Under the pieces are notes generated by a model. The model had not been told where the DNA came from. It did no database searches and saw only the letters and a list, made by a program, of their open reading frames with translations. The translations under genes and the position numbers were made by a program. A stretch of 64,000 nucleotides of DNA, taken from contig NC_012623.1 of the NCBI RefSeq assembly GCF_000022485.1, forward strand, positions 1 through 64,000. Reading direction: 5' to 3'. Below, one piece after another: positions 1-64,000 of the stretch (the stretch's first letter is position 1; every line of letters starts with the position of its first letter). Source of the stretch: Sulfolobus islandicus Y.N.15.51 (GTDB lineage: Archaea > Thermoproteota > Thermoprotei_A > Sulfolobales > Sulfolobaceae).

Positions 1-23
1 ACAGTAAATTTCCTACGTTTCTG
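1..23 (-). repeat. origin repeat copy 1 (initiator-site candidate)
   Basis: Core atttcctacgttt at 8-20. Its left 12 bases, acagtaaatttc, are the exact reverse complement of the right end of copy 3 (264-275), so similarity extends beyond the core. Assigned to the minus strand so that it aligns with copies 3 and 4. Confidence 0.6.
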
Positions 24-67
24 CATCATTATTATACCCTAATTCCCCTCCTTTAATTTGTCTCTCT

Positions 68-87
68 GTGAATTTCCTACGTTTCCA
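68..87 (-). repeat. origin repeat copy 2
   Basis: Direct repeat of copy 1: gtRaatttcctacgtttcY at 68-86, core at 72-84 identical over 13 bases, 64 bp downstream of copy 1. Confidence 0.6.
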
Positions 88-249
88 ATGACAATCATTC
101 CATTTTACGTTTTATCTAAATTATACAAACGTTTTTCTTTCTTTATGGCCTAAACTAATTTTTCAGATGAAATTAGCAGTGTGTCACTTTAAAACTAGTA
201 TTACTTTATGCAAGCGTATTACTTTGGGTGGAATATAGGGTATTTTAAG

Positions 250-286
250 TAGAAAAACATTAGAAATTTACTGTATAACTGGGGAG
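250..286 (+). repeat. origin repeat copy 3 with adjoining G run
   Basis: Core aaacattagaaat at 255-267, inverted relative to copies 1 and 2, followed by ttactgt and a short G run (281-284). Archaeal origin recognition boxes typically pair an inverted or dyad core with a G string; this copy is the one most like that layout. Confidence 0.55.
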
Positions 287-400
287 TTAATTATTACCTA
301 TAATTAAAATTTTCCTGAAAAATGACCATATGACTATACTAAATCATTTCTATACGGTCACGTCACCTACTGATAATGGCAAATTATTTTTAGAGTCTAT

Positions 401-420
401 ACTGTTAAGATTCTAACAGT
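401..420. repeat. perfect inverted repeat in origin region
   Basis: Arms actgtta (401-407) and taacagt (414-420) with a 6-base spacer. It lies 41 bp before the start of the small membrane-protein reading frame at 461, so it could be an operator for that gene or an origin element. Function is inferred only from position. Confidence 0.5.
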
Positions 421-460
421 TTTGAAAAAGATTAATAAGTAACTTTTTTAGCTTAAATAT

Positions 461-763
461 GTGTCAATGGTAATCAGACGTATGTTTATAAAGTCTACCT
501 TAGCCGTCTCTTTTTCAATATCGTATTTATTGTATATTATTGCTAAGATATCTTTCGGATCTGGTAAACTCGCCTTTATTATAGCATTGTTACAATTATA
601 TCCTTATTTCCTAATCGATTATTTGCCTACAGTACAAGTTGTTTCGTTGTTCTTCCAATCTCTTTTATTACTTCTTTTCGCTATTTTCATTTTATTGATT
701 ACTTACATGTTATTTTTATTCTACAAATTATACAAAATGGTAAAAACTTCAATTTTGAAGTAA
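461..763 (+). CDS. small hydrophobic membrane protein, origin-embedded
   Basis: Hypothetical protein of 100 residues (GTG start; an ATG two codons later at 467 is equally possible). It shows two to three hydrophobic stretches (about residues 10-32, 34-60 and 62-90) separated by few charges, with a basic C-terminus, so it is probably an integral membrane protein. No family was recognised. It sits between the origin repeats and cdc6-3, 75 bp before the latter. Because the origin is AT-rich, a hydrophobic reading frame can arise by chance; the absence of a clear Shine-Dalgarno site keeps confidence moderate. A T-rich element at 440-451 could act as promoter. Confidence 0.45.
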   Translation: MSMVIRRMFIKSTLAVSFSISYLLYIIAKISFGSGKLAFIIALLQLYPYFLIDYLPTVQVVSLFFQSLLLLLFAIFILLITYMLFLFYKLYKMVKTSILK

Positions 764-820
764 TATTGATATAACCTGTGGTCTAGATATTACCAATACA
801 GTCATAGGAAACAGGTTTAA

Positions 821-840
821 CAGTAGAAACATTAGAAATG
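821..840 (+). repeat. origin repeat copy 4 abutting cdc6-3 start
   Basis: Core aaacattagaaat at 827-839 is identical to copy 3 over 13 bases. It overlaps the ATG of cdc6-3 (838), so initiator binding here would block the gene's own transcription start. Confidence 0.6.
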
Positions 841-2025
841 AATGTGATAAGGGAAACATTGAAAGGTGGTAAAGGTGAAGTTATAAAAAACCCTAAGGTC
901 TTTATTGATCCGTTATCTGTATTTAAGGAGATTCCGTTCAGAGAGGATATACTAAGGGATGCTGCAATAGCTATTAGGTATTTTGTTAAGAATGAGGTCA
1001 AGTTTTCGAACTTGTTTCTTGGATTAACTGGTACTGGGAAGACTTTCGTAAGTAAATACATCTATAACGAGATTGAGGAGGTTAAGAATGAGGATGAGGA
1101 ATATAAGGATGTAAAACAAGCTTATGTTAATTGTAGAGAAGTTGGTGGAACACCACAAGCAGTATTATCATCCTTAGCTGGTAAGCTGACTGGTTTTTCA
1201 GTGCCTAAGCATGGTATTAATCTAGGTGAGTACATTGATAAGATAAAGAATGGTACTAGGAACATAAAGGCCATAATATATCTTGACGAGGTTGACACAT
1301 TAGTTAAGAGGAGAGGGGGAGATATAGTACTTTATCAACTGCTAAGGTCAGATGCTAATATATCAGTTATTATGATTAGTAATGACATAAATGTTCGTGA
1401 CTATATGGAGCCTAGAGTTTTATCATCCTTAGGTCCTTCAGTTATCTTTAAACCTTACGACGCAGAACAACTGAAATTTATCCTTTCAAAGTACGCAGAA
1501 TACGGTTTAATAAAAGGTACCTATGATGGTGATATACTGGGTTATATTGCAGCTATCTCTGCTAAAGAACATGGTGATGCAAGAAAGGCAGTCAATTTGC
1601 TTTTCAGAGCAGCTCAGCTAGCTTCTGGTGGGGGGATGATTAAAAAGGAGCACGTAGATAAGGCGATCGTAGATTATGAACAAGAGAGGCTTATAGAGGC
1701 CGTAAAAGCCCTTCCTTTTCACTATAAATTAGCTTTAAGAAGTCTAATAGAGTCAGAAGATGTGATGTCTGCTCACAAAATGTATACTGATCTTTGTAAT
1801 AAGTTCAAACAAAAGCCTTTATCGTATAGAAGATTTTCAGACATAATATCGGAGTTGGATATGTTTGGGATAGTTAAGATAAGGATAGTTAATAGGGGTA
1901 GAGCTGGTGGAGTTAAGAAGTATGCTTTAGTGGAAGATAAGGAGAAGGTGTTAAGGGCACTTAATGAGACTTTTGAAGATAGTATTGGTATTGGTGATTT
2001 TGTTGATGATGTGGGAGAAAATTAA
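838..2025 (+). CDS. cdc6-3: Orc1/Cdc6 replication initiator, Cdc6-3 type
   Basis: AAA+ origin-binding protein of 395 residues. Walker A GLTGTGKT lies at 62-69, Walker B IIYLDEVD around 146-153 and the sensor-1 stretch IMISND around 178-183; the C-terminal third (about 295-395) is the winged-helix DNA-binding domain. The sequence corresponds to the Cdc6-3/Orc1-3 paralogue of Sulfolobus (SSO2184 in S. solfataricus, from memory), one partner of the Cdc6-1/Cdc6-3 pair crystallised on oriC2 DNA. The ATG at 838 follows a repeat shared with the upstream origin, consistent with a leaderless, autoregulated transcript. The next gene starts inside its 3' end. Confidence 0.97.
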
Positions 2026-2326
2026 GAGGCTAGAAGAAAGATTGTATGAACTAAGAAAGGAAATTGAGGAAGTTGAAAAAGAATTAGAAGAATTACCAAG
2101 CGGACATCTTGAGGTAAAGACGATTAACGGAAATGTCTACTATTACTTAAGGTATTGGGAGGATGGTAGACTAAGAAGCAAATATATTGGCAAGTTCGCT
2201 AGTGATATTAAGGAAAAACTTTTAAAGAGCGAGCAATTAAGAAGAAGATTAACACAATTAAAAGAGGAAGAAAAGAAGTTATCCAATATTATTGACAAAA
2301 TAGAAAAGATTATTACTGATTATTAA
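2009..2326 (+). CDS. small coiled-coil protein translationally coupled to cdc6-3
   Basis: About 105 residues starting at ATG 2009 (ATG 2006 also possible), overlapping the last codons of cdc6-3, so the two are probably co-transcribed and coupled. The first 30 residues and the last 40 form Lys/Glu-rich coiled coils. The middle holds a compact motif, [19 protein letters not shown] at about 49-67, of a kind seen in short archaeal proteins of unknown role. A longer version of the frame from 1964 would add a hydrophobic stretch that simply mirrors the cdc6-3 C-terminal coding sequence; I therefore prefer the short form. Linkage to an initiator suggests a replication-related or DNA-binding role, but this is inference. 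Confidence 0.75.
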
Positions 2327-2380
2327 ATATGTCCTTTTATGTACGTTTTACTTTAAGATAATCTTAAATAAACTGTTCTC

Positions 2381-2394
2381 TATATATATATATA
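2381..2394 (+). promoter_or_regulatory. TATA box for the MscS-like gene
   Basis: Uninterrupted alternating TA run of 14 bases. Transcription would be expected about 25 bp downstream, near 2405-2410, which favours the GTG at 2409 or 2400 as a leaderless start. Confidence 0.6.
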
Positions 2395-2399
2395 GAATA

Positions 2400-3233
2400 G
2401 TGATACCTGTGATAATAGCATCAGCTCAGACATCGGTTTCCCAAGCGTTATCTGGGATAGCGACTAGTATTATTGACGCAATACCTTCTATAATAGTGTT
2501 TATAATAATACTAATAATAGGTTATATAATAGCTAATATAGTATCGTATTCCATTAGGGCATTTTTAGGTAGGATCTTCAGAGAAGAACACGTTAGAGCT
2601 AGTGTTGACATTATAGCAGGTACGATAAAGGCGTTAATCATATTAATTGCACTATCAATAGCTCTTTCTTTTCTACAGCTAGGAGCAGCTTCTGGATATG
2701 TTCAACAGATAGCTAATTATTTGCCTAAGTTAGCTGGGGCTATAGTACTCCTTACCATAGGCTTAACTCTAGTTAATATTTTAGTTGATTACATGCAGAG
2801 GCAAATAGGAGCTAGATCTCAAGATGATTTAATAACTGCGATATTTAACGTTCTGAGGTTTGGTCTATATGCTGCAATAATAACTGTTGCTGCAGCCTTA
2901 GCAATTTTTAGTGTTATACCGTATGTCGATCCTTATGTATTTTATGCAGTAATATTAGGTGCAGTAATATTATACGCAGCATATGCTTTGATTGATAAAG
3001 TGCTAGTTCCCTTTGCGAACTCTAATCCAGACCTAGCCTATGTAGCAAATTATGGTAGACTGATATTGTATATAATTGTACTACTAATTGCAATTGCTAT
3101 AATAGTTGAACCCTTCGGAAACGTTACATCGATAATATACGCTTTATCATGGGGTCTGGCGATAGCTTTTGCCATAGCATTAATTCCTCTAGTTATAGCT
3201 TTAGTAAAGAAATTCTTAGCAGAAATTAAGTGA
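2400..3233 (+). CDS. MscS-type conserved TM-helix membrane protein
   Basis: Multi-span membrane protein of 277 residues, start GTG 2400 (GTG 2409 would remove three residues and fit a leaderless transcript better). Hydrophobic spans occur around 28-55, 72-95, 108-128, 145-170, 178-198, 218-238 and 245-270. The repeated helix with the GYIIANIVSYSIRAFLGRI type signature is characteristic of the mechanosensitive-channel conserved TM helix family, but the soluble beta domain of true MscS is absent. It probably helps in osmotic or membrane tension response. The gene stands alone with its own TATA box. Confidence 0.8.
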   Translation: MIPVIIASAQTSVSQALSGIATSIIDAIPSIIVFIIILIIGYIIANIVSYSIRAFLGRIFREEHVRASVDIIAGTIKALIILIALSIALSFLQLGAASGYVQQIANYLPKLAGAIVLLTIGLTLVNILVDYMQRQIGARSQDDLITAIFNVLRFGLYAAIITVAAALAIFSVIPYVDPYVFYAVILGAVILYAAYALIDKVLVPFANSNPDLAYVANYGRLILYIIVLLIAIAIIVEPFGNVTSIIYALSWGLAIAFAIALIPLVIALVKKFLAEIK

Positions 3234-3280
3234 TTCTTTATAACAAGCTATTTTTTAACTCTCGTTTACTTATATTTTTT

Positions 3281-3580
3281 ATGAGTGGAATTTTCTCGAA
3301 GGGACTAGAGGAACTTAAAAATAACGGTTGGTTAATATTAGAGGATGGGAAGAAGATTAAGAAGGAATTTAAGTTTAAGGATTTTAAGCAATCAATAGAT
3401 TTCTTGAAAGATATACAACCATCAGCTGATGCTTTAGATCATCATCCTGATGTTTGTATCTATTATAATAGAGTAATAGTGGAGTTAACAACCCATGATA
3501 TGGGAGGATTAACAGATCTTGACTATAAATTGGCTATAAAAATTGATGAACTTTATAAAATGAAAACTAGTAATTTATAG
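3281..3580 (+). CDS. pterin-4a-carbinolamine dehydratase (PCD/DCoH)-like protein
   Basis: 99-residue protein starting at ATG 3281; the upstream in-frame codons from 3230 overlap the preceding stop and do not match the family. The PCD signature is present: ALDHHPDVCIYYNRV with the His pair at 54-55, then VELTTHDMGGLTDLD, which supplies the third active-site His at 72 and the conserved D-x-D. Known PCD enzymes dehydrate 4a-hydroxytetrahydrobiopterin; Sulfolobus is not known to make tetrahydrobiopterin, so the substrate here may be another pterin such as the sulfopterins of this group. A T-rich TATA-like element at about 3248-3256 suits a leaderless start. Confidence 0.85.
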   Translation: MSGIFSKGLEELKNNGWLILEDGKKIKKEFKFKDFKQSIDFLKDIQPSADALDHHPDVCIYYNRVIVELTTHDMGGLTDLDYKLAIKIDELYKMKTSNL

Positions 3581-3647
3581 TAAGAATTGACGTGTAAAAT
3601 GACAATAGTGTTTTTGTACATTAATCCTTGCACTATTTATCAAAATT

Positions 3648-4157
3648 TTAAGAAGTTAGAAAGAACTCAATACGTTCTCTTCCACCAACTTTAACTCCTT
3701 TATTTACTTTTATCTTTAGGAAGTTTTCTAATATACTTATTTGACCTTTCATTTTAACGTTTAGTATTTTTCCAGGAAATCTCCATATTGCCTCATATGG
3801 ATATTCCGTGATCTCCTCCTCATAGAAGTTTTCGTACACGTTTAATCCTTTCCTTAATTTTCCCCTAAATGTTATTATAAACTCAATAACGGGATGGGTT
3901 ATATCTAAAAGGAAAATGTCTGTACTAACTACTTTAGCCCTTGTTGATCTATCGTTTATTATTATTTTTTCGACATCTAAAAAACTCTGCATGTTTCCCT
4001 TAACTACCTCTATCTCTTTATCCAGCATTTCCCTTGTTAGACTTGCGTAATAATTTTCAGGATCGTAATAGTAGAAAAAAGTGTATTGCGTTACGTTACC
4101 TAACTTATCCATAACGAAATTTCCTAAGCTGAATATCGGAGTTATTTTTTCGCTCAT
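3648..4157 (-). CDS. hypothetical protein, coupled to the upstream Cys-containing protein
   Basis: 169-residue soluble protein of unknown family. I choose ATG 4157 because it overlaps the stop of the upstream gene as ATGA and follows a strong Shine-Dalgarno site (ggagg about 8 bases upstream). A longer frame back to 4226 would overlap the neighbour by 73 bases. The protein begins with SEKITPIFSLGNFVMDKLGN and has alternating hydrophobic and charged segments typical of a beta-rich fold, with a Tyr-rich stretch (FFYYYDPENYYASL). It is the last gene of a probable TPR-Cys-protein unit on the minus strand. No function is assigned. Confidence 0.8.
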   Translation of the reverse strand: MSEKITPIFSLGNFVMDKLGNVTQYTFFYYYDPENYYASLTREMLDKEIEVVKGNMQSFLDVEKIIINDRSTRAKVVSTDIFLLDITHPVIEFIITFRGKLRKGLNVYENFYEEEITEYPYEAIWRFPGKILNVKMKGQISILENFLKIKVNKGVKVGGRERIEFFLTS

Positions 4158-4867
4158 CTTTTCCTCCTTTTCCGCCCTATCTCTACTTGCAAATAGGGCT
4201 GTAAAACTTCTTTTAGTGCTGGACATTCATTTAACTTTCGTTTTAACTCAGTTAGGAAACAGCATAGCGCTCCTAATCTCTCCATACTTGTAAACTTTAT
4301 CGAGTTCTGTGGTCTCTCAGTGGATATTGTTAAGAATTTGGCTTGTCCAGATAATGCCTTTAAGTAGAGTTTTCCCGTAGAAGCTAATTCCGTAGTTGTC
4401 CATTTTCCCTCAGTGGATTCTGGTAATTTTATTTCATTCCAAGAAATGTTATTGCACTCAGTTTGACATTCAAATTCCTCATCTGTACTAATTAAGTCTA
4501 CAACCTCTGCCTCTGCAATCTGTGCTGTGGGTGATAAGAAGTTTGATGTAGCAGTTTTCAATTCCTCTTTTTGATATGCACAACATGCCAGAGTTTGTAA
4601 TTCATCCACCATTTCGAAATCTCTTAGATTTATGTTATTTGTCCCTCTTACAGTGGATATTGTGAGTAATGTAATTGATTTAGGAAGCATGAGTACTTCG
4701 AATTTAAAATAATTTGAATCAGCTATTCTTATAATATAGGTTTTGTTTTCTTCATTAGATAACTTTCTAAAACTTTCAAATTTCTCTCGAAGGAGGGTAG
4801 AATCACAGTTAGGTACAAGAAATGAGAAACCTCTTATTTCTCTTATCGACTTCGTTGAACACTTCAT
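4154..4867 (-). CDS. hypothetical protein with repeated halves, Cys-containing
   Basis: 237 residues, no recognised family. The two halves look distantly repeated: a segment LLTISTVRGTNNINLRDFEM with following LQTLACCAYQKEELK (around 67-103) resembles a later segment FLTISTERPQNSIKFTSMER with LGALCCFLTELKRK (around 178-214). Each half carries a CC pair in the same place, so the protein is probably an internal duplication of one domain of about 110 residues. It lacks a signal peptide and ends in a highly basic tail (GRKRRKR). It lies 33 bp after the TPR gene and overlaps the next gene by ATGA. Confidence 0.8.
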   Translation of the reverse strand: MKCSTKSIREIRGFSFLVPNCDSTLLREKFESFRKLSNEENKTYIIRIADSNYFKFEVLMLPKSITLLTISTVRGTNNINLRDFEMVDELQTLACCAYQKEELKTATSNFLSPTAQIAEAEVVDLISTDEEFECQTECNNISWNEIKLPESTEGKWTTTELASTGKLYLKALSGQAKFLTISTERPQNSIKFTSMERLGALCCFLTELKRKLNECPALKEVLQPYLQVEIGRKRRKR

Positions 4868-4900
4868 CGTGTATATTATACACTATTAAGGTATTTAACT

Positions 4901-5659
4901 TTAAGAGCTATCCAGTTCGTTAGCTTTTCGAATATCAGCATATGCTTCATCTTCTCTTCCTAATTTCATTAGAGATTTAGCTCTCCTTACGTACGCACTT
5001 CTATATAATGGATTGATATTGATCGTTTTCGAGTACATATCCACTGCTTCTTGTAATAATCCCCTACTTTCCTTTAATTCTCCTAAACTAAAGTATACTT
5101 CTGCATAGTATGGGTTTAGATTAATTGCCATTTCCAAATCACTTTCAGCCTCCTTATAGTTTCCTAATCCTCTTTGAGCCAAAGCCCTATAAAAGTACAA
5201 TTCAGCGTCAGTAGGATATTTCTCAATTGCAAAACTTAAGTCAATTATAGCATCATTATATCTGCCTAATTTAAGTTCCGAGATTCCCCTTATCTTATAT
5301 ATTAAAGGATCCTCATCTTCTATAGTCTTAGTCTCATCTAGGGCTTTTTCATAGTTTTCCAATTTTAAATAAATTAGTCCTCTTAGTTTACTAGACTCCT
5401 TCGAGTTATCATCTAAATATGTTAGTGCATCTCTATAAAGTCCTTGAGCTATAAGTACTTTTGCCATTCCAATTTTATCTTCAGCCTTCTGAAAATTCTC
5501 GTAAGCTTCTTGTAGTTTCCCTAGTTCAAAGAGTATTTTCCCTTTTAGGGAGTAGGCTTCCTTTAGATCTGGATCCTGGGTGATTAACTCATCTAATAAT
5601 TTTAATGCGTAATTTAAGTTCCTGTTTTTATATTGGGTATAAGCTTCCTTTAGGCTCAT
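4901..5659 (-). CDS. tetratricopeptide-repeat (TPR) protein
   Basis: About 252 residues made almost wholly of TPR units of 34 residues with the usual small/large pattern (for example AYSLKGKILFELGKLQEAYE, AELYFYRALAQRGLGNYKEA, AEVYFSLGELKESRGLLQEA). TPR proteins are scaffolds for protein complexes. The frame is open back to 5728, but a good TATA box (TATAAAAT on the minus strand, 5703-5710) lies inside the longer version and a GTGAG ribosome site precedes ATG 5659, so the shorter start is preferred. It heads a unit with the two unknown genes at 4867 and 4157, which may be its partners. Confidence 0.88.
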   Translation of the reverse strand: MSLKEAYTQYKNRNLNYALKLLDELITQDPDLKEAYSLKGKILFELGKLQEAYENFQKAEDKIGMAKVLIAQGLYRDALTYLDDNSKESSKLRGLIYLKLENYEKALDETKTIEDEDPLIYKIRGISELKLGRYNDAIIDLSFAIEKYPTDAELYFYRALAQRGLGNYKEAESDLEMAINLNPYYAEVYFSLGELKESRGLLQEAVDMYSKTININPLYRSAYVRRAKSLMKLGREDEAYADIRKANELDSS

Positions 5660-5788
5660 ACTCTCACTTAATATATCAATTAATCTTTTTGGTAAAATAA
5701 GCATTTTATACGATCTTGCACACTTCATTACGGTTAAACAGTTACAAATACAAAAATCGTGTAATGAGGCAAAGGTTTGATACGTTCT

Positions 5789-5818
5789 TAACCTAAAATT
5801 GAATTTACTTTTAGGTTA
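5789..5818. repeat. perfect 10-bp inverted repeat, operator or hairpin
   Basis: Arms taacctaaaa (5789-5798) and ttttaggtta (5809-5818) around a 10-base spacer. It lies about 80 bp upstream of the TATA box of the TPR gene, a plausible operator position, or it may end a short transcript. Confidence 0.5.
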
Positions 5819-5899
5819 CGTCAGAATGAGAATCAGAAGTATTAAGAATATTCTCTATTTAGATACGTATTGTACTTAAGAAGTTAAATTAAAAAGACA

Positions 5900-5919
5900 A
5901 CAAATCATTAGTGATTTGT
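5900..5919. repeat. perfect 8-bp stem with 4-base loop
   Basis: Arms acaaatca (5900-5907) and tgatttgt (5912-5919) separated by ttag. An RNA hairpin or a symmetric protein-binding site in the long intergenic stretch. Confidence 0.45.
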
Positions 5920-6189
5920 AGAAGGAGTTTTAGGGACGTTATAATTAGTCCAATATCGTAGATTTCTGTATTGAATTCAACATTAACCGGCACATGAAAA
6001 TGTTTTTGAATTCACGTATTCTTTCACGACATGCATTAAACGAAGCAATAAGATTATTCATGTATAACATGTCTGTATATTCATATAAGATTTCGAAGAA
6101 AAGTATTTTAGCATGTTATGTTTTATGGGCATCTACTCTTGTCAACTGTGATGTGAGTCGATAGGAGAGATTCTTTAGCTTGAAAGTAA

Positions 6190-6245
6190 TCATCAGAACC
6201 GAGTTCGTTCTTCATCAGTCAAGATATGCCAGCTTCATCATATAA
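6190..6245 (-). ncRNA. candidate C/D box guide sRNA overlapping a gene 3' end
   Basis: On the minus strand: C box ATGATGA (6241-6235), 16 bases, then CTGATGA (6218-6212), which can serve as overlapping D' and C' boxes, 15 bases, then CTGA (6196-6193) as D box. The two interspaces are of similar size but longer than the usual 12, and D' and C' overlap, so this is weaker than the candidates at 17915 and 58794. The 5' half lies in the last codons of the gene at 6219-7049; overlap of sRNAs with gene 3' ends is known in Sulfolobus. Confidence 0.35.
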
Positions 6246-7049
6246 TCCAGTGCTAACGCACTCATTTCCCCATCCTCTCATTAGCCCTTCTCTAATCATT
6301 TTTAGGTACTCTTCGCTTGGTTTCTCTCTATCATCTTTGTGGCTTGAGACGTAGGCATATGCAAAATACTCCTTACCATTTCTATCGTAAACTTTCACAA
6401 CTTCTCTAATATACTTTATTAGGTGTTGTTCGGCTTTATCTAAGGAGTTTAAAGTATGAAGAAACACCTTTTGCAAATATCCACATATTATGCCGTTTTC
6501 GTCTTCTAGTAGGTTTGCGCAATAACCGTATTTGCAAGGTACGTTAAATATCAGCCTATAGCCTTTCATATAGGCTGGAATTTCACTTAACATTATGTCA
6601 ACTCCACGCTGACGTAAAATCTTCTCATTAGTATTTTCAGCATACGCAAAATAGTTCACAATTATGGGCATTCCGCTCCACGCTGAGTAATCACCGTCTT
6701 CTATTTTCTCCATATCGTTTGCTATTTCTCTGTTGTATCTGTAAAAATATACATTATCTAAGTAATATTTTCTTTTCTGATCAAAATATACCCTAGCTTT
6801 TTCTCTTACATATAAGTCATCTGGGGATCCTTTATAATCCTCTACTTCATCAAGTAATTTAATTAAATTTTCATCTATCTCATAAACTTCTCCCCAAACT
6901 ATACCATCACCTTTAATTATACCTGGGTAATTTCCTAAATCGTACATTTCATAACCTTCTATATAACCTAAGCCTATAAACCTTGATTTAGCTACTAGAT
7001 GATTTAGCTCGAAACCATATCTTAAACTTCCATATACGAATAGGTACAT
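6219..7049 (-). CDS. tandem gamma-glutamylcyclotransferase-like (AIG2/GGCT) protein
   Basis: 276 residues containing two GGCT-fold domains. The N-terminal half (1-120) has the substrate-loop signature FVYGSLRYG at 4-12 and the acidic LLDEVEDY that supplies the catalytic Glu. The C-terminal half starts with YFAYAENTNEKILRQRG and continues as a second, GGCT-proper domain with its own candidate Glu in LNSLDKAEQHLIKYIR. GGCT enzymes cyclise gamma-glutamyl amides to 5-oxoproline; in archaea the substrate is unknown. It is first in a minus-strand string with the next genes downstream in coordinate but upstream in transcription (7052-7336 starts 2 bp before it). Confidence 0.85.
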   Translation of the reverse strand: MYLFVYGSLRYGFELNHLVAKSRFIGLGYIEGYEMYDLGNYPGIIKGDGIVWGEVYEIDENLIKLLDEVEDYKGSPDDLYVREKARVYFDQKRKYYLDNVYFYRYNREIANDMEKIEDGDYSAWSGMPIIVNYFAYAENTNEKILRQRGVDIMLSEIPAYMKGYRLIFNVPCKYGYCANLLEDENGIICGYLQKVFLHTLNSLDKAEQHLIKYIREVVKVYDRNGKEYFAYAYVSSHKDDREKPSEEYLKMIREGLMRGWGNECVSTGLYDEAGIS

Positions 7050-7051
7050 AA

Positions 7052-7336
7052 CTATTCACCTAAAAATGACTCTAACCAAAGTTCAACTTCATCTATGTTT
7101 AAAACTTTTATGGGTTTATCGTTTTCCATGAGCGTTGTAGAATCGTAGTATGCTAATCCATTTCTTATCTTAAACTTTATAACATAGTATCGTTGATTTG
7201 GAATCTCTCCTTCTCCTCCTGCTTCTTCTATCGTTGGTGGGTAAAATATTGCTAGCAATTCTTCTCCGTTTTCCCTAACGTCAAAACCTCTTCTAGTAAG
7301 CATATCTATCAATTTTTTATACTCTGCTGGTTTCAA
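7052..7336 (-). CDS. small hypothetical protein between nfeD and GGCT genes
   Basis: About 94 residues, acidic, soluble, family not recognised. The GTG at 7342 lies immediately against the only Shine-Dalgarno sequence (ggtgag), whereas TTG 7336 has a normal 5-base spacing, so I take TTG 7336; this trims two residues. The frame overlaps the 3' end of the nfeD gene by 20 bases and ends 2 bp before the next start, which indicates translational coupling in a three-gene unit. The pattern of beta strands (GEELLAIFYPP, QRYYVIKFKIRNGLAYYDS) suggests a small beta-rich fold. Confidence 0.75.
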   Translation of the reverse strand: MKPAEYKKLIDMLTRRGFDVRENGEELLAIFYPPTIEEAGGEGEIPNQRYYVIKFKIRNGLAYYDSTTLMENDKPIKVLNIDEVELWLESFLGE

Positions 7337-7691
7337 TATCACTCACCTTCTTTCTTACCATCAGTTTCATCCCCTCTCTTTTCACTACTACTATATCTTC
7401 GTTTTTCTTTATATCCTCTAGAGCTAAGGCTCGCCAATACTCACCCTCTACTATTACATACCCTTCTTGTCCAGATTTTATATCATCAACTGCTTTTCCA
7501 ATTTTTCCCTCATAGGAGTATAAGTTTCTTCCTCTAGTTTTTATAACAACATTAATAACTCGATATGTTAAGAAACCTAGTAGGGCCAACGTGGGAATAT
7601 CTATTATAGGGTCGGATATGTAACCAGTAATGACTAAAATTGCGATTAAAACTGCGATAATTATCAAGGTGATTGCTACTGGGTGTGCCAC
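7317..7691 (-). CDS. NfeD-like membrane protein (stomatin partner)
   Basis: 124 residues: two transmembrane segments (about 5-24 and 30-50), then a C-terminal OB-fold domain with the typical GKIGKAVDDIKSGQEGYVIVEGEYWRA pattern split over residues 62-90. This is the short NfeD form, which lacks the N-terminal ClpP-like protease. NfeD proteins act with stomatin/slipin proteins in membrane microdomains, and the slipin gene lies on the other side of the divergent thermopsin-like gene. GTG 7691 is read from a TATA box at 7713-7720. Confidence 0.88.
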   Translation of the reverse strand: MAHPVAITLIIIAVLIAILVITGYISDPIIDIPTLALLGFLTYRVINVVIKTRGRNLYSYEGKIGKAVDDIKSGQEGYVIVEGEYWRALALEDIKKNEDIVVVKREGMKLMVRKKVSDIETSRV

Positions 7692-7694
7692 AGA

Positions 7695-7720
7695 TTTTTT
7701 ATTAGCTTAATTGGTATATA
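7695..7720. promoter_or_regulatory. interlocked divergent promoters of nfeD and the thermopsin-like gene
   Basis: The gap between the two start codons is only 32 bp. The minus-strand TATA (tatatacc, 7713-7720) is 22-29 bp from GTG 7691, and the plus-strand TATA (ttttttatta, 7695-7704) is 20-29 bp from the start at 7724. Each TATA box lies between the other gene's TATA box and its start, so both genes cannot be initiated on one molecule at once. Confidence 0.6.
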
Positions 7721-7723
7721 TTT

Positions 7724-9055
7724 GTGATGTATAAGGTTCTGCTCATAATAATTCTATTGTTGCCATTATCAATGCCCTTAACAATACATACCATTTCACA
7801 ACCTTCTTCGCTGGCTTTTCCTTCTGGAGTAACCAGTTATCCTTTGAATACAGTAATCTATACAGATTTCGTTATGGGTAAGATCAATATTTCATATTTA
7901 AATATAGGTAGCTCATATTTACCTGGAGGAGAATATTTCACTACTGGGAATGCATCTCTTCAGTTAAATGCTATGGTATTAGGAAAGTATTGGGCACAAA
8001 ATGTAATCCTATTTCATCAAATATCAAATAATACCTTTTATGCCACACCAATAGTAAATCTTTGGAATCTTTCCGGTCCCTTTAGTAATACAACAGGAAA
8101 TTCGTTAGTATATCAAGGCCTTGGTGTAATTTGTTATCAAGGTCCAACGTTCAAGGTAAATTTACCCCTTTCCATAAGTCTATTTATGGAAATAGTTAAT
8201 TCTACATTAGACTTTGGATATAATATAAATGAAGAAAGGGGGATTTACTTCAGATATCCCCTAATAGGCTTATTCCAGTTAGGTGGTCTTTCATTACTAG
8301 GGTTGCCAAATGATCTAGAGTTAGTTTGGGGAGGACCAGGTGGTGGAAGTGTGGTTTTTATGAACGTGAGTAGTGTAGCCAATTTGTATTATTTCAATGG
8401 CAATGGTTTAAGTATTGTACCCAACGCTTACTCTATTGGATTTGATACCGCAGAGGCGGCATTTGGGGTTAAGATATACTCCACTTTTCCTAGTCTATTC
8501 TCGCCTATAGCAATTGAGACAAGTGGGCTTAACGTTCCTTCAGTATTATGGCCAATCCCTCCCCACGTTTTGGTTAATCAGACTAGTGATAGAATCACTG
8601 TGAAATTGTCAATAAGTAATAAGTCATTGTCTGGGCAAGCGGTTTATTTGGAAACTGGATTCCCTCCTTCAGTAGTATCTTCTACACTAACAAACTCTTC
8701 TGGAATTGCGGTATTTCCTAATAACAATTACTCGTTTTACGTAGTTTATTTTCCGGGTAACTTTACGCTATCTTCGGCATATTATTTTTCCTCGCCAATC
8801 CTTAATTCGCTTTCTAGCAAGTTTCATTCATACTACCAAGATTTATTGAATTTCCTTAACTCTGCCCAAAATTCCTTTAAGAAGGGTATAAAGTCTATAT
8901 TGTCAAAGCAGGAGACTTCCATAACTACTACCACGTTAACTTCCACTACTTCAAGCTCTCCCCAATTTGGGGTCAACTTGTATATTATACTTTACATCTT
9001 AGCTTTTGTAATAGGTATGGTTATTTCAGCAATATTAATAAGGTTCAAATTATAG
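7724..9055 (+). CDS. thermopsin-like protease, membrane-anchored
   Basis: 443 residues: signal peptide or anchor at 3-20, a large Asn/Ser/Thr-rich extracellular domain, a Thr/Ser-rich linker (about 398-412) and a C-terminal transmembrane helix (about 417-438). The domain has thermopsin (peptidase family A5) features: ASLQLNAMVLGKYWAQNV followed by NDLELVWGGPGGGS. Thermopsins are acid proteases outside the cell. Start GTG 7724 or ATG 7727. The slipin gene follows after 24 bp with a strong ribosome site, so the two form one unit; with NfeD divergent, this groups a surface protease with a membrane-microdomain pair. Catalytic activity is not proven by motifs. Confidence 0.85.
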   Translation: MMYKVLLIIILLLPLSMPLTIHTISQPSSLAFPSGVTSYPLNTVIYTDFVMGKINISYLNIGSSYLPGGEYFTTGNASLQLNAMVLGKYWAQNVILFHQISNNTFYATPIVNLWNLSGPFSNTTGNSLVYQGLGVICYQGPTFKVNLPLSISLFMEIVNSTLDFGYNINEERGIYFRYPLIGLFQLGGLSLLGLPNDLELVWGGPGGGSVVFMNVSSVANLYYFNGNGLSIVPNAYSIGFDTAEAAFGVKIYSTFPSLFSPIAIETSGLNVPSVLWPIPPHVLVNQTSDRITVKLSISNKSLSGQAVYLETGFPPSVVSSTLTNSSGIAVFPNNNYSFYVVYFPGNFTLSSAYYFSSPILNSLSSKFHSYYQDLLNFLNSAQNSFKKGIKSILSKQETSITTTTLTSTTSSSPQFGVNLYIILYILAFVIGMVISAILIRFKL

Positions 9056-9079
9056 TTATATATTTGGAGGTAGTAGGAT

Positions 9080-9883
9080 TTGGCAATTAATGTAGGAGAC
9101 ATAGTAGGCATAGTATTTCTAATCATTATAATAATCATCTTTATTGCCATGTCATTTAGAGTAGTCAGAGAATGGGAGAGAGCCGTTGTGTTGAGATTAG
9201 GGAGATTTTTAAGAATAAAAGGCCCTGGAATCATATTCCTTATACCCTTTGTTGATAGACCATTAATAGTAGATCTAAGAGTAAATACTGTTGAGGTTCC
9301 ACCTCAAACTATCTTAACTAGAGATAACGTTACTGTAAGTGTAGACGCTGTAGTGTACTATAAAGTGGTTGACCCACAAAAAGCAGTATTAAGTGTTTAC
9401 AACTATAATGTAGCAGTACTAAATTTAGCTCAAACCTCATTAAGGGATATTGTTGGACAAATGGAATTAGATGAGCTATTAAGTAAAAGGGAAGAAATCA
9501 ATAAGAGGATACAAGAAATATTAGATGTTACAACTGAAGGGTGGGGAATTAAAGTCACCGCTGTAACTATAAGAGATATTAGATTATCTCAAGATTTGTT
9601 ATCTGCTATGGCAAAGCAAGCTGAGGCAGAGAGATTAAGAAGAGCGAAGGTAATACTAAGTGAAGGTGAGAGACAAGCTGCAAGTATTTTAGCTGACGCA
9701 TCTACTTATTACAAGGATAATCCATCAGCATTACAGTTAAGGTTTTTGGAAACATTATCAGATATTTCACAAAGAGGAGGTTTAATAATAGTAGTTCCGG
9801 CAGGAAATGAAATATACCCTACTCTAGGTACTAGTGCTGCATTATCAACTCTCTCAAAAAAGTTACAAACTGAAACCAAATAG
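9080..9883 (+). CDS. stomatin/slipin family SPFH membrane protein
   Basis: 267 residues, TTG start at 9080 preceded by a strong Shine-Dalgarno site (ggaggt, 9066-9071). One N-terminal transmembrane helix (about 7-27) is followed by the SPFH/PHB domain (REWERAVVLRLGRF, GPGIIFLIPFVDR, VEVPPQTILTRDNVTV) and a helical region (QAEAERLRRAKVILSEGERQAA). It ends with the oligomerisation motif LIIVVPAG. Slipins form ring-like assemblies organising membrane domains and in archaea work with NfeD. It is co-transcribed with the thermopsin-like gene. Confidence 0.95.
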   Translation: MAINVGDIVGIVFLIIIIIIFIAMSFRVVREWERAVVLRLGRFLRIKGPGIIFLIPFVDRPLIVDLRVNTVEVPPQTILTRDNVTVSVDAVVYYKVVDPQKAVLSVYNYNVAVLNLAQTSLRDIVGQMELDELLSKREEINKRIQEILDVTTEGWGIKVTAVTIRDIRLSQDLLSAMAKQAEAERLRRAKVILSEGERQAASILADASTYYKDNPSALQLRFLETLSDISQRGGLIIVVPAGNEIYPTLGTSAALSTLSKKLQTETK

Positions 9884-9913
9884 TCAGCTGGACTAGGAGT
9901 CTTCATCCATCAT

Positions 9914-11005
9914 TTACGTCTTTCTCATCATTAGTTCTGCCAGCTTATCGTTCATATCTAAATAGTTTTCTCTAGCTAAGTTAAATAGTAATGCATATTT
10001 TTTTGCATCTTGTGAATTTATTTCCGAAAGTTCGTCAGCTAGTTTATTCAATAACGTAACTTCTCTAATACCTTGCATAGCCCATGTGTTCAAATATTTA
10101 ATTGGTGTAAAGTCAGGTTCCTTTTCACTTAACATATCTATTCTGACTATTGGTGATGTTATATTATACTGGTAATAGAGAGAGTATATTGAGAGTGAGT
10201 AGTTAAATGCCTTTTTATATTGGTTATAAGCCTTTGAGATTCCCTTTAGATCATCTAGTATTATCTGATTATTTATTAACGAATCCCAATTTATCCATCC
10301 TAGAAAGATTGGTTTATTAAACTCAGACTTTTCGAGTCTATATTTATACATAATATTAGATATTATGTAATTCTCCCTTGCCTTAATCAGCGCCGGATAG
10401 CTATTTAAAAATTCCTTGATCAATATTCTATGGGAGAAGTTCTTTACTATTCCCATGATTAATTTGTTCTTACCCTTTAATCTTCTGAGTACTGTAGAAC
10501 GATATAGTGCTAACTTATCCAGCGATAAGATATTTTCTATCTCAACGTCCTCTTCATAATATGTGGGAGGATCCACTATAGGTCCATCGACAAATATCAC
10601 GTCACAATCCTCGCACTTCTCAATTAAACCAGTTTCTAAACTAAGCATAAATAGAATGGATTTATTGGATATTACGTTCTTATCATAGTAATTCTCTATT
10701 ATTTTGAAATCTTCAGCTATCTCAGACGGAACACTCTTTTTATCCTTCTTTTTCCCTAAGATCTTCACAGCTCTAGCTAGGATAAGAGTTACATCACTTA
10801 GCTCTATTTCATATTTACTTCCATCTACTGCACATGCTATGTGGTCAGGATCTATAATCTCTTCAAGTATTCCTATTTTTAATTCCGAATTATTTGATGT
10901 AATATCGTCAAAAATCAAGTTAGTTGCCATGTTTATCTTTCCTCTCTCATCAACATCCTTGGTAGCTAACTCATTTACCTTTTTGATTATCTCATTAATA
11001 TTCAA
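9914..11005 (-). CDS. NurA-domain nuclease, second paralogue
   Basis: 363 residues. The NurA signature is visible: CAVDGSKYEIEL with the metal-binding Asp at 61, and DVIFVDGPIVDPP with Asp 140. NurA is a 5'-3' single-strand exonuclease and endonuclease that works with the HerA translocase. This copy is clearly different from the canonical nurA at 51721-52740. It is the last gene of a four-gene run (herA-like, AAA/coiled-coil ATPase, coiled-coil protein, nurA-like), overlapping the gene before it by ATGA, so it is probably made in fixed ratio with it. The substrate process (repair, defence or segregation) is unknown. Confidence 0.88.
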   Translation of the reverse strand: MNINEIIKKVNELATKDVDERGKINMATNLIFDDITSNNSELKIGILEEIIDPDHIACAVDGSKYEIELSDVTLILARAVKILGKKKDKKSVPSEIAEDFKIIENYYDKNVISNKSILFMLSLETGLIEKCEDCDVIFVDGPIVDPPTYYEEDVEIENILSLDKLALYRSTVLRRLKGKNKLIMGIVKNFSHRILIKEFLNSYPALIKARENYIISNIMYKYRLEKSEFNKPIFLGWINWDSLINNQIILDDLKGISKAYNQYKKAFNYSLSIYSLYYQYNITSPIVRIDMLSEKEPDFTPIKYLNTWAMQGIREVTLLNKLADELSEINSQDAKKYALLFNLARENYLDMNDKLAELMMRKT

Positions 11006-11691
11006 ACTTTCACCTTTATCGAAATATTTCTCTCTACAAGCATTTTCATAACCTTAATAGCCTCTTCTAAATTATCTTTACTAATCTTTATTTCGCCTTT
11101 GTCTATTAGTATTATCAGTATGTTAATCTCATTCTCGTTTAGATTTAATTTTCCTAACTCGTTAACGATAATCTCATATAGTTCATTAAGGTGTTGTTTA
11201 GCTTGTATTTCGACTTCATTTAGCTTAGAAAGTGATTTCTCCTTAGGTATACTAAAAGTTTTTACATCTTTCTGAATTTTAAGAAAATGATACAAAATTT
11301 TCGCATACAATTTTAGTCTATCATTTATTTCCTCGATGTTCTTAATCTTATCGTCTATTATCTTATTCAGATCTTGTTCTACATCCTTTTCTAAGCTGTC
11401 AATTTTTCCTTTTATCTTCTCTACGTATCTAATTATTTCTTCTGCGGAATTGAGCTTGCCTAGCCTCTCTATATCTGCTTTAATTTCCTCAAGATTATCT
11501 TCATATTTATTTAATTCGTTTATCTTCTTCTCTAAGCTCCTTAATTTCTTTAGAGACTCCTTCAGACTTTGTTTAGATACCTCTAATTCCTCTATCATCT
11601 CAGTAATTTTTCTATCTTCTTCTCTAAGCTTTTCTACGTCTAAATTCTGCTTATATTGGGTCAATTTTTCTATAAACTCATCCAAATCCAT
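11002..11691 (-). CDS. coiled-coil protein of the second HerA/NurA operon
   Basis: 229 residues. Roughly residues 1-140 are an almost continuous Lys/Glu/Leu coiled coil (KITEMIEELEVSKQSLKESL, NLEEIKADIERLGKL); the last 80 residues look globular and may be a small helical domain. No ATPase motifs are present, so it is not a Rad50/SMC protein by itself. It starts inside the last codons of the large ATPase gene (14-base overlap) and overlaps the nurA-like gene by 4 bases. It probably bridges the ATPase, which also ends in a coiled coil, and the nuclease; this is inference. Confidence 0.85.
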   Translation of the reverse strand: MDLDEFIEKLTQYKQNLDVEKLREEDRKITEMIEELEVSKQSLKESLKKLRSLEKKINELNKYEDNLEEIKADIERLGKLNSAEEIIRYVEKIKGKIDSLEKDVEQDLNKIIDDKIKNIEEINDRLKLYAKILYHFLKIQKDVKTFSIPKEKSLSKLNEVEIQAKQHLNELYEIIVNELGKLNLNENEINILIILIDKGEIKISKDNLEEAIKVMKMLVERNISIKVKV

Positions 11692-14600
11692 GTTCTTCTA
11701 GAACCTCCTTTATTTCTTGAATCAATTGCGTTATCTTTTGCGTGTTTCTCTCCACGTTCTCCCTCAACTTAGGTAATTCTGGACTTATCTTTTCTAACTC
11801 ATTTACAATCGTCTCAATATTATTTAATTGAATACCGACCTTACTTAATGATGTAATTTCATCTACTATTGTTCCTTTTAACTCTTCACCAACGATTGCT
11901 ATGCCATTTAGTGCCTCTTTCAGTAATTTGAATAATATGAAATAAAGATTCGAGTTGTCTTCGACATGAATTGTAGTAAGTAAGTAATCGAGGTATCTTT
12001 TGAAAGACTCCGTTTCTCCCCTTTCATTTATCTCCTGAATTCTTTTCGCCAACTTATCCATGTGTATTTTGAAATTGTCTTTAAGTTCTCGAACTATCTC
12101 ACGTACTTTCTCTATTTCCTCTATTTTCTCGTTTATCTTAATATATCTTTTAGCCTTTTCCACAACTTCTAATTTCTTAGAGATTTCCTCCACGATCTTG
12201 TCCGTTTCAATTACTGATTTCTCGGTCTCTCTTAATAATTCCAGATAAATATTCGATAGGTAGAGATAATCATAACATAGCCTTATATCCTTATTTTCAG
12301 TGCAAGATTTCTCATATGTTTCTATGGCTTCTCTCATTTCTTCAAGACTCCTTACTGCAGCTCCCCTCTTTTTAGCAGTTATGAAGTATCCATAAGCTGA
12401 GTATGGATTATCTAGTTTTTCCTTTATTTTTCGTATCTGGTCATTTATTTTCATATAAATTGAATCTTTATTTAAATATTTGGCGACTTCACCACTAACT
12501 ATTGAAGAGTAAACTAGGAAATCTAAAGTGGGATTTTGTCCAATTTTTTTATCAGGATTAAAAATTTGGTAAGCGAAGGCTAAAGGATTATTTTTATTAT
12601 CCTTTCTTCTTGTATCTTGTGGGTTTACATAGTACATTATATAATTAAATACAACATCCTCCGCTTCTTGTTTGTATTTTTGTCTAATAAGTCCCGCAAA
12701 TAGCTTAGAAAATGAGGATAACGAGTCTCCAGCTAAGTCTTCGAAATCTATGTAATTAGTTCTTATCTTTATTATATAATTATTATAGAAGTAAGTAATA
12801 ACGTCTTCAATAAATGTGTTTGATGTTTCTATATCCTCTAAATGGAATTGCTTACTTCCATACATTCTGAATTTCTCATTAATGATGTCATTTACTTTGT
12901 CGAACACTTCATCAGCGTTTGCCATCTTAATTGAAGGGTAGAATATTATCCAATTGAACGATTGTATTAATCTCTTATTTTTAGGTATTGGAAGTTGTTT
13001 CAAATTAAGGTTATCTTTTATTTTTAGCAGTAGAGAGGATATCGAATTTTTCAAGTCACCTAGTCTTAGTTCTATGGAATCCAGTCTAATTCTACTTTGC
13101 CCATAGATCTTAGAGAATAGTAGATATAATAACTGTCTTTTCTTTGGTGTGGTGATTTTTAGTTCGATCAAAGGTATTGATAGTTCGTCTAAAGTTTTAG
13201 ACAATTCTTCCTTTCCTATTTGAGGCTCTATTAGAATAATTCCGTGAATTATATCATCGCTTTCTTTAATCTCTTTTATTAGACTCTTAATTTCATCCTC
13301 GTTAGATGGTTTTGCTAAAATAATTGTAATTTTGTCATTTCTATCGACAATTTTTAAAAACCTTATGTAGTCTCTGGTTCTGTTAGCACTATCTATTTTT
13401 ATTCCTAGAACCTCCATAAAATATTCTAGTGATTCAAGTTCCTTCTCTCTATCTGTAATATATGTATTTACGAACTGTAGAGCTTTATCTCGTATTTCCC
13501 TAGACTTGAACTCTACTACTAGTCCTCCTATATTCGTATTCGCTACACTCTCAAAGAAGTTCCAAGATAATGCATAGGCTTCAGTTTTACTGAATAGCGT
13601 TAGTTTTTTAATATTCTCCTTTAATTTGCTTGTATCTATACTTTCGTACACTACACTTTCTATATTATCAGATATAAATACGTGAAAGTCATCTTGATAG
13701 TATGTTAAAAGGAAGTCCTCTACGTATTCTTGTCCTTTAGGGAATATCTCAATCCATTTTAGGTATGGTAGTAGTACTCCCTTCACTACATGACCTTCTA
13801 ATTGTTTTATGATTAGTTTTTCGTCAGTGAATATTCTACTCATTAGCACTCTATATAAATTACTTGATTCTTGAGAGTCCAATTCGTTCTCCATTTTCGT
13901 CAATGTATCTAGCTTGATGGTCTCCCCTTCTGAATTTAGGCTAATTCCTTTCTCTGATCTGGCTAGTTCGTTGAAAATTCTATCTATATTAGGAAGATTG
14001 TCGCACAATATATCGTTGAAGAACCTTACGTATTTTCTTCTTTCTTGGTCTATTACCCAGTACGGCAAATCCATGTATTGGAGTATTTTGAAGTCCTTTA
14101 CGTTAGCCATCTTTAGCATGCATTTTAACATCAATAGAAACTCTAATTTAGATGGATTTTCTATACTAACTTTCCTTATTCTTTCTAAGAGTGAAGGGTA
14201 TGTCTCTGAAAATAGGTTATAAATTAATCCTCCAGTTCCAAATATTTTAGAATATGCACTAGGAGTCATGGAAAGATATACTATTGAATTTCCGGTTGAG
14301 TTGGCTAATTCCTTTACCTTACTCCAAAAATCCTTTATCTCGTTTTGATATTCTGCAAAGTAATCTACAGAACTCTCTACCTCATCAATAAGATATATGT
14401 TATTTCTGAACGTTAACAAGTCCTCAGTTTTACTTAAAAGTTCTACAAAAGGTACTTTTATTACGCTAATATTTTTGCTTTTGGCGTATTCCTCAATAAT
14501 GTCAAGGAATGTGCTTTTTCCTTGACCCCAATCGGCTACAAGGGATATTATTTCTGGGGACTGTTTAGTCTTAGATATCCTGTCTATCTCATCCTTAACC

Positions 14601-14716
14601 TGCTTGAAAAATCTCAGTCTATTAATGTATAATGGGTTCTCGCTAATGCAAGAGAAAATTTGATAGATGTAAGACGAGTCAGAGGCAGTCTCACTTATTC
14701 TCTTGTAACAACTCAC
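11678..14716 (-). CDS. large AAA-type ATPase with C-terminal coiled coil
   Basis: 1012 residues. The N-terminal P-loop domain has Walker A VADWGQGKSTF (60-70) and Walker B NIYLIDEVESS (106-116), with a Thr-containing sensor-like YLSMTP around 151-156. The middle (about 250-780) is of unknown fold; about 790-1012 is coiled coil (KIEEIEKVREIVRELKDNF and similar). The WGQGKS form of the P loop is typical of ORC/KAP-like STAND-type ATPases, but I cannot name the family. GTG start at 14716 follows a gggtga ribosome site 4 bp after the herA-like stop. It is the signature component that sets this operon apart from the canonical HerA-NurA set. Confidence 0.9.
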   Translation of the reverse strand: MSCYKRISETASDSSYIYQIFSCISENPLYINRLRFFKQVKDEIDRISKTKQSPEIISLVADWGQGKSTFLDIIEEYAKSKNISVIKVPFVELLSKTEDLLTFRNNIYLIDEVESSVDYFAEYQNEIKDFWSKVKELANSTGNSIVYLSMTPSAYSKIFGTGGLIYNLFSETYPSLLERIRKVSIENPSKLEFLLMLKCMLKMANVKDFKILQYMDLPYWVIDQERRKYVRFFNDILCDNLPNIDRIFNELARSEKGISLNSEGETIKLDTLTKMENELDSQESSNLYRVLMSRIFTDEKLIIKQLEGHVVKGVLLPYLKWIEIFPKGQEYVEDFLLTYYQDDFHVFISDNIESVVYESIDTSKLKENIKKLTLFSKTEAYALSWNFFESVANTNIGGLVVEFKSREIRDKALQFVNTYITDREKELESLEYFMEVLGIKIDSANRTRDYIRFLKIVDRNDKITIILAKPSNEDEIKSLIKEIKESDDIIHGIILIEPQIGKEELSKTLDELSIPLIELKITTPKKRQLLYLLFSKIYGQSRIRLDSIELRLGDLKNSISSLLLKIKDNLNLKQLPIPKNKRLIQSFNWIIFYPSIKMANADEVFDKVNDIINEKFRMYGSKQFHLEDIETSNTFIEDVITYFYNNYIIKIRTNYIDFEDLAGDSLSSFSKLFAGLIRQKYKQEAEDVVFNYIMYYVNPQDTRRKDNKNNPLAFAYQIFNPDKKIGQNPTLDFLVYSSIVSGEVAKYLNKDSIYMKINDQIRKIKEKLDNPYSAYGYFITAKKRGAAVRSLEEMREAIETYEKSCTENKDIRLCYDYLYLSNIYLELLRETEKSVIETDKIVEEISKKLEVVEKAKRYIKINEKIEEIEKVREIVRELKDNFKIHMDKLAKRIQEINERGETESFKRYLDYLLTTIHVEDNSNLYFILFKLLKEALNGIAIVGEELKGTIVDEITSLSKVGIQLNNIETIVNELEKISPELPKLRENVERNTQKITQLIQEIKEVLEEHGFG

Positions 14717-14720
14717 ATTT

Positions 14721-16334
14721 TCACCCTTCGCTTAAAATTAAATCAATTCTTTCCACGTTTCCAGCGTATGATCCCAACCTAGCATCCCACGGTATTCTTA
14801 TCAATGCTGGACTTTTCATTATTGACATAAGCCCACTTACTATTACGTGTCCAGTCTCTAGTGATGTCAAATTCCTAGTCAACGATTCTGGTAAACCTCC
14901 CGAAGCAGACATCACATACCTTACATCCTCGTGATATATTCTATGAAAGAAGAAGGTGTTAATCATCGACAATACGTATTTATCTATAAATGCCGGTCTT
15001 TGACTTACGAGAATTAAAGAAGCTCCAAATTTTCTTCCTTGGGTTGCCAATGTTACCAATACGTCTTTTGTCAAGTTGGCGTTTACTGGATAATCAACAG
15101 AAGGTATGTAGTTTTGTGCCTCTTCTATTACAAATCCCAAGAACCTTTGATTGCCGTTATATTTGGATTTTGTGAGATAATTGAAGATCAATCTGGTTAT
15201 GTAACTCACGATAAGCTGTTTTGTAAGGACGTCTATACCTGGTGAACCCTCAGCAGAGAAGTCTATTATTGCTAAACCTCTATTCCTCCAAATCACTTCT
15301 AGTGTATTTTCAGTTAAAGATGCAGAAGAGTTGACCAGTTGTAGTCTGTTAATCACCTTGTTTTTGAATATTTCTAGTGCACTCGCAATTCCTCTAGCCG
15401 TGCTTGTTGTTATTCCTATATCTTTATTTTGAGCCATAGTAAGGATCTCATTTCTTAGGTTCTCAATTCCTATTGCAGTTCCTAGAAGGGTATTGTACTC
15501 CTTACTATCGTGATTTGCTAGTACTTGCTCTAGGAAATTTAGTTGCAAGGTGTTATAGGAAGCTTCTCCGTATTTTAGAGACATAATGAATTCTGATAAT
15601 TCTCTAGGAGTGAATATGGACAAATCTATTGTGAGTTTAATGTCATTTTGTTCCTTAGGATCCTTTAGTATATACCTTTTTATCCAGCCCCTTCCCGTAG
15701 ATACGATGTCTAGATTTGTCGAAGCTAAATCTATGTAGTCTCCATTCGCATCAATTACAATCATCGGTAAGGCTGTGATATTATCTCCTATTTTTATGTT
15801 GGATAGAAGCTTGATTAAATATCTCATATTATAGCTTTTTCCACTTCCTGTCTCCCCAAAAACTCCTATATGCATCGTTATCGCATTAAGGTCTAATAAT
15901 AATGGTATTTCAGAACCCGCTAAAGCACCGTACTCAATTAATCCTTTCTTGCTTTTTATACCATAAAACGAAAGTAGGTCTTTTTCACTCTTTATTTCTG
16001 GTAGTTTTCTTACGAAAGAACCCGGTTTAGGAGTAGTGCTATGATCATATTTTTTTATTAAGTGCAAAGTAGCCTTTATTATTGTATTCATATCTAGAAT
16101 CTCGTATATCGATGGTTCTTTTAGTATTGACTTAGCTATATCCCCCCTTTCGTCAAAGAACTCGTTCAGAAATTCATAATTCTCAACCCTGACTAGCGAA
16201 AGTTTCTCAGAATCATCAATTAATAACAATTGCCCTATGTTTATTTCTTCGTCAGCTCTAATTAGCCCTTGCAATTCATTTGCTTCGCTTTTCTGCAGTA
16301 CTATTCCTATGATCTCTCCCTTTTCCATCAACAT
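14721..16334 (-). CDS. HerA-like DNA translocase, second paralogue
   Basis: 537 residues of the HerA/FtsK superfamily (DUF87). An N-terminal HAS-barrel-like part is followed by Walker A GETGSGKS (160-167), Walker B FVIEEAQ (401-407), arginine finger in QGRKFGASL (Arg 434) and the sensor VSQRP (443-447). HerA forms hexameric rings that drive NurA. Compared with the canonical HerA (56478-57980) it shares motifs but little else. A TATA box in the short gap before it (16354-16362) is 20-28 bp from the ATG, so it heads its own operon rather than depending on the genes before it. Confidence 0.93.
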   Translation of the reverse strand: MLMEKGEIIGIVLQKSEANELQGLIRADEEINIGQLLLIDDSEKLSLVRVENYEFLNEFFDERGDIAKSILKEPSIYEILDMNTIIKATLHLIKKYDHSTTPKPGSFVRKLPEIKSEKDLLSFYGIKSKKGLIEYGALAGSEIPLLLDLNAITMHIGVFGETGSGKSYNMRYLIKLLSNIKIGDNITALPMIVIDANGDYIDLASTNLDIVSTGRGWIKRYILKDPKEQNDIKLTIDLSIFTPRELSEFIMSLKYGEASYNTLQLNFLEQVLANHDSKEYNTLLGTAIGIENLRNEILTMAQNKDIGITTSTARGIASALEIFKNKVINRLQLVNSSASLTENTLEVIWRNRGLAIIDFSAEGSPGIDVLTKQLIVSYITRLIFNYLTKSKYNGNQRFLGFVIEEAQNYIPSVDYPVNANLTKDVLVTLATQGRKFGASLILVSQRPAFIDKYVLSMINTFFFHRIYHEDVRYVMSASGGLPESLTRNLTSLETGHVIVSGLMSIMKSPALIRIPWDARLGSYAGNVERIDLILSEG

Positions 16335-16353
16335 TTAACATTATTTAAGAACG

Positions 16354-16362
16354 TTTTTAAAC
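16354..16362 (-). promoter_or_regulatory. TATA box of the second herA operon
   Basis: Minus-strand gtttaaaaa element 20-28 bp upstream of ATG 16334, inside the 44-bp gap after the DUF5591 gene. It supports a leaderless start for the herA-like gene and separates the herA operon from the ArcS-like pair. Confidence 0.55.
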
Positions 16363-16378
16363 GATTAAGCTACTGGAA

Positions 16379-16945
16379 TTATGATGAAATGCTTGTTATC
16401 ACATTAGCTATGGTTTTAAAGGCTAATCTACCATATGGGTAAATTGTTATTTTTAAATTTGAGATTTCAGCTGCCCTTTTGACTATTTCGTAGTGATGCC
16501 TAGGTAGTATACCTATTAACCTATTGTGTAACATACTTACTTTTATGAGGGGTTTCGTTAATAACATTATAAACTCTTCTTTCTCCTCTTTACTCATAAG
16601 TCTCGGCGGGTAATCATAATTATTAAAAGGATAGCATTCCTCTAATTCTTTAGGCACTAAAAGCATTGGTTCCGATACTGAATAGACTTGTACTTTTTCT
16701 TCTAAATTATATTTGTTTAATGTAGCATAGGCTATTTTGTGGGTTGGCGATAATGAATAAGGCTTAACTACTGTACAAGGCAATAGCAATCCAATTTCCT
16801 TGTCCGAATTCCAATTTTCCAGGAAATAGTGATGCCATCTCATTACTACTGGGTGTCTGAATAAATCATCCGTATTATCTTTTTTAGATATTCTAGTAAA
16901 ATCAGGCTTTAGATATTCATATAGTCGCTCGCATGCAGAGCTCAT
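16379..16945 (-). CDS. DUF5591 (ArcS-type) protein, C-terminal half of a split ArcS-like enzyme
   Basis: 188 residues. The motif LLLPCTVVKPYSLSPTHK (about 53-70) followed by MLLVPKELEECYPFNNYDYP is the DUF5591 signature, found in archaeosine synthase (ArcS/TgtA2) after its TGT-like domain. The PUA domain usual at the C-terminus of ArcS is missing. The start overlaps the end of the TGT-like gene by 29 bases, so the two products are probably subunits of one enzyme. In other archaea ArcS completes archaeosine at tRNA position 15. Other amidino-transfer enzymes serve this role in many crenarchaea, so the substrate here is open. Confidence 0.8.
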   Translation of the reverse strand: MSSACERLYEYLKPDFTRISKKDNTDDLFRHPVVMRWHHYFLENWNSDKEIGLLLPCTVVKPYSLSPTHKIAYATLNKYNLEEKVQVYSVSEPMLLVPKELEECYPFNNYDYPPRLMSKEEKEEFIMLLTKPLIKVSMLHNRLIGILPRHHYEIVKRAAEISNLKITIYPYGRLAFKTIANVITSISS

Positions 16946-17801
16946 TTACCTCTTCCTCTATCTCATCTTCTGGGAAACTATCTAGCTTTTTAGAATACTC
17001 TATTAATGGATTGTTAATCTCATATTCTGAATTTAAGAGTACCCAAGCATTAATTAGACTTCTATCTACCCAATTATCAAGTCTGATTGGAAACGGATAG
17101 TTTGTTCTATCTAAGAATGATAATAAAGTCTCTAATTCCTCTTCACTCGCTCTCCTAGTGCCCCAAACTATTTTTCTTTCACCAACATATCTTTCTCCTT
17201 TGCCGGGTATAATTACCATGCCATGTATTCCCTTGATTCTGTAGGTTGAGGTATCTACACTATTAGCGTTAAAGTAGACTTTTCTCATGAATGGTGATCC
17301 AGCTCCCAATACGTGAATTTTTCCTTTCCATAATTTTCTCACTAGATGATATATTGTAACTGCGAGTTTTTTGTTTCCACTTTTATTGAGGGTAGGAGGT
17401 ATAATTCCACCGAATGCCACTAGATCAGTATATTGGGAGTAGAAGTCTATGGACTTCTTTATTGATTCTACATCATAAGCGTGTATAACTGGTACTATTT
17501 TCTTATCAAAAACCGCGTACAGATACTCGAAGTATTTGTAATTTAATTCTGAAGGTTTATGACAAGGGTTTGACGGTATATCGAGGCTCATGTATTGTGT
17601 AGCATCTAAAATTTTATATTTCTCAACCACTTTTTCTATTTCAACCTTTATCCCTTTTACCATTATTTGATATCCTCCAGAGTCTACCCATGTCTCATTT
17701 TCCCAGGATAGATTATTCCAGTTTAGTTGGTTAACCATTAATGGTTGTTTAAACGTCCAAACTGGGATTTTCAAGTCAGGTATACCTAGTATTATCTTCA
17801 T
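16917..17801 (-). CDS. TGT-like (tRNA-guanine transglycosylase fold) protein, N-terminal half of a split ArcS-like enzyme
   Basis: 294 residues, much shorter than archaeal TGT (about 500-650). TGT hallmarks are present: WVDSGGYQIM with Asp 40, YMSLDIPSNP, LVAFGGIIPP, IHVLGAGSP and an Asp in the NANSVDTSTYR segment at the place of the nucleophile. The TGT zinc site (Cys-x-Cys-x2-Cys ... His) is not obvious. With the overlapping DUF5591 gene this reproduces the order of domains in ArcS, but as two proteins. A TATA box (gatataac on the minus strand, about 17828-17836) gives a leaderless start. A role in modifying DNA (like DpdA) instead of tRNA is possible because of the HerA/NurA neighbours, but speculative. 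Confidence 0.78.
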   Translation of the reverse strand: MKIILGIPDLKIPVWTFKQPLMVNQLNWNNLSWENETWVDSGGYQIMVKGIKVEIEKVVEKYKILDATQYMSLDIPSNPCHKPSELNYKYFEYLYAVFDKKIVPVIHAYDVESIKKSIDFYSQYTDLVAFGGIIPPTLNKSGNKKLAVTIYHLVRKLWKGKIHVLGAGSPFMRKVYFNANSVDTSTYRIKGIHGMVIIPGKGERYVGERKIVWGTRRASEEELETLLSFLDRTNYPFPIRLDNWVDRSLINAWVLLNSEYEINNPLIEYSKKLDSFPEDEIEEEVNELCMRATI

Positions 17802-17914
17802 TTTTCATGGTATTGGTATTACTATCGGGTTATATCTTCATTTATAATAATACCTTATTGGGAAGTTCATTTTTCTACATTTTAGTTAACGAAAATATCA
17901 CATTTATATTATAG

Positions 17915-17972
17915 TATATCAGGGAAACAACCCATCATCACGTTTCAGTTAAGGTTGGTTTCCTCATACATA
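17915..17972 (-). ncRNA. C/D box guide sRNA
   Basis: Textbook layout on the minus strand: C box ATGAGGA (17967-17961, one mismatch), 12-base guide aaccaaccttaa, D' box CTGA (17948-17945), 4-base spacer, C' box TGATGA (17940-17935), 12-base guide tgggttgtttcc, D box CTGA (17922-17919). Both guide spaces are exactly 12. The D guide is the exact complement of ggaaacaaccca, a strongly conserved 23S rRNA segment (from memory of rRNA sequences), so it probably directs 2'-O-methylation there. It lies between divergent genes. Confidence 0.85.
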
Positions 17973-18043
17973 ATAATCATTATTTTTAGTTACTATTATC
18001 AGTTACGCTTCAGTGACTGTTAGATATTAAACACCGGGTTATT

Positions 18044-18724
18044 GTGTCTAAAGGAGCAGAAATCCTTATATTGTTTACAGTATTTGTATTTACGCTAAAT
18101 ATTATTAGTAACGCATACGTAGTTAATGTAAAAATTTTAAGTCCCTTTCCGGTTACATTACTGTTTTCTGACTCCCATGGTGTCAAATTAGTTTCTTCCA
18201 ATCAAACTCTAAACGTCAATAGTTCAAATTTAAGGATTCAGGCTTTTGTTTTAGCCCCCTATTCCTATTCTATACTTATTAATGGCAATAATACTAATGA
18301 ATTAAACGTTAATCTGTCCAATTACTCTGAATTCAACCTCACAGTAATCGTTATTCCTAGTTATGCCTTTTTGAAAGTTGATGTAGTTGGAAAGGGTACA
18401 GTTTATATTGAATTAAATAATGGTACTATTATTGCAGTTAGGAACTCTTCTGTGGTTAAATTATATAATGGGTCTAACGTTCTTCTTGAGGCTAGTGGAG
18501 ATCTTCTTAATTGGTCAAATGGTGGTAATACCATGACTATTTGGTACACGGTTAATGGTAACTCAACAATTACAGCGTTTTTTGGTAATTCTAGTATTCT
18601 TCTAAAGTCTGGTACTGTTAAACCTATAGTAAATTACACAGAAGTAGGACTTAGTTTGTTTGCGATAGGATTTTTCGTATTATATAAAATATATTCTAGA
18701 AAAGACCAAGATACTAATGTTTGA
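18044..18724 (+). CDS. Asn/Ser-rich cell-surface protein, membrane-anchored
   Basis: 226 residues, GTG start at 18044. A hydrophobic N-terminal signal (about 6-28), an extracellular domain full of N-x-S/T sites and beta-strand repeats, and a C-terminal transmembrane helix (about 200-216) with a basic cytoplasmic tail are visible. This is the layout of Sulfolobus surface proteins that are N-glycosylated. No enzymatic motif was found. The stop TGA overlaps an upstream TTG of the next frame, but that gene most likely starts later. Confidence 0.8.
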   Translation: MSKGAEILILFTVFVFTLNIISNAYVVNVKILSPFPVTLLFSDSHGVKLVSSNQTLNVNSSNLRIQAFVLAPYSYSILINGNNTNELNVNLSNYSEFNLTVIVIPSYAFLKVDVVGKGTVYIELNNGTIIAVRNSSVVKLYNGSNVLLEASGDLLNWSNGGNTMTIWYTVNGNSTITAFFGNSSILLKSGTVKPIVNYTEVGLSLFAIGFFVLYKIYSRKDQDTNV

Positions 18725-18765
18725 TAACAAATTTTAAATGTGAACTCGTTACTAAAAATATTAGA

Positions 18766-20697
18766 ATGAATGAGAGATTAAGGAATTCTCAAAGTGGTTA
18801 TTTGAGGAAAGCGGTAAATCATCCAATAAATTGGTATACCTGGTCTAACGAAATATTTGAAATTGCGAAAAGGGAGGATAAGCCGATACTTATTGATGTA
18901 GGTGCTGCTTGGTGCCATTGGTGTAACGTTATGGATGAAGATACCTATTCAAACCCAGAAATAGTTAAGATAGTTAATGAAAATTTCATTCCAGTTAAGG
19001 TTGATCGAGATGAAATGCCCGATCTGGATAGACTTCTACAAAACGCAGCCATGGCCATAACAGGTGAGTCTGGGTGGCCTTTAACCATATTCATGACACC
19101 CGAGGGAAAGGTCTTCTTTGGTGGAACTTACTTTCCTCCAGAAGATAAGTATGGAAGAATAGGCTTTAAGAAATTATTGTTAGAGATTTTGAGAATATGG
19201 AGAGAAGACAGAAATCAAATATTCTCATCTTCAATAGACCCTAATATGCTAATTGCTAGGAATACTGGTGGAGTTCTAAGTTCAAGTGTTCTAGATGACA
19301 CGTTTTCCTATATAACATCCTATTTTGACATTGAGTATGGTGGATTAGGATTTGGCGCTAAATTTCCCCATCCTTTTGTGGATTTACTATTCCTCAACTA
19401 CAGTGCTACTAGAGGAGATGACTTAGGTAAAAAACTTGGTCTATTCACCTTAAGGAAAATGTATTATGGCGGGATTTTTGATCAGGTTGGTGGAGGATTT
19501 CATAGATATACTGTTGATAGAGAATGGAAGTTACCTCATTTTGAGAAACTACTTATAGATAATGCCGAATTGATTTACGATTATTTTACTTATTATACTG
19601 CAACTAATGACATAGAAATTCTTGATGCCTTAAGAAATTCAGTAGATTTTGTTTTAAGAGAACTATACATGGATGGGAAAGGTTTTGCTAATAGCTTAGA
19701 TGCAGATAGTGAAGGTATGGAGGGTAAGTACTATACGTGGACTGAGGATGAGCTTAAAGGTGCTTTAGGAAATGATTATGGTATTGCGATAAGGGTATTC
19801 GACCTAAAGAATACTGTAGAAGTTGAGGGCAGGAAAGTTCTATTGAGAACAACTGAACTTAGGGAGCTATCTAAGGTAACAGGTTTACAGGCAAATGAGA
19901 TAATAGAGAAGGTAAGTGAGATAAGGGCCAAACTATTGACGTATAGAGAGCAAAATAGGAAAATGCCATATAGAGATGATAGTACATACACTTATCCTAA
20001 CGCAAAGCTTACTGAATCTATACTGTTTTCCTCATTAATTTTAAACAAGGGTATTGAGGAGGCTAAGCTTGTTCTGAGTAAGTTAGGAAAAAGTGTTAGC
20101 AGGAGGTTAGATGGTGGAAAAGCTGGATTACCAGAAGATTATGCTGCAGCACTTTTAGCAAGTATCTCCGCATACGAGGTATTAAGTGAAGAAAAGTATT
20201 ATGATTTGGCAATTGAACTCGGTAGAAACATTGGAGGTATTAGGCCTAATAATTTCACTGACATGCCTAATGAGTCTGCAAATTCAATGTATATTAGGGC
20301 GTTATTCAAATTATCTCTATTATCTGATGAGTTTAAAGTTGATGAAGGGAAAATTAAACCTCTAATTCCCTCTCTAACCGCTGAAAATTCTCAATTTATT
20401 GCTGGGATAGTTAATACTATCTCGAGTTACATTAATGGTATGGCTCATATCGTAGTGGTTGATGAAAAGGACGGACTAGCTGAAAGACTGCATAGAACTG
20501 CGTTACTTACCTATTATCCCTTTAAATTAATTGAAAGGGTAGATGACAGTAGAACTGATTACGTTAGTTCAGTAATAAGGGCTATGATAAAATATAATGC
20601 GGGAAAGAGTAGAGCATATGTTTGTATAGGCAATACGTGTAGTATGCCAGTAAGTGAAGAGGAAAAGATTAAACAATTACTTAAAACTAAGCTTTAA
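18766..20697 (+). CDS. DUF255 thioredoxin-like / six-hairpin glycosidase-fold protein (YyaL family)
   Basis: 643 residues from ATG 18766. The frame is open to TTG 18721, but alignment with the family, which starts shortly before the NPVDWY-like segment (here HPINWYTW), favours the ATG. The N-terminal thioredoxin-like domain has GAAWCHWCNVM with Cys 50 and Cys 53. It is followed by GWPLTIFMTPEG and GGTYFPPED, then the large alpha/alpha barrel region (GGIFDQVGGGFHRYTVDREW, SLDADSEG). Members include human SPATA20 and bacterial YyaL; the reaction is unknown. It overlaps no other gene and is followed after 11 bp by an SDR gene. Confidence 0.93.
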   Translation: MNERLRNSQSGYLRKAVNHPINWYTWSNEIFEIAKREDKPILIDVGAAWCHWCNVMDEDTYSNPEIVKIVNENFIPVKVDRDEMPDLDRLLQNAAMAITGESGWPLTIFMTPEGKVFFGGTYFPPEDKYGRIGFKKLLLEILRIWREDRNQIFSSSIDPNMLIARNTGGVLSSSVLDDTFSYITSYFDIEYGGLGFGAKFPHPFVDLLFLNYSATRGDDLGKKLGLFTLRKMYYGGIFDQVGGGFHRYTVDREWKLPHFEKLLIDNAELIYDYFTYYTATNDIEILDALRNSVDFVLRELYMDGKGFANSLDADSEGMEGKYYTWTEDELKGALGNDYGIAIRVFDLKNTVEVEGRKVLLRTTELRELSKVTGLQANEIIEKVSEIRAKLLTYREQNRKMPYRDDSTYTYPNAKLTESILFSSLILNKGIEEAKLVLSKLGKSVSRRLDGGKAGLPEDYAAALLASISAYEVLSEEKYYDLAIELGRNIGGIRPNNFTDMPNESANSMYIRALFKLSLLSDEFKVDEGKIKPLIPSLTAENSQFIAGIVNTISSYINGMAHIVVVDEKDGLAERLHRTALLTYYPFKLIERVDDSRTDYVSSVIRAMIKYNAGKSRAYVCIGNTCSMPVSEEEKIKQLLKTKL

Positions 20698-20708
20698 CAT
20701 TTTTATGT

Positions 20709-21428
20709 ATGGGAAGGTTAGACAATAAGAAAGTAGCTATTATAGGTGTAAGCGAGGGTTTAGGTTACGCCACTGCCTATTTCGCATTAAAAGAGGGTGC
20801 GCAAGTTTGCATAAATTCGAGGAATGAGAACAAGCTAAAGAGAATGAAAAAGACTCTAAGTAAATATGGTAATATCCATTATGTAGTTGGTGACGTCTCT
20901 AGTACTGACAGTGCTAGGAATGTCATAGATAAGTGCGCATCTCTCCTTAACGGAATAGACCATTTAGTGGTTACTGTTGGTGGGTATGTTGAGGACACAA
21001 TAGATAATTTTAGCGGATTAGAAGAGATGTTAACTAATCACATAAAGATTCCTCTTTATGTTATCAATTCATCCATAAGGTTTCTTAAGGAAGGCTCTAG
21101 TGTAGTCTTAGTATCATCAATGAGTGGTATTGGCAAAGCTTCTCCTGACCAATTATCTTATGCAGTAGCTAAAGCTGGCTTGGCTAAGGAGGTCGAGATT
21201 TTAGCCTCTGAATTATTAGGGAGGGGAATTAGGGTTAACGGTATTGCTCCAACTACCATAAGCGGAGAATTTGAACCTGAAAGAAATTGGAAAAAGCTTA
21301 GAAAATTGGGTGATGATATGGCACCTCCAGAGGATTTCGCTAGGATCATTATTTGGCTTTTAACTGACGAATCAGATTGGGTAGATGGTGTGGTAATACC
21401 AGCTCACGGTGGTGCAAGGCTAAAATAG
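20709..21428 (+). CDS. short-chain dehydrogenase/reductase (SDR)
   Basis: 239 residues, classical SDR. The NAD(P) loop is GVSEGLG (13-19), the catalytic set Asn 110, Ser 137, Tyr 151 and Lys 155 (YAVAK) is complete, and the usual NNAG is replaced by TVGG. Arg 38 and nearby basic residues after the second beta strand (NSRNENK) suggest NADP preference. The substrate is unknown. It lies in a same-strand run from 18044 to 22735 (11 bp after the DUF255 gene, directly before the TenA gene). Confidence 0.93.
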   Translation: MGRLDNKKVAIIGVSEGLGYATAYFALKEGAQVCINSRNENKLKRMKKTLSKYGNIHYVVGDVSSTDSARNVIDKCASLLNGIDHLVVTVGGYVEDTIDNFSGLEEMLTNHIKIPLYVINSSIRFLKEGSSVVLVSSMSGIGKASPDQLSYAVAKAGLAKEVEILASELLGRGIRVNGIAPTTISGEFEPERNWKKLRKLGDDMAPPEDFARIIIWLLTDESDWVDGVVIPAHGGARLK

Positions 21429-21437
21429 GTGTCTATA

Positions 21438-22070
21438 GTGAGTAATGTTGAAAATTTGATTGAAAGCGTAGGAGAATTATGGAATAGGTATGTTAAACAC
21501 GAATTCGTACTTAAGATGAGAGATGGATCTCTTCCATTAGATATCTTTAGATATTACCTAATACAGGATGGAAAATACGTAGAGGACATGCTAATGGCAT
21601 TGCTTATTGCCTCAAGTAAAGGTCCTATTGATAAAGTTACTAAGATACTTAATTTAGTTTTTTCCACTCTGAATAAGGGGTTAGAAATTCATAGTAAACT
21701 TTATTCTGAGTTGAGTATTTCTAAAGATGAGATAGTTAAAACTAGATACAATCTAATAAATTACGCTTATACGAGACATTTATACTTCTATGCTAATCTA
21801 GATTGGAATAAATTTTTGGTTGCATGGACTCCATGTATGTTTGGATACAGTATAATTGGTGATTATGTAGTTGAGTCCCCTCACCAACTCTATAAAACGT
21901 GGGCCTCATTTTATGCTTCAAATGAATATAAAAAGAGAGTTGAAGCTATTCTTCATGCCTTAAATGAGGTAAATATTACTGAAGGTCTTCTAAGTATATT
22001 TGTAGATTCTGTAAGGTTCGAGATAGGCTTCTGGGAGGCCTCTTTAAGAAAAGACCCTATGGTGTACTAA
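21438..22070 (+). CDS. TenA/PqqC-like protein (thiaminase II family)
   Basis: All-helical TenA-fold protein, about 210 residues. Start GTG 21438 has ggtg 6 bases upstream; the earlier GTG 21429 is part of that ribosome site. Family features are the helix pattern with YYLIQDGKYVEDMLMALLIA, YTRHLYFYANLDWNKFLVAWTPCMFGYSIIG read in pieces, and FWEASLR near the end, with Glu and Tyr of the pocket. The thiaminase II catalytic Cys of bacterial TenA is not clearly in place (the Cys in WTPCMFGY is the only candidate). It may salvage thiamine pyrimidine or be an unrelated oxygenase-type relative. Confidence 0.82.
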   Translation: MSNVENLIESVGELWNRYVKHEFVLKMRDGSLPLDIFRYYLIQDGKYVEDMLMALLIASSKGPIDKVTKILNLVFSTLNKGLEIHSKLYSELSISKDEIVKTRYNLINYAYTRHLYFYANLDWNKFLVAWTPCMFGYSIIGDYVVESPHQLYKTWASFYASNEYKKRVEAILHALNEVNITEGLLSIFVDSVRFEIGFWEASLRKDPMVY

Positions 22071-22072
22071 AA

Positions 22073-22735
22073 ATGAGCTGGATAAGAGATACCAGTTTTC
22101 TTATGGAGTGTGTCAAGAATGGGAGCATAAAGATTGAAATTAATGTTTCTAATTATTCCATGTCCTTTAATCTCCTTAACGGAAAATATAATTTATCGTT
22201 ATTTTCATCAGATAATATTAGAATATCATATGATGGTAATAGGCTAATTGATATGCATAACTTAAGAGTTTTGAAGGATCATGATGCCAGAGTACACATT
22301 TCTAATATGATTAATAATATCAAGGGAAATATGTCAAATGAGATAAACAACTTGGCTATAATGTATAATATTCCAGTGAAAATTCTAAATGATAACCTAG
22401 AAGCAATATTTAATCTTAATTTCTCATTGTTAAGCTGTTTAGATTACGGTTTAGATTATTTTCTAATCCATTTGACTAATGACTTTGCAAAGCAGTCTTC
22501 TCAATTTGATGTAATAAAGAAGTTGAAATTAATACTAGCCAATGAAAAGGGATGTATTAAGGCTATTTTAGCCTTATCTAACACCTACGAATCGGATTCT
22601 TTTTTGTTTTCTAATGATTGTATAAGTTTTCAGGTTAACGTGAATGGATTCTCTAAATTCTTGATGGATTATAGGACGCTCAATGCAAAATATACGGAAG
22701 TTATAGATTATCTTAAACAACGATTATCTCAGTAA
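22073..22735 (+). CDS. hypothetical protein after TenA
   Basis: 220 residues, ATG 22073 two bases after the TenA stop, so translationally linked. Asn/Leu/Ile-rich, alternating beta strands in the first 80 residues and helices afterwards; no signal peptide or catalytic motif was recognised. A partnership with TenA or the SDR is suggested only by position. Its 3' end overlaps the convergent nucS gene by 7 bases. Confidence 0.75.
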
Positions 22736-23460
22736 CTAGAATACTTCTGTATGTCGTATCTGATAAACTCAAGCCCTAATTTTTGTAATAGTTCTCTTGC
22801 ATGAGTAGTTAAATCCGGAGCTACGAGTATCCCTCTTACCTTGTCTTCTTTTGTTTCTCTTATGTGTAAGTAGTATCTATATAATTGTGAGACTGCACTT
22901 AATTGAGCTTTACTTCTCTTTACTTCAATTATTACGAAATTACCTTTTTTATCTAACCCCACCAGATCTATTTTCCCATAAGGTGTATTATACTCTCTGG
23001 TTAATGGGACAAACCCTTCTTCGATCATACTGGGATTTTGAATAATAGTATTTACTATGTCAATCTCCCTTCCTTTAATCACGAAATCCCCATCCTTTAC
23101 TTCAGCTGACGTTATATAAAATACTTCTTTCAAATCTATCTCTATTACTTCTTTTGGTCTTTTTCTTTGAGCTACTATCTTCAATGGATAATCATTCATT
23201 ATCTCTATTTTAGTTCCTGGTGGTTGCCAGTTTAACGGTTCCCTTTTCACACTTTCATGTATTATCACTGTACCATCCGGTTTCAATATTATTAACCTAG
23301 GAGATTCCGAGGCTACTGATTCAGCTCTTCCCTTATAATTCACCTTACATGTAGCGAAGATTACTACGAGTTCTCTATAAATTCTCTCTGTTAAGAAGGA
23401 ATAAATTTCCGTATTGCTAGGATTCAGTAGTACCGAGTACACAGTATTACTTATCCTCAA
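22729..23460 (-). CDS. nucS: NucS/EndoMS mismatch endonuclease
   Basis: 243 residues. The C-terminal RecB-like nuclease site is intact: [10 protein letters not shown] (Asp 165), [11 protein letters not shown] (Glu 179, Lys 181) and a following QLYRYY motif. The N-terminal half is the NucS beta-sandwich dimer and DNA-binding domain ([10 protein letters not shown]). NucS cuts both strands at mismatches in archaea and actinobacteria that lack MutS-MutL and interacts with PCNA. TTG start at 23460. It is divergent from the glycosyltransferase gene, whose TATA box lies in the 33-bp gap. Confidence 0.95.
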
Positions 23461-23493
23461 TGCTTAAATACCTTACTTTATCACTCGATACTA

Positions 23494-24552
23494 ATGGAAT
23501 ATTATGATCTAATACTTTACCTCCTTGTATTTGGGGCTAATATGTTAATAATTCTGCAGACATATAACGAAATCAAAATGCGGAAGACAGTTAAAGGAAG
23601 CTTCATAGGTAAAGTATCAATAATAGTTCCAATAAAGGGCATAGATACTGGATTAGAAAGGAACATAGAGTCTTTGCTTTCGCAAGATTACCCATATCCT
23701 TATGAGGTAATATACGTTGTAGAAAAGGGGGATGAGGTGGAAAATGTTCTAAAAAAGTACAACGTCAAGATCGTTTACTCAGATTTCAATTGTGATTCAT
23801 GTAGTGGGAAAATTAGGGCCCAGATTTCAGGTCTTTTAAGGGCCTCTAATGATGTTATAGTTTTCGCAGATTCAGATACATGGTATCCTAGATATTGGCT
23901 TAGAAACTTAATTTCACCATTAGATAGATATGAAGCAACTACTACGTTTTCTTGGCCTTCCCCTTCTAGAATCACCTTAAGCAATCTTATAAGAGCTGGA
24001 TTTTGGACCTTAGGCTTTGAATCTCAATCACTTCAGAGCTCTAGATTTTTATGGGGAGGCTCAATGGCGCTAAGAAGGGAATTCTTTGATAATGAAGTTC
24101 TAGACGAGCTTTCTAAAGAATGGTGTGACGATTGCACATTGACTAGGATAATTAAGAGAAGAGGTGGTAAAATAGGTTTCGTTATGAGCGCAATTCCCCT
24201 TAATGTTTATGACGAGGATAGTCTCATAAGATGGTCATCTCGACAGATAATTACTATTTTAGCTTACTCGCCTAGAGGAGCAAAGGCGTATTTGGTAGCA
24301 GGAACGTTTTTCACTTTAATTCTGATTTACTCTCTCGTTTATCTCAATATAATTACCTTTACCCCCTATTTACTATGGATAGTTAAGAATGTAATTAGAG
24401 GAGCGAAATATCCTAAACAAGCGCTGATTGCGTCACTTATGACTATAGTAGCAATACCTTATGCGTTATTTCTTGTGGTGTTTAACTGGAATAGAAGAGA
24501 GGTTTATTGGAGGGGTAAAAGATATATAGTAAAACCTTTAAGGGAGAAGTGA
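23494..24552 (+). CDS. membrane glycosyltransferase family 2
   Basis: 352 residues with an N-terminal membrane helix (about 4-22), a GT-A catalytic domain (VSIIVPIKG, FADSDTWYPRYW for the D-x-D metal site, GGSMALRREFF, DDCTLTRII acid) and two C-terminal membrane helices (about 265-285 and 310-330). The order resembles ceramide-glucosyltransferase-like (GT21) enzymes. In Sulfolobus it probably glycosylates a lipid or a lipid-linked sugar. TATA gcttaaata at 23462-23470 precedes a leaderless ATG. The two sRNA candidates follow its stop codon. Confidence 0.9.
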   Translation: MEYYDLILYLLVFGANMLIILQTYNEIKMRKTVKGSFIGKVSIIVPIKGIDTGLERNIESLLSQDYPYPYEVIYVVEKGDEVENVLKKYNVKIVYSDFNCDSCSGKIRAQISGLLRASNDVIVFADSDTWYPRYWLRNLISPLDRYEATTTFSWPSPSRITLSNLIRAGFWTLGFESQSLQSSRFLWGGSMALRREFFDNEVLDELSKEWCDDCTLTRIIKRRGGKIGFVMSAIPLNVYDEDSLIRWSSRQIITILAYSPRGAKAYLVAGTFFTLILIYSLVYLNIITFTPYLLWIVKNVIRGAKYPKQALIASLMTIVAIPYALFLVVFNWNRREVYWRGKRYIVKPLREK

Positions 24553-24561
24553 AAGATACAA

Positions 24562-24616
24562 AGATGATGCTGATGTTCTACCCCTAAAGATTGATGATTG
24601 GAGGTGTGACACTGAG
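24562..24616 (+). ncRNA. candidate C/D box sRNA, first of a tandem pair
   Basis: C box ATGATGC (24564-24570, one mismatch), 13 bases, D' box ctaa (24584-24587, one mismatch), 4-base spacer, C' box TGATGA (24592-24597), 14 bases, D box CTGA (24612-24615). The spacing is close to canonical. It occupies an otherwise empty 123-bp gap. Confidence 0.5.
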
Positions 24617-24666
24617 ATGATGAGGTCGAGTGCTATAGATAGATGATATAAGGACCACTTCTGATA
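24615..24666 (+). ncRNA. candidate C/D box sRNA, second of a tandem pair
   Basis: C box ATGATGA (24617-24623), 12-base guide, degenerate D' near 24636-24639, C' box like tgatat (24644-24649), 11-base guide, D box CTGA (24661-24664). Its C box follows the D box of the first unit by one base, suggesting a dicistronic precursor. The segment gatata (24645-24649) is also the best TATA candidate for the gene at 24676, so one of the two readings may be accidental. Confidence 0.5.
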
Positions 24667-24675
24667 ATATAATAT

Positions 24676-25239
24676 ATGCAGAGTACCTCAGTGGAAATTT
24701 ACCTAAACATTTATTCGTTCAGGCATGAGCTAGAGCACTTTACCATAGAAGAGGAAAGGGACGAGTGGTCAATCGTAAAAGATAAAGCCAATGAAAAGTA
24801 TATTGTAAAAGAGTTTGCTGATTACGGTATTTTAATATATCCTGTTTATGATCTTAAAGATGATATATTATCTTCATTTTCCATCCAGCTCCCATCAGTT
24901 GGCAAACTTAAAGAAATTCTCTACACTCCAGAAAAATGGATTGATAGGTTAGATTTAAGAATAAACGATAATAGTATAGAAGTCACTTCATTAATATTAG
25001 ATTATTTAACCGGAATAGATATTATAAACTCGTTGATATCCAGCTTCGGCTTCCAATATGCACAATTAGATGATAACTCCTTGATTATTAAAATACGCAT
25101 ATCTAGACCCTTAAATCGTACTTTATTGGATTCCCATATTAGAGCGATTTATCATATGCTGAAATTATACTACAGTGTGAAAAAGGCACAAGAGGAAATT
25201 GCATCTAAGGTTACTCTAAGTTATATAAAAAGCATATAA
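24676..25239 (+). CDS. hypothetical protein preceding a radical SAM gene
   Basis: 187 residues, soluble, mixed alpha/beta; unknown family. The N-terminal half is acidic with several Tyr (VKEFADYGILIYPVYDLKDD), the C-terminal 60 residues are helical. It lies 24 bp before the radical SAM gene on the same strand and could be its partner or substrate, although it lacks the Cys-rich or Gly-rich core typical of modified peptides. ATG 24676 is preceded by AT-rich DNA. Confidence 0.75.
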   Translation: MQSTSVEIYLNIYSFRHELEHFTIEEERDEWSIVKDKANEKYIVKEFADYGILIYPVYDLKDDILSSFSIQLPSVGKLKEILYTPEKWIDRLDLRINDNSIEVTSLILDYLTGIDIINSLISSFGFQYAQLDDNSLIIKIRISRPLNRTLLDSHIRAIYHMLKLYYSVKKAQEEIASKVTLSYIKSI

Positions 25240-25263
25240 AAACGTGTCCACTTTTGGTATACT

Positions 25264-26316
25264 ATGCTATGGCTAGTAATGACTACGGGAAAATGTAACC
25301 TTAAATGTGATTATTGTGGAGGTTCTTTTCCAGCTAATGTTGTACCTTATGGTGTTAAATATGATATCAATTTACTTAAAAGACTGGTAGAGAATGACAA
25401 GGAGTCCACAATAATATTCTACGGTGGAGAGCCATTGCTTAATTACAAATTTATAATGACCGTTTTAGATAACGTAATAGCTAAGAGATATGGCATACAA
25501 ACTAATGGTATTGCAGTAAGACTTCTTCCTGAAAAATATTGGAGAAAAATTAATGTTGCGTTGTTATCTATAGATGGTAGAGAGGAAACTACTGACAAGC
25601 ATAGGGGTAAGGGTATTTATAAAGCGGTTTTGCGATCAGCGAAATACCTTAAGGATCTAGGCGTTGAAACTATAGCTAGAATGGCAGTTACACAAGATAG
25701 TGACATCTTTGCTGATGTCATGCATTTAATAGATTTAGGTTTATTTGATAAGGTACATTGGCAATTAGATGTAATATGGAGTGAGGAATGGGATTTTAAA
25801 AGTTGGTCTTTTTCGTACTTGCATGGGATAAAAAGGCTGACTGAGTATTTCCTTTCAGAACTAAGGAAGGGAAGGGTTGTTAAAATAATACCCATATTAG
25901 GTGTAATTAGTGCTCATTTCTTTGATGGGTATAAGGGTTCTCCGTGTGGTGCAGGATATTCATCAGTCACTGTCACTCCAGATGGGAGAATACTTTCTTG
26001 CCCAATAGCGGTAAGGGAAAAATGGGCTGAATTGGGTAACGTAAATTTAGGGTATAGACTCTTAGAGGATCCATTACCAGATGATTGCAAGAGATGCGAG
26101 TTTAAACGATATTGTGGTGGGAGATGCTTATATGCGCAAAAGGAGAGATACTGGGGTGAGGAGGGATTTAAAGTTGTTGACGAAGTTAACAAGGAATATC
26201 TTCGTACGGTACTCTCAATAATACCAGAAATTGAAAAGCTTATCAGAGATGGTAATATAAGACTTAGCGATTTGTATTATAATCCGTTACTTGATTCAAC
26301 TGAGATCATTCCTTAA
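25264..26316 (+). CDS. radical SAM enzyme with SPASM-like domain
   Basis: 350 residues. The radical SAM cluster motif CNLKCDYC (Cys 11, 15, 18) opens the protein, followed by the SAM-contact YGGEPL (53-58). The C-terminal part has auxiliary cluster cysteines: [23 protein letters not shown] and [16 protein letters not shown]. This resembles putative peptide- or protein-modifying radical SAM enzymes of archaea (AF1748-like group, from memory). Its target is unknown; no short Cys-rich precursor gene lies nearby. It is in line with the hypothetical genes before and after it. Confidence 0.92.
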
Positions 26317-26341
26317 AAACTCTTTGCACACAATATATTAT

Positions 26342-27037
26342 ATGAGTGTTAAATTCGAGGAAAGTAGTAGATTGTTAGAGACTATAAAGAGTATGCTAGC
26401 CTCTGCTACTTCTTCTATTTTAATAGTTACATATAGTATTGATCAAGAAGCCGCTTCCGAAATACTGACTAGAGCAGCGAGCGGAGTTAATACAGTCCTA
26501 GTAACAGCTGATAAGGATTGGGCACGATGGTTGAAAAATCAGTCTGAGGCTTATAAAAAAGATGAAGAGAAGAGATTATATAGGGAGCTGAGAAGAAATG
26601 AAAGTATTTACGTGCAAATAATTTATTTTACTTCAATCATTTCTATAGCCATTGCTATAATAGATATTATCCTTTATTTCATGATGGGTAGCCTCATCTA
26701 TTATGATGTTCCTTTATCTTTAATTGCAATAGGGTTTTTGATTTACTATGGAATAAGAAAGAGGAGGGAAGCTTTATCTCAAATAAGTATATTGAGGGAG
26801 AGTGTTCAGAACTTCGTACAAGAGGTCAGTCAAATCAGAGATAAGATCAAAGAAAAGTTGAAAATTATAGAAATCGATAGTCAAGTTTCCTTTTCAATTG
26901 TTTCTTGTGATGATAAAACTATTTTATTTTCTGCACCTCTTAAGTTTTCAATGGATAAACCTTCTGTTCATGTAGTTATGGAAATCTCTAAACAACTCGC
27001 CGATCAGCTAGTTAATCTTATACTAAAAATAAGCTAA
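26342..27037 (+). CDS. membrane protein with PLD-like N-terminal segment, unknown
   Basis: 231 residues from ATG 26342; the frame is open from 26291 but those codons overlap the preceding gene and the ATG lies behind a TATA-like run. Residues 15-60 (ATSSILIVTYSIDQEAASEIL, VNTVLVTADKDWARWL) resemble the first strand-helix units of phospholipase-D-like sensor domains, but no HKD motif is present. Two membrane helices follow (about 90-112 and 122-138), then a coiled coil and a small beta domain. Possibly a membrane sensor or effector; no family was confirmed. Confidence 0.72.
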   Translation: MSVKFEESSRLLETIKSMLASATSSILIVTYSIDQEAASEILTRAASGVNTVLVTADKDWARWLKNQSEAYKKDEEKRLYRELRRNESIYVQIIYFTSIISIAIAIIDIILYFMMGSLIYYDVPLSLIAIGFLIYYGIRKRREALSQISILRESVQNFVQEVSQIRDKIKEKLKIIEIDSQVSFSIVSCDDKTILFSAPLKFSMDKPSVHVVMEISKQLADQLVNLILKIS

Positions 27038-27166
27038 TAATATCATAGAGTAGCTTAATGTCTAATACGTAATAATATCAGTAATTGATAGCAGAGCACT
27101 GTTTAGTATTTTTATAATACTAATACTTTTTAAAAACAAAATTCCTGGATGAAAATAAAATCTTTT

Positions 27167-28210
27167 CTAGATATGCAAATTATTACTTCCTACTAATTCA
27201 CTATATAACTCGTCAATTTTTCTCACTAACGTATTATTACTAACTCCTCTCACGAGGGCCATTATTGCTGATCCCCCAGCTCCTACTCCCTCCTTTACAT
27301 AACCTTTTTCATACGCTCTTATTCCTTCATAAGCGGAAATGGAAAGATCTAACATGCTTGCTAATACTTTAACTCCTACTTGTTTTGCTAAACTTAACAT
27401 ATCTGCAAACTTATCTTCCACTATCCACTTTGTGGTACCAATTGTAATATCCTTTAACTTATTCTTATCGAATTCGTTTATTATAGCAGCTGCAGCTGTC
27501 ATTTGAGTTCCTCCAGCTAGTAAAATCTTTCCTTTAAATCCTAAAGATGTTCCAGCTACGCCCAATAGGACGGGATCCGAAACTTTAGCTAATCTTTGTA
27601 AGGAATCTGTTGGCAAATTCCTTAAAGCTTCTTCAACAACTTTTCTTTTTAATTCCTTCGGATTATCAGGAGACGCAGAACTCACTTTATCCATAGCATC
27701 ATAACCTAATGCCAAAAGAGTAGCCATGGCCGTGGTTGTACCCGCTGGTATCGATTCTCCTATCATAATAAGTTCATATTCGTTAGATAATTCTTCGCCT
27801 AATTTGATACTGTTCTCCATTATATTATTAACTTTTTCCATGGAGAGTGCTTGTTTCCTGATATCTTTTCCAGGCTCACCTTGAAGATCTATATATGGAA
27901 TCTTGGGTAGTATTCTACTGCCTGCATTTACTACAATTTTTAAAGGGTTTATGAAGGATAGTGACGCTCTTGTTAACAAAGCAGGAGTTGGTATTCCAGT
28001 AGGACTAACTGGAATAGTATTTATACTTTTACATTTACCTAGAAGTACGTATTCGGCGTCAGCGGCAGGGGTAAAGTGAGTTAACTCTGGAGTTGCCCCA
28101 GCTATAGTTAATCCTGGGATTAAACTGACGTCAGTAGTTCCTATTACCAATATGTAGGCGAAGTCTTTATTTAGGATAAAAGTTTCTGCTCCATAATATT
28201 CCTTAATCAT
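27167..28210 (-). CDS. UPF0284/CobT-like nicotinate-nucleotide phosphoribosyltransferase family
   Basis: 347 residues. The archaeal CobT-like family (TIGR00303) is recognised from GLTIAGATPELTHFTPAAD, SPTGIPTPALLTRASL, IGESIPAGTTTAMATLLALG and GGTQMTAAAAIIN. Bacterial CobT transfers phosphoribose from nicotinate mononucleotide to the lower base of cobalamin. The archaeal version is longer at the N-terminus and may do the same for adenine-type cobamides. It is a single-gene unit (ATG 28210), divergent from the HEPN-like gene. Confidence 0.9.
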   Translation of the reverse strand: MIKEYYGAETFILNKDFAYILVIGTTDVSLIPGLTIAGATPELTHFTPAADAEYVLLGKCKSINTIPVSPTGIPTPALLTRASLSFINPLKIVVNAGSRILPKIPYIDLQGEPGKDIRKQALSMEKVNNIMENSIKLGEELSNEYELIMIGESIPAGTTTAMATLLALGYDAMDKVSSASPDNPKELKRKVVEEALRNLPTDSLQRLAKVSDPVLLGVAGTSLGFKGKILLAGGTQMTAAAAIINEFDKNKLKDITIGTTKWIVEDKFADMLSLAKQVGVKVLASMLDLSISAYEGIRAYEKGYVKEGVGAGGSAIMALVRGVSNNTLVRKIDELYSELVGSNNLHI

Positions 28211-28249
28211 TTTCGGTGCATATAAATAATTTCACGTATATAAAAATTT

Positions 28250-28603
28250 GTGAGCTTCTGGGAGTATTATAGAATGATTGAAAGTGGAACATTAGTAAGT
28301 CTCGAGGAATTCAAAAGTAATCAGAAATTAAAGGAAAGTGTTAAGAATGGGATAAAAGGTTTAGTTAAGTTACTTTTTCAAGAAGCTGGTAAGATAATTA
28401 AATTTACCTCTAATGACGATTTGATATTTCAATTGATGAAGTTAGGATTAATTTCAGCTACTTTGGCTCAAGAACTTCTTGACATTCTTAAAATTGTAAA
28501 TAATCTAGATAGTGTTGATGACGAAATATTACACAGTATGCTTGTAAGAATTATGGAAGTTATTGAAGAGGCAATAAATAGTATAGATAAATATATGGGC
28601 TAA
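28250..28603 (+). CDS. HepT/DUF86-like helical protein, catalytic motif degenerate
   Basis: 117 residues (GTG 28250; ATG 28274 is another possible start). The helix pattern SLEEFKSNQKLKESVKNGIK, LMKLGLISATLAQELLDIL and ILHSMLVRIMEVIEEAINSI follows the HEPN/DUF86 (HepT) profile I know, where the third helix is preceded by the RNase motif R-N-x4-H. Here that stretch reads KIVNNLDSVDDEIL: Asn is kept but Arg and His are lost. It would therefore be a non-catalytic HEPN protein. No MNT nucleotidyltransferase gene lies beside it, so it is not a standard toxin-antitoxin pair. The assignment rests on pattern only. Confidence 0.6.
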   Translation: MSFWEYYRMIESGTLVSLEEFKSNQKLKESVKNGIKGLVKLLFQEAGKIIKFTSNDDLIFQLMKLGLISATLAQELLDILKIVNNLDSVDDEILHSMLVRIMEVIEEAINSIDKYMG

Positions 28604-28608
28604 AAATT

Positions 28609-29739
28609 CTAGTTAAGTTTTCTCTCGATTTCTAAAATTTTCTCAATGGTCTTTTGAACCTCTTCCTCTGTATTATAGAAGTGTGTTGATATTCTTATTC
28701 CTTCTCCTCTCGGCGACACCACTATGTCTTCCCTTAATAGTTCCTTTACAACTTCTTTCGGTTTTTTAACCTTTACTACGACAATGCCAGCCCTCTTTTC
28801 CTCTGGAGTGATTACCTCCATGTTATGGTCCTTCGCTAGTCTTATTGCAAATTGGGAAAGATACGTTACTGAACTCTCAATCAATTCCATATTTTCACTT
28901 ATTATTTCGCAAGACTTAGCAAGCGATAAGTTTGCAGCTATATCTACTGTACCTATTTCAAACCTTCTAGGACCTTTCTCTAATGTAAACTTATTTGGAT
29001 TAAAATCCAAGTAATCAGCACTAGTTTTCCATCCGTAAAACGGTGGATCTTCTATTAGTCCTCTTTTAACATAGATAAATCCGGACCCTTGTGGACTCAT
29101 TAACCATTTATACCCTCCTGCAATAGCGAAATCCACATCAAGTTCCTCTACATTTATTCTGACTGCACCAGCACTTTGTATAATATCTAATAGGACCAAT
29201 GCGTCATTCTCCCTTGCAGCTTTCACAATTTTTCTAACGTCCACTTTCAAGCCGGTATTAAAACTAACATGGCTTATTGCAACTAATCTAGTATTTTTAT
29301 TAATATTTGATATTATATCTTCCTCAAAGTTATAAGGATTAGTCTTTACTACATTTACCTTGACTCCTTTCTTTGCTAATTTCAAAAATGGATATACTAC
29401 AGTTGGGAACTCGAGATTATCTGTTACTATATTATCATCTTTTTTCCATTCTAGACCATGTGCAACTAAGTTTACACCATAACTAGTATTTGGAATTAGT
29501 GAAATCTCATCTGGATATGCTCCTATCAAATTGGCTATTTTAGACCTTATGTGATATAGTTCGTCCTCTTCCTCTTCATTAGCAGCTATACTTCCTCTAT
29601 TTGCAACTTCATATAAATATCTGTAAGCCTCAAATAATGACGGTAAAGGTGTCGGTGATACTGCTGCATGGTTTAAATAAACATATTTTCTCGTAACAGG
29701 TAAGTTTTCCCTAAATTCTCTCGGATCTCTTAATCTCAC
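28609..29739 (-). CDS. class V aminotransferase / cysteine desulfurase-like PLP enzyme
   Basis: 376 residues, fold type I. The PLP lysine is Lys 211 ([15 protein letters not shown]), with Asp 185 ([10 protein letters not shown]) and Ser/Thr phosphate ligands (PNTSYGVNL). The C-terminus has [15 protein letters not shown], as in isopenicillin-N epimerase-like and SufS-like members. Reaction not certain: cysteine desulfurase, selenocysteine lyase or kynureninase-like. It lies 3' of and overlaps by 29 bases the acyl-CoA synthetase gene, so the two are co-expressed. Confidence 0.87.
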
Positions 29740-31423
29740 TTTTGATCTCCTTTAATATTTCTGGGTCTTCCAATATAGTTTCATCTATTTCTTTTTCCAA
29801 TAGTAAATCCCTCAAAACTCTCCTAACTATTTTACCGCTTCGAGACTTGGGTAGTCTTTCAACCTTGTATATTTTGTCAATAACGTATATGGGACCTAAC
29901 ATCTCCCTTACTTTAGTTACTATTGTTTTTTCGTCTATGTTTCCCACGTAAAAAACTACTAATTTTTCACCCTTTATCTTATCCGGTATTCCTACAGCAG
30001 CTGATTCAACTATTCCTTCCAAAGAATTTATTACACTTTCTACTTCTCCACTAGTTATTCTATGCCCAGCTATCTTTATCATATCATCATCTCTACCAAC
30101 TATTTTCACATAACCCTTTTCGTTAATTATAGCTAGATCCCCAGTATCATGGCCGTTGAATTTTTCAAAATAGCTTAAAAATTTGGCTTCGTCTTTCCAA
30201 ATCCCAATAAATTGAGTAGGGAATGGTCCTCTTGCTATTAGGTGGCCAACATGTCCTCTTAAACTTTTCCCATATTCGTCCACTGTATCTATAACTGCAC
30301 CAGGGAATGGTAATCCTGCATACCCTATTTTTGGTTCCACACTATCTAACGCATATGGATAACCTATTACGTAACCCAATTCAGTTTGTCCATATACATC
30401 TACAACTTTATCAGAGAATCTTAATGCGTATTTCCATGCTGTTTCATCCATTATCTCCCCAGCAGTGGCTATGAACTCCACTCTTGGCAGTTTTACATCC
30501 AATTTCTGCAAAGTTCTAAGAAGTGTTGGGGATGTAAATAGTACTTTAGGCTGTAACTCGTCAATTATTTTCGGTAATCTATCTGTTGGATAGTCTGGTG
30601 CTCCCTCTATAAATGCTAATGTGGAACCATGCATTAGAGTTCCATACATTATTCTCGAGAACGTTATCCATCCAACATCTGCAGTTGTTAGAACTATATC
30701 ATTGCTTTTTAATGAGAACATTAACTCAAATACTGTGTAATCCCCTACCATCCAAGCTCCATGTGGTAAGATTATACCTTTAGGTTTTCCAGTTGTTCCA
30801 GAAGTGTACATTATCTTTAATGGTTCATTACTTTCTATTTTCTCAAATTCTTTATATTCTCTTGGATAGTCAAATTGTGGATCCCTTGGAAATATTATGT
30901 TGGCTAAGTTATTATACAATTTTATTTCCTTTCCCCTTCTGAATGTCTTATCTGTGGAGATTACTAATTTAGGTTCTAGATTTGAAATTCTACTTACTAT
31001 AGCATTTATTCCTAATCCTGCAAAAACGAGTGTATAAATTACTCCTATTCTAGCTGCAGCTAATATTGTAGCTATCGTATATATTGAGTTAGGCATGTAA
31101 ATTGCAATCCTATCTCCTCTTCTTACCCCTTTATCTAATAATAATCCAGCAATCATTGAGCTCATATTGTTTAACTCATTGAAGGTGATTTCATCTCCTT
31201 TGTATTTATGCTCTTTATAAAATATAAGGGCCTTACCAGTGTGATTAAGAGCGTTATATGCAATATTTGTAGTACCGTTAACGAACCATTTAGCTATGGG
31301 TAGTTGTTTATTTTTTTCTATGACTTTTTCCCATTTCTTAAAGAATGATAGTTTATTGGCAAAGGTTTCCCAGTAAGTTTCTGGTTTTTCTAAGGAAAGG
31401 TCGTAAAGTGTGTAGTAGTCCAT
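29711..31423 (-). CDS. AMP-forming acetyl/acyl-CoA synthetase
   Basis: 570 residues of the ANL superfamily. The ATP motif is [11 protein letters not shown] (206-216), then [34 protein letters not shown] (hinge) and the catalytic-Lys region [11 protein letters not shown] near the C-terminus. The N-terminal extension with [10 protein letters not shown] is that of acetyl-CoA synthetase, but the overall length is shorter than Acs (about 650), suggesting propionate or a medium acyl group instead. It activates a carboxylate to acyl-CoA in the cytoplasm. Confidence 0.92.
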
Positions 31424-31480
31424 ATCTTTTACTTATTATAGCTTTTTAATTTGTTTTTATGATTAGAAGAAACAGTGCTA

Positions 31481-31957
31481 TTATTCCATTATTCTTCTTT
31501 TTACCACTTTTCCACCACAATATGGGCACTCTCTATAGTCTATGTCAAATTCTTTTTTACAGTCAATGCAGACATATTTGAATTTAAAAGATTTTTCTAC
31601 TTTTTTATTGATTTTGATTGAAGAGAATTGTATTCCAACATGTTTAAGTATATTTTGTACTGATAAGTCATCAGTAAATACGATTGACGGTTGCAGATCT
31701 AGTGCAAGTGCAATCACTGATATATCTGTATTAGATAGTTTTCTCTCTTTGGTAAGATTTAGTACTTTAGTTACTTTTTCCACACTCCTTGTAGAAGGCT
31801 TCATTATTATTACCTTTCCGGACGATATGGCAATTTCTAGGTTAAATCTAGAATATTTATCCTTTATTTCATTTATGACTTCCTGCGTGGTATAGACTCT
31901 ATCTAATGACAATTGTAGTCCAGCTAGAAACGCTGAGGTATCAAATATGATATGCAT
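31481..31957 (-). CDS. nob1: Nob1-like PIN-domain endonuclease with zinc ribbon
   Basis: 158 residues. The PIN domain begins [11 protein letters not shown] with catalytic Asp 6, then [13 protein letters not shown] and [11 protein letters not shown] supply further acidic residues. The C-terminal zinc ribbon is [10 protein letters not shown] with ECPYCGGKV. Nob1 cuts the 3' end of pre-16S rRNA (site D) during small-subunit maturation. It follows the NAD kinase gene with a 17-base overlap, so the two are co-transcribed. Confidence 0.93.
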
Positions 31958-32690
31958 GTAATACTTCTCCTATTAAGTCTAGTTTGAAAAATCTTAAGAT
32001 TTTTGCCTTGCGTTGGGAAACCCTTACCGTAATTTCTTGGTTAGTTTTTATCAATGTTACAACCTCGCCATCTACTACCGCTCTGGCTGTTTGCGGATAT
32101 CCCTTATCCTCTAATCTTAAGGTTAGGGGCTTTGGTGGTATTACAACCGATCTTAGATAGTAGAAAATTGGATTAACAAATATTATCTCTATCGCACTTA
32201 GGTCTTTATATAATAGAGAGTTGGTTGCAGACATACCCCAACCGCTACTTCCTTGTGGTGTGGAAACTAAAACCCCATCCCCTTCCACTGAGACTCTTTC
32301 TGTATCAAAACTTATTCCAACCTTTATGGCCTCTGGTCTATCGTATAAGATTCCTACCTCGTTAAATCCTAATTCTACCTTGTCATTATATATCATTTCT
32401 AATAACATATATTCTTCCTCTTCATAATCTCCCTTTTTTAATCTCAAAAGAGCCTCCTCAAACTTATCTACTGGAACGTCCATTAATAATCCTCTTCTCC
32501 CTGCCTTTACAGCGATCACTGGTTTATTTTGCTTAACGGCTCTTAATAGAGTTCCATCTCCACCTACTGCAATAACATAATCGAAATCCTTATCGACTAC
32601 TTCAAAGCCCAATTTAGTAGAAATATTCTTAATTTTTTCTATTATGTTATTAAGTTGTGAAGTAGGTTTGCTCACTATCTTAACTCTCAT
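31941..32690 (-). CDS. nadK: NAD kinase
   Basis: About 249 residues from ATG 32690 (GTG 32699 would add three). The GGDGTLLRA motif and the [14 protein letters not shown] segment are diagnostic; the order of strands follows NadK. It phosphorylates NAD(H) to NADP(H). The transcript probably continues into nob1. An odd C/G run (ccccggggg, 32736-32744) lies just upstream in the short gap to the divergent MFS gene. Confidence 0.95.
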
Positions 32691-32794
32691 TTTGTCCACA
32701 TATATACTTGAAAGTTATAATATTCTTTTCCTTTTCCCCGGGGGCTGTATAGGAAAAATTTAATATCGTAATTTTTGAATCATCCATTACAACA

Positions 32795-33862
32795 ATGAAA
32801 GGCATAAAAATCATAGTCGCCAGGGTTATTTACGCTATACATTGGTTTTATCTCGCACCTCTAATACCTTTTCTCGCAAGTAAACTCAATTTATCATTAC
32901 AGATTGTTGGTTTAATTCCTTTTTCCTTCTTTTTGGGCTCTGGTATTATGCAAGTACCTTCTGCCTATCTTTCAACTAAAATAGGATTGAGGAACACTTT
33001 ACTCCTAGGTCTTATTATAATGAGCATATCACCATTATTAATATCATTCTCGTCTAATTTTATTGAATTATTGATATTTTACCTAACAGATGGTATTGGT
33101 GCCTCAATGTTCTTTTCCACTGGGGGTGGGATTTTGGCTTCATTGAATAGGGACTCCCCTGGGCTAGCTTTAGGTATATATAATGCATCTTTTGCAGTTG
33201 GAGGACTTATAGGTTTAAATTGGTATACCATGTTTGGGAACTATTTATCATTTTACGGCCTATCAATTTTGACATTTCTCTCACTTATTATTAATTTAAA
33301 TAACCCGAACCTAAAACCAGGCTGGAAAATAATTAGGGATAATAGAATCGTAATTCTAGGGATTTCAATAGCTGGAATATGGGGAGTTTATTATGTTATA
33401 GGAGAATTATATCCGACGTTTGCATATTATTACTTGCATCTAAATTTAGTTGATTCAAGTTTGTTTACATCGCTCTTGCTTATTTCGTCAGTTATAGGCG
33501 GAAGTTTAACATTTTTAGCAGATAGAAAGATCAAGAAGTTCAACCTCCTTATAATTTCCTCACTTCTAGGATCAGTCCCTTCTCTTCTTCTCTATACTAA
33601 GGTATATTTACTAGGTATAGTAATAACTGGTATTTTTAATGAACTAGCAATATCGGTGCTGTACTCGATAATAGCTAGTTTACAAAGAGACGCAAATGCA
33701 ACCATGGGATTAGCCGTAGTTAATTCATTAAATATTTTAATTGGAATGAATTTTGAACCTCTAGCGTCATATTCAGGTTATTATATGTGGATTGTTGTTA
33801 ATATCATCGGGCTGGTACTCTTTTCACTTATAATGTTAGTTAGGCAGAATATCTCAATTTAA
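32795..33862 (+). CDS. MFS-type transporter
   Basis: 355 residues with 10 to 12 predicted membrane helices, short for the family (usually 390-450). Typical MFS features are an A-type motif GLRNTLLLGLIIMSISP between helices 2 and 3, Gly-rich helices 4 and 5 (GIYNASFAVGGLIG) and a basic loop (DRKIKKFN) between helices 8 and 9. The substrate is unknown. ATG 32795 stands about 30 bp after a TATA-like tttaata. The 3' end overlaps the convergent membrane-protein gene by 23 bases. Confidence 0.88.
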   Translation: MKGIKIIVARVIYAIHWFYLAPLIPFLASKLNLSLQIVGLIPFSFFLGSGIMQVPSAYLSTKIGLRNTLLLGLIIMSISPLLISFSSNFIELLIFYLTDGIGASMFFSTGGGILASLNRDSPGLALGIYNASFAVGGLIGLNWYTMFGNYLSFYGLSILTFLSLIINLNNPNLKPGWKIIRDNRIVILGISIAGIWGVYYVIGELYPTFAYYYLHLNLVDSSLFTSLLLISSVIGGSLTFLADRKIKKFNLLIISSLLGSVPSLLLYTKVYLLGIVITGIFNELAISVLYSIIASLQRDANATMGLAVVNSLNILIGMNFEPLASYSGYYMWIVVNIIGLVLFSLIMLVRQNISI

Positions 33863-34193
33863 CTCTTACCTGAAATACTTTACTCTCATTGATCAACTCC
33901 AGATTTCCGCTTTCGTTCAATAGGCGTATTTTAAAGATTTTCTGCTTTGGTCCACCATTAACTCTTATTGTTATCCAAGGATTAACTCCATATACTAAAA
34001 TGGATACTTTTCCATCTATTTTGACAGTTTTAGTGCTTGAAGGTAACAAGAATATTTCCTCCTCTCTGTAATTCTCCCCAACGTATTTTGTCCCCTCAGT
34101 TATAATGATATTATAATATCTAAACCATAAATAAGTCAGAATAGGCAATGGTAATGCTAAAATTACTATACCAAGTTGTGTCTGATCAGTCAT
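33840..34193 (-). CDS. small membrane-anchored hypothetical protein
   Basis: 117 residues. One N-terminal transmembrane helix (about 6-25) and an extracellular or periplasm-facing beta domain with basic strands (NPWITIRVNGGPKQKIFKIRL in part) are seen. It ends in an RVKLRY tail. No family was recognised. It is convergent with the MFS gene and divergent from the FNR gene, so it is a single-gene unit. Confidence 0.7.
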   Translation of the reverse strand: MTDQTQLGIVILALPLPILTYLWFRYYNIIITEGTKYVGENYREEEIFLLPSSTKTVKIDGKVSILVYGVNPWITIRVNGGPKQKIFKIRLLNESGNLELINESKVFQVRVKLRYSA

Positions 34194-34277
34194 ATATAAC
34201 TTTACGTTATTTGGTAATAAAAATTTGCACTAAGGTTTAAATAGTATAAATACTACAACCTAATAGGTGGTTTGTAA

Positions 34278-35276
34278 GTGAATGAGTACGATATGGTTAT
34301 AATCGGTGGTGGTCCAGTAGGTCTATTTGGAACTTTTTATGCAGGATTAAGAGATATGAAAGCATTATTGATAGATGCTCAAGATGAGTTGGGAGGTCAA
34401 TTGGTTTCATTGTATCCGGAGAAAATTGTATATGATGTTGGTGGTTTAGCAGGGATTCAAGCCTATGAATTAGCTCAAAGGCTAATTGAGCAAGCTAAAA
34501 TGTTTGGTCCAGATATAAGAGTTAATGAATGGGCAGATATGATAGAAAAAACCAGCGATAACATGTGGATAGTTAAAACTGATAAAGGTTCATATAAAAC
34601 TAAGACTATTTTTATTGCAGCAGGTATAGGGAAAATAGTACCTTCAAGGTTAGGAGCTAAAGGAGAGATTGAGTATGAGAATAAAGGGGTTTATTATACC
34701 GTAAGGAGAAAGAAAGACTTTGAGGGTAAGAGGATATTAGTAGTAGGTGGTGGAGACTCTGCAGTTGATTGGGCATTAAATTTAGCCCCAGTAGCTAAAT
34801 CCGTTACATTAATACACAGAAGAGATCAATTTAGAGCTCATGAGAGAAGTGTAAAGGAGCTTTTTAGGGTTGCTAACGTTTACGTCTGGCATGAACTAAA
34901 AGAAATTAAAGGGGATGGTAATAAGGTAACTCAAGCTATAATATTTGATAATAGGACAAAGGAGGAGAAAGTGCTTAATGTAGATAGTGTAATTATAAGT
35001 ATAGGATACAAAGGTGATCTTGGTAACATTCCTAAATGGGGAGTAAACATGAAGGGAAGGGATATAGTTGTTAACGGTAAGATGGAAACTAACTTACTTG
35101 GTGTTTACGCTGGAGGAGACATTGTACAGCTAGAAGGTTCTCCCAAGTTAGCGCTAATAGCTGTGGGTTTTGCCCATGCCGCTATTGCTATAAGTGTAGC
35201 GAAGAAATATGTGGAACCTAGTGCCTCCTTATTTGCTGGTCATAGTTCGGAAATGGACAAATTTAAACCTAAGTAA
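34278..35276 (+). CDS. ferredoxin-NADP reductase of the thioredoxin-reductase-like type
   Basis: 332 residues with FAD motif GGGPVG (10-15) and NAD(P) motif [11 protein letters not shown] near 155. The CxxC of true thioredoxin reductase is replaced by [10 protein letters not shown], so it cannot reduce thioredoxin by the usual route; this pattern defines the TrxR-like FNR (EC 1.18.1.2). The C-terminal [23 protein letters not shown] closes the FAD site. GTG start with Shine-Dalgarno taggtggt; TATA tttaaata (34235-34242). From memory it corresponds to SSO2222, described as TrxB2-like in S. solfataricus. Confidence 0.92.
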
Positions 35277-35297
35277 TTATTCTTTTTTCTAAATGCG

Positions 35298-36038
35298 ATG
35301 AAGACTGAAAGGCTTAACGCGTATTTCCCTGGCGTGAGAAGTTATTACATTATAGGCGAGATAGCTATAGTAACTCCTAAACGAGTTAACGTTGATTATA
35401 ATTTAGTTGCTCAGAAGATTATGCAAGCTCATCCTAAGATAAAGGCCGTATATCTTAAAAAGAAGGTAAAAGGCGAATTAAGAACAAACGAATTAGAATT
35501 TCTATCTGGAGAAAGAATATCCAGCACAATCTACAAGGAGAACGGAGTATTATTTTATGTAGATATAGTCACGGTTTATGTTAATCCTTCTCTTTCTGGG
35601 GATAGACTAAAAAATGTGGAACTTGTTGAAGAAGGAAGTATTATATTAGATGCTTTTACTGGTTATGGTGCTATTGCACTAAATATAGCTCATAAAAAAA
35701 GGGCTTATATTGTTGCTGGGGATGTTAATATCAACGGATTGTATATGCTCAAGAAGTCTTTAAGTCTGAATAAGATAAAAGGTATGATAGATATCGTTCA
35801 ATATGATGCGCATTATCTGCCATTTAGGGACAAGGTCTTTAAGTTATCTTTTGGAGATAATCCTACTTTGATAATTGATTTCAAAGAAGAGTTGTGCAGA
35901 GTTTCTGAAAATGTCGTATTTTACATTTTGTGCGAATCCAAAGATAAGGCAAATTCAAGTTTAGGTAAAACTGAGTGGGTTAAGATCAACGACTATTCTA
36001 AGAATCTCTTTATCTTCAAGGGGGTTGTCAGATGCTAA
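35298..36038 (+). CDS. Trm5-like class I methyltransferase
   Basis: 246 residues. The layout follows Trm5 (tRNA m1G37 methyltransferase): an N-terminal D1-like part, then YVNPSLSGDRLKNVELVEEG, SAM motif ILDAFTGYGAIALNIAH and VAGDVNINGLYMLKKSL. It is shorter than typical Trm5, and the usual motif IV (NPP/NLP) is replaced by GDNPTLI at about 208. It may be a Trm5 variant or a wyosine-pathway relative acting on tRNA-Phe G37. It lies 21 bp after the FNR gene. Its 3' end overlaps the convergent DUF371 gene by 78 bases. Confidence 0.8.
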   Translation: MKTERLNAYFPGVRSYYIIGEIAIVTPKRVNVDYNLVAQKIMQAHPKIKAVYLKKKVKGELRTNELEFLSGERISSTIYKENGVLFYVDIVTVYVNPSLSGDRLKNVELVEEGSIILDAFTGYGAIALNIAHKKRAYIVAGDVNINGLYMLKKSLSLNKIKGMIDIVQYDAHYLPFRDKVFKLSFGDNPTLIIDFKEELCRVSENVVFYILCESKDKANSSLGKTEWVKINDYSKNLFIFKGVVRC

Positions 36039-36446
36039 AATATGAACTTCTCCCTCAACTTCAGTTTTAAGCAAGTTAATTATTTCTCTATTTATATCTC
36101 TTGATGCTTTATCTGATCTTATCATTACTGTTGATCCTTCTATAAAAGTAGATTTTCTGAATATAATCTTATTTTGATTCTCAAAAGTAAATTTAGATGA
36201 ACCTCTACCGTGAATTATGTCAAAGAGCTCTTTCACCCTAATCACCGCGTAAATAAACCTTTCATCGTTTCTAGCAATCTTTTTGAAGCTTTCACTTAGA
36301 TCTCTTGCACCTTTATTGGCTAATATTCCTATTATACAGTCTCCTCTAGTCGTAAGATAATGATCCTTAGTTATTTCTAATGTGGTCTTATGTAATCCTC
36401 TAATGTTATAATGCCCCTTGATCTTTATCTTGTCTATTGCTATCAA
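35961..36446 (-). CDS. DUF371 family protein
   Basis: 161 residues. The HYNIRGLHKTTLEITKDH and LTTRGDCIIGI blocks are the DUF371 signature; the family is archaeal and of unknown function, frequently next to RNA-processing genes. A TTG start at 36446 overlaps the YhbY-like gene by 41 bases; the start could be a little later, but the conserved block begins within about 12 residues. Last gene of the rnp4-YhbY-DUF371 unit. Convergent overlap with the Trm5-like gene is 78 bases, with both C-termini apparently used. Confidence 0.85.
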   Translation of the reverse strand: MIAIDKIKIKGHYNIRGLHKTTLEITKDHYLTTRGDCIIGILANKGARDLSESFKKIARNDERFIYAVIRVKELFDIIHGRGSSKFTFENQNKIIFRKSTFIEGSTVMIRSDKASRDINREIINLLKTEVEGEVHILASDNPLEDKEILRIVVDLNPLSFT

Positions 36447-36699
36447 TTTTGGCTAGTATAAAAGTATATCCTCTTACCTCTATAAGTTTAGCTCCAACCA
36501 TCTCTGCAACTCTTTTTGCGAATTCTTTTCGATCATCAATTTCCTTAATTCCTATTTTTATCTTTATCACTTTATGTTCATTTAATCTCCTTTTTATTTC
36601 ATTTAGCATACCTTCAGTTACACCATATTTACCTATTCTTATATCTGCCCTTTCAGCCCTAGTTTTCTTTATTAGATCCTTTATTTCTTGAGAGTACAT
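36406..36699 (-). CDS. YhbY/CRM-domain RNA-binding protein
   Basis: 97 residues, the single CRM fold: IRIGKYGVTEGMLNEIKRRL and HKVIKIKIG, then FAKRVAEMVGAKLIEVRGYTFIL with the conserved basic and aromatic positions. CRM proteins bind pre-50S or structured RNA. It is in the middle of an rnp4-YhbY-DUF371 operon and overlaps both neighbours (41 bases each). Confidence 0.9.
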   Translation of the reverse strand: MYSQEIKDLIKKTRAERADIRIGKYGVTEGMLNEIKRRLNEHKVIKIKIGIKEIDDRKEFAKRVAEMVGAKLIEVRGYTFILAKIDSNRQDKDQGAL

Positions 36700-36973
36700 A
36701 TCTCCTTTGCCAATTACAAATAAGACATGTTCTAATTAAAATCTTTGACCTAATTCTCCTTCTCTCGGTCACACCAGTAATAAGGGGTGTATAACATTTT
36801 CTACAAAACATGCGTTTGTACTTTAAAGGAATTTTAATTCTACCTTTTCTCGAATACATTTCGGCTAATTTTATATATTCTCTTGCTAACTCCAAATCTC
36901 CCTTCCTTGCAGTAATGTAAGCCAGCTCAATAAGCTCAATAATTCTCTTCTTAATCTTGTTTTTTATTCTCAC
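36659..36973 (-). CDS. rnp4: RNase P protein component 4 (Rpp21/Rpr2)
   Basis: 104 residues. An N-terminal basic helix pair is followed by a zinc ribbon MFCRKCYTPL and RTCLICNWQRRY, the Rnp4 signature. It acts with Rnp1-3 and L7Ae in the archaeal RNase P to mature tRNA 5' ends. It heads a unit of three RNA-related genes and is divergent from nep1, so the 21-bp gap must hold both promoters. Confidence 0.95.
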   Translation of the reverse strand: MRIKNKIKKRIIELIELAYITARKGDLELAREYIKLAEMYSRKGRIKIPLKYKRMFCRKCYTPLITGVTERRRIRSKILIRTCLICNWQRRYVLSRNKGSNKEN

Positions 36974-36994
36974 GATAACTACTAAACCCCCTTT

Positions 36995-37666
36995 ATGTTA
37001 AAATATTCTATGCATTTAAATATTGTCTTACTGGAAGCTAGTCTAGAACTAGTTCCAAAAGAAATAGTTAACCATCCAGCTGTTATTAAGAACGCTAAAA
37101 GAAGGGATAAAAAACCTGAAGAGACTTTACTAGACATTTCCTTACACTATCATGCAATGAAAAGTTTAGAAAACAGCCATAAAAGAGGCAGACCTGATAT
37201 TTTACACCAAGCCTTACTTGTAATTCTAAACGATCCAGTAATTAAAGGTGACCTATTTATACATACCATACAATCTAAGATAATTAAGGTAAATCCCAAT
37301 ATGAGGCCACCTAAAAATTATTTGAGATTTATGGGTTTAATGGAGCAACTATTGAAATATGGAAGAATCCCTATTAATGGCGATGAGAGTCTAATGGAAG
37401 TTACAAATCTTACACTAGAGGAAATTGCAGCTAGATATAATTTAATATTACTATCAGAAAAGGGGGAAAAAATAAATCCAGAAGAACTCTGTAAGTTAGA
37501 TGAAAAATGGATTTTAGGAATAGGAACTTTTCCTCATGGAGACTTTTCTGAAAAAATTTTGAGTTTAGCTAAGAAAATTTATTCTATAAGCGAATTTCAG
37601 CTAGAAACACAACAAGTTTTGTGCCGAATCTTCTCTGCTTGTAACTCTATTTTAGGTTGGCCTTAG
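36995..37666 (+). CDS. nep1: Nep1/Emg1 SPOUT methyltransferase (16S pseudouridine N1)
   Basis: 223 residues with ATG 36995, or 218 with ATG 37010, whose N-terminus MHLNIVLLEASLELVP fits the family best. It shows Nep1 features: LLDISLHYHAMKSLENSHKRGRPDILHQ in pieces and the SPOUT-knot region KWILGIGTFPHGDFSE, QVLCRIFSACNSILGWP. Nep1 methylates a pseudouridine of helix 31 of small-subunit rRNA and aids 30S assembly. Its end overlaps the next convergent gene by 20 bases. Confidence 0.95.
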   Translation: MLKYSMHLNIVLLEASLELVPKEIVNHPAVIKNAKRRDKKPEETLLDISLHYHAMKSLENSHKRGRPDILHQALLVILNDPVIKGDLFIHTIQSKIIKVNPNMRPPKNYLRFMGLMEQLLKYGRIPINGDESLMEVTNLTLEEIAARYNLILLSEKGEKINPEELCKLDEKWILGIGTFPHGDFSEKILSLAKKIYSISEFQLETQQVLCRIFSACNSILGWP

Positions 37667-38222
37667 CTTTGATAGTAACTATTCCACCTGGTACCACATC
37701 TACATCTTGTATTGACAAATCATATGCCTCTGCGATTTTTGAGAATATCTTTCCTGCACATAAGGTAGAGATTAAACTAAATCCGGTTCCAGTTATTCTA
37801 AATTCTATTACATCACCAGCATTTTTAATTGCTACATTTCTTATGGGCAAGATAATTTTAATTGCATTATAAAAATCAAATAATTCATCTAGCGTTGAGG
37901 CTTTTGATCTCAAGAATGACCCTATTTGCTCTCCTACTTCTTCACACATATTTTCATACTGCTTACTGTCTTTTTCATAAGCTAATTTGGTTAAATTCTC
38001 AAGGAACCAACTCGTTACCGGAACTATATCTAATGCCTTTGATATTGTATAATAATCCACTAAACTTTCTAATGTATTTGCGTCTTCACCCTCCTTTAAA
38101 AGTTTCAGTAAGGCCTTAAGAGCAGCGTTAGTCAAAGAATAAATGGTATAACCCCTCTTTTTTGCCTCGCTTTCCAATTGCTCTATTAGGTCAGCTTCAG
38201 CTGCTATATTAACTCTTGGCAT
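37647..38222 (-). CDS. hypothetical protein with RHH-like N-terminus
   Basis: 191 residues. Residues 1-43 (MPRVNIAAEADLIEQLESEA and YSLTNAALKALLKLL) have the strand-helix-helix pattern of ribbon-helix-helix DNA-binding proteins. The remainder has two alpha/beta parts ending in a beta-rich segment (GDVIEFRITGTGFSLISTL, DVVPGGIVTIKAKA). No family is known to me. ATG 38222 is preceded by AT-rich DNA. It might be a regulator with a ligand or dimer domain. Confidence 0.75.
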   Translation of the reverse strand: MPRVNIAAEADLIEQLESEAKKRGYTIYSLTNAALKALLKLLKEGEDANTLESLVDYYTISKALDIVPVTSWFLENLTKLAYEKDSKQYENMCEEVGEQIGSFLRSKASTLDELFDFYNAIKIILPIRNVAIKNAGDVIEFRITGTGFSLISTLCAGKIFSKIAEAYDLSIQDVDVVPGGIVTIKAKANLK

Positions 38223-38297
38223 AAATCTGTCTATAGAAAGTTTGTAAAAAGACTATTTATATTTAGTCGTGCTATCGTTTAAACTTATTTTAAAAAA

Positions 38298-38444
38298 CTA
38301 TGAATGAGGTGTGAAAGCAATTAAATCAAAAATTATGAACAATATTAATAATACTATAAAGACTCCTAAATACCAATTATTATCAGCAAATAATGTCTTA
38401 ATTAGATTAGCCCAACTCTTTATTTCACTTTTCTTTTGGCTCAA
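38298..38444 (-). CDS. 48-residue single-span membrane protein
   Basis: Short frame that is easy to miss: TTG start 38444 preceded 9-12 bases upstream by a strong ggtggtgg ribosome site, stop TAG at 38298-38300. The product begins SQKKSEIKSWANLIKTL (basic, amphipathic) and continues with one transmembrane helix (WYLGVFIVLLILFIIF) and the tail DLIAFTPHS. The charge layout is that of a bona fide single-span protein with N-in topology. The role is unknown; small Sec- or respiratory-type subunits have similar architecture. A TATA-like ttataaa lies about 30 bp upstream of the ribosome site. Confidence 0.7.
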   Translation of the reverse strand: MSQKKSEIKSWANLIKTLFADNNWYLGVFIVLLILFIIFDLIAFTPHS

Positions 38445-39050
38445 GTAAATCCACCACCTTAATTTATGTTTTCTCATTTATAACTTTTGCTCTAATATAT
38501 ATGCGAAAATTTATTTATGAAATAAATCATATATACTAGGAGATAAGACATAAGACTATTAATTTAACGTATTAGATATTTATGAAATAAATATATTGAA
38601 TCTAATTCTCATGTGCGATGATGACTGCCCGTTAAACACTGATTTGGTACTGAAGACTGCTGAAAGCTTTTAAACGTGGCTTAAGTCATTATTAACGATA
38701 TCAAGAGGGCGAATTCTTCTGGCCGAGAGGTGGTAGTAAAAGTTGCAATGAAGATCTACTCTTTATGAAAGAATTTCGTTAATAAAGCATATTCCTTTGC
38801 AACTCGCTCCTTGGATTTATCTCTAGAGTAGGTTGTGATACGATATTAGAGTATCTTAGGCTCTTAAATGTCCTAATAATATTGTAGTTCCAAACCGATA
38901 AGCTACCCCTTCAAGGAGAAAAATTTGATATAACGTGTAGTTAATTGAAACATGACTATTTTTACTGGTAAGTTATAAATACCCATATTATTCAATAAAT
39001 ATTGTATAAGAGACTCTGTTTTCCTATAAGTTATGGTGTGGTGATGAGGA
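38445..39050. other. intergenic region holding an sRNA candidate, no protein gene seen
   Basis: About 600 bp. Contents: TATA-like runs and a short repeat tttatgaaataaat (38513-38526 and 38579-38592), the C/D box candidate at 38614, and an inverted repeat agttgcaa/ttgcaact (about 38739-38746 and 38797-38804) with a large loop. A gaggtggt segment near 38730 resembles a ribosome site but opens only a 13-codon frame. No transposon remnants were recognised. Confidence 0.55.
38614..38667 (+). ncRNA. candidate C/D box guide sRNA
   Basis: C box ATGATGA (38618-38624), 14-base guide ctgcccgttaaaca, D' box CTGA (38639-38642), then a degenerate C' that may overlap D', 14 bases, and D box CTGA (38660-38663). 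A further CTGA at 38650-38653 makes the second half ambiguous. It is in an intergenic region, which favours it, but the missing C' box lowers confidence. Confidence 0.42.
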
Positions 39051-39935
39051 TTGATTTCAGTTAAAGTCCTAAGAAGACTCTCTATCATTTTTCTTTTTAG
39101 TAGCATTTTTCTTATTCCAATATTTCTGCTTGAATTTATCGTTGGAATACTATTTAAATCATATATACTAATAGCAGACTCTTACCATACGCTAATAGAT
39201 TTTTTAATATCACTTCTTTTTTATTTTACTTTAGTCAAAATAAATACTAGATCTAGAAGATTTCCTTGGGGTCTCTATAATCTTGAAAGTCTTGTAATTT
39301 TGGCTACATCTATATTTATAGTCTATTTATCAGCAAATTTAATACTTAGTATGTTTGATAGTTCTATAACTTTTTCAATTTCACCATGGTATTCGATTAT
39401 ATTATTCGCAAGCAGTATTTACTCACTCGCGTTATACTTCGTAGAGAGGCGATATGCTGAGATACAAATAGTAAAAAACGACATGGTTCACTCCTTTTTA
39501 GATAGTATAGCTGAAGTAGTCTCTGGCATAACGTTAATCGTACAAAATATGGTTTTAATAGATGTAGTAACGTTAGCAATTCTTACATTTACCTTAAGCG
39601 ACGTAATTAGAGAGATTAAGGATTCAATCCTATCGATACTTGGTGCTTCAATAGATTCTCCAATGAAGTTTCAGCTAATTAATGAACTTAGGTCAAAGAA
39701 CATACCTATAATAAACTTGTATTTAAAAAGGTGTGGCTCTTTCTATGCGGTATATGCTTATATAGGTTTACCTAAAGATATAACTCTAGAAAAAGCTTAT
39801 AAAATTAAGAGAAAAACTAAGAGGATAATCAAGAAATACGATAATATAGCTTGCATTGACGTAATACTCGTACCCTTAACCGAAATTAAGAAAAAGAAAA
39901 TATTAGAGCAAGTCAATACTCTTTACTCTAGGTAA
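39051..39935 (+). CDS. cation diffusion facilitator (CDF) transporter
   Basis: 294 residues, six membrane helices. The metal site motifs are complete: ADSYHTLIDF (Asp 43, His 46, Asp 50) in helix 2 and HSFLDSIAE (His 147, Asp 151) in helix 5. The loop FPWGLYNLES between helices 2 and 3 is also typical. The cytoplasmic C-terminal domain follows (from about 205). It exports Zn, Mn, Fe or similar divalent metal ions by proton exchange. TTG 39051 follows a good ribosome site (ggtgatgagg). Its 3' end overlaps the MqnD-like gene by 33 bases. Confidence 0.92.
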   Translation: MISVKVLRRLSIIFLFSSIFLIPIFLLEFIVGILFKSYILIADSYHTLIDFLISLLFYFTLVKINTRSRRFPWGLYNLESLVILATSIFIVYLSANLILSMFDSSITFSISPWYSIILFASSIYSLALYFVERRYAEIQIVKNDMVHSFLDSIAEVVSGITLIVQNMVLIDVVTLAILTFTLSDVIREIKDSILSILGASIDSPMKFQLINELRSKNIPIINLYLKRCGSFYAVYAYIGLPKDITLEKAYKIKRKTKRIIKKYDNIACIDVILVPLTEIKKKKILEQVNTLYSR

Positions 39936-40769
39936 TATTCCTCTTTCCTCACTTATCTTAAAGAAGAACTCTAATCCTCTTCTTACCTCATCAACTGGAA
40001 CATTGTACTCTTGTATATCAGCCCAGATCGTCTTTCTTACTATCTCTTCATCAAGGTCCACTTTTTGCGATTCTCTCATTATTTGAACATCTCTTGGTAT
40101 TATTTCATCTAAGTGTTTCTCTGCATATTTCTTACTTTTCTCGTAGGTCTCTTTAAATTTAAGTGCAAAGTCCTTTCCAACTTCTTTAGAAATTACCACC
40201 ATGCCCATTGGCATTGGTGTATTATTTGAAATAGCTTTCCACATATCCCACATGCTACCTATTCTAACTACATTAATTCCCAACTTCTTTAGAGTGTACA
40301 TCATCTTTATTTCATGAACTGCCACTAACACATCCCCCTCCTTTCCCAGGGCTTTTATTTCGTCCAATACTCTTCTAATTATGACTAACCTTCCATATTT
40401 TCCCATAAGTAGCTTATATAATGTAAACGCGGTAGTGTTCGGTCCATGAACTATTAGCCTGCTTCTCTTTATTTCGTTCTCACTCATTTCTTTTATTGCT
40501 AAAATTGGCATACCAGTTATACCATCCACTGCAGTTGCCACAGCATTACTTAGAATGTAATAGTCATCTTGTATGTATGGATACATTGCAGCAGATGGAA
40601 CTGAAACATCCACCTCTTTCTTTAATACCGCTTCATTGATATCTTGAACAGTAGGTATTACTTCAAACTCTAAGTTGAAGCCTTCTGGTCTAACTTTTCC
40701 CTCCATTAATGGTATAAAAGGATAAAGGTCTCCAGAATCTGCAAGTGCCCCTACTCTTATTGTTACCAT
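39903..40769 (-). CDS. MqnA/MqnD-like (periplasmic-binding fold) protein
   Basis: 288 residues. The two-lobed fold shows GALADSGDLYPFIPLMEG, VDVSVPSAAMYPYI and VHGPNTTAFTLYKLL, as in MqnD (1,4-dihydroxy-6-naphthoate synthase) of the futalosine route. Sulfolobus makes benzo-thiophenoquinones (caldariella-type), not menaquinone, so the true role may be in that quinone pathway or in another step. The divergent NTPase gene shares the 100-bp gap. ATG start at 40769. Confidence 0.82.
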   Translation of the reverse strand: MVTIRVGALADSGDLYPFIPLMEGKVRPEGFNLEFEVIPTVQDINEAVLKKEVDVSVPSAAMYPYIQDDYYILSNAVATAVDGITGMPILAIKEMSENEIKRSRLIVHGPNTTAFTLYKLLMGKYGRLVIIRRVLDEIKALGKEGDVLVAVHEIKMMYTLKKLGINVVRIGSMWDMWKAISNNTPMPMGMVVISKEVGKDFALKFKETYEKSKKYAEKHLDEIIPRDVQIMRESQKVDLDEEIVRKTIWADIQEYNVPVDEVRRGLEFFFKISEERGILPRVKSIDLL

Positions 40770-40872
40770 AAACTATAATTTAACATAACGATATATAAGT
40801 GTGATTTAAAATACGTTTATAATGTTTTCCATTAGCAACTTATAAAATCCTTGTTAATATAAACTTTAAAAG

Positions 40873-41403
40873 ATGGTAACAATTGCTTTGGGTAGTAAAA
40901 ATCCTGTAAAAATCAATGCTACTAAGGAGGCACTAGATGTTTTAAAGTTGAATTGGGATTTGATAGGAATTGAAGTTGATAGTGGGGTAGATAAACAACC
41001 TTTTTGCGATCAGACGTATGTGGGTGCTAGAAATAGGGCACTGAACGTAATAAGGGTTACGAATGCAGATATAGGGTTAGGGATAGAAGGAGGAGTTTGT
41101 AACGTCTATGGTAAATTTATAGCAAATGCTGTGGTATATGTTATAACTAAAGAAGGTTTAGAGAATTTTGCAATTTCTTCATCTTTTACCTTACCTAGTT
41201 CTATGGTTTCTTTAATACTTCAAGGAAAGGAACTGGGTGAAGCATCAGATATTATTTTTAAAACTAATAATAGTAAGACTAAAGAAGGTGCTATAGGATT
41301 ATTAACTAACAATGTAATTAATAGAAAAATGCTCTATGTTCAACCTATTGTCCTCGCATTATATCCAATTTATAATACGATGATTAATAATACTCCTTTT
41401 TAA
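40873..41403 (+). CDS. ITP/XTP NTPase (YjjX/DUF84 family)
   Basis: 176 residues. The DUF84 motifs are [40 protein letters not shown] and IGLGIEGGV. These enzymes hydrolyse non-canonical ITP/XTP and keep them out of nucleic acids. TATA cttataaaat (40839-40848) is about 25-34 bp before the ATG, so the transcript is leaderless. The 3' end overlaps the next convergent gene by 20 bases. Confidence 0.93.
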
Positions 41404-42037
41404 CTAGTTTTATAAATAACTCGCCTATCTCTTGCAGTTTGACAGTATCGTGTTCTGAAGGTCTTGGAATTGTTGCTAGGAATACTCCATAATCTTCGTG
41501 ATTTCCATCTTCATTCTCACCCTTTGGTTCGCCATATAAAGAAAATATTATAAAATCGTCAACCTTGTTTAAAATCTTTCGTACCGCACTATCTACTAAT
41601 GAATAAATTTTACATTTTTCCGTAGGATCTTTATGTAGAAGCCTATCTATAGCAGTTATAGATGCTATAACGGGACTTTCTTCTATTAGCTCTAGAACTA
41701 TTTGTGTTACTTTATTAATTTCCTCTTCTGCATTTACTGAAGTATCATATGGAAGACTAAGTTTGCCATAAGTCGGATTAGTTATAGGCAAATTTATTGC
41801 TACTGCATTAGTTTCTTTAAGAAGCCTAGGTTTTTCATTATTCAAATTAACTGCTGACATATCTTTTATATCCTTGAGCTCTAATACTGACATCCATGAG
41901 GTTTGCGGAAATTGTGGCTTTTTATTTAAAACAACTCCTCTATAAGTGCTGCTAAATAGTGTAAATAATGTCCTTGGATTACATTTCATGAAACTAGTAT
42001 AGCTTAACCCATCTATTCCTAGTAATAAAGGGTTCAT
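41384..42037 (-). CDS. alkaline-phosphatase/phosphodiesterase-superfamily-like protein, short
   Basis: About 217 residues from ATG 42037, which has gtgag upstream (a GTG nine bases earlier is the alternative). The start [16 protein letters not shown] and then [12 protein letters not shown] follow the type I phosphodiesterase pattern, with Asp at the first metal site and a Thr-type nucleophile region. The C-terminal part [13 protein letters not shown] corresponds to the last metal-binding H-x-D/H segment. It is about half the normal length, so it may be a reduced, specialised enzyme. It is next to and probably co-transcribed with thioredoxin. Confidence 0.7.
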
Positions 42038-42049
42038 TCCTCTCACTTG

Positions 42050-42457
42050 TCACTCTAATAATGCCTTTATTCTTACCTCTATTTCCTCTCTGGGTACTGC
42101 TCCTAGTATTTGGTCTACGGGTTCTCCATTCTTAAAGAACATTACAGTTGGAAGGCTCATTATTCCATATCTCATTACAATATCTTGGTTCTCTTCAGTG
42201 TTTAATTTTCCAAAAGCTACTTGAGGATAATCATTGGCGAGTTCTTCTATTATTGGAGCCAATATAAAGCATGGTGCACACCATTCTGCCCAAAAGTCAA
42301 CAACTACTATTTTGTTTTTAGTTATAAATTCTTCAAAGTTTTTGGAATTGAGATGTTTTACTGGCTCTTCAACCTTCTCCTTCAAGCTGTTGAGTATTTG
42401 ATTTGCTTTTTTAGAGAGGATTTTTTGTAATTCTGGGTCATTTAGTTCGTCATTCAT
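42050..42457 (-). CDS. trxA: thioredoxin with N-terminal extension
   Basis: 135 residues. The Trx domain has FWAEWCAPCFILAP with Cys 60 and Cys 63, cis-Pro segment SLPTVMFFKNGEP, and the normal GAVPREE end. About 33 residues precede the domain (MNDELNDPELQKILSKKA), a helical tail often seen in Sulfolobus thioredoxin-1 (SSO2232, from memory). It reduces disulfides, fed by a Trx reductase. Leaderless start from the TATA shared with the divergent FAD oxidoreductase gene. Confidence 0.95.
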   Translation of the reverse strand: MNDELNDPELQKILSKKANQILNSLKEKVEEPVKHLNSKNFEEFITKNKIVVVDFWAEWCAPCFILAPIIEELANDYPQVAFGKLNTEENQDIVMRYGIMSLPTVMFFKNGEPVDQILGAVPREEIEVRIKALLE

Positions 42458-42477
42458 AAGAGATTATATATAGTATT

Positions 42478-42492
42478 CATTTAAAAAGTTTT
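42478..42492. promoter_or_regulatory. shared near-palindromic TATA box for trxA and the FAD oxidoreductase gene
   Basis: The run tttaaaaa (42480-42487) is 27-34 bp before ATG 42514 on the plus strand. Its complement tttttaaatg is 21-30 bp before ATG 42457 on the minus strand. One element therefore appears to serve both directions. Confidence 0.55.
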
Positions 42493-42513
42493 TATCATAT
42501 AAAGAGATTAGAC

Positions 42514-43428
42514 ATGCCAAAACTTATAATTGTAGGTAGTGGGATAACGGGGTTAATTACTGCACTGAAATATAGTGGAGATGTGATAATTTTAGAAAAG
42601 AATACAATTGTTGCAAATAATTCAAAAGCTAGTTTGTGGTCAATCATTCCACCTTTATGTAGCAACCATAGAGAAGATTGTGAAAAAGGTATGAGATTCT
42701 ATGAAGAGATTTGCGAAAAATATGGTATCTATTGTAAAAAGACTCACATTCTTAGAGTTTCCAGTAAAAAAATAGGTGGTAAGATTGTTGATAGAAAGGA
42801 AATAAGAGGTTTTGAACCTCAACTGAATATTGAAGAAGCAGAATTTTTTGAAAATGGTCTATTCGTAGAAGGTGACGAGCTCTTCAGCATTCTTGAAACA
42901 GAATTTAACATTAAATCGAACTCAGAGGTTACGGATATATTAGTTAAAGATAATGAAATAAAATCTCTCTTAACATCAAAGGGTGAGGTAAAGGGAGAGT
43001 TCTATATTTTTGCTACTGGCTACCTAACTCCTAAATTATTCTCGAAATTAGGAATAGAGGTAAATCTGTTTAAAGGACATTTAATTATTACTAAAAAAAC
43101 TAGTTTAAATGGGATATTAATTGTGAATGATAGAATTGCAGTGGAGGGAAAGAACTTATACCTTAATGGCGACTCAAAGCAAAATTCCTCCATGACAATA
43201 GATTATGATGAAATATCTAAGACCATAAATGAAATAGGTAGGGTGCTAAAGATAGACACTACAAATTTAGAGATCAGAGTAGGATTTAGAAGCGTAAGTA
43301 AAGATAGGGAACCAATTGTAAAGAAGATCTACTCAAATGCAATACTAATAACTGGTTATAGGTTCGGCTTTGCATTAGCTCCGGTACTTGCTGAGAAAGC
43401 CATACAGATGATCAAATATGGACATTAA
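42514..43428 (+). CDS. FAD-dependent oxidoreductase (DAO family)
   Basis: 304 residues. Rossmann FAD motif IIVGSGITGLITALKY (5-20), acidic end VIILEKN, and a C-terminal FAD contact VGFRSVSKDREPIV and TGYRFGFALAPVLAEKA typical of the glycine-oxidase/DAO family. The substrate is unknown. It overlaps the dtdA start by 11 bases, so the two are co-transcribed. Confidence 0.85.
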   Translation: MPKLIIVGSGITGLITALKYSGDVIILEKNTIVANNSKASLWSIIPPLCSNHREDCEKGMRFYEEICEKYGIYCKKTHILRVSSKKIGGKIVDRKEIRGFEPQLNIEEAEFFENGLFVEGDELFSILETEFNIKSNSEVTDILVKDNEIKSLLTSKGEVKGEFYIFATGYLTPKLFSKLGIEVNLFKGHLIITKKTSLNGILIVNDRIAVEGKNLYLNGDSKQNSSMTIDYDEISKTINEIGRVLKIDTTNLEIRVGFRSVSKDREPIVKKIYSNAILITGYRFGFALAPVLAEKAIQMIKYGH

Positions 43429-44131
43429 GCTAGTTTACTCTACTTCAGATCCAGTGGGTTTGACGATAAAAAAACTTGGATATAGTTTCGAAGAGATTGA
43501 TGAAGATGTAACAGATTTTCACTACAAGAATGGTGAGGCTATAGTAATTTTTTCTAGGCATGAAAGTAAGGCAAGCATTCCCTCACTAACAGTACATTAT
43601 CCTGGTAATCCATCTGAAGAAGTTATGGGTGGAGAGCCTAAAAAACTCGGAATAGCTTATCCTAGGTTACTTACTTCGATTTTAAGAGAAATTAAAAAAA
43701 TAGATCTAGATATAGAGAAAACTATGGAGGCTACTCATCATGGCCCTACATATCAAAACGTTCCAGTAATATTCGTAGAGATTGGTAGTGACAAGACGTA
43801 TTGGACTAACGAGAGAATAGTCAGAACTTTAGTTGATTCAACTCTAAAAGGTATTGATAAGGTTGACGAGACAGATTGCAGAGATTACATTTCAGGTTTC
43901 GGTGGACCCCACTATTCTAAGCTTTTTACTAAGTTAGCTGACGAGAGTTGTATAGGCCATGTGATTTCTAAGCATTATGTTGATAAGTTGGATGACAAGG
44001 TTATAATTCAAGCTATAGCCAATTCTGTGAATAATATTAATAAAGTCGTTATCGATAGCTTAAACTTAAAGCAGAGAGAACGAATTATAGCGGCTCTAAA
44101 AAGCTTTGATATTCATATTCAGCTTAGATAG
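43418..44131 (+). CDS. dtdA: D-aminoacyl-tRNA deacylase (archaeal/plant DTD2)
   Basis: 237 residues. The family is recognised from VIFSRHESKASIPSLTVHYPGN read in pieces, ATHHGPTYQNVPVIFVEIGS and GFGGPHYSKLFTKL. DTD2 removes D-amino acids from tRNA and also N-ethyl adducts. The ATG lies inside the previous gene's 3' end. The 3' end overlaps the convergent phosphoglycerate-mutase-like gene by 36 bases. Confidence 0.95.
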   Translation: MDIKLVYSTSDPVGLTIKKLGYSFEEIDEDVTDFHYKNGEAIVIFSRHESKASIPSLTVHYPGNPSEEVMGGEPKKLGIAYPRLLTSILREIKKIDLDIEKTMEATHHGPTYQNVPVIFVEIGSDKTYWTNERIVRTLVDSTLKGIDKVDETDCRDYISGFGGPHYSKLFTKLADESCIGHVISKHYVDKLDDKVIIQAIANSVNNINKVVIDSLNLKQRERIIAALKSFDIHIQLR

Positions 44132-44728
44132 TATTTGTGGAGTTAGTAGTGGTGAACCTATACTAAGGACTTTGCAACTATCTATGTTATTTTCACATCT
44201 CAAGATAGTCAAGCTAGCATTAGGTATTCTCACTCCCCATCCACTAATATCGTCCATATCAAGTATGTACGTAACTATAGCTCTTATAGGATCGGAGTGC
44301 GATACAGCAGCTATTACATTATTATCTTTATTTATAACGGATTCGAGGAAGCTTTTCATTCTCTTTGTCATATCTTCCCAACTTTCCAGACCTTTAATCT
44401 CCATTTGTTTTTTAAAGACCTTCAACTTCCAGTGGTCATTTGGATCAAAAGTGGTGTTATTCAATTCTCCTAAGGATCTTTCTCTTAATCTTTGATCTAC
44501 TATTGGAAAAATTCCTAAGGTTTCACCAATGATAAGCGCAGTCTGATATGCTCTTAGAACTGGACTAGTGTATATTTTTTCAACTTTTAATTTCATAAGT
44601 TCCTTCCCAGCATCCTTTGCTTGTGTAACACCCTCTTCCGTGAGAGGATAGGTGTTAATATCATGGCTAAGTATTTTACTAACGTTAGAGGTACTTTGCC
44701 CATGCCTAATGAAAATAATTATTGTCAT
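44096..44728 (-). CDS. histidine phosphatase / phosphoglycerate mutase family protein
   Basis: About 210 residues from ATG 44728. The catalytic RHG motif is FIRHGQS at 7-13 and the second His lies in AVSHSDPIRAIV. LSHDINTYPLTEEGVTQA and YTSPVLRAYQTA complete the dPGM-like pattern. From memory the S. solfataricus gene here (SSO2236) was annotated as phosphoglycerate mutase; a broad phosphatase is also possible because archaeal glycolysis uses the cofactor-independent enzyme. The 36-base convergent overlap with dtdA is notable. Confidence 0.85.
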   Translation of the reverse strand: MTIIIFIRHGQSTSNVSKILSHDINTYPLTEEGVTQAKDAGKELMKLKVEKIYTSPVLRAYQTALIIGETLGIFPIVDQRLRERSLGELNNTTFDPNDHWKLKVFKKQMEIKGLESWEDMTKRMKSFLESVINKDNNVIAAVSHSDPIRAIVTYILDMDDISGWGVRIPNASLTILRCENNIDSCKVLSIGSPLLTPQILSKLNMNIKAF

Positions 44729-44796
44729 CACTTAGTTGTTATATTTCCCCACTTTATTAGTTTAAACTTAAATATCATCATAAGAATAGGAGTATT

Positions 44797-45774
44797 GTGG
44801 TCTCATTATTTAAAAGGAACAAACATTCTACAAATTCTACTACTGATTTGAGAATTCTCTTTAGCTCAGATCTTCACGCATCGTATACAGTCGTCAAGAA
44901 GTTTATAAATGCAGGGAAAATTTACAAGGTCAATGCGTTGATAATAGGTGGGGATATAGCTGGCAAAACATTAATACCTATTATTGATCTTGGAAATAAT
45001 AATTACAATATTCAAGATAAGATTGTAACATCAAGTGAATTGAATAGCTTCATCGAGAGGTTTAAGAGCGAAGGGATCTATTATGCTATATTAAGCAAAA
45101 ATGAGTATGAAGAAGCGTCTCAAAATAAAAAAGCCCAAGACGAATTATTTAAGAAGGCAATAATTGCGACCATTCGTGAATGGATGAAAATTGCTGAGGA
45201 GAGATTGAAGGATTATAAAATACCTATCTTTATAAACCTTGGGAACGATGACCCAGAATATCTCTTTGAAGTATTGAAGGAGAGCGAGATATTTAAAGTT
45301 GGTGAGGGTGAGGTGTTTGATTTTAATGGATACGAAATCGTATCATACGGCTACGTTAATCCAACACCTTGGAATACGTTTAGGGAGAAGAAGGAAGAGG
45401 AGATCTATAATGACCTAAGTAAGATAGTGTCAAAAATAACTAATTATTCAAAGGCTATTTACAACTTTCATGCTCCTCCTTACAATACCAATTTAGATAA
45501 TGCTCCTCTTTTAGATGAGAATCTAAAGCCCATAGTTAGAGGAGGTGAGATTGTATATACGCACGTGGGTTCTAAATCAATAAGGAGAATTATTGAGGAG
45601 ACCAATCCACTATTAGGATTACACGGACATATTCACGAATCAAGAGGCTTTGATAAAGTCAATAACACAATAGTCATAAATCCAGGCAGTGAATATAATA
45701 GTGGTCTTCTTCACGCAGCTCTAGTAATACTAGAAGGAGAATCAATTAAGGCTCATCAATTTATCTTAGGTTAA
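44797..45774 (+). CDS. calcineurin-like metallophosphoesterase
   Basis: 325 residues. Motifs in order: [10 protein letters not shown] (metal D-x-H), IIGGDIAG (G-D), [12 protein letters not shown] (G-N-D/H) and [11 protein letters not shown] (G-H-x-H). The TR-rich start [12 protein letters not shown] is dispensable. It hydrolyses phosphoesters; a close substrate such as cyclic nucleotide or phosphoprotein cannot be given. GTG start at 44797. There is a possible 38-residue frame after it, then the gene at 45986. Confidence 0.87.
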
Positions 45775-45847
45775 TTAGCTAGCTTGTAACAATCAAAATT
45801 ATCTAATGGTAAGCCAAAAGGAAAGAATTAGAAAGCTAAGGAAGTGA

Positions 45848-45964
45848 ATGATCTCTATCAAAACTTTTCAACTAATAACGCATAAGTTGTTGTATCTAAC
45901 TCTTTTAGAAATTGGGAGAAATTATGTGGATTTGTATCTAAGTGATGACCAATACTTTTTTTAA
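45848..45964 (+). CDS. possible 38-residue peptide
   Basis: ATG 45848 to TAA 45964, preceded by aaggaagtga which can act as a ribosome site. The peptide is MISIKTFQLITHKLLYLTLL and then a mixed tail ending DDQYFF. It fills most of the 210-bp gap. There is no family evidence, and such a frame can occur by chance. Confidence 0.25.
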   Translation: MISIKTFQLITHKLLYLTLLEIGRNYVDLYLSDDQYFF

Positions 45965-45985
45965 GGTTCGCACTTTCTTCTATTT

Positions 45986-46312
45986 ATGATTATATTTTAT
46001 GCAATTGGTGAAAGGGATAGAGCAAAAGAATTGGTTAGAATTATAACAAAAACAAGGTGGAAGACTATATCAAAGCACGCCATAAAGATAGCAAGTTCCT
46101 CGATTGGTCCTTCTGTAGTTATATTTAAGCCAACTATGGCAGGTTTAGCTGTGGCATTATGGCTAAAACAACGTGCAGAAGAATTAGGTATGACATCTGC
46201 AGTTGGATGGTTCCAGCCTATAAATCAAATACCTCCACAAGTTGAAGATGCGATAAGAACTGATTTAAACAAGATATTGGTGAAAAAATTAGAAGTTCCA
46301 TGGTCGCCGTAA
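45986..46312 (+). CDS. small hypothetical protein
   Basis: 108 residues, alpha/beta, unknown to me. A TATA-like ttttttaagg (45957-45966) is 20-29 bp before ATG 45986, which suits a leaderless transcript. A Trp-rich segment (MTSAVGWFQPINQIPPQ) and basic N-terminal helix (IITKTRWKTISKHAIKIA) are seen. It is one base from the convergent SMC-related gene. Confidence 0.72.
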   Translation: MIIFYAIGERDRAKELVRIITKTRWKTISKHAIKIASSSIGPSVVIFKPTMAGLAVALWLKQRAEELGMTSAVGWFQPINQIPPQVEDAIRTDLNKILVKKLEVPWSP

Positions 46313-46313
46313 T

Positions 46314-48077
46314 TTAACTAGAAATCTCTATTTGCTTAGGTGGTAGTGTCTTTATTTCTGTGTTTTCACTACTTCTAGTCACAATTACGTAGTCTGCAAT
46401 TTCAGTTAGATATTCTAATAGTCTATTGAATCTTTTCTGATCAAATGTCATTGCGGACTCGTCGATTATGAAGTAAGGAGTTTTGAAATAAGCTCTTAAC
46501 GCGCTTAATACCAATATTAAAGCTAGCGTAGTTCTCTCCGACGATGATAACTTCTTTATATCAATTATAGCACCTTTTCTCCTTATAATTAATCTATAAT
46601 TACCGTCAATTTCAGCTTCCATATCAAATTCGAATTTCCTTAATAATTGGTTAGATATTCTGTTAAATTCTTCCCTTGCCTTAGTTAATCTTCTTATATA
46701 TTCTACTTGTAATTCATCTACCTTCTTCTGTAATTGTTCTATATGTTCCTCCTTTTCTTTCAACTCCTCTAAGACAGAGGATGGCACTCCTAATAGCTGA
46801 AGTTCATACTCATATTCTTCTCTTTTCTTTCTTAGCTCTTCTATTCTCTTTAAAATGCTTGTACTATCATCACTAGTTGCTATTGCCCCTGATAATGATT
46901 CGGATTTATTGAATCTCTCTTCAGTCTCTCTCTTCTGTCTCTCCAAATCATCTATCTGGAACTTAACTGAACCTATCCTGTTGATCAATTCTTCCTTTTT
47001 AGCTTTTAGTTTTGCGATTTCATTCTCTAGCGTCTGAAACTCCTTTAATCTAAGGTCAATTTCTTCTTTTCTTTTCTGTAATCCTATTATATCGTTACGC
47101 AAGCTATCTAGAAGTGAGGTCTTATCTCTTAATTCTCTTGATATTATTTCAGCTCTTTCTTTCCATATACTAGGATCTACTTTGCTCCCACAGACGTTAC
47201 ACGTATCTAAATGATGTTTATCACTTTCGTCCACTTCTTCTAATACGCGTTCAAGCACCTTAAGTTCTATTTCTAACTCAGATCTATCAGAGGTTTTCAG
47301 TTTAAGTTTCTCATTTATTTCTTCTAACTCTTTCTGAAGTTGAGTCTTTATATCGGGAGAGACTTTACTCTCCTTGTTTTGGATCTCTTCCTCAATCTTC
47401 TTTAAGGCAAATTCTAAGTTTGCTAATTCATCTTTTTTAACTTTTATTTTGTTTACTATTTCATTTATTTTATTCTGTCTTGTTAGTGTTATTGTGTATG
47501 TGGTTTTAGCTACTATATTACTACTGCTTTCTCTTTCTTTCTCCAGTTTGTCTATCTCTTCGTCTATCGCCCTTATTTTAGCTTGTATCTCTCTAATATT
47601 ATTATACTTCTTCTGTAAATCATCTCTAGCATTTATCTCAGCGGTTAAGAGTTTCTGTAATTCTTCCTTTTTTGCCTTTATTTCATTTATTTTTGATGTA
47701 GCAGATATAAACCACTCTACATTACCGTCTCCAGATAATATTTGGGTTACTAACTTGTTCTCTGGAGAGAAATACGTCAGTAGCAATGCTCTATCGTCAT
47801 CCATAATTAGATTTTTGTCTTCACTTAATCCATTCTTTATCCTTTTTATCCTTCTATAGTATAGTTTGTTATCCAATTCTACTTCTATATAACCACTATC
47901 TGCAAATACATTAAGTAGATCTTCTGCCTTAATACTAGATGTCAGTAAAGATATCAATGCCCTTACTAGTGATGTTTTACCGTAAGCATTTGGCGCCTCA
48001 TATGATGTTACTCCTTTCTCTAAATCAAGACTATAGTCTTGCGTTATGCCACCTATATTAAATACTCTAACCTTCAT
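46314..48077 (-). CDS. SMC/Rad50-like ATPase (archaea-specific SMC-related protein)
   Basis: 587 residues. Walker A APNAYGKTSLV (about 30-40) opens the protein; a long coiled coil carries a zinc-hook-like TCNVCGSKVD in the middle; the C-terminal signature KLSSSERTTLALILVL and Walker B FIIDESAMTF with D-loop complete the ABC ATPase. It is shorter than Rad50 (about 860-890). It appears to be a stand-alone archaeal SMC-related family; the role is unknown. It is a second coiled-coil ATPase locus apart from rad50 and the 11678-14716 ATPase. Confidence 0.88.
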   Translation of the reverse strand: MKVRVFNIGGITQDYSLDLEKGVTSYEAPNAYGKTSLVRALISLLTSSIKAEDLLNVFADSGYIEVELDNKLYYRRIKRIKNGLSEDKNLIMDDDRALLLTYFSPENKLVTQILSGDGNVEWFISATSKINEIKAKKEELQKLLTAEINARDDLQKKYNNIREIQAKIRAIDEEIDKLEKERESSSNIVAKTTYTITLTRQNKINEIVNKIKVKKDELANLEFALKKIEEEIQNKESKVSPDIKTQLQKELEEINEKLKLKTSDRSELEIELKVLERVLEEVDESDKHHLDTCNVCGSKVDPSIWKERAEIISRELRDKTSLLDSLRNDIIGLQKRKEEIDLRLKEFQTLENEIAKLKAKKEELINRIGSVKFQIDDLERQKRETEERFNKSESLSGAIATSDDSTSILKRIEELRKKREEYEYELQLLGVPSSVLEELKEKEEHIEQLQKKVDELQVEYIRRLTKAREEFNRISNQLLRKFEFDMEAEIDGNYRLIIRRKGAIIDIKKLSSSERTTLALILVLSALRAYFKTPYFIIDESAMTFDQKRFNRLLEYLTEIADYVIVTRSSENTEIKTLPPKQIEISS

Positions 48078-48284
48078 CTAGTGGTATTAAAGATAAACTA
48101 GTATAAAAATTCTCTCCTACTGTCTAGTTCTAGTACAATAGAAATAATAAAAGTCATAAATACTCTTTCTCAATAACTTTAACCTTGTATAAATTCAATC
48201 AATTTCAAATTTTTATAATTTATTAAAACAGAGAAGACTTTAGATACTCGCAGTTTATTATATTTGTCAAGGTGATAGAGTTTA

Positions 48285-49208
48285 ATGAGGAAGGTCGTAT
48301 TAGATTCAGATACAGCTAGCGATGATACTATAGCCATATTGCTTGCATCTAGATATTTCCAATTATTAGGTGTGACAATAGTTGCTGGAAATGTAAATTA
48401 TAATCAAGAGGTTAAGAATGCACTTTTCACTTTAGAGTACATTGGTAAGCAAGACGTACCAGTTTATTTAGGATCACAAAGACCTATTTTGGGAAATTGG
48501 AGAACAGTGGAGGAAGTCCATGGAAGTAACGGAATGAGTGATTGGGACTATCCCGAACCTACTAAAAGGCCAGAGAAAGAGCATGCAATAGATGCTATAC
48601 TCAGATTGTCGAAAGAATACGACGGGGAATTGGAAATACTTGCAGTTTCCCCTTTAACAAATATTGCTTTGGCTTATCTTAAAGATCCGTCAGTTGTCAA
48701 GCGAATAAGAAAGATTTGGATAATGAGTGGTGCTTTTTCAAAGGGTAATACTACCCCTATAGCGGAGTTCAATTTCTGGGTAGATCCCGAGGCTGCTAAA
48801 ATAGTTTTAGATGCAGGATTTGATATTACCGTCGTTCCTTGGGAAGTCGCTGAAACAAGTGGTTCTTTAAACGAGAGAGATTGGGAAATTATCTCCAAAC
48901 TCAATACTAAGCTCTCAAAATTCTTTATTAATGTCAATAAGACATTAAAGGAATATACTACTAAGAATCAAGGTATATCTGGTAGTACTCATCCAGATTC
49001 CTTAACAGTTTCTATAGCCTATGATAGATCTATTATCTCAGAGTCTTCTCTAAAGTATATTGATTTAGAATTATGTTCAAAGTCAAGAGGAGCAATGTTA
49101 ATAGACTGGTACAGTTTACATAAAAATAAGCCTAATGCTGAAATTGTATTAAAGGCAGATAGTAACAAGTTCAAAAATCTTCTATTCAGAACCCTTTCCG
49201 AGTTTTGA
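48285..49208 (+). CDS. nucleoside hydrolase (inosine-uridine preferring type)
   Basis: 307 residues. The metal/substrate motif [11 protein letters not shown] (7-17) is the IUNH signature; [20 protein letters not shown] and HPDSLTVS follow the family. It splits ribonucleosides to base and ribose; the S. solfataricus orthologue is known to be purine specific (from memory). A ribosome site aaggtgat is 11 bases upstream of ATG 48285. Its end overlaps the fur gene by 27 bases in convergent orientation. Confidence 0.93.
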
Positions 49209-49592
49209 ACAATCAGCGTATACTATAATGTTTACATTTTTTACGTCTAAACCATTTTTAACTAGCTTATCCATGAAGTTATCCATTTCAACATCTAAGT
49301 CAATAATTCTATTAGAGTCCGTGCAAAAAACATTAACGTGAGGCTTTCTATTAATTTCAAACCAAGTTATACCGTTTGCTTCAAAGGAATTTAGTATTCC
49401 AGATTCCTTTAATGTTTCTAGTGTATTATATACTGTGGATAGACTAATACTAGGTTCTGTTTTTTTAAGTTCTTCGTAAATTTGTTCCCCACTGTAATGA
49501 CCCCCTCTCATTATTAGCTTTAGAATAGCTATTCTTTGTGGCGTTACTTTAAGGTTTCTTTGCCTCAACAGGTTTGCAAGATCAACTTCCAT
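49182..49592 (-). CDS. fur: Fur-family metal-dependent repressor
   Basis: 136 residues. The winged helix with [36 protein letters not shown] is typical of Fur/PerR. The dimer domain shows HVNVFCTD and [13 protein letters not shown]; the CxxC zinc pairs of bacterial Fur are absent. It probably responds to iron or peroxide. ATG 49592; divergent from the 49696 gene. Confidence 0.92.
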
Positions 49593-49695
49593 ACTGTACT
49601 CATTTCTATTTTGGAGTAATTTAAAATTTCTCCTATATGCAACCCTCTTACACCTTAAATTTAGGTTTATAAAGTTAAGTGAGTATTATATAATA

Positions 49696-50181
49696 ATGCA
49701 GAACTTTAGGGAAATATCAATTGATATAGTTCTTTCGCATAGGATACGGAACTATGACCAAATAATTCTTGAGGGCAGTAGAAAACGTGATTCGTGCGCG
49801 TTTTTCATTTATGGCTATTGTAAAAAAATTTCGTCAAAAAGTAAAGTTCTTGCTAGCTGGATATCTAATGGAAAGATTGTTCCTCATCCCTTATTCTGCT
49901 ATTTATGTCCATTTTACTCGTTAAGAGACGATGATAAAACCGTAACTATTGATCTTTTCGATATTTACTTAACATATAAAAATTTAAAGACACAAATTGA
50001 AAGGGAATTAGAATTTATAGAGAGCAGACTTTCAGAGTTTTCGTTTTCCACTTCCATAGCTCTGAGGAGGAGGAGGGAGGACTTAATAGCTTTCCTTGAT
50101 GATATCTCAACTAAAATTAAAATACTCATGGAAATAATAAGGGTAAGTGAGAGAGAGCATGGGGACGGAAGATATATTTAA
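49696..50181 (+). CDS. hypothetical protein with Cys motif
   Basis: 161 residues. The first 80 residues hold CAFFIYGYCKK and then PHPLFCYLCPFY, a spacing (C-x7-C ... C-x2-C) able to bind zinc or an FeS cluster. The rest is a coiled coil (LKTQIERELEFIESRLSEF). It overlaps the methyltransferase gene, so the two are co-transcribed. No known family. Confidence 0.75.
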   Translation: MQNFREISIDIVLSHRIRNYDQIILEGSRKRDSCAFFIYGYCKKISSKSKVLASWISNGKIVPHPLFCYLCPFYSLRDDDKTVTIDLFDIYLTYKNLKTQIERELEFIESRLSEFSFSTSIALRRRREDLIAFLDDISTKIKILMEIIRVSEREHGDGRYI

Positions 50182-50836
50182 TGATCCAAAAAGTTATAAG
50201 AAATGGTACGAACTTCATAATAAGTTATACGAGAATGAGAGAAAGGTAGTTAGAAGTTTTAACCTTAAAGATTGTTTAGATTTAGGATCAGGACCAGATA
50301 TTTTTCATGAGGAAATTAGGGGAAAGATTGTATCTCTGGATATATCGTTACTTATGCTAAAAGAAAGTAAAAGTGACGAGAAAGTTCTAGCTGACGCTTT
50401 ACATTTACCCTTCAGAGATGACTCATTTAAATGTATATTTAGTTCTGTTACCGTTTGTTTTATAGAAGATGTAAAGGGGTTTATAAAGGAAATAGCTAGG
50501 GTAGCTAAAGAAAGGGCAGTTATTTGTTTTATTGCTAGGGACTCTCCATGGGGCGAATATTATGAGAAGCTAGGTAAAAGCGGCCATAAGTATTATTCAT
50601 ATGCTCACTTTATATCAAGGAGAGAGCTTTACGTAGTTATAAACGATTTCATGAAAATCTCAAGAATTAGATCTACGCTAAAAGATATGAGCGAAACGGA
50701 AACTGATGAAACTTATAATGATGATAGAGGGTCATTCATCTGTGTTGAAGCTATCCCTAAGAAATCGGAGCCCCTTTCATTGAGTCTTAATAGACACTCG
50801 GGGGCTGATCCTGCTGACCCTATCTCTAAACTTTAA
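50159..50836 (+). CDS. SAM-dependent methyltransferase, small molecule or protein type
   Basis: About 225 residues from ATG 50159 (GTG 50147 is part of a likely ribosome site). Motif I is CLDLGSGPDIF, then IVSLDISLLML and LPFRDDSFKCIFSS as in UbiE/type 11 methyltransferases. The last 30 residues (from about ICVEAIPKK) are low in similarity and encoded by unusually GC-rich DNA (gagcccc and gggggct form a stem); the tail may be a recent extension. The substrate is unknown. Confidence 0.82.
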   Translation: MGTEDIFNDPKSYKKWYELHNKLYENERKVVRSFNLKDCLDLGSGPDIFHEEIRGKIVSLDISLLMLKESKSDEKVLADALHLPFRDDSFKCIFSSVTVCFIEDVKGFIKEIARVAKERAVICFIARDSPWGEYYEKLGKSGHKYYSYAHFISRRELYVVINDFMKISRIRSTLKDMSETETDETYNDDRGSFICVEAIPKKSEPLSLSLNRHSGADPADPISKL

Positions 50837-51022
50837 AACCTTAGTTTATATTTTTTTCTAATGACTATCCTTTCTTCCAAAATGCTCCTTATTTAGTTTT
50901 TTACAATAGTGCTTTGTTGAACACTTCAATTTTCTAAGATGTCAATCTCGTCAATTTTTCTTAAATTCAAAATCGAACGTTGATTTAAAAGTAAGTTCCA
51001 CGTTAACTCAGATAAAAATTGA

Positions 51023-51724
51023 ACAATCAACAAAGCAATTATCGCCCTAAAATTTATAGGGGAGAATGAAGTAAGTGAGGGGAGGCTTTCTTATGGATTA
51101 CATAGACTGGAAGTTATTGTTGCTATGATTAATATCTTTGCTATTATCCTCCTTTCACTTATTGTAGTATATACCTCCATAACGTCATTGTTAAAAGAGA
51201 CTACTAACAGTTCTTTTGCTTTGATTATCTCGTCAGCCCTAGCATCAATTCTAACTTTCTTTGCATCTCCTAAAGAAAAGGACAACTTGGGTAAGAGGGG
51301 ATTATATGTGCATATAATATCAGACTTTCTAGGATATATAATCGGCTTTGTTATAGGTATTCTTATCCTTATTTCCGGAATACATGAATTGGATCCCGTA
51401 GGAGCAATTATACTTGTAATACTAAATTTTGCACTTGCAATCCCATTATTAAAGGAATCTTTTTTAATATTTATGGAAGGTTCTCCAGTGAAAATTGATA
51501 ATATCATGGGAGAACTTACAAAAATTTCTCCAGGTATTCATCATTTACATGTGTGGTCAATTTGTGATCATGTAAAGGTAGCAACACTTCACGTTAAAGC
51601 ATCTCCAAATCTGACTATAGCTGAGGCGGATAAGATAAGGGGTTCAATCTGTAGTCTGCTTAGAGAAAAATATGGCATTTCTCATGTAACGGTTCAGTTT
51701 GAGACGACGAATGATGACGATTAA
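51023..51724 (+). pseudogene. N-terminally truncated cation diffusion facilitator gene
   Basis: The usual start (ATG 51125) gives 199 residues with four membrane helices, the second CDF metal site HIISDFLGY, and the C-terminal domain with SPGIHHLHVWSICDHVKVATLHV. Reading upstream in the same frame there is no start codon to a TGA at 51020, yet the frame encodes EGRLSYGLHRLEVIVAMIN, the conserved loop between CDF helices 2 and 3. Helices 1 and 2 with the first Asp/His site are missing and not found in other frames. So this is a decayed gene or one with an unseen upstream exon-like shift. If ATG 51125 is used, the product lacks the first metal site. Confidence 0.65.
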
Positions 51725-52740
51725 TAAAACTGGCTGGGCCACCACTCAATATCTTTGTGAAGTTTACTTCCCATTAACTTTATTATTTTTTCCCTATCCA
51801 TCCTTGAAAATCTAACGTCTATATGAGCTTTTAAGAGTGGAAATGGATATCCCTTAATGCTTACTCCACTCAAATGATCCATTATCTCCTTTACTATTTT
51901 CTCATCCACTCTTCCAACCATATCTATTCTAACAACCCTCTTACCATTATCCAATCTAGTATAGAAAGTCGTATATTCCATTTTTCTTAATATCTCAAGC
52001 TCGGGTATCTCAGAAATTTTTCTGATGTCTATATTTTTGATTATAAGTTTTGAAAATCCTCTTTTTTCAGTAAACAGTTCAAAAACAGTTATGTCGGGAT
52101 AGTCTGTACCAAATAAATCTCTCCCCCTACTGGTTTTAGATATCCATAAAACCTTGCCATCATATTGCTCTATTATTCTACTAACGAGAAATTGATTTAG
52201 TAGCATTAGCAAATCCCTCATTTTCCTTTCATCTTTTATGCTAATAATACTATTTATGTCGACATTCTTAACTAGCTTTAGCTCTTCATCAGAGATTTGT
52301 TGAATATCGACTTTATTACCAATCTTTTTGTTTAAACTTCCATCCATAAGAATGTAATCTCCTTTACTACCATCCCTTAAAGCTACTGATAATTCCAATG
52401 CCTCCATTAATAATGATATTCTTTCTTGTGCATCGTTCCCTGGCTTGAATATACCTATTTGACCATCCTCGCTCAATGTCTTTACTCCTTTATTATCTCC
52501 GATTACGGATTCAGCTCCTACAGCATAAACTATCCCTATTCTCATAGGTTTACTGAAAGAACCACCATCAATAGCTACAAATCTGCATATTTCGCTTAAC
52601 TCATTATCTCTAGTGTATTCAGTCCAAAACTCATTAACCTTTTCTTGTATTTCTTGCCTAAGGTAGCTAGCAATATTGTAAATCTGATTTTTTATCTCGT
52701 TGTGACTTTCCGCTAACTTATCATATATTTTTCTTATCAA
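51721..52740 (-). CDS. nurA: NurA nuclease (canonical)
   Basis: 339 residues. The NurA site is FVAIDGGSFSKPMRIG (Asp in the first block) and DYILMDGSLNKK (second). It forms a complex with HerA and, with Mre11-Rad50, makes 3' overhangs at double-strand breaks for RadA recombination. The last gene of the herA-mre11-rad50-nurA operon, overlapping rad50 by 4 bases. It shares only the family motifs with the nurA-like gene at 9914. Confidence 0.95.
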   Translation of the reverse strand: MIRKIYDKLAESHNEIKNQIYNIASYLRQEIQEKVNEFWTEYTRDNELSEICRFVAIDGGSFSKPMRIGIVYAVGAESVIGDNKGVKTLSEDGQIGIFKPGNDAQERISLLMEALELSVALRDGSKGDYILMDGSLNKKIGNKVDIQQISDEELKLVKNVDINSIISIKDERKMRDLLMLLNQFLVSRIIEQYDGKVLWISKTSRGRDLFGTDYPDITVFELFTEKRGFSKLIIKNIDIRKISEIPELEILRKMEYTTFYTRLDNGKRVVRIDMVGRVDEKIVKEIMDHLSGVSIKGYPFPLLKAHIDVRFSRMDREKIIKLMGSKLHKDIEWWPSQFY

Positions 52741-53666
52741 GTCTCCTCCCTCACAAAACTTTTATTTCCTCTCTTTTCAACACGAATAACATAATCAGCT
52801 GCTTGGACTACCTCCTCGTCATGTGTTACCACTAATATCTGAGGTACACTTTCCTTTGCTGCCCTAATTATCTCTATTAAGTACGCTTTTCTTTGATCAT
52901 CTAAATGAATTGTTGGCTCGTCAAGAATGAAGAAGTTAGTATTACTCATCAGTGCCTTAGCTATTGCTAACCTTAAAGCTATAGATAAGGCAATTCTCTC
53001 ACCTCCACTAAGCGATACTATGGGCAAAGTATCACCGTTATTAGTGTATATTACTATATTCCCACCACTGCCCTTTCCTCTACTAGTTTTTGGCATTATC
53101 TCCATTTCTACGTTTTTAATAGATAGATCAAATTTCGATATTATATCATTTAGATTATTTTCAATTAATTGTTTTGTTGCCATGATTATATAACTCTGTA
53201 ATTTTCGTTCTCCTAATGCATCTCTAATTTTCTCCAGCTTATTAATACCATTGATTATCTTTTCTTTATCTTTTAGTTGCAATTCATAATTCTTAATTCG
53301 ATTACTTATTTCCTCTATGTCTTTACCTAAACTATCCAATTCGCCCTCCACTCTACTTTTTCTGTTTTCCTTCTCCTTAAGACTGGCATTATGGACATCT
53401 AAACTCGTTTTAAGTTCATTATATTTATTTTCATCAAACTGTATGATATTTAATTTTTCCCTTAGTTTCTTAACATCTTCTTGTAGTAGCTCAACTTGTC
53501 CTATATAGTCTTCTAGTACTCCTCTTTTCTTCTTCATTTCATCCAAGATTTTTTTCTTCCTCTCTAAATCTGAAATTTTATTCTCCAGCTCTTTACGGTC
53601 TAACCCTTGTAATTCGGTTTCTAGAGCCCTCATTTCTTTTTCGATTTCTACTTTTTTCTTGTTCAT
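52737..53666 (-). CDS. rad50: Rad50, C-terminal part (frameshifted)
   Basis: 309 residues, from ATG 53666, an internal Met of Rad50. It contains the second coiled coil, signature VSLSGGERIALSIAL, Walker B FFILDEPTIHLD and the H-loop VVTHDEEV. As a separate protein it has no Walker A. In the intact gene it continues from the 53672-55333 frame. It overlaps nurA by ATGA, as expected for the normal operon. Confidence 0.85.
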   Translation of the reverse strand: MNKKKVEIEKEMRALETELQGLDRKELENKISDLERKKKILDEMKKKRGVLEDYIGQVELLQEDVKKLREKLNIIQFDENKYNELKTSLDVHNASLKEKENRKSRVEGELDSLGKDIEEISNRIKNYELQLKDKEKIINGINKLEKIRDALGERKLQSYIIMATKQLIENNLNDIISKFDLSIKNVEMEIMPKTSRGKGSGGNIVIYTNNGDTLPIVSLSGGERIALSIALRLAIAKALMSNTNFFILDEPTIHLDDQRKAYLIEIIRAAKESVPQILVVTHDEEVVQAADYVIRVEKRGNKSFVREET

Positions 53667-53671
53667 TTCAT

Positions 53672-55333
53672 CTAACCTATTTTTTTTTTTCTTTCAAGTT
53701 CCTTCTCGTCATACTTAAATAGTCTCATAAACTCTTCATAATACTGTTTTAGGTCCTTTATTTCTACATTTATTTTCTTAATTTCCTCCTCTATATCCTT
53801 TAAAGCTTCAATCCTATTATGAAGATTCTCTATTTCCTCGTTTAACTTTCTAAGTTGCTTTATTACATTATCGTAATTTGCCTTATTATTTGAGAGTTTT
53901 CTATATTCTTTTTCAATTTTATTTAATTCATCAGTGGTTTTCTTTAATTCTTCTTCCAGTTCATTCTTATCTAATTCTAATCGTGAAATGTAACTTTTTG
54001 CTTCTTCTACTATTTTTTGTTTGTGTTCCTCATCTAGGGGTCTTCCACATACCGGACAAGTTTCCCCCTTAACTTGACTAAGATTATTTATTATCTCATT
54101 TTTCTCAGATATTAGGCTTTCAACTTTACCTAATTGAGCTCGAAGATCAAGTTGTCTTTTTCTTTTCTCTTCCATAATTTGTTCAAGATTACCAATTCTA
54201 TCTATATCTTTAGAAAACTCACTTGCGTCTTTCTCTAAACGTTCTTTTAAATTTAGTTTGGAGTCTAAATTGGATTTCGATTTGAGATATTCTTCATGTT
54301 TTGGCTGTAATTCTTCCAGTTTTCTCTCCAATTCCTTGTATCTTAGATAATGTGGCTCAAGTTCTTTCTTTCTTTTGATAGCTTTTTCATATTCCTCAAT
54401 TTCCTTTTCTAAATTAAGTATATTATTGGATATCTCTATATAACTTCTCGATAAAACTTCATATTTTTCAAATTTTAATCTAAAATTCTTTAAATTGTCA
54501 AGTTCGTTTACCTCCTTTTCAAGCTTATCCATGTTTTCCGTTTGTCTTCTTAGTTCTTCTATACTCTTGTTTAATTCATTTAATTTAGTTTCTTTTACCT
54601 TTAAGATAGTGGTCAACTCTAAGTACTGATTTCTTTTCTTCTCATAATCTTCGAATTGTTTCTTTAACTCAGTTATTTGATTTTCCAAGTTCTTTATCTC
54701 ATCCTCCAGTTTTTTCCTATCTTTTTCTAACTCCAACACTCTATTTCTCTTCTCCTCCAAGTTCTTCTTAGAATCATTATAGTCTTGTTCTATCCTGTCT
54801 AACTCTCTTAACTTGTTTTCCAAATTCTTCTTAAATTCCACTATTGGACCTCTGCTATCAATAAGCTTCTCGATTGATTCCAACTTTAGAATTTTCCCCA
54901 TAATGTCTTGTAAATTCTCCAAAATTTTATCCAATTCTCCTTGTCTAACTATTATTGTTGATAGGGCAATATCTTTATCAATACCCAGAATTTTCTCTAT
55001 TTCATTAGAGACTACCGTTGCACTACGTGCAACTGGTATTTGATTCCGTATTAACCTATCTTCTGTAGTGCTTCTTATATCCCTTATTATTTCTATTTTA
55101 TCTTTTTCATTAGAAAGATGTAAGGTAACGCTCGCCTTATTTGAACCTTTTCTTATTAAGTTGTCGTTATTTCCTCTACTATGGGTTCTAAACAAGCTGA
55201 ATACTATGCCATCTATTATAGAACTCTTACCTGCTCCATTTTGTCCCACTATTACATTTATTTCGCCTAGAAAGTGTATTTCACTGTGTTCATGACTTAA
55301 AAAATTAGTCAAAGTAATTTTGTCAATTCTCAT
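53672..55333 (-). CDS. rad50: Rad50, N-terminal part (frameshifted)
   Basis: 553 residues. Walker A GQNGAGKSSIID, Q-loop IIVRQGELDKI, first coiled coil and the zinc hook ETCPVCGRPLDEEH (about 425-438) are intact. The frame ends at TAG 53672 right after an A11 run (minus strand, 53690-53680), which gives KKKIG instead of continuing into NRLDEMNKKK of the C-terminal part. Adding one A or removing two (A12 or A9) would restore a protein of 864-865 residues, the normal Sulfolobus size. Rad50 with Mre11 tethers and processes broken DNA ends. The break is either a sequencing error, a real mutation, or is corrected by slippage. Confidence 0.88.
   Translation of the reverse strand: MRIDKITLTNFLSHEHSEIHFLGEINVIVGQNGAGKSSIIDGIVFSLFRTHSRGNNDNLIRKGSNKASVTLHLSNEKDKIEIIRDIRSTTEDRLIRNQIPVARSATVVSNEIEKILGIDKDIALSTIIVRQGELDKILENLQDIMGKILKLESIEKLIDSRGPIVEFKKNLENKLRELDRIEQDYNDSKKNLEEKRNRVLELEKDRKKLEDEIKNLENQITELKKQFEDYEKKRNQYLELTTILKVKETKLNELNKSIEELRRQTENMDKLEKEVNELDNLKNFRLKFEKYEVLSRSYIEISNNILNLEKEIEEYEKAIKRKKELEPHYLRYKELERKLEELQPKHEEYLKSKSNLDSKLNLKERLEKDASEFSKDIDRIGNLEQIMEEKRKRQLDLRAQLGKVESLISEKNEIINNLSQVKGETCPVCGRPLDEEHKQKIVEEAKSYISRLELDKNELEEELKKTTDELNKIEKEYRKLSNNKANYDNVIKQLRKLNEEIENLHNRIEALKDIEEEIKKINVEIKDLKQYYEEFMRLFKYDEKELERKKKIG
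53680..53690 (-). other. A11 homopolymer at the rad50 frameshift
   Basis: Eleven consecutive T on the plus strand, A on the coding strand. The change of reading frame needed to join the two rad50 parts is located exactly here. Such a run can promote polymerase slippage in transcription or sequencing. Confidence 0.9.
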
Positions 55334-56475
55334 AAGTTAACACCTGTTAGTCTTTTTAATATCTCATTTACTATATCTTCAGAATCAACGTTCTTTATCA
55401 TTTGTAAAATTAAATTAGCCTCGTCCTCGTTGAACTTCTCGTATTTAGTAAGGTATTCGATTATTATCTTATCTAATCCCCTATCTTGCGGCAAGGTATA
55501 TGTTAAGTTGTCTACACTTTGAATAGTTTCATCTTTATATATTCTATAATAAAGTGCAATATCATTTAAAGGAAGTAACTCTCTGTAAAGTAGATCCTTT
55601 CTCATTCTTTCACCTTCTACGATAATGTGTAATATTGGCTTATTGTTTTCACCTTTATTATTTTTTAATAAATCACTTTTTATTTTCGATATGTCATTCT
55701 TCAGATTTTTTGTATTTATGGTTACAACTTTTTGTGGCCTTACTGTAGTATTTATCGTGGTAAGTGTAGGTAAGTCCTTTGAAAAGTCTATTAGGTATGC
55801 TCCTTTTCCAAATTTTTCATACCCTTCTATTTCCTCTTCTCTCATAATATCTGGAGAACCAGCTATAGCGATTATTGAACCGTCATCTTGAATAAGTCTC
55901 CACCTAGTATGCAAATGTCCTAAAGCATAATACCCAAAACCTTTAGGTAAACTTCCTAATTCCATTTGCCACGAACCATCATACGGCAATATCTGTTTTA
56001 CACCTTGATGTAGTAATAGGATACTCCTACTTGACTTTGGTTTTAAAGAGGATAACGTGCTAACCAATACGTTTTTTGAAACTGTGGGAATATGGGGGAT
56101 TCCGTATATTTCTATGTCTTTTATAATATATGGCTTATCATAATTCAAAATTTTGATTAAATCCAATTCAGTTAGAATATTATGAGGAATGATGTAACCT
56201 TTCCTCTTTGGAGTGTCGTGGTCCCCTGGTATTGAGAGAAATGGTATATTCGCATCTTTTAACTTTTTTAGGATTTTAACAGCTATTACTAATGCATTTG
56301 TAGTAGGATTCGAAACATCGAAAAGGTCTCCAGAATGTATTACTGCGTCAACACGTTCTTTAATAGCAATGTCAATTAGTTGTGAGAAAACATCGTAAAT
56401 ATCCTTTTCCCTTTCTGCTAGGGAGTGCTGTCTTTTTCCTAAATGAGTATCAGAAATATGTAGAATTTGTACCAT
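55330..56475 (-). CDS. mre11: Mre11 nuclease
   Basis: About 381 residues; ATG 56475 has ggtgat at good distance, while ATG 56478 overlaps the herA stop as ATGA. All phosphoesterase motifs are seen: HISDTHLGKR, IHSGDLFDV, IPGDHDTP, GIPHIP, LLLHQGV and LGHLHTR. A C-terminal cap and Rad50-binding helices follow. Mre11 is the Mn-dependent nuclease of the MR complex. Its own stop overlaps the rad50 start by 4 bases. Confidence 0.96.
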   Translation of the reverse strand: MVQILHISDTHLGKRQHSLAEREKDIYDVFSQLIDIAIKERVDAVIHSGDLFDVSNPTTNALVIAVKILKKLKDANIPFLSIPGDHDTPKRKGYIIPHNILTELDLIKILNYDKPYIIKDIEIYGIPHIPTVSKNVLVSTLSSLKPKSSRSILLLHQGVKQILPYDGSWQMELGSLPKGFGYYALGHLHTRWRLIQDDGSIIAIAGSPDIMREEEIEGYEKFGKGAYLIDFSKDLPTLTTINTTVRPQKVVTINTKNLKNDISKIKSDLLKNNKGENNKPILHIIVEGERMRKDLLYRELLPLNDIALYYRIYKDETIQSVDNLTYTLPQDRGLDKIIIEYLTKYEKFNEDEANLILQMIKNVDSEDIVNEILKRLTGVNL

Positions 56476-56477
56476 CA

Positions 56478-57980
56478 TCAATCACCAATTTCCGTTCCAA
56501 AGTCGGCAAAGCCTTTAGCTATTCTTTCATTTTCTTCTGCTCTCTTCCATTCCCCTATCATGTCGGGGTCTGATCCAAGCAATTTTCCTTCAAATATATC
56601 TATCTTCACAACTGCAGGTAATTTTACTATTTTACCTATAATTATAGCCTCACCAACGTCCAAGGAGGACAGTTGTTCAGCTAAATCTTCGCTTAGATTA
56701 TCACTTGACTCTAAGATGTATTTTTTATCAGTAGGTTCAATTATCTTTAAAATGATCTTGTTTGTCATTTGACTTAATATATTTTCATCTAGGCCTTTAG
56801 GCCTTTGACTTACTATTGTTAATCCAACTCCGAATTTTCTGCCCTCTCTTGCTATCCTGGACGCCCAGTACTTGGTTAATGTATTCTCGTTTTTAGACAA
56901 GAAAACGTGAGCTTCTTCTATTACGGCTATTATTGGGAATTTAAGGCCACTATTTTTGCTTCTTTTAAAATCTTTCCTAGAATCAAGGATTCTTCTTAAA
57001 TAATGTGAGACTACTGCATCCATTGAGTCTTCATCTAATTGTGTTAGGCTTACAACGTTTACCTTACCTCTCTTTACTTTTTCAATTATATCTGAAGATG
57101 TAAGATCAATGACGTTTGAATACCTATCCATGAATTCTTCGAACTTATTCAGTACCTCATCCTTTGCACTACTCTTTTTATCACTATTTCCTTGAGTTTC
57201 CAATTCGTCTCTCATTAGTTCATAAAATTGGCTATTTAGAGTAGAAAATGGTATTTGTCCTTCTTTTAGCTTTTTTCTTATCTCATTTGTTACCTTTATG
57301 AAAGCTCTTCTTAAAATTCTGTACTGTATAATTGCATTCTCTCTTATTTCTAGTAACGTAGAAAATTCCCTTGGGGTCATATAAAGAGGGTTAAGTTTAG
57401 GTTCAATACGATTTAGATTCTTTATATCGCTATCATAGTACTCTCCATGATAATCAAAGATAAGAACAGATCCCCCAAGTTCAGAAATTCTTTGAGAAAG
57501 AACTGCTACTGTATTTGACTTCCCAGAACCAGTAGCTGCTAAAATAGCTAAATGTCTTGCAAAGGAATTTATATTTAATTTAACCTCCACGTTTTTACCT
57601 ATTAAGCTTCCTATTCTAATTTGGCCATCTTGCGAATAAATACTTTTTAACTCCTCATCTTCAGCCTCTCTAGCTGGGGTTCCAGCGAACGGGGGTATAT
57701 CGGGCATTAAAAAGTGATTATTCATATCACATAACATTTTTACTTTAGCCTTTGTATAAACGGGTATGCTATTGTTGAATTGTTTTAATCTTTGAACGAT
57801 TTCTATATCATTCATATTATCATCTAGCATAGGGCTACCTCTAGTCACGTTTGTTATTAGTCCAAGGGCCTTAACGTTATCATATTCTAGAACAACATAA
57901 GTTCCTAATCTAACTGGCCTTTCAGCTAGTATCAAAGCCTCTTGTGTTGTAGCTTGACCAATTACATAACCAATTATCAT
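56478..57980 (-). CDS. herA: HerA bipolar DNA translocase (canonical)
   Basis: 500 residues. HAS-barrel N-terminus (GQATTQEALILAERPVRLGT), Walker A AATGSGKSNT (148-157), Walker B VIEEAHVFLS, arginine finger EGRKFGVGLTIVSQRPKG. HerA is hexameric and drives NurA at DNA ends. It is the first gene of the four-gene repair operon. An internal segment (ETQGNSDKKSSAKDEVLNKF) is a charged insertion. From memory the orthologue is SSO2251. Confidence 0.96.
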   Translation of the reverse strand: MIIGYVIGQATTQEALILAERPVRLGTYVVLEYDNVKALGLITNVTRGSPMLDDNMNDIEIVQRLKQFNNSIPVYTKAKVKMLCDMNNHFLMPDIPPFAGTPAREAEDEELKSIYSQDGQIRIGSLIGKNVEVKLNINSFARHLAILAATGSGKSNTVAVLSQRISELGGSVLIFDYHGEYYDSDIKNLNRIEPKLNPLYMTPREFSTLLEIRENAIIQYRILRRAFIKVTNEIRKKLKEGQIPFSTLNSQFYELMRDELETQGNSDKKSSAKDEVLNKFEEFMDRYSNVIDLTSSDIIEKVKRGKVNVVSLTQLDEDSMDAVVSHYLRRILDSRKDFKRSKNSGLKFPIIAVIEEAHVFLSKNENTLTKYWASRIAREGRKFGVGLTIVSQRPKGLDENILSQMTNKIILKIIEPTDKKYILESSDNLSEDLAEQLSSLDVGEAIIIGKIVKLPAVVKIDIFEGKLLGSDPDMIGEWKRAEENERIAKGFADFGTEIGD

Positions 57981-58075
57981 GTATAGATAAAATACTATTG
58001 GCTTCCTAAAATGGTTTACTCATTGTAGAAGAGTAATACCTAGAAATGGGAAAAATTTAAAAAGCAAAAATAGCT

Positions 58076-58624
58076 TTATAAGGCTTTGGCGACAGATTTG
58101 ATTGTTTCTGAGATTTTTGCTTCTTGTTCAGCGAATGTGCATAGCATTTTTTCAATGTCTTCGTGTCCTTCTTGTTTTGCTGTCATTGCAACCTTATTAT
58201 ACTCACTTATATGTTGTTCTTGCTCTTCTTTAGCCATTTCATTTAAGACTTTAGAAACCTTTGCTATCGTTTCTGCAATCTTAGCCTCTTGATCCGCAAA
58301 ACTGCATAGCATTTTTTCAATGTCTTCGTGTCCTTCTTGTTTTGCTGTCATTGCAACCTTATTATACTCACTTATATGTTGTTCTTGCTCTTCTTTAGCC
58401 ATTTCCCCTACTACTCCTCTTAATTCTTGGTTCTTTAATAAGGTCTCGAAGATTGCCTTAGCATGCCCTAATTCTACTAATGCCTTCTCTCTTAATGCCT
58501 TAGCTTCTTCTTTTTTTCCTAATTGCTCTAATTTCTCAGCTACTAGCATTAATGACATAAAATCTTCTGCATTTGCTTTAAATAACTCCTTTAGACCCAT
58601 TTCGGTTTCTTTTCCGAGAGCCAT
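58076..58624 (-). CDS. ferritin-like/rubrerythrin-like protein with internal tandem repeat
   Basis: 182 residues from ATG 58624 with ggtg upstream (GTG 58633 adds three). Residues 1-70 form the first helical pair (AEDFMSLMLVAEKLEQLG, VELGHAKAIFE with E-x-x-H). The rest consists of two copies of a 55-residue unit starting EMAKEEQEQHISEYNKVAMT; 34 residues of each are identical. Such E-x-x-H helices bind di-iron or other metals, as in rubrerythrin or the VIT/CCC1 cytoplasmic domain. The duplicated copy has no second E-x-x-H His, so the extra unit may be structural. A single-gene unit with its own promoter. Confidence 0.85.
   Translation of the reverse strand: MALGKETEMGLKELFKANAEDFMSLMLVAEKLEQLGKKEEAKALREKALVELGHAKAIFETLLKNQELRGVVGEMAKEEQEQHISEYNKVAMTAKQEGHEDIEKMLCSFADQEAKIAETIAKVSKVLNEMAKEEQEQHISEYNKVAMTAKQEGHEDIEKMLCTFAEQEAKISETIKSVAKAL
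58138..58240. repeat. 103-bp direct repeat, copy A
   Basis: Identical over 103 bases to copy B, 165 bp away (55 codons). The flanking codons of the two units differ, so only this block is kept identical. Confidence 0.9.
58303..58405. repeat. 103-bp direct repeat, copy B
   Basis: Second copy of the identical block inside the ferritin-like gene. Both copies are in frame, so loss or gain of one by recombination would keep the protein readable. Confidence 0.9.
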
Positions 58625-58793
58625 AACAAACACCTACATTAATATACTAATCCAAGGTTTATAAACTTTAATTATAGTCTAACTTAATATTGTTATCATT
58701 CCATCACACATAATAATACTGTTCTAAGTTACTAGAAAGCTTACATGAAGAAGTACTAATTAAAATTATAAGGATATTCCTCCTATTTAAGCT

Positions 58794-58850
58794 TAGCGTG
58801 ATGAATAACTCCAATCCTGATCAATGATGTAGTAACTCGCGACTGAATTG
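58794..58850 (+). ncRNA. C/D box guide sRNA
   Basis: C box GTGATGA (58798-58804), 12-base guide ataactccaatc, D' box CTGA (58817-58820), 4-base spacer, C' box TGATGT (58825-58830, one mismatch), 12-base guide agtaactcgcga, D box CTGA (58843-58846). Both guide spaces are exactly 12, the spacing required for symmetrical archaeal C/D RNPs. A TATA-like attaaaattata (58758-58769) is at the right distance for its own promoter. It is in the gap between the ferritin-like gene and nnr. Targets of the two guides would be gattggagttat and tcgcgagttact. Confidence 0.85.
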
Positions 58851-58881
58851 CATTTATACCCATTTTTTTATATTCAAGTAT

Positions 58882-60387
58882 ATGATTTCGGTAAAAGAAA
58901 TGAGGGCTTTGGAAATAAATAGTTCTGCTTTAGGCGTGTCTACATTAATACTCATGGAGAATGCAGGTAGATCCGTTAAAGACGAAATAGTAAAGAGATT
59001 TAACGTAAAGGATAAGGTAGCATATGTTTATGTAGGACATGGTGGAAAAGGTGGTGACGGGTTGGTTGCGGCGAGACATTTAGCCGATGAAGGTGCTAAG
59101 GTAACCGTAATTTTATTGGGAGAAAATAAACACGAGGATGCAATCCTTAATCTTAATGTCATAGAAGAGATGGACTATTCAATAACGTTAGTTGAGATAA
59201 AGGATATGGATGAACTAAAGCCAATCTCTGCTGATATTTTAATCGATGCCATGTTAGGTACGGGATTCTCTGGAAAGCCAAGAGAACCGTTTAGAAGTGC
59301 GATAAAAGCGTTCAACAATAGTAAAGGGTTCAAGGTTTCTATAGACGTTCCTTCCGGGATAAATGCTGATACTGGTGAAGCATATGAAGACGAATATGTT
59401 AAACCGGATCTGGTTGTCACGTTTCACGATATCAAACCTGGCTTATTAAAGTATAATTTCAATACTGTGGTCACGAAAATAGGTATTCCAGTAGAAGCCC
59501 AAATATATGTTGGGCCAGGGGATTTGATAGTTAACGTGCGTAGTAGACCTTATTACTCTAAGAAGGGTGATAGTGGAAGAGTACTAGTAATTGGAGGAAG
59601 TTACACTTTTAGTGGTGCTCCAACTCTAGCCGCTATGGGTGCTTTGAGAGCTGGAGCTGATCTAGTTTATGTAGCATCACCAGAGGATACGGCTAGAATT
59701 ATAGCAGGATACTCTCCAGACTTAATTACAATAAAATTAAGGGGAAAGAACTTTTCTCCAGACAATTTTGAAGAATTGAAATCATGGATAGATAGAGCAG
59801 ACGTAGTGGTTATAGGTCCGGGAATGGGTCTAGCTGAGGAGACTATTGAGGCTTCTAAACTAATTGTGAATTATGTTAAAGAGAAGAATAAGCTAGCTGT
59901 TATTGATGCTGATGCACTTAAGGCAATAAGTGGGTTCGATTTGTATGAAAATGCTGTAATAACACCTCATGCAGGAGAATTCAAGATATTCTTTGGAGAA
60001 GAACCGAATAAGAACATAAGAGATAGAATAAGCCAAGTAATTAGATATGCTAAGAAATGTAAATGTACGGTTCTACTTAAGGGGTATGTTGATATAATAA
60101 GTGATGGTAAAAGGTTTAAATTAAATAAATCTGGTAACCCAGGTATGACCGTGGGAGGGAGTGGGGATACGTTGACTGGTATAATAGCAACATTAATGGC
60201 TCAAAAAATCGAACCATTTATAGCCGCATATTTAGGGGTTTTCATAAATAGCCTAGCTGGAACTTTAGCATATAATAGGCTCGGAGCTCATTTGACACCT
60301 ACTGATATAATAAATGAAATTCCAAATGTGATAAATAATCCCTTGGATTCTTTCAAAAGAAAATTGTATAAAAGAGTTTTAAGTTGA
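58882..60387 (+). CDS. nnr: bifunctional NAD(P)H-hydrate repair enzyme
   Basis: 501 residues, two domains. The N-terminal epimerase (YjeF_N) has LILMENAGRSV and GHGGKGGDGLVAARHL; the C-terminal dehydratase (YjeF_C, ribokinase-like) has VLVIGGSYTFSGAPTLAAMGA, IGPGMG, VIDADAL, TPHAGEF and GNPGMTVGGSGDTLTG. It repairs damaged NAD(P)H hydrates with ADP or ATP. ATG 58882. Its 3' end overlaps the convergent peroxiredoxin gene by 9 bases. Confidence 0.96.
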   Translation: MISVKEMRALEINSSALGVSTLILMENAGRSVKDEIVKRFNVKDKVAYVYVGHGGKGGDGLVAARHLADEGAKVTVILLGENKHEDAILNLNVIEEMDYSITLVEIKDMDELKPISADILIDAMLGTGFSGKPREPFRSAIKAFNNSKGFKVSIDVPSGINADTGEAYEDEYVKPDLVVTFHDIKPGLLKYNFNTVVTKIGIPVEAQIYVGPGDLIVNVRSRPYYSKKGDSGRVLVIGGSYTFSGAPTLAAMGALRAGADLVYVASPEDTARIIAGYSPDLITIKLRGKNFSPDNFEELKSWIDRADVVVIGPGMGLAEETIEASKLIVNYVKEKNKLAVIDADALKAISGFDLYENAVITPHAGEFKIFFGEEPNKNIRDRISQVIRYAKKCKCTVLLKGYVDIISDGKRFKLNKSGNPGMTVGGSGDTLTGIIATLMAQKIEPFIAAYLGVFINSLAGTLAYNRLGAHLTPTDIINEIPNVINNPLDSFKRKLYKRVLS

Positions 60388-60828
60388 GTTTTGTTCCTTT
60401 ATTATCTCTAATGATTTGTCAGCGTGTTCCTCTGCCTTCTTCAGATTTTTCAAGATATCTACTATTTTGCCATTTTCGTCTATTATGAAAGTCACTCTTT
60501 GGGCACTAGTCCCCCTTTCGTTTAACACACTATAAAGTTTCGATATTGTTTTCTGGGCGTCGGCAACTATTGGGAATTTAGCTCCATATTTCTCTGCGAA
60601 TTTTTTCTGGGTATCAATTTTATCTACACTAACACCTATTACCTCAGCATTCAATTTTTTGAATTCGTCATAGAGTTCAGTAAATCTTTGTAGTTCCCTT
60701 GTACAACCACTAGTAAAGGATTTTGGGTAGAAGTATAATATTACTTTTTTCCCTCTAAAATCTGATAACTTAATTTTTCCGAGAGTGGATTCAGCCTCGA
60801 AATCTGGTGCTTCTTCTCCTACGTTCAT
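60379..60828 (-). CDS. Bcp-type peroxiredoxin
   Basis: 149 residues of the PrxQ/Bcp group. Peroxidatic Cys is Cys 42 in YPKSFTSGCTREL, with the Thr/Ser at -3 replaced by a T-S-G arrangement. The resolving Cys seen in some Bcp (five residues later) is absent, so it would be a one-Cys enzyme. VIGVSVDKIDTQKKFAEKYG and RVTFIIDENGKI complete the fold. It reduces peroxides. From memory it is Bcp3 of S. solfataricus. Confidence 0.92.
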   Translation of the reverse strand: MNVGEEAPDFEAESTLGKIKLSDFRGKKVILYFYPKSFTSGCTRELQRFTELYDEFKKLNAEVIGVSVDKIDTQKKFAEKYGAKFPIVADAQKTISKLYSVLNERGTSAQRVTFIIDENGKIVDILKNLKKAEEHADKSLEIIKEQNST

Positions 60829-60908
60829 ACTAATTTAATTCTTGCGTAATTCGAATATAAGAATTTAGACAAAATATTTTTACTTCTTACTCGTAGTCAG
60901 TTAGTAAA

Positions 60909-62444
60909 ATGAGAATCATACCACGTACTATGTCAACACAACATCCCGATAATGCGAAAGTACCAGAGTGGGCAAAAAGCGAAGTTATCGAAGGAGAAGA
61001 TGAAGTTAAAGAAGCCTTCCTAGCTTATAGTATGTATGGAGTTCATGAGGTAATGTGGGATGCTGAGGGAAAAGACGTAGATACCCATGTGGTAAGAAAG
61101 TTATTGTCAAATTATCCAGACTACTTTAGAGAACATATTTTAGGTAAAGATGTATTTTTAACTTATAGGTTACCTAACCCAAAGGTGGAAGGTGCTGATA
61201 GAAAAGTATTTGCCGAAACCATGGAGAGCATTCCAATAACTTATGATTTGGCAGAGAAATTTTACGGTAATGGGATTACGGTACCAGTTTTTGAAGTAAT
61301 TTTACCAATGACAACTAGTAATTTGGAGATAATAAGTGTGGCTAGGTATTACGAAAAAGCAGTTGCAAATGAAGATGAACTAGAACTTTACGATGGTGTA
61401 AAAGTAAAGGATTTAGTTGGAGAAATATATCCTAAAGTAATAGAAGTTATACCACTAGTCGAAGATAGGGACTCTCTTCAAAATATTGACAATATAGTGG
61501 AGGGATATTATAAGGTAATTAAACCTAAGTATATGAGAGTCTTTTTAGCCAGGTCGGATCCAGCAATGAATTATGGAATGATAACAGCTGTTCTGTCAGT
61601 AAAGATTGCCTTAAGTGAGTTATACAAACTTTCAGAATCGTTAAACTTTGAAATATATCCAATAATTGGTGTTGGTTCACTTCCATTTAGAGGCCATTTA
61701 TCTCCTGAAAACTATGAAAAAGTATTGGAAGAGTATAAGGGAGTTTATACATATACGATTCAATCAGCGTTTAAGTATGACTATGATTACGACAAAGTAA
61801 AAAGTGCTATTTCTTCAATAAATAACTCACGGATTGGCCCAGCTAAAATATTGGAAAAGTATGAGGAAGATGTTCTAAGAAAGATAACGATCTTATATAC
61901 TGAACGTTACCAGCCAATTATAGAAAATCTTGCAAACGCTATAAATGACGTCTCCGTGTTACTTCCTAGAAGAAGAGCCAGAAAACTTCATATTGGCCTT
62001 TTTGGATATTCTAGAAGCGCAGGCAAGGTTAGCTTACCTAGGGCAATTTCTTTCGTGGGTTCACTATATTCAATAGGAATACCACCAGAACTAATAGGAA
62101 TTTCGTCTTTAAGCAATTTAGATGAGAAAGAGTGGGATATATTCAAACAGAATTACGTTAATTTTAAACATGATCTACAAACTGCTGCGAGATTCTTTAA
62201 TTGGGAGTCGTTCGAATTAATTAAGGATATATGGAAAATTAGTGAGGATACTATAGCAAAGATCAAGGAAGATATCGATTACGCTGAGAGCGTGATAGGC
62301 ATAAAATTAGGAGGCATAGATTACGATAGTAGAAAACATATCCTAATGTCTTCGCTATTTTTACTATCATTTAAAGAGAAAATCCTTCAAGAATCTAAGA
62401 AGTATTTATATGAGATGGCATTAATTAGAAGATCCTTGGGATGA
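60909..62444 (+). CDS. ppcA: archaeal-type phosphoenolpyruvate carboxylase
   Basis: 511 residues, the small archaeal PEPC (about half of the bacterial enzyme). Motifs: [59 protein letters not shown] and [20 protein letters not shown]. It fixes bicarbonate onto PEP to give oxaloacetate and is aspartate sensitive in Sulfolobus (family knowledge). TATA atattttta (60872-60880) is about 30 bp before ATG. The next gene overlaps its stop by ATGA. Confidence 0.96.
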
Positions 62445-63250
62445 GAATACTAGTAAACGGTCTACTACCACTGGATTCGGGTAAGACAACATTTTCATTA
62501 TCCATTATTCGACTATTTAATCAAGTAGGAATCAGATTGTTTCCATTCAAGCCAATTGCCGGGCATAATGCTTGGTATAGCTTTAACACTCTCATAAGGA
62601 GTGAAGAGTTAGGAATATTGGTTGGGAATGATGCTTTAAAGTATTATGATGAAACAAAATATGATATTAGGAGAATTAATCCATTTGCTGTTCTTTTCGT
62701 TCCTATAGATTTGGAAAAGCTAAGCTACAACGTATCTCTATATAATATGATAATGGAGTATGGATTTCCATATTTAATAAGGTTAAGCGACTGCATTAAT
62801 GGGATAGATCAGTATTTTGTAAACAGTAGTGCAGATATATATGTGCCGAAATCAATGCTGAAATTTACTAGAAACCTAGCCTTAAAATTTAATGCAAAAT
62901 CATATGATAAAATGAGAGAGATAATAGACGCTTCTCCACAACTAGTAGACAATTGTACTATAGATGTATTTAGAAACTATGAAAACGTGATAATAGAGTC
63001 CTATAATGACTCAGCTTCTCCCACTTATAATTCGGCTGACGTAGATTACGTGTTTACAGTCTCCCCTACAAAAGCGTTTCTCATAAAAGGTGAGGAATTT
63101 AAGAAGGCCTTATCATTATTTTCAATCCCGGCATGGAATGTTAGAGTCTCCACTCTTATAAAGTATCTAAAAATAGGGAAAAGTTTTGAAATAGATGTAG
63201 GAGAAAGAGTAGCTAAAGACGAGATTCTAGATATATTACTCAAGTCTTAG
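62441..63250 (+). CDS. P-loop ATPase-like protein, unknown
   Basis: 269 residues. A P-loop [16 protein letters not shown] (7-22) is like that of dethiobiotin synthase or cobyric acid synthase type ATPases, and the [10 protein letters not shown] segment after it fits the same group. No clear Walker B. ATGA overlap with ppcA implies co-transcription. The C-terminus holds a beta domain. Role unknown. It overlaps the next convergent gene by 11 bases. Confidence 0.8.
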
Positions 63251-63908
63251 AGTTTTTCTCTGCTTCAAAGGCTAATCCCTTGTCGGGTACGTACAATTTT
63301 CCAATGTGTTTTAGTACAGATGCAGCTACTCCCAATCCTCTTTGAATATCTGGATCCTTTAATAACTTGTAAATTTCCCAAATACTAGTTATGGGTTTTA
63401 CATTTTCGGTTTTTAAGGCTTCTCCAGTTGCAGAAACCAATAAAGTATAATATTTGAAGTTAGTTAGATCTATTCTTGACAGATCATTAGTAATCTCATC
63501 CCAATGGTTAATTAGGCTTAATGTGAAATCGTTTATTAGAGAATTTATTATCTTTCCTAAGCTTTCTTCATCTTCTAATAGTCCAATTATGGGGTCTAAA
63601 ATACCTCTGCTCCTAACTTTATCTATAAGATTTATTAAGAACTGTATATTGTATATATTGTCATCATTAATAAATAACTTAGTGGTCTTTATGATTTTAT
63701 CCCAACTCGCTAATAATTCTAAGACATCATCACTAGTAAGTGACCCTATTATTTTTCCTATTGTGTTTTCATCTTCTAATATCCCTTTAATTACGTCAAG
63801 TATGCCAAGTCTATCAGTAGTGTTTATTACGTCTAGGATTTTGTTAAGACTGTTAAGTTTTTCATCTTTCAGTAAATTGTCTAAAGCATAGAATTCTCCA
63901 TTAGTCAC
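63240..63908 (-). CDS. DUF1641 protein
   Basis: 222 residues, all-helical with repeated segments LGILDVIKGILEDENTIGKI, RGILDPIIGLLEDEESLGKI and the family signature IQRGLGVAASVLKHIGK near the end. DUF1641 proteins occur with sulfide:quinone oxidoreductase and formate dehydrogenase genes. GTG 63908 uses ggtga overlapping the previous stop codon. The gene before it fits such an oxidoreductase. Confidence 0.87.
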   Translation of the reverse strand: MTNGEFYALDNLLKDEKLNSLNKILDVINTTDRLGILDVIKGILEDENTIGKIIGSLTSDDVLELLASWDKIIKTTKLFINDDNIYNIQFLINLIDKVRSRGILDPIIGLLEDEESLGKIINSLINDFTLSLINHWDEITNDLSRIDLTNFKYYTLLVSATGEALKTENVKPITSIWEIYKLLKDPDIQRGLGVAASVLKHIGKLYVPDKGLAFEAEKNSKT

Positions 63909-63914
63909 TTTAAT

Positions 63915-64000
63915 TCACCAGCTCGCTAGGAACTTTTCTAACGCCATATCTCCTTTAGTCCAAATGAAATACTTATGGAATAATTCCTTCTTCATATGAT
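63915..64000 (-). CDS. 3' end of an FAD oxidoreductase, probably sulfide:quinone oxidoreductase
   Basis: Partial frame running off the window. The visible 28 residues end KKELFHKYFIWTKGDMALEK and FLASW with TGA at 63915-63917. A C-terminal amphipathic helix with an aromatic and basic pattern like this is usual in sulfide:quinone reductases and related type II NADH dehydrogenases, and DUF1641 is their common neighbour. The start and catalytic parts lie outside the window. Confidence 0.5.
   Translation of the reverse strand, partial: HMKKELFHKYFIWTKGDMALEKFLASW

What the first reader, a model, noticed from the sequence alone, without database searches (positions are those of the whole stretch)
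17915..17972. C/D box sRNA with exact complement to a conserved 23S rRNA segment
All four boxes and two 12-base guides are present between the divergent genes at 17801 and 18044. The D guide is complementary over 12 bases to ggaaacaaccca, which I recall as a highly conserved 23S rRNA sequence. This is strong independent support for function.
Basis: partly seen in the sequence, partly recalled or inferred. Interest (0 to 1): 0.55.

Follow-up and report, generated by a model that had tools for sequence, protein, structure and literature searches.

The report
Two-target ribosomal RNA methylation guide RNA
This is a real but ordinary small guide RNA of a heat-loving archaeon: it is predicted to direct methylation of two neighbouring loops of the large ribosomal RNA, and its guides match changes in that ribosomal RNA in related species.

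Summary
The feature is real. On the minus strand, window 17967-17919 reads C box ATGAGGA, 12-nt D' guide, D' box CTGA, C' box GTGATGA, 12-nt D guide, D box CTGA. A relaxed C/D pattern matches only here in the window (0 in 200 shuffles). A model of the RNA finds strong matches in 27 of 31 family genomes.

The genome's own target is masked. The two readable 23S genes of its genus have GGAAACAGCCCA, giving one G:U; the exact string occurs in 2 of 11 family 23S genes read.

In 9 genomes examined with both RNAs, the +5 nucleotide pairs Watson-Crick at both sites; one D-guide base follows its rRNA partner in 9 of 9, and one D' pair differs on both sides in one genus.

Best reading: a canonical archaeal C/D box sRNA guiding 2'-O-methylation in two adjacent 23S hairpin loops (E. 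coli C961 and A981 equivalents). Transcript and methylation are untested. A new member of a known kind.

The parts
17919..17967 (-). C/D box sRNA core, C box to D box (49 nt)
   Evidence: Box pattern; model match G000:C1:17917-17970 minus, 66.3 bits, E 3.4e-18 (the model was built with this sequence)
17961..17967 (-). C box ATGAGGA
   Evidence: one base off RTGATGA
17949..17960 (-). D' guide AACCAACCTTAA; predicted to pair with 23S GTAAGGTTGGGT (9 consecutive Watson-Crick pairs against same-genus 23S); +5 nucleotide is C at 17953
17945..17948 (-). D' box CTGA
17935..17941 (-). C' box GTGATGA
17923..17934 (-). D guide TGGGTTGTTTCC; predicted to pair with 23S GGAAACAGCCCA of the genus (11 Watson-Crick pairs + 1 G:U); +5 nucleotide is U at 17927
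17919..17922 (-). D box CTGA
17993..18000 (-). Possible weak TATA-like element GATAATAG, 26-33 nt upstream of the C box
   Evidence: Picked by eye at the spacing seen in relatives; the word scan listed only TAAAAA at -21 for the window. Over 25 ortholog loci the genus-weighted A+T fraction is highest (0.91) at -28..-25, and TATA-like words start near -31..-28 in g11 (4 of 4), g10 (3 of 3), g6 (5 of 6), g3 (2 of 2), g2 (1 of 1), g9 (2 of 2) (no shuffled control)

Best explanation
A conventional archaeal double-guide C/D box sRNA. L7Ae, Nop5 and fibrillarin are inferred to assemble on its C/D and C'/D' kink-turns. The D' guide pairs with the loop and 3' strand of a 23S hairpin (helix 39, name recalled), and the D guide with the small hairpin just downstream (helix 40, name recalled). 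Fibrillarin then methylates the 2'-O of the nucleotide paired to the fifth guide base before each box: the last G of the GUAAG loop (position 1113 of the G015 23S; equivalent to E. coli C961) and the last A of GGGAAA (position 1133; E. coli A981). Shown here: anatomy, orthologs, register, pairing with relatives' 23S, sequence differences that keep pairing, and genes for the three proteins. Inferred: transcription, RNP assembly, methylation, and pairing with the window genome's own 23S, which is masked.
For: Boxes and guides, 0 of 200 shuffles. Strong matches in 27 of 31 family genomes at E 3.4e-10 or better; 17 of these 27 went into the model or equal a record that did, 10 did not. All four boxes and a 12-nt D' guide in 27 of 28 loci examined. 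Window guides against G015 23S: best site for each guide, 20 nt apart; joint shuffle test 0 of 3000. +5 pair Watson-Crick at both sites in 9 of 9 genomes examined; third base before the D box is T with rRNA A in 6 and C with rRNA G in 3; D' guide G with rRNA C, for A with U elsewhere, in 2 of 2 genomes of genus g3. Rfam LSU structure puts both predicted sites in hairpin loops. Fibrillarin 344 bits, Nop 262 bits, L7Ae-family 119 and 62 bits in the genome. A+T peak 25-28 nt upstream in relatives.
Against: Own 23S target masked. No expression or methylation data. The C box is off RTGATGA in 27 of 27 orthologs (one base in 24, two in 3), and the D box is CGGA or CAGA in 6 of 27. The same-genus D duplex has a G:U (7 consecutive Watson-Crick pairs inside the 12-nt guide), below the nine-consecutive-pair rule of PMC4644070, which that paper relaxes for double guides; only 4 of 9 relatives meet that rule at D. 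For G015's own D guide a different 23S site scores higher (35 against 33). Single-guide shuffles are weak for some relatives: G001 D 159 of 400 and D' 14 of 400, G026 D 31 of 400, G015 D' 6 of 400. No Rfam family reaches its cut-off here. The window's own TATA-like element is weak and picked by eye.
Confidence: 0.93

Rival explanations
1. An rRNA-folding chaperone first: by holding two neighbouring 23S hairpins at once, the sRNP delays or orders their folding, and methylation at one or both sites is secondary or absent in some lineages.
For: Targets are adjacent (12-nt stretches starting at 1109 and 1129); both guides are kept together in 27 of 28 loci; D boxes drift to CGGA/CAGA in 6 of 27 while pairing is kept, if weaker, in the 2 of those 6 whose 23S is readable (G015, G023). 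Chaperone roles of double guides are proposed in PMC4644070 (results section read).
Against: The +5 register is kept at both sites in 9 of 9 genomes, which pairing alone would not need. In G020 (genus g8) the D half is replaced while the D' half stays.
Confidence: 0.15
2. A DNA or RNA hairpin (the two guides are complementary to each other over 10 pairs with one bulge in the window), such as a terminator or regulator-binding site, that only resembles a C/D sRNA.
For: The window sequence folds better than most shuffles (z -2.8; 4 of 200 fold as well); 3 of the 10 pairs never vary.
Against: 0 pairs with a change on both sides, and pairing no higher than after shuffling 3' letters (82.7% against 81.9%, 120 of 500); four other orthologs fold with z -0.4 to -2.0. 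Two of the changes that break the hairpin (third base before the D box; second base of the D' guide) keep or improve pairing with rRNA; the last two bases before the D box break it without such gain.
Confidence: 0.02
3. A chance or decayed C/D-like sequence with no function.
For: C box is off consensus; no Rfam family above cut-off.
Against: Strong matches in 27 of 31 family genomes, 10 of the 28 loci checked having none of four window proteins nearby, with guide bases that follow rRNA.
Confidence: 0.02

Closest known systems
Archaeal C/D box sRNAs (double-guide type), as catalogued for seven archaea in PMC4644070, including 61 in Sulfolobus acidocaldarius
   Same: C/D and C'/D' boxes, 12-nt guides, +5 rule, two targets within 100 nt of 23S
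   Different: Nothing in kind.
Rfam sR48 (RF01132), snoPyro_CD (RF00095), sR17, sR3
   Same: Among the best Rfam matches along the whole length (25.1, 23.5, 19.6, 17 bits); box layout, and with sR48 part of the D' guide
   Different: All below the families' gathering scores (40, 45, 36, 41); in the two alignments printed (sR48, snoPyro_CD) the shared letters are mainly the boxes and the D guides differ
Rfam sR9 (RF01312), present elsewhere in this window (58794-58848)
   Same: Another C/D box sRNA of the same genome
   Different: Only 16.5 bits at this locus against a cut-off of 36

Membership tests
Archaeal C/D box sRNA | C (RUGAUGA), D' (CUGA), C' and D boxes in order | tested here: met
   but the C box deviates from RTGATGA in all 27 ortholog loci (one base in 24, two in 3)
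Archaeal C/D box sRNA | Two guides of about 12 nt between C/D' and C'/D | tested here: met
   12 and 12 nt; in orthologs D' is 12 nt in 27 of 27, D is 12 nt in 20 and 13 nt in 7 of 27
Archaeal C/D box sRNA | Guide-target pairing covering the +5 position in rRNA of the same genome | tested here: inconclusive
   Own 23S masked. Met in 9 of 9 relatives examined with both RNAs
Archaeal C/D box sRNA | At least nine consecutive Watson-Crick pairs (rule of PMC4644070) | tested here: inconclusive
   Against same-genus 23S: D' 9; D 7 in the 12-nt guide because of one G:U, with 4 more beyond it. D' is 9 or more in 9 of 9 relatives; D is 9 or more in 4 of 9. That paper relaxes the rule for double guides
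Double-guide sRNA | Two targets within 100 nt of the same rRNA | tested here: met
   Predicted sites 20 nt apart in G015 23S; both target stretches lie in one short 23S segment in all 11 family genomes read
Archaeal C/D box sRNP | L7Ae, Nop5, fibrillarin encoded in the genome | tested here: met
Archaeal C/D box sRNA | Transcribed as a stable ~50-60 nt RNA bound by the core proteins | not testable with these tools
   No RNA data; only a weak promoter inference
Archaeal C/D box sRNA | 2'-O-methylation at the predicted positions | not testable with these tools
   Needs RiboMeth-seq or primer extension
Rfam sR48 / snoPyro_CD | Score at or above the family's gathering threshold | tested here: not met
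   25.1 against 40; 23.5 against 45

The most novel reading that the evidence does not exclude
A family-wide C/D box sRNA whose main job is to chaperone folding of two adjacent 23S hairpins (helices 39 and 40): both guides co-evolve with the rRNA as a unit, and methylation at the D site is dispensable in lineages whose D box has drifted to CGGA or CAGA.
Probability: 0.15. Interest if true: 0.4.

Novelty: new member of a known kind. Interest (0 to 1): 0.22.

Why it matters
It adds a well-supported guide RNA, found across most of one archaeal family, that no Rfam family reached at its cut-off where tested, with two specific predicted 2'-O-methylation sites. Guide bases that follow rRNA differences across species are fairly direct sequence evidence that a predicted guide-target pair is used. 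The lineages with altered D boxes or a replaced D half give a natural comparison for separating methylation from pairing.

Tried and rejected
Rfam at gathering thresholds: no family at this locus; with relaxed thresholds only weak resemblance to sR48, snoPyro_CD and others. Ortholog loci of seven genomes: nothing above gathering.

Own 23S: the string GGGAAACAACCCA occurs in the held genome only at the sRNA itself, but that says nothing about the 23S, whose 5' part is masked.

Hairpin model: rejected, no compensating changes.

Matches outside the family: 37 of 166 other genomes of the order had weak matches (best E 1.0e-6). The two inspected (G109, G032) share boxes, not both guides, so I do not call them orthologs; the rest were not inspected.

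Named-genome pattern scan: 6 records, 5 with Sulfolobales names; the tool says that records near the window's genome may be left out. The five equal sequences also seen under G handles, so they are not counted again. The sixth (Methylococcaceae UBA659) lacks a D box in place and has a different guide end; I take it as chance.

Pairing table: 11 family genomes had a readable 23S target; 9 were used. G020 was dropped because its D half is replaced, and G021 because its sRNA match is partial and was not inspected.

Counting independent rRNA-guide changes: a 23S tree left the family backbone unresolved, so I give genomes, not events. In that tree two rows (G006, G017) lacked the left anchor; no count rests on them.

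16S, 5S, tRNA and mRNA targets were not searched.

Literature: a text search with guide letters listed 5 papers, none archaeal by title. For PMC4644070 I read the outline, the whole results section and the prediction-method section; for PMC7994747 the outline, part 1 of 2 of the target section, and the gene-evolution section. All other papers were seen only in listings; none was opened to look for a methylation map of these sites, so whether one is in print is open. Supplementary files could not be opened.

Full report
What is there. The window is G000:C1:1-64000 of a 2.85 Mb archaeal genome. The same RNA sits in records named Metallosphaera yellowstonensis, Metallosphaera javensis, Candidatus Aramenus sulfurataquae, Sulfolobus sp. 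UBA167 and Sulfolobales archaeon Acd1, whose copies equal ones under G handles of family f1, so I take f1 to be Sulfolobaceae (inference). On the minus strand, 17967-17919, the sequence reads ATGAGGA - AACCAACCTTAA - CTGA - AAC - GTGATGA - TGGGTTGTTTCC - CTGA. It lies between a minus-strand gene that starts at 17801, downstream of the sRNA on the same strand, and a plus-strand ORF at 18044. A relaxed C/D pattern, loosened to admit this C box, matches only this place in the window and never in 200 shuffles; a strict one matches nowhere. The relaxed pattern misses the sR9 sRNA at 58794.

Conservation. blastn found it in 13 of 31 family genomes. A sequence-only model (R1, built from 17 sequences) found it at E 3.4e-10 or better in 27 of 31. 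Of these 27, 17 went into the model or equal a named record that did, and 10 did not. The other four: G020 keeps the D' half with another D half, G021 has a partial match (E 1.5e-5), and G004 and G005 have only weak matches (8.8e-4, 0.0076). Of 28 loci put to a box pattern, 27 show all four boxes (G020 does not). In those 27, the D' box is CTGA in 26 and CCGA in one; the D box is CTGA in 21, CGGA in 4 and CAGA in 2; the C box is never RTGATGA (one base off in 24, two in 3). In genera g1, g3 and g10 (12 genomes) the TgtA-like gene of the window lies downstream on the same strand; in g11, g2, g7, g9 and g8 (10 loci) none of the four window proteins tested is found within the 1.5 kb flanks held; in g6 (6 loci) only one or both of the proteins on the other side are found. 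So the RNA is conserved beyond its gene neighbourhood.

Targets. The rRNA 5' part of the window genome is masked. Relatives were used instead. The 23S segment is GCGTAAGGTTGGGTGGCGAAAGGGAAACAGCCCAGA in the two readable genomes of the genus, and differs at a few bases in the other nine readable family genomes. The window's D guide pairs with GGAAACAGCCCA (11 Watson-Crick and one G:U); its D' guide pairs with GTAAGGTTGGGT (9 consecutive Watson-Crick pairs). Against the G015 23S each window guide has its best site here, with +5 nucleotides at 1113 and 1133, 20 nt apart. Single-guide shuffles reach the score in 2 (D) and 4 (D') of 400; the pair within 100 nt in 0 of 3000. With the guides of G026 on the same 23S it is 1 of 3000. 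The single-guide test is weaker for some relatives: G015's own D guide scores higher at another 23S site (35 against 33), and shuffles reach the top score in 159 (G001 D), 31 (G026 D), 14 (G001 D') and 6 (G015 D') of 400. Rfam's LSU model draws the D' target across a hairpin loop and its 3' strand, and the D target as a 3-pair hairpin with a 6-nt loop. E. coli rrlB has GGGAAACAACCC starting at 976, so the D site equals A981; the D' site corresponds to C961 in the alignment (numbering). The helix names 39 and 40 are recalled.

Guide bases that follow the rRNA. Of the 11 genomes with a readable target, nine were examined: G015, G016, G027, G001, G002, G003, G024, G026, G023; G020 and G021 were dropped (D half replaced; partial match not inspected). 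The +5 pair is Watson-Crick at both sites in 9 of 9. The third base before the D box is T where rRNA has A (6: g1, g3, g10) and C where rRNA has G (3: g11, g2, g9). In g3 (2 of 2) the rRNA D' target has C for U and the guide has G for A. Against this: in g1 and g10 the rRNA has G opposite a D-guide U, left as G:U, and the one or two guide bases next to the D box often do not pair. How many independent changes this represents is not known, because the tree backbone is unresolved.

Rival reading as a hairpin. The two guides are mutually complementary in the window. Across 15 distinct orthologs no pair changes on both sides, and the pairing percentage is that of shuffled columns. I take the mutual complementarity as a by-product of guides aimed at neighbouring rRNA stretches plus chance (inference).

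Machinery and expression. Fibrillarin and Nop5 genes lie side by side within 1372652-1374153, and two L7Ae-family genes are present. Upstream of the C box, the A+T fraction is highest at -28 to -25 over 25 ortholog loci, with TATA-like words starting at about -31 to -28 in six of seven genera; the two g7 loci did not fit the pattern of that script and were left out, and no shuffled control was run. In the window's own genus no such word stands at that spacing; GATAATAG was picked by eye. PMC7994747 reports that only 20% of archaeal C/D sRNA genes investigated had a TATA-like motif in the 50 nt upstream. No RNA data were available.

Comparison with what is known. PMC4644070 describes 489 archaeal C/D box sRNAs, about half of them double guides with targets within 100 nt. 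This RNA fits that class, with two reservations: the C box is off consensus, and the same-genus D duplex does not meet that paper's nine-consecutive-pair rule because of its G:U (the paper relaxes the rule for double guides). No Rfam family reached its cut-off in the window at this locus or in seven ortholog loci. I could not see whether its S. acidocaldarius ortholog is already listed, so I call it a new member of a known kind and do not claim that it is unpublished.

Verdict. The result is solid and ordinary.

Noticed in passing
window 58794-58848 (+): A second C/D box sRNA, Rfam sR9 (RF01312), 44 bits against a cut-off of 36.
   Followed up: no
window 16917-17801 (-) and 16379-16945 (-): Overlapping genes: one weakly like tRNA guanosine transglycosylase TgtA (TIGR00432, 19 bits against 350), the other like a fragment of archaeosine synthase alpha (PF17884 64.7 bits; NF040592 70.3 bits against 440). 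They may be a split archaeosine-synthase-type pair (the split reading is my inference).
   Followed up: partly
L095 (G020, genus g8): The D' half of the sRNA is conserved but the D half is a different sequence, as if one guide module had been swapped. The 23S D target is still present there.
   Followed up: no
L079, L086, L091, L092, L093, L094: All 6 orthologs with D box CGGA or CAGA have A at position 5 of the C box (recalled as the partner of D box position 2 in the kink-turn); of the 21 with CTGA, 17 have G and 4 have A there. Possible compensation within the kink-turn.
   Followed up: no
L081, L082, L084, L085, L090 (genus g6): The D guide is 13 nt with one extra base near the D box, which would shift the predicted methylation by one nucleotide; no readable 23S target was found for this genus.
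   Followed up: no
L003 1002-6001: The rRNA region of the window genome reads N up to about position 2146 of the 23S model, so own-genome rRNA targets cannot be checked here.
   Followed up: yes
window 18721-20697 (+): Thioredoxin-domain protein (PF03190, 214.6 bits) that is found near the sRNA in all g1, g3 and g10 loci (12) and 5 of 6 g6 loci.
   Followed up: no
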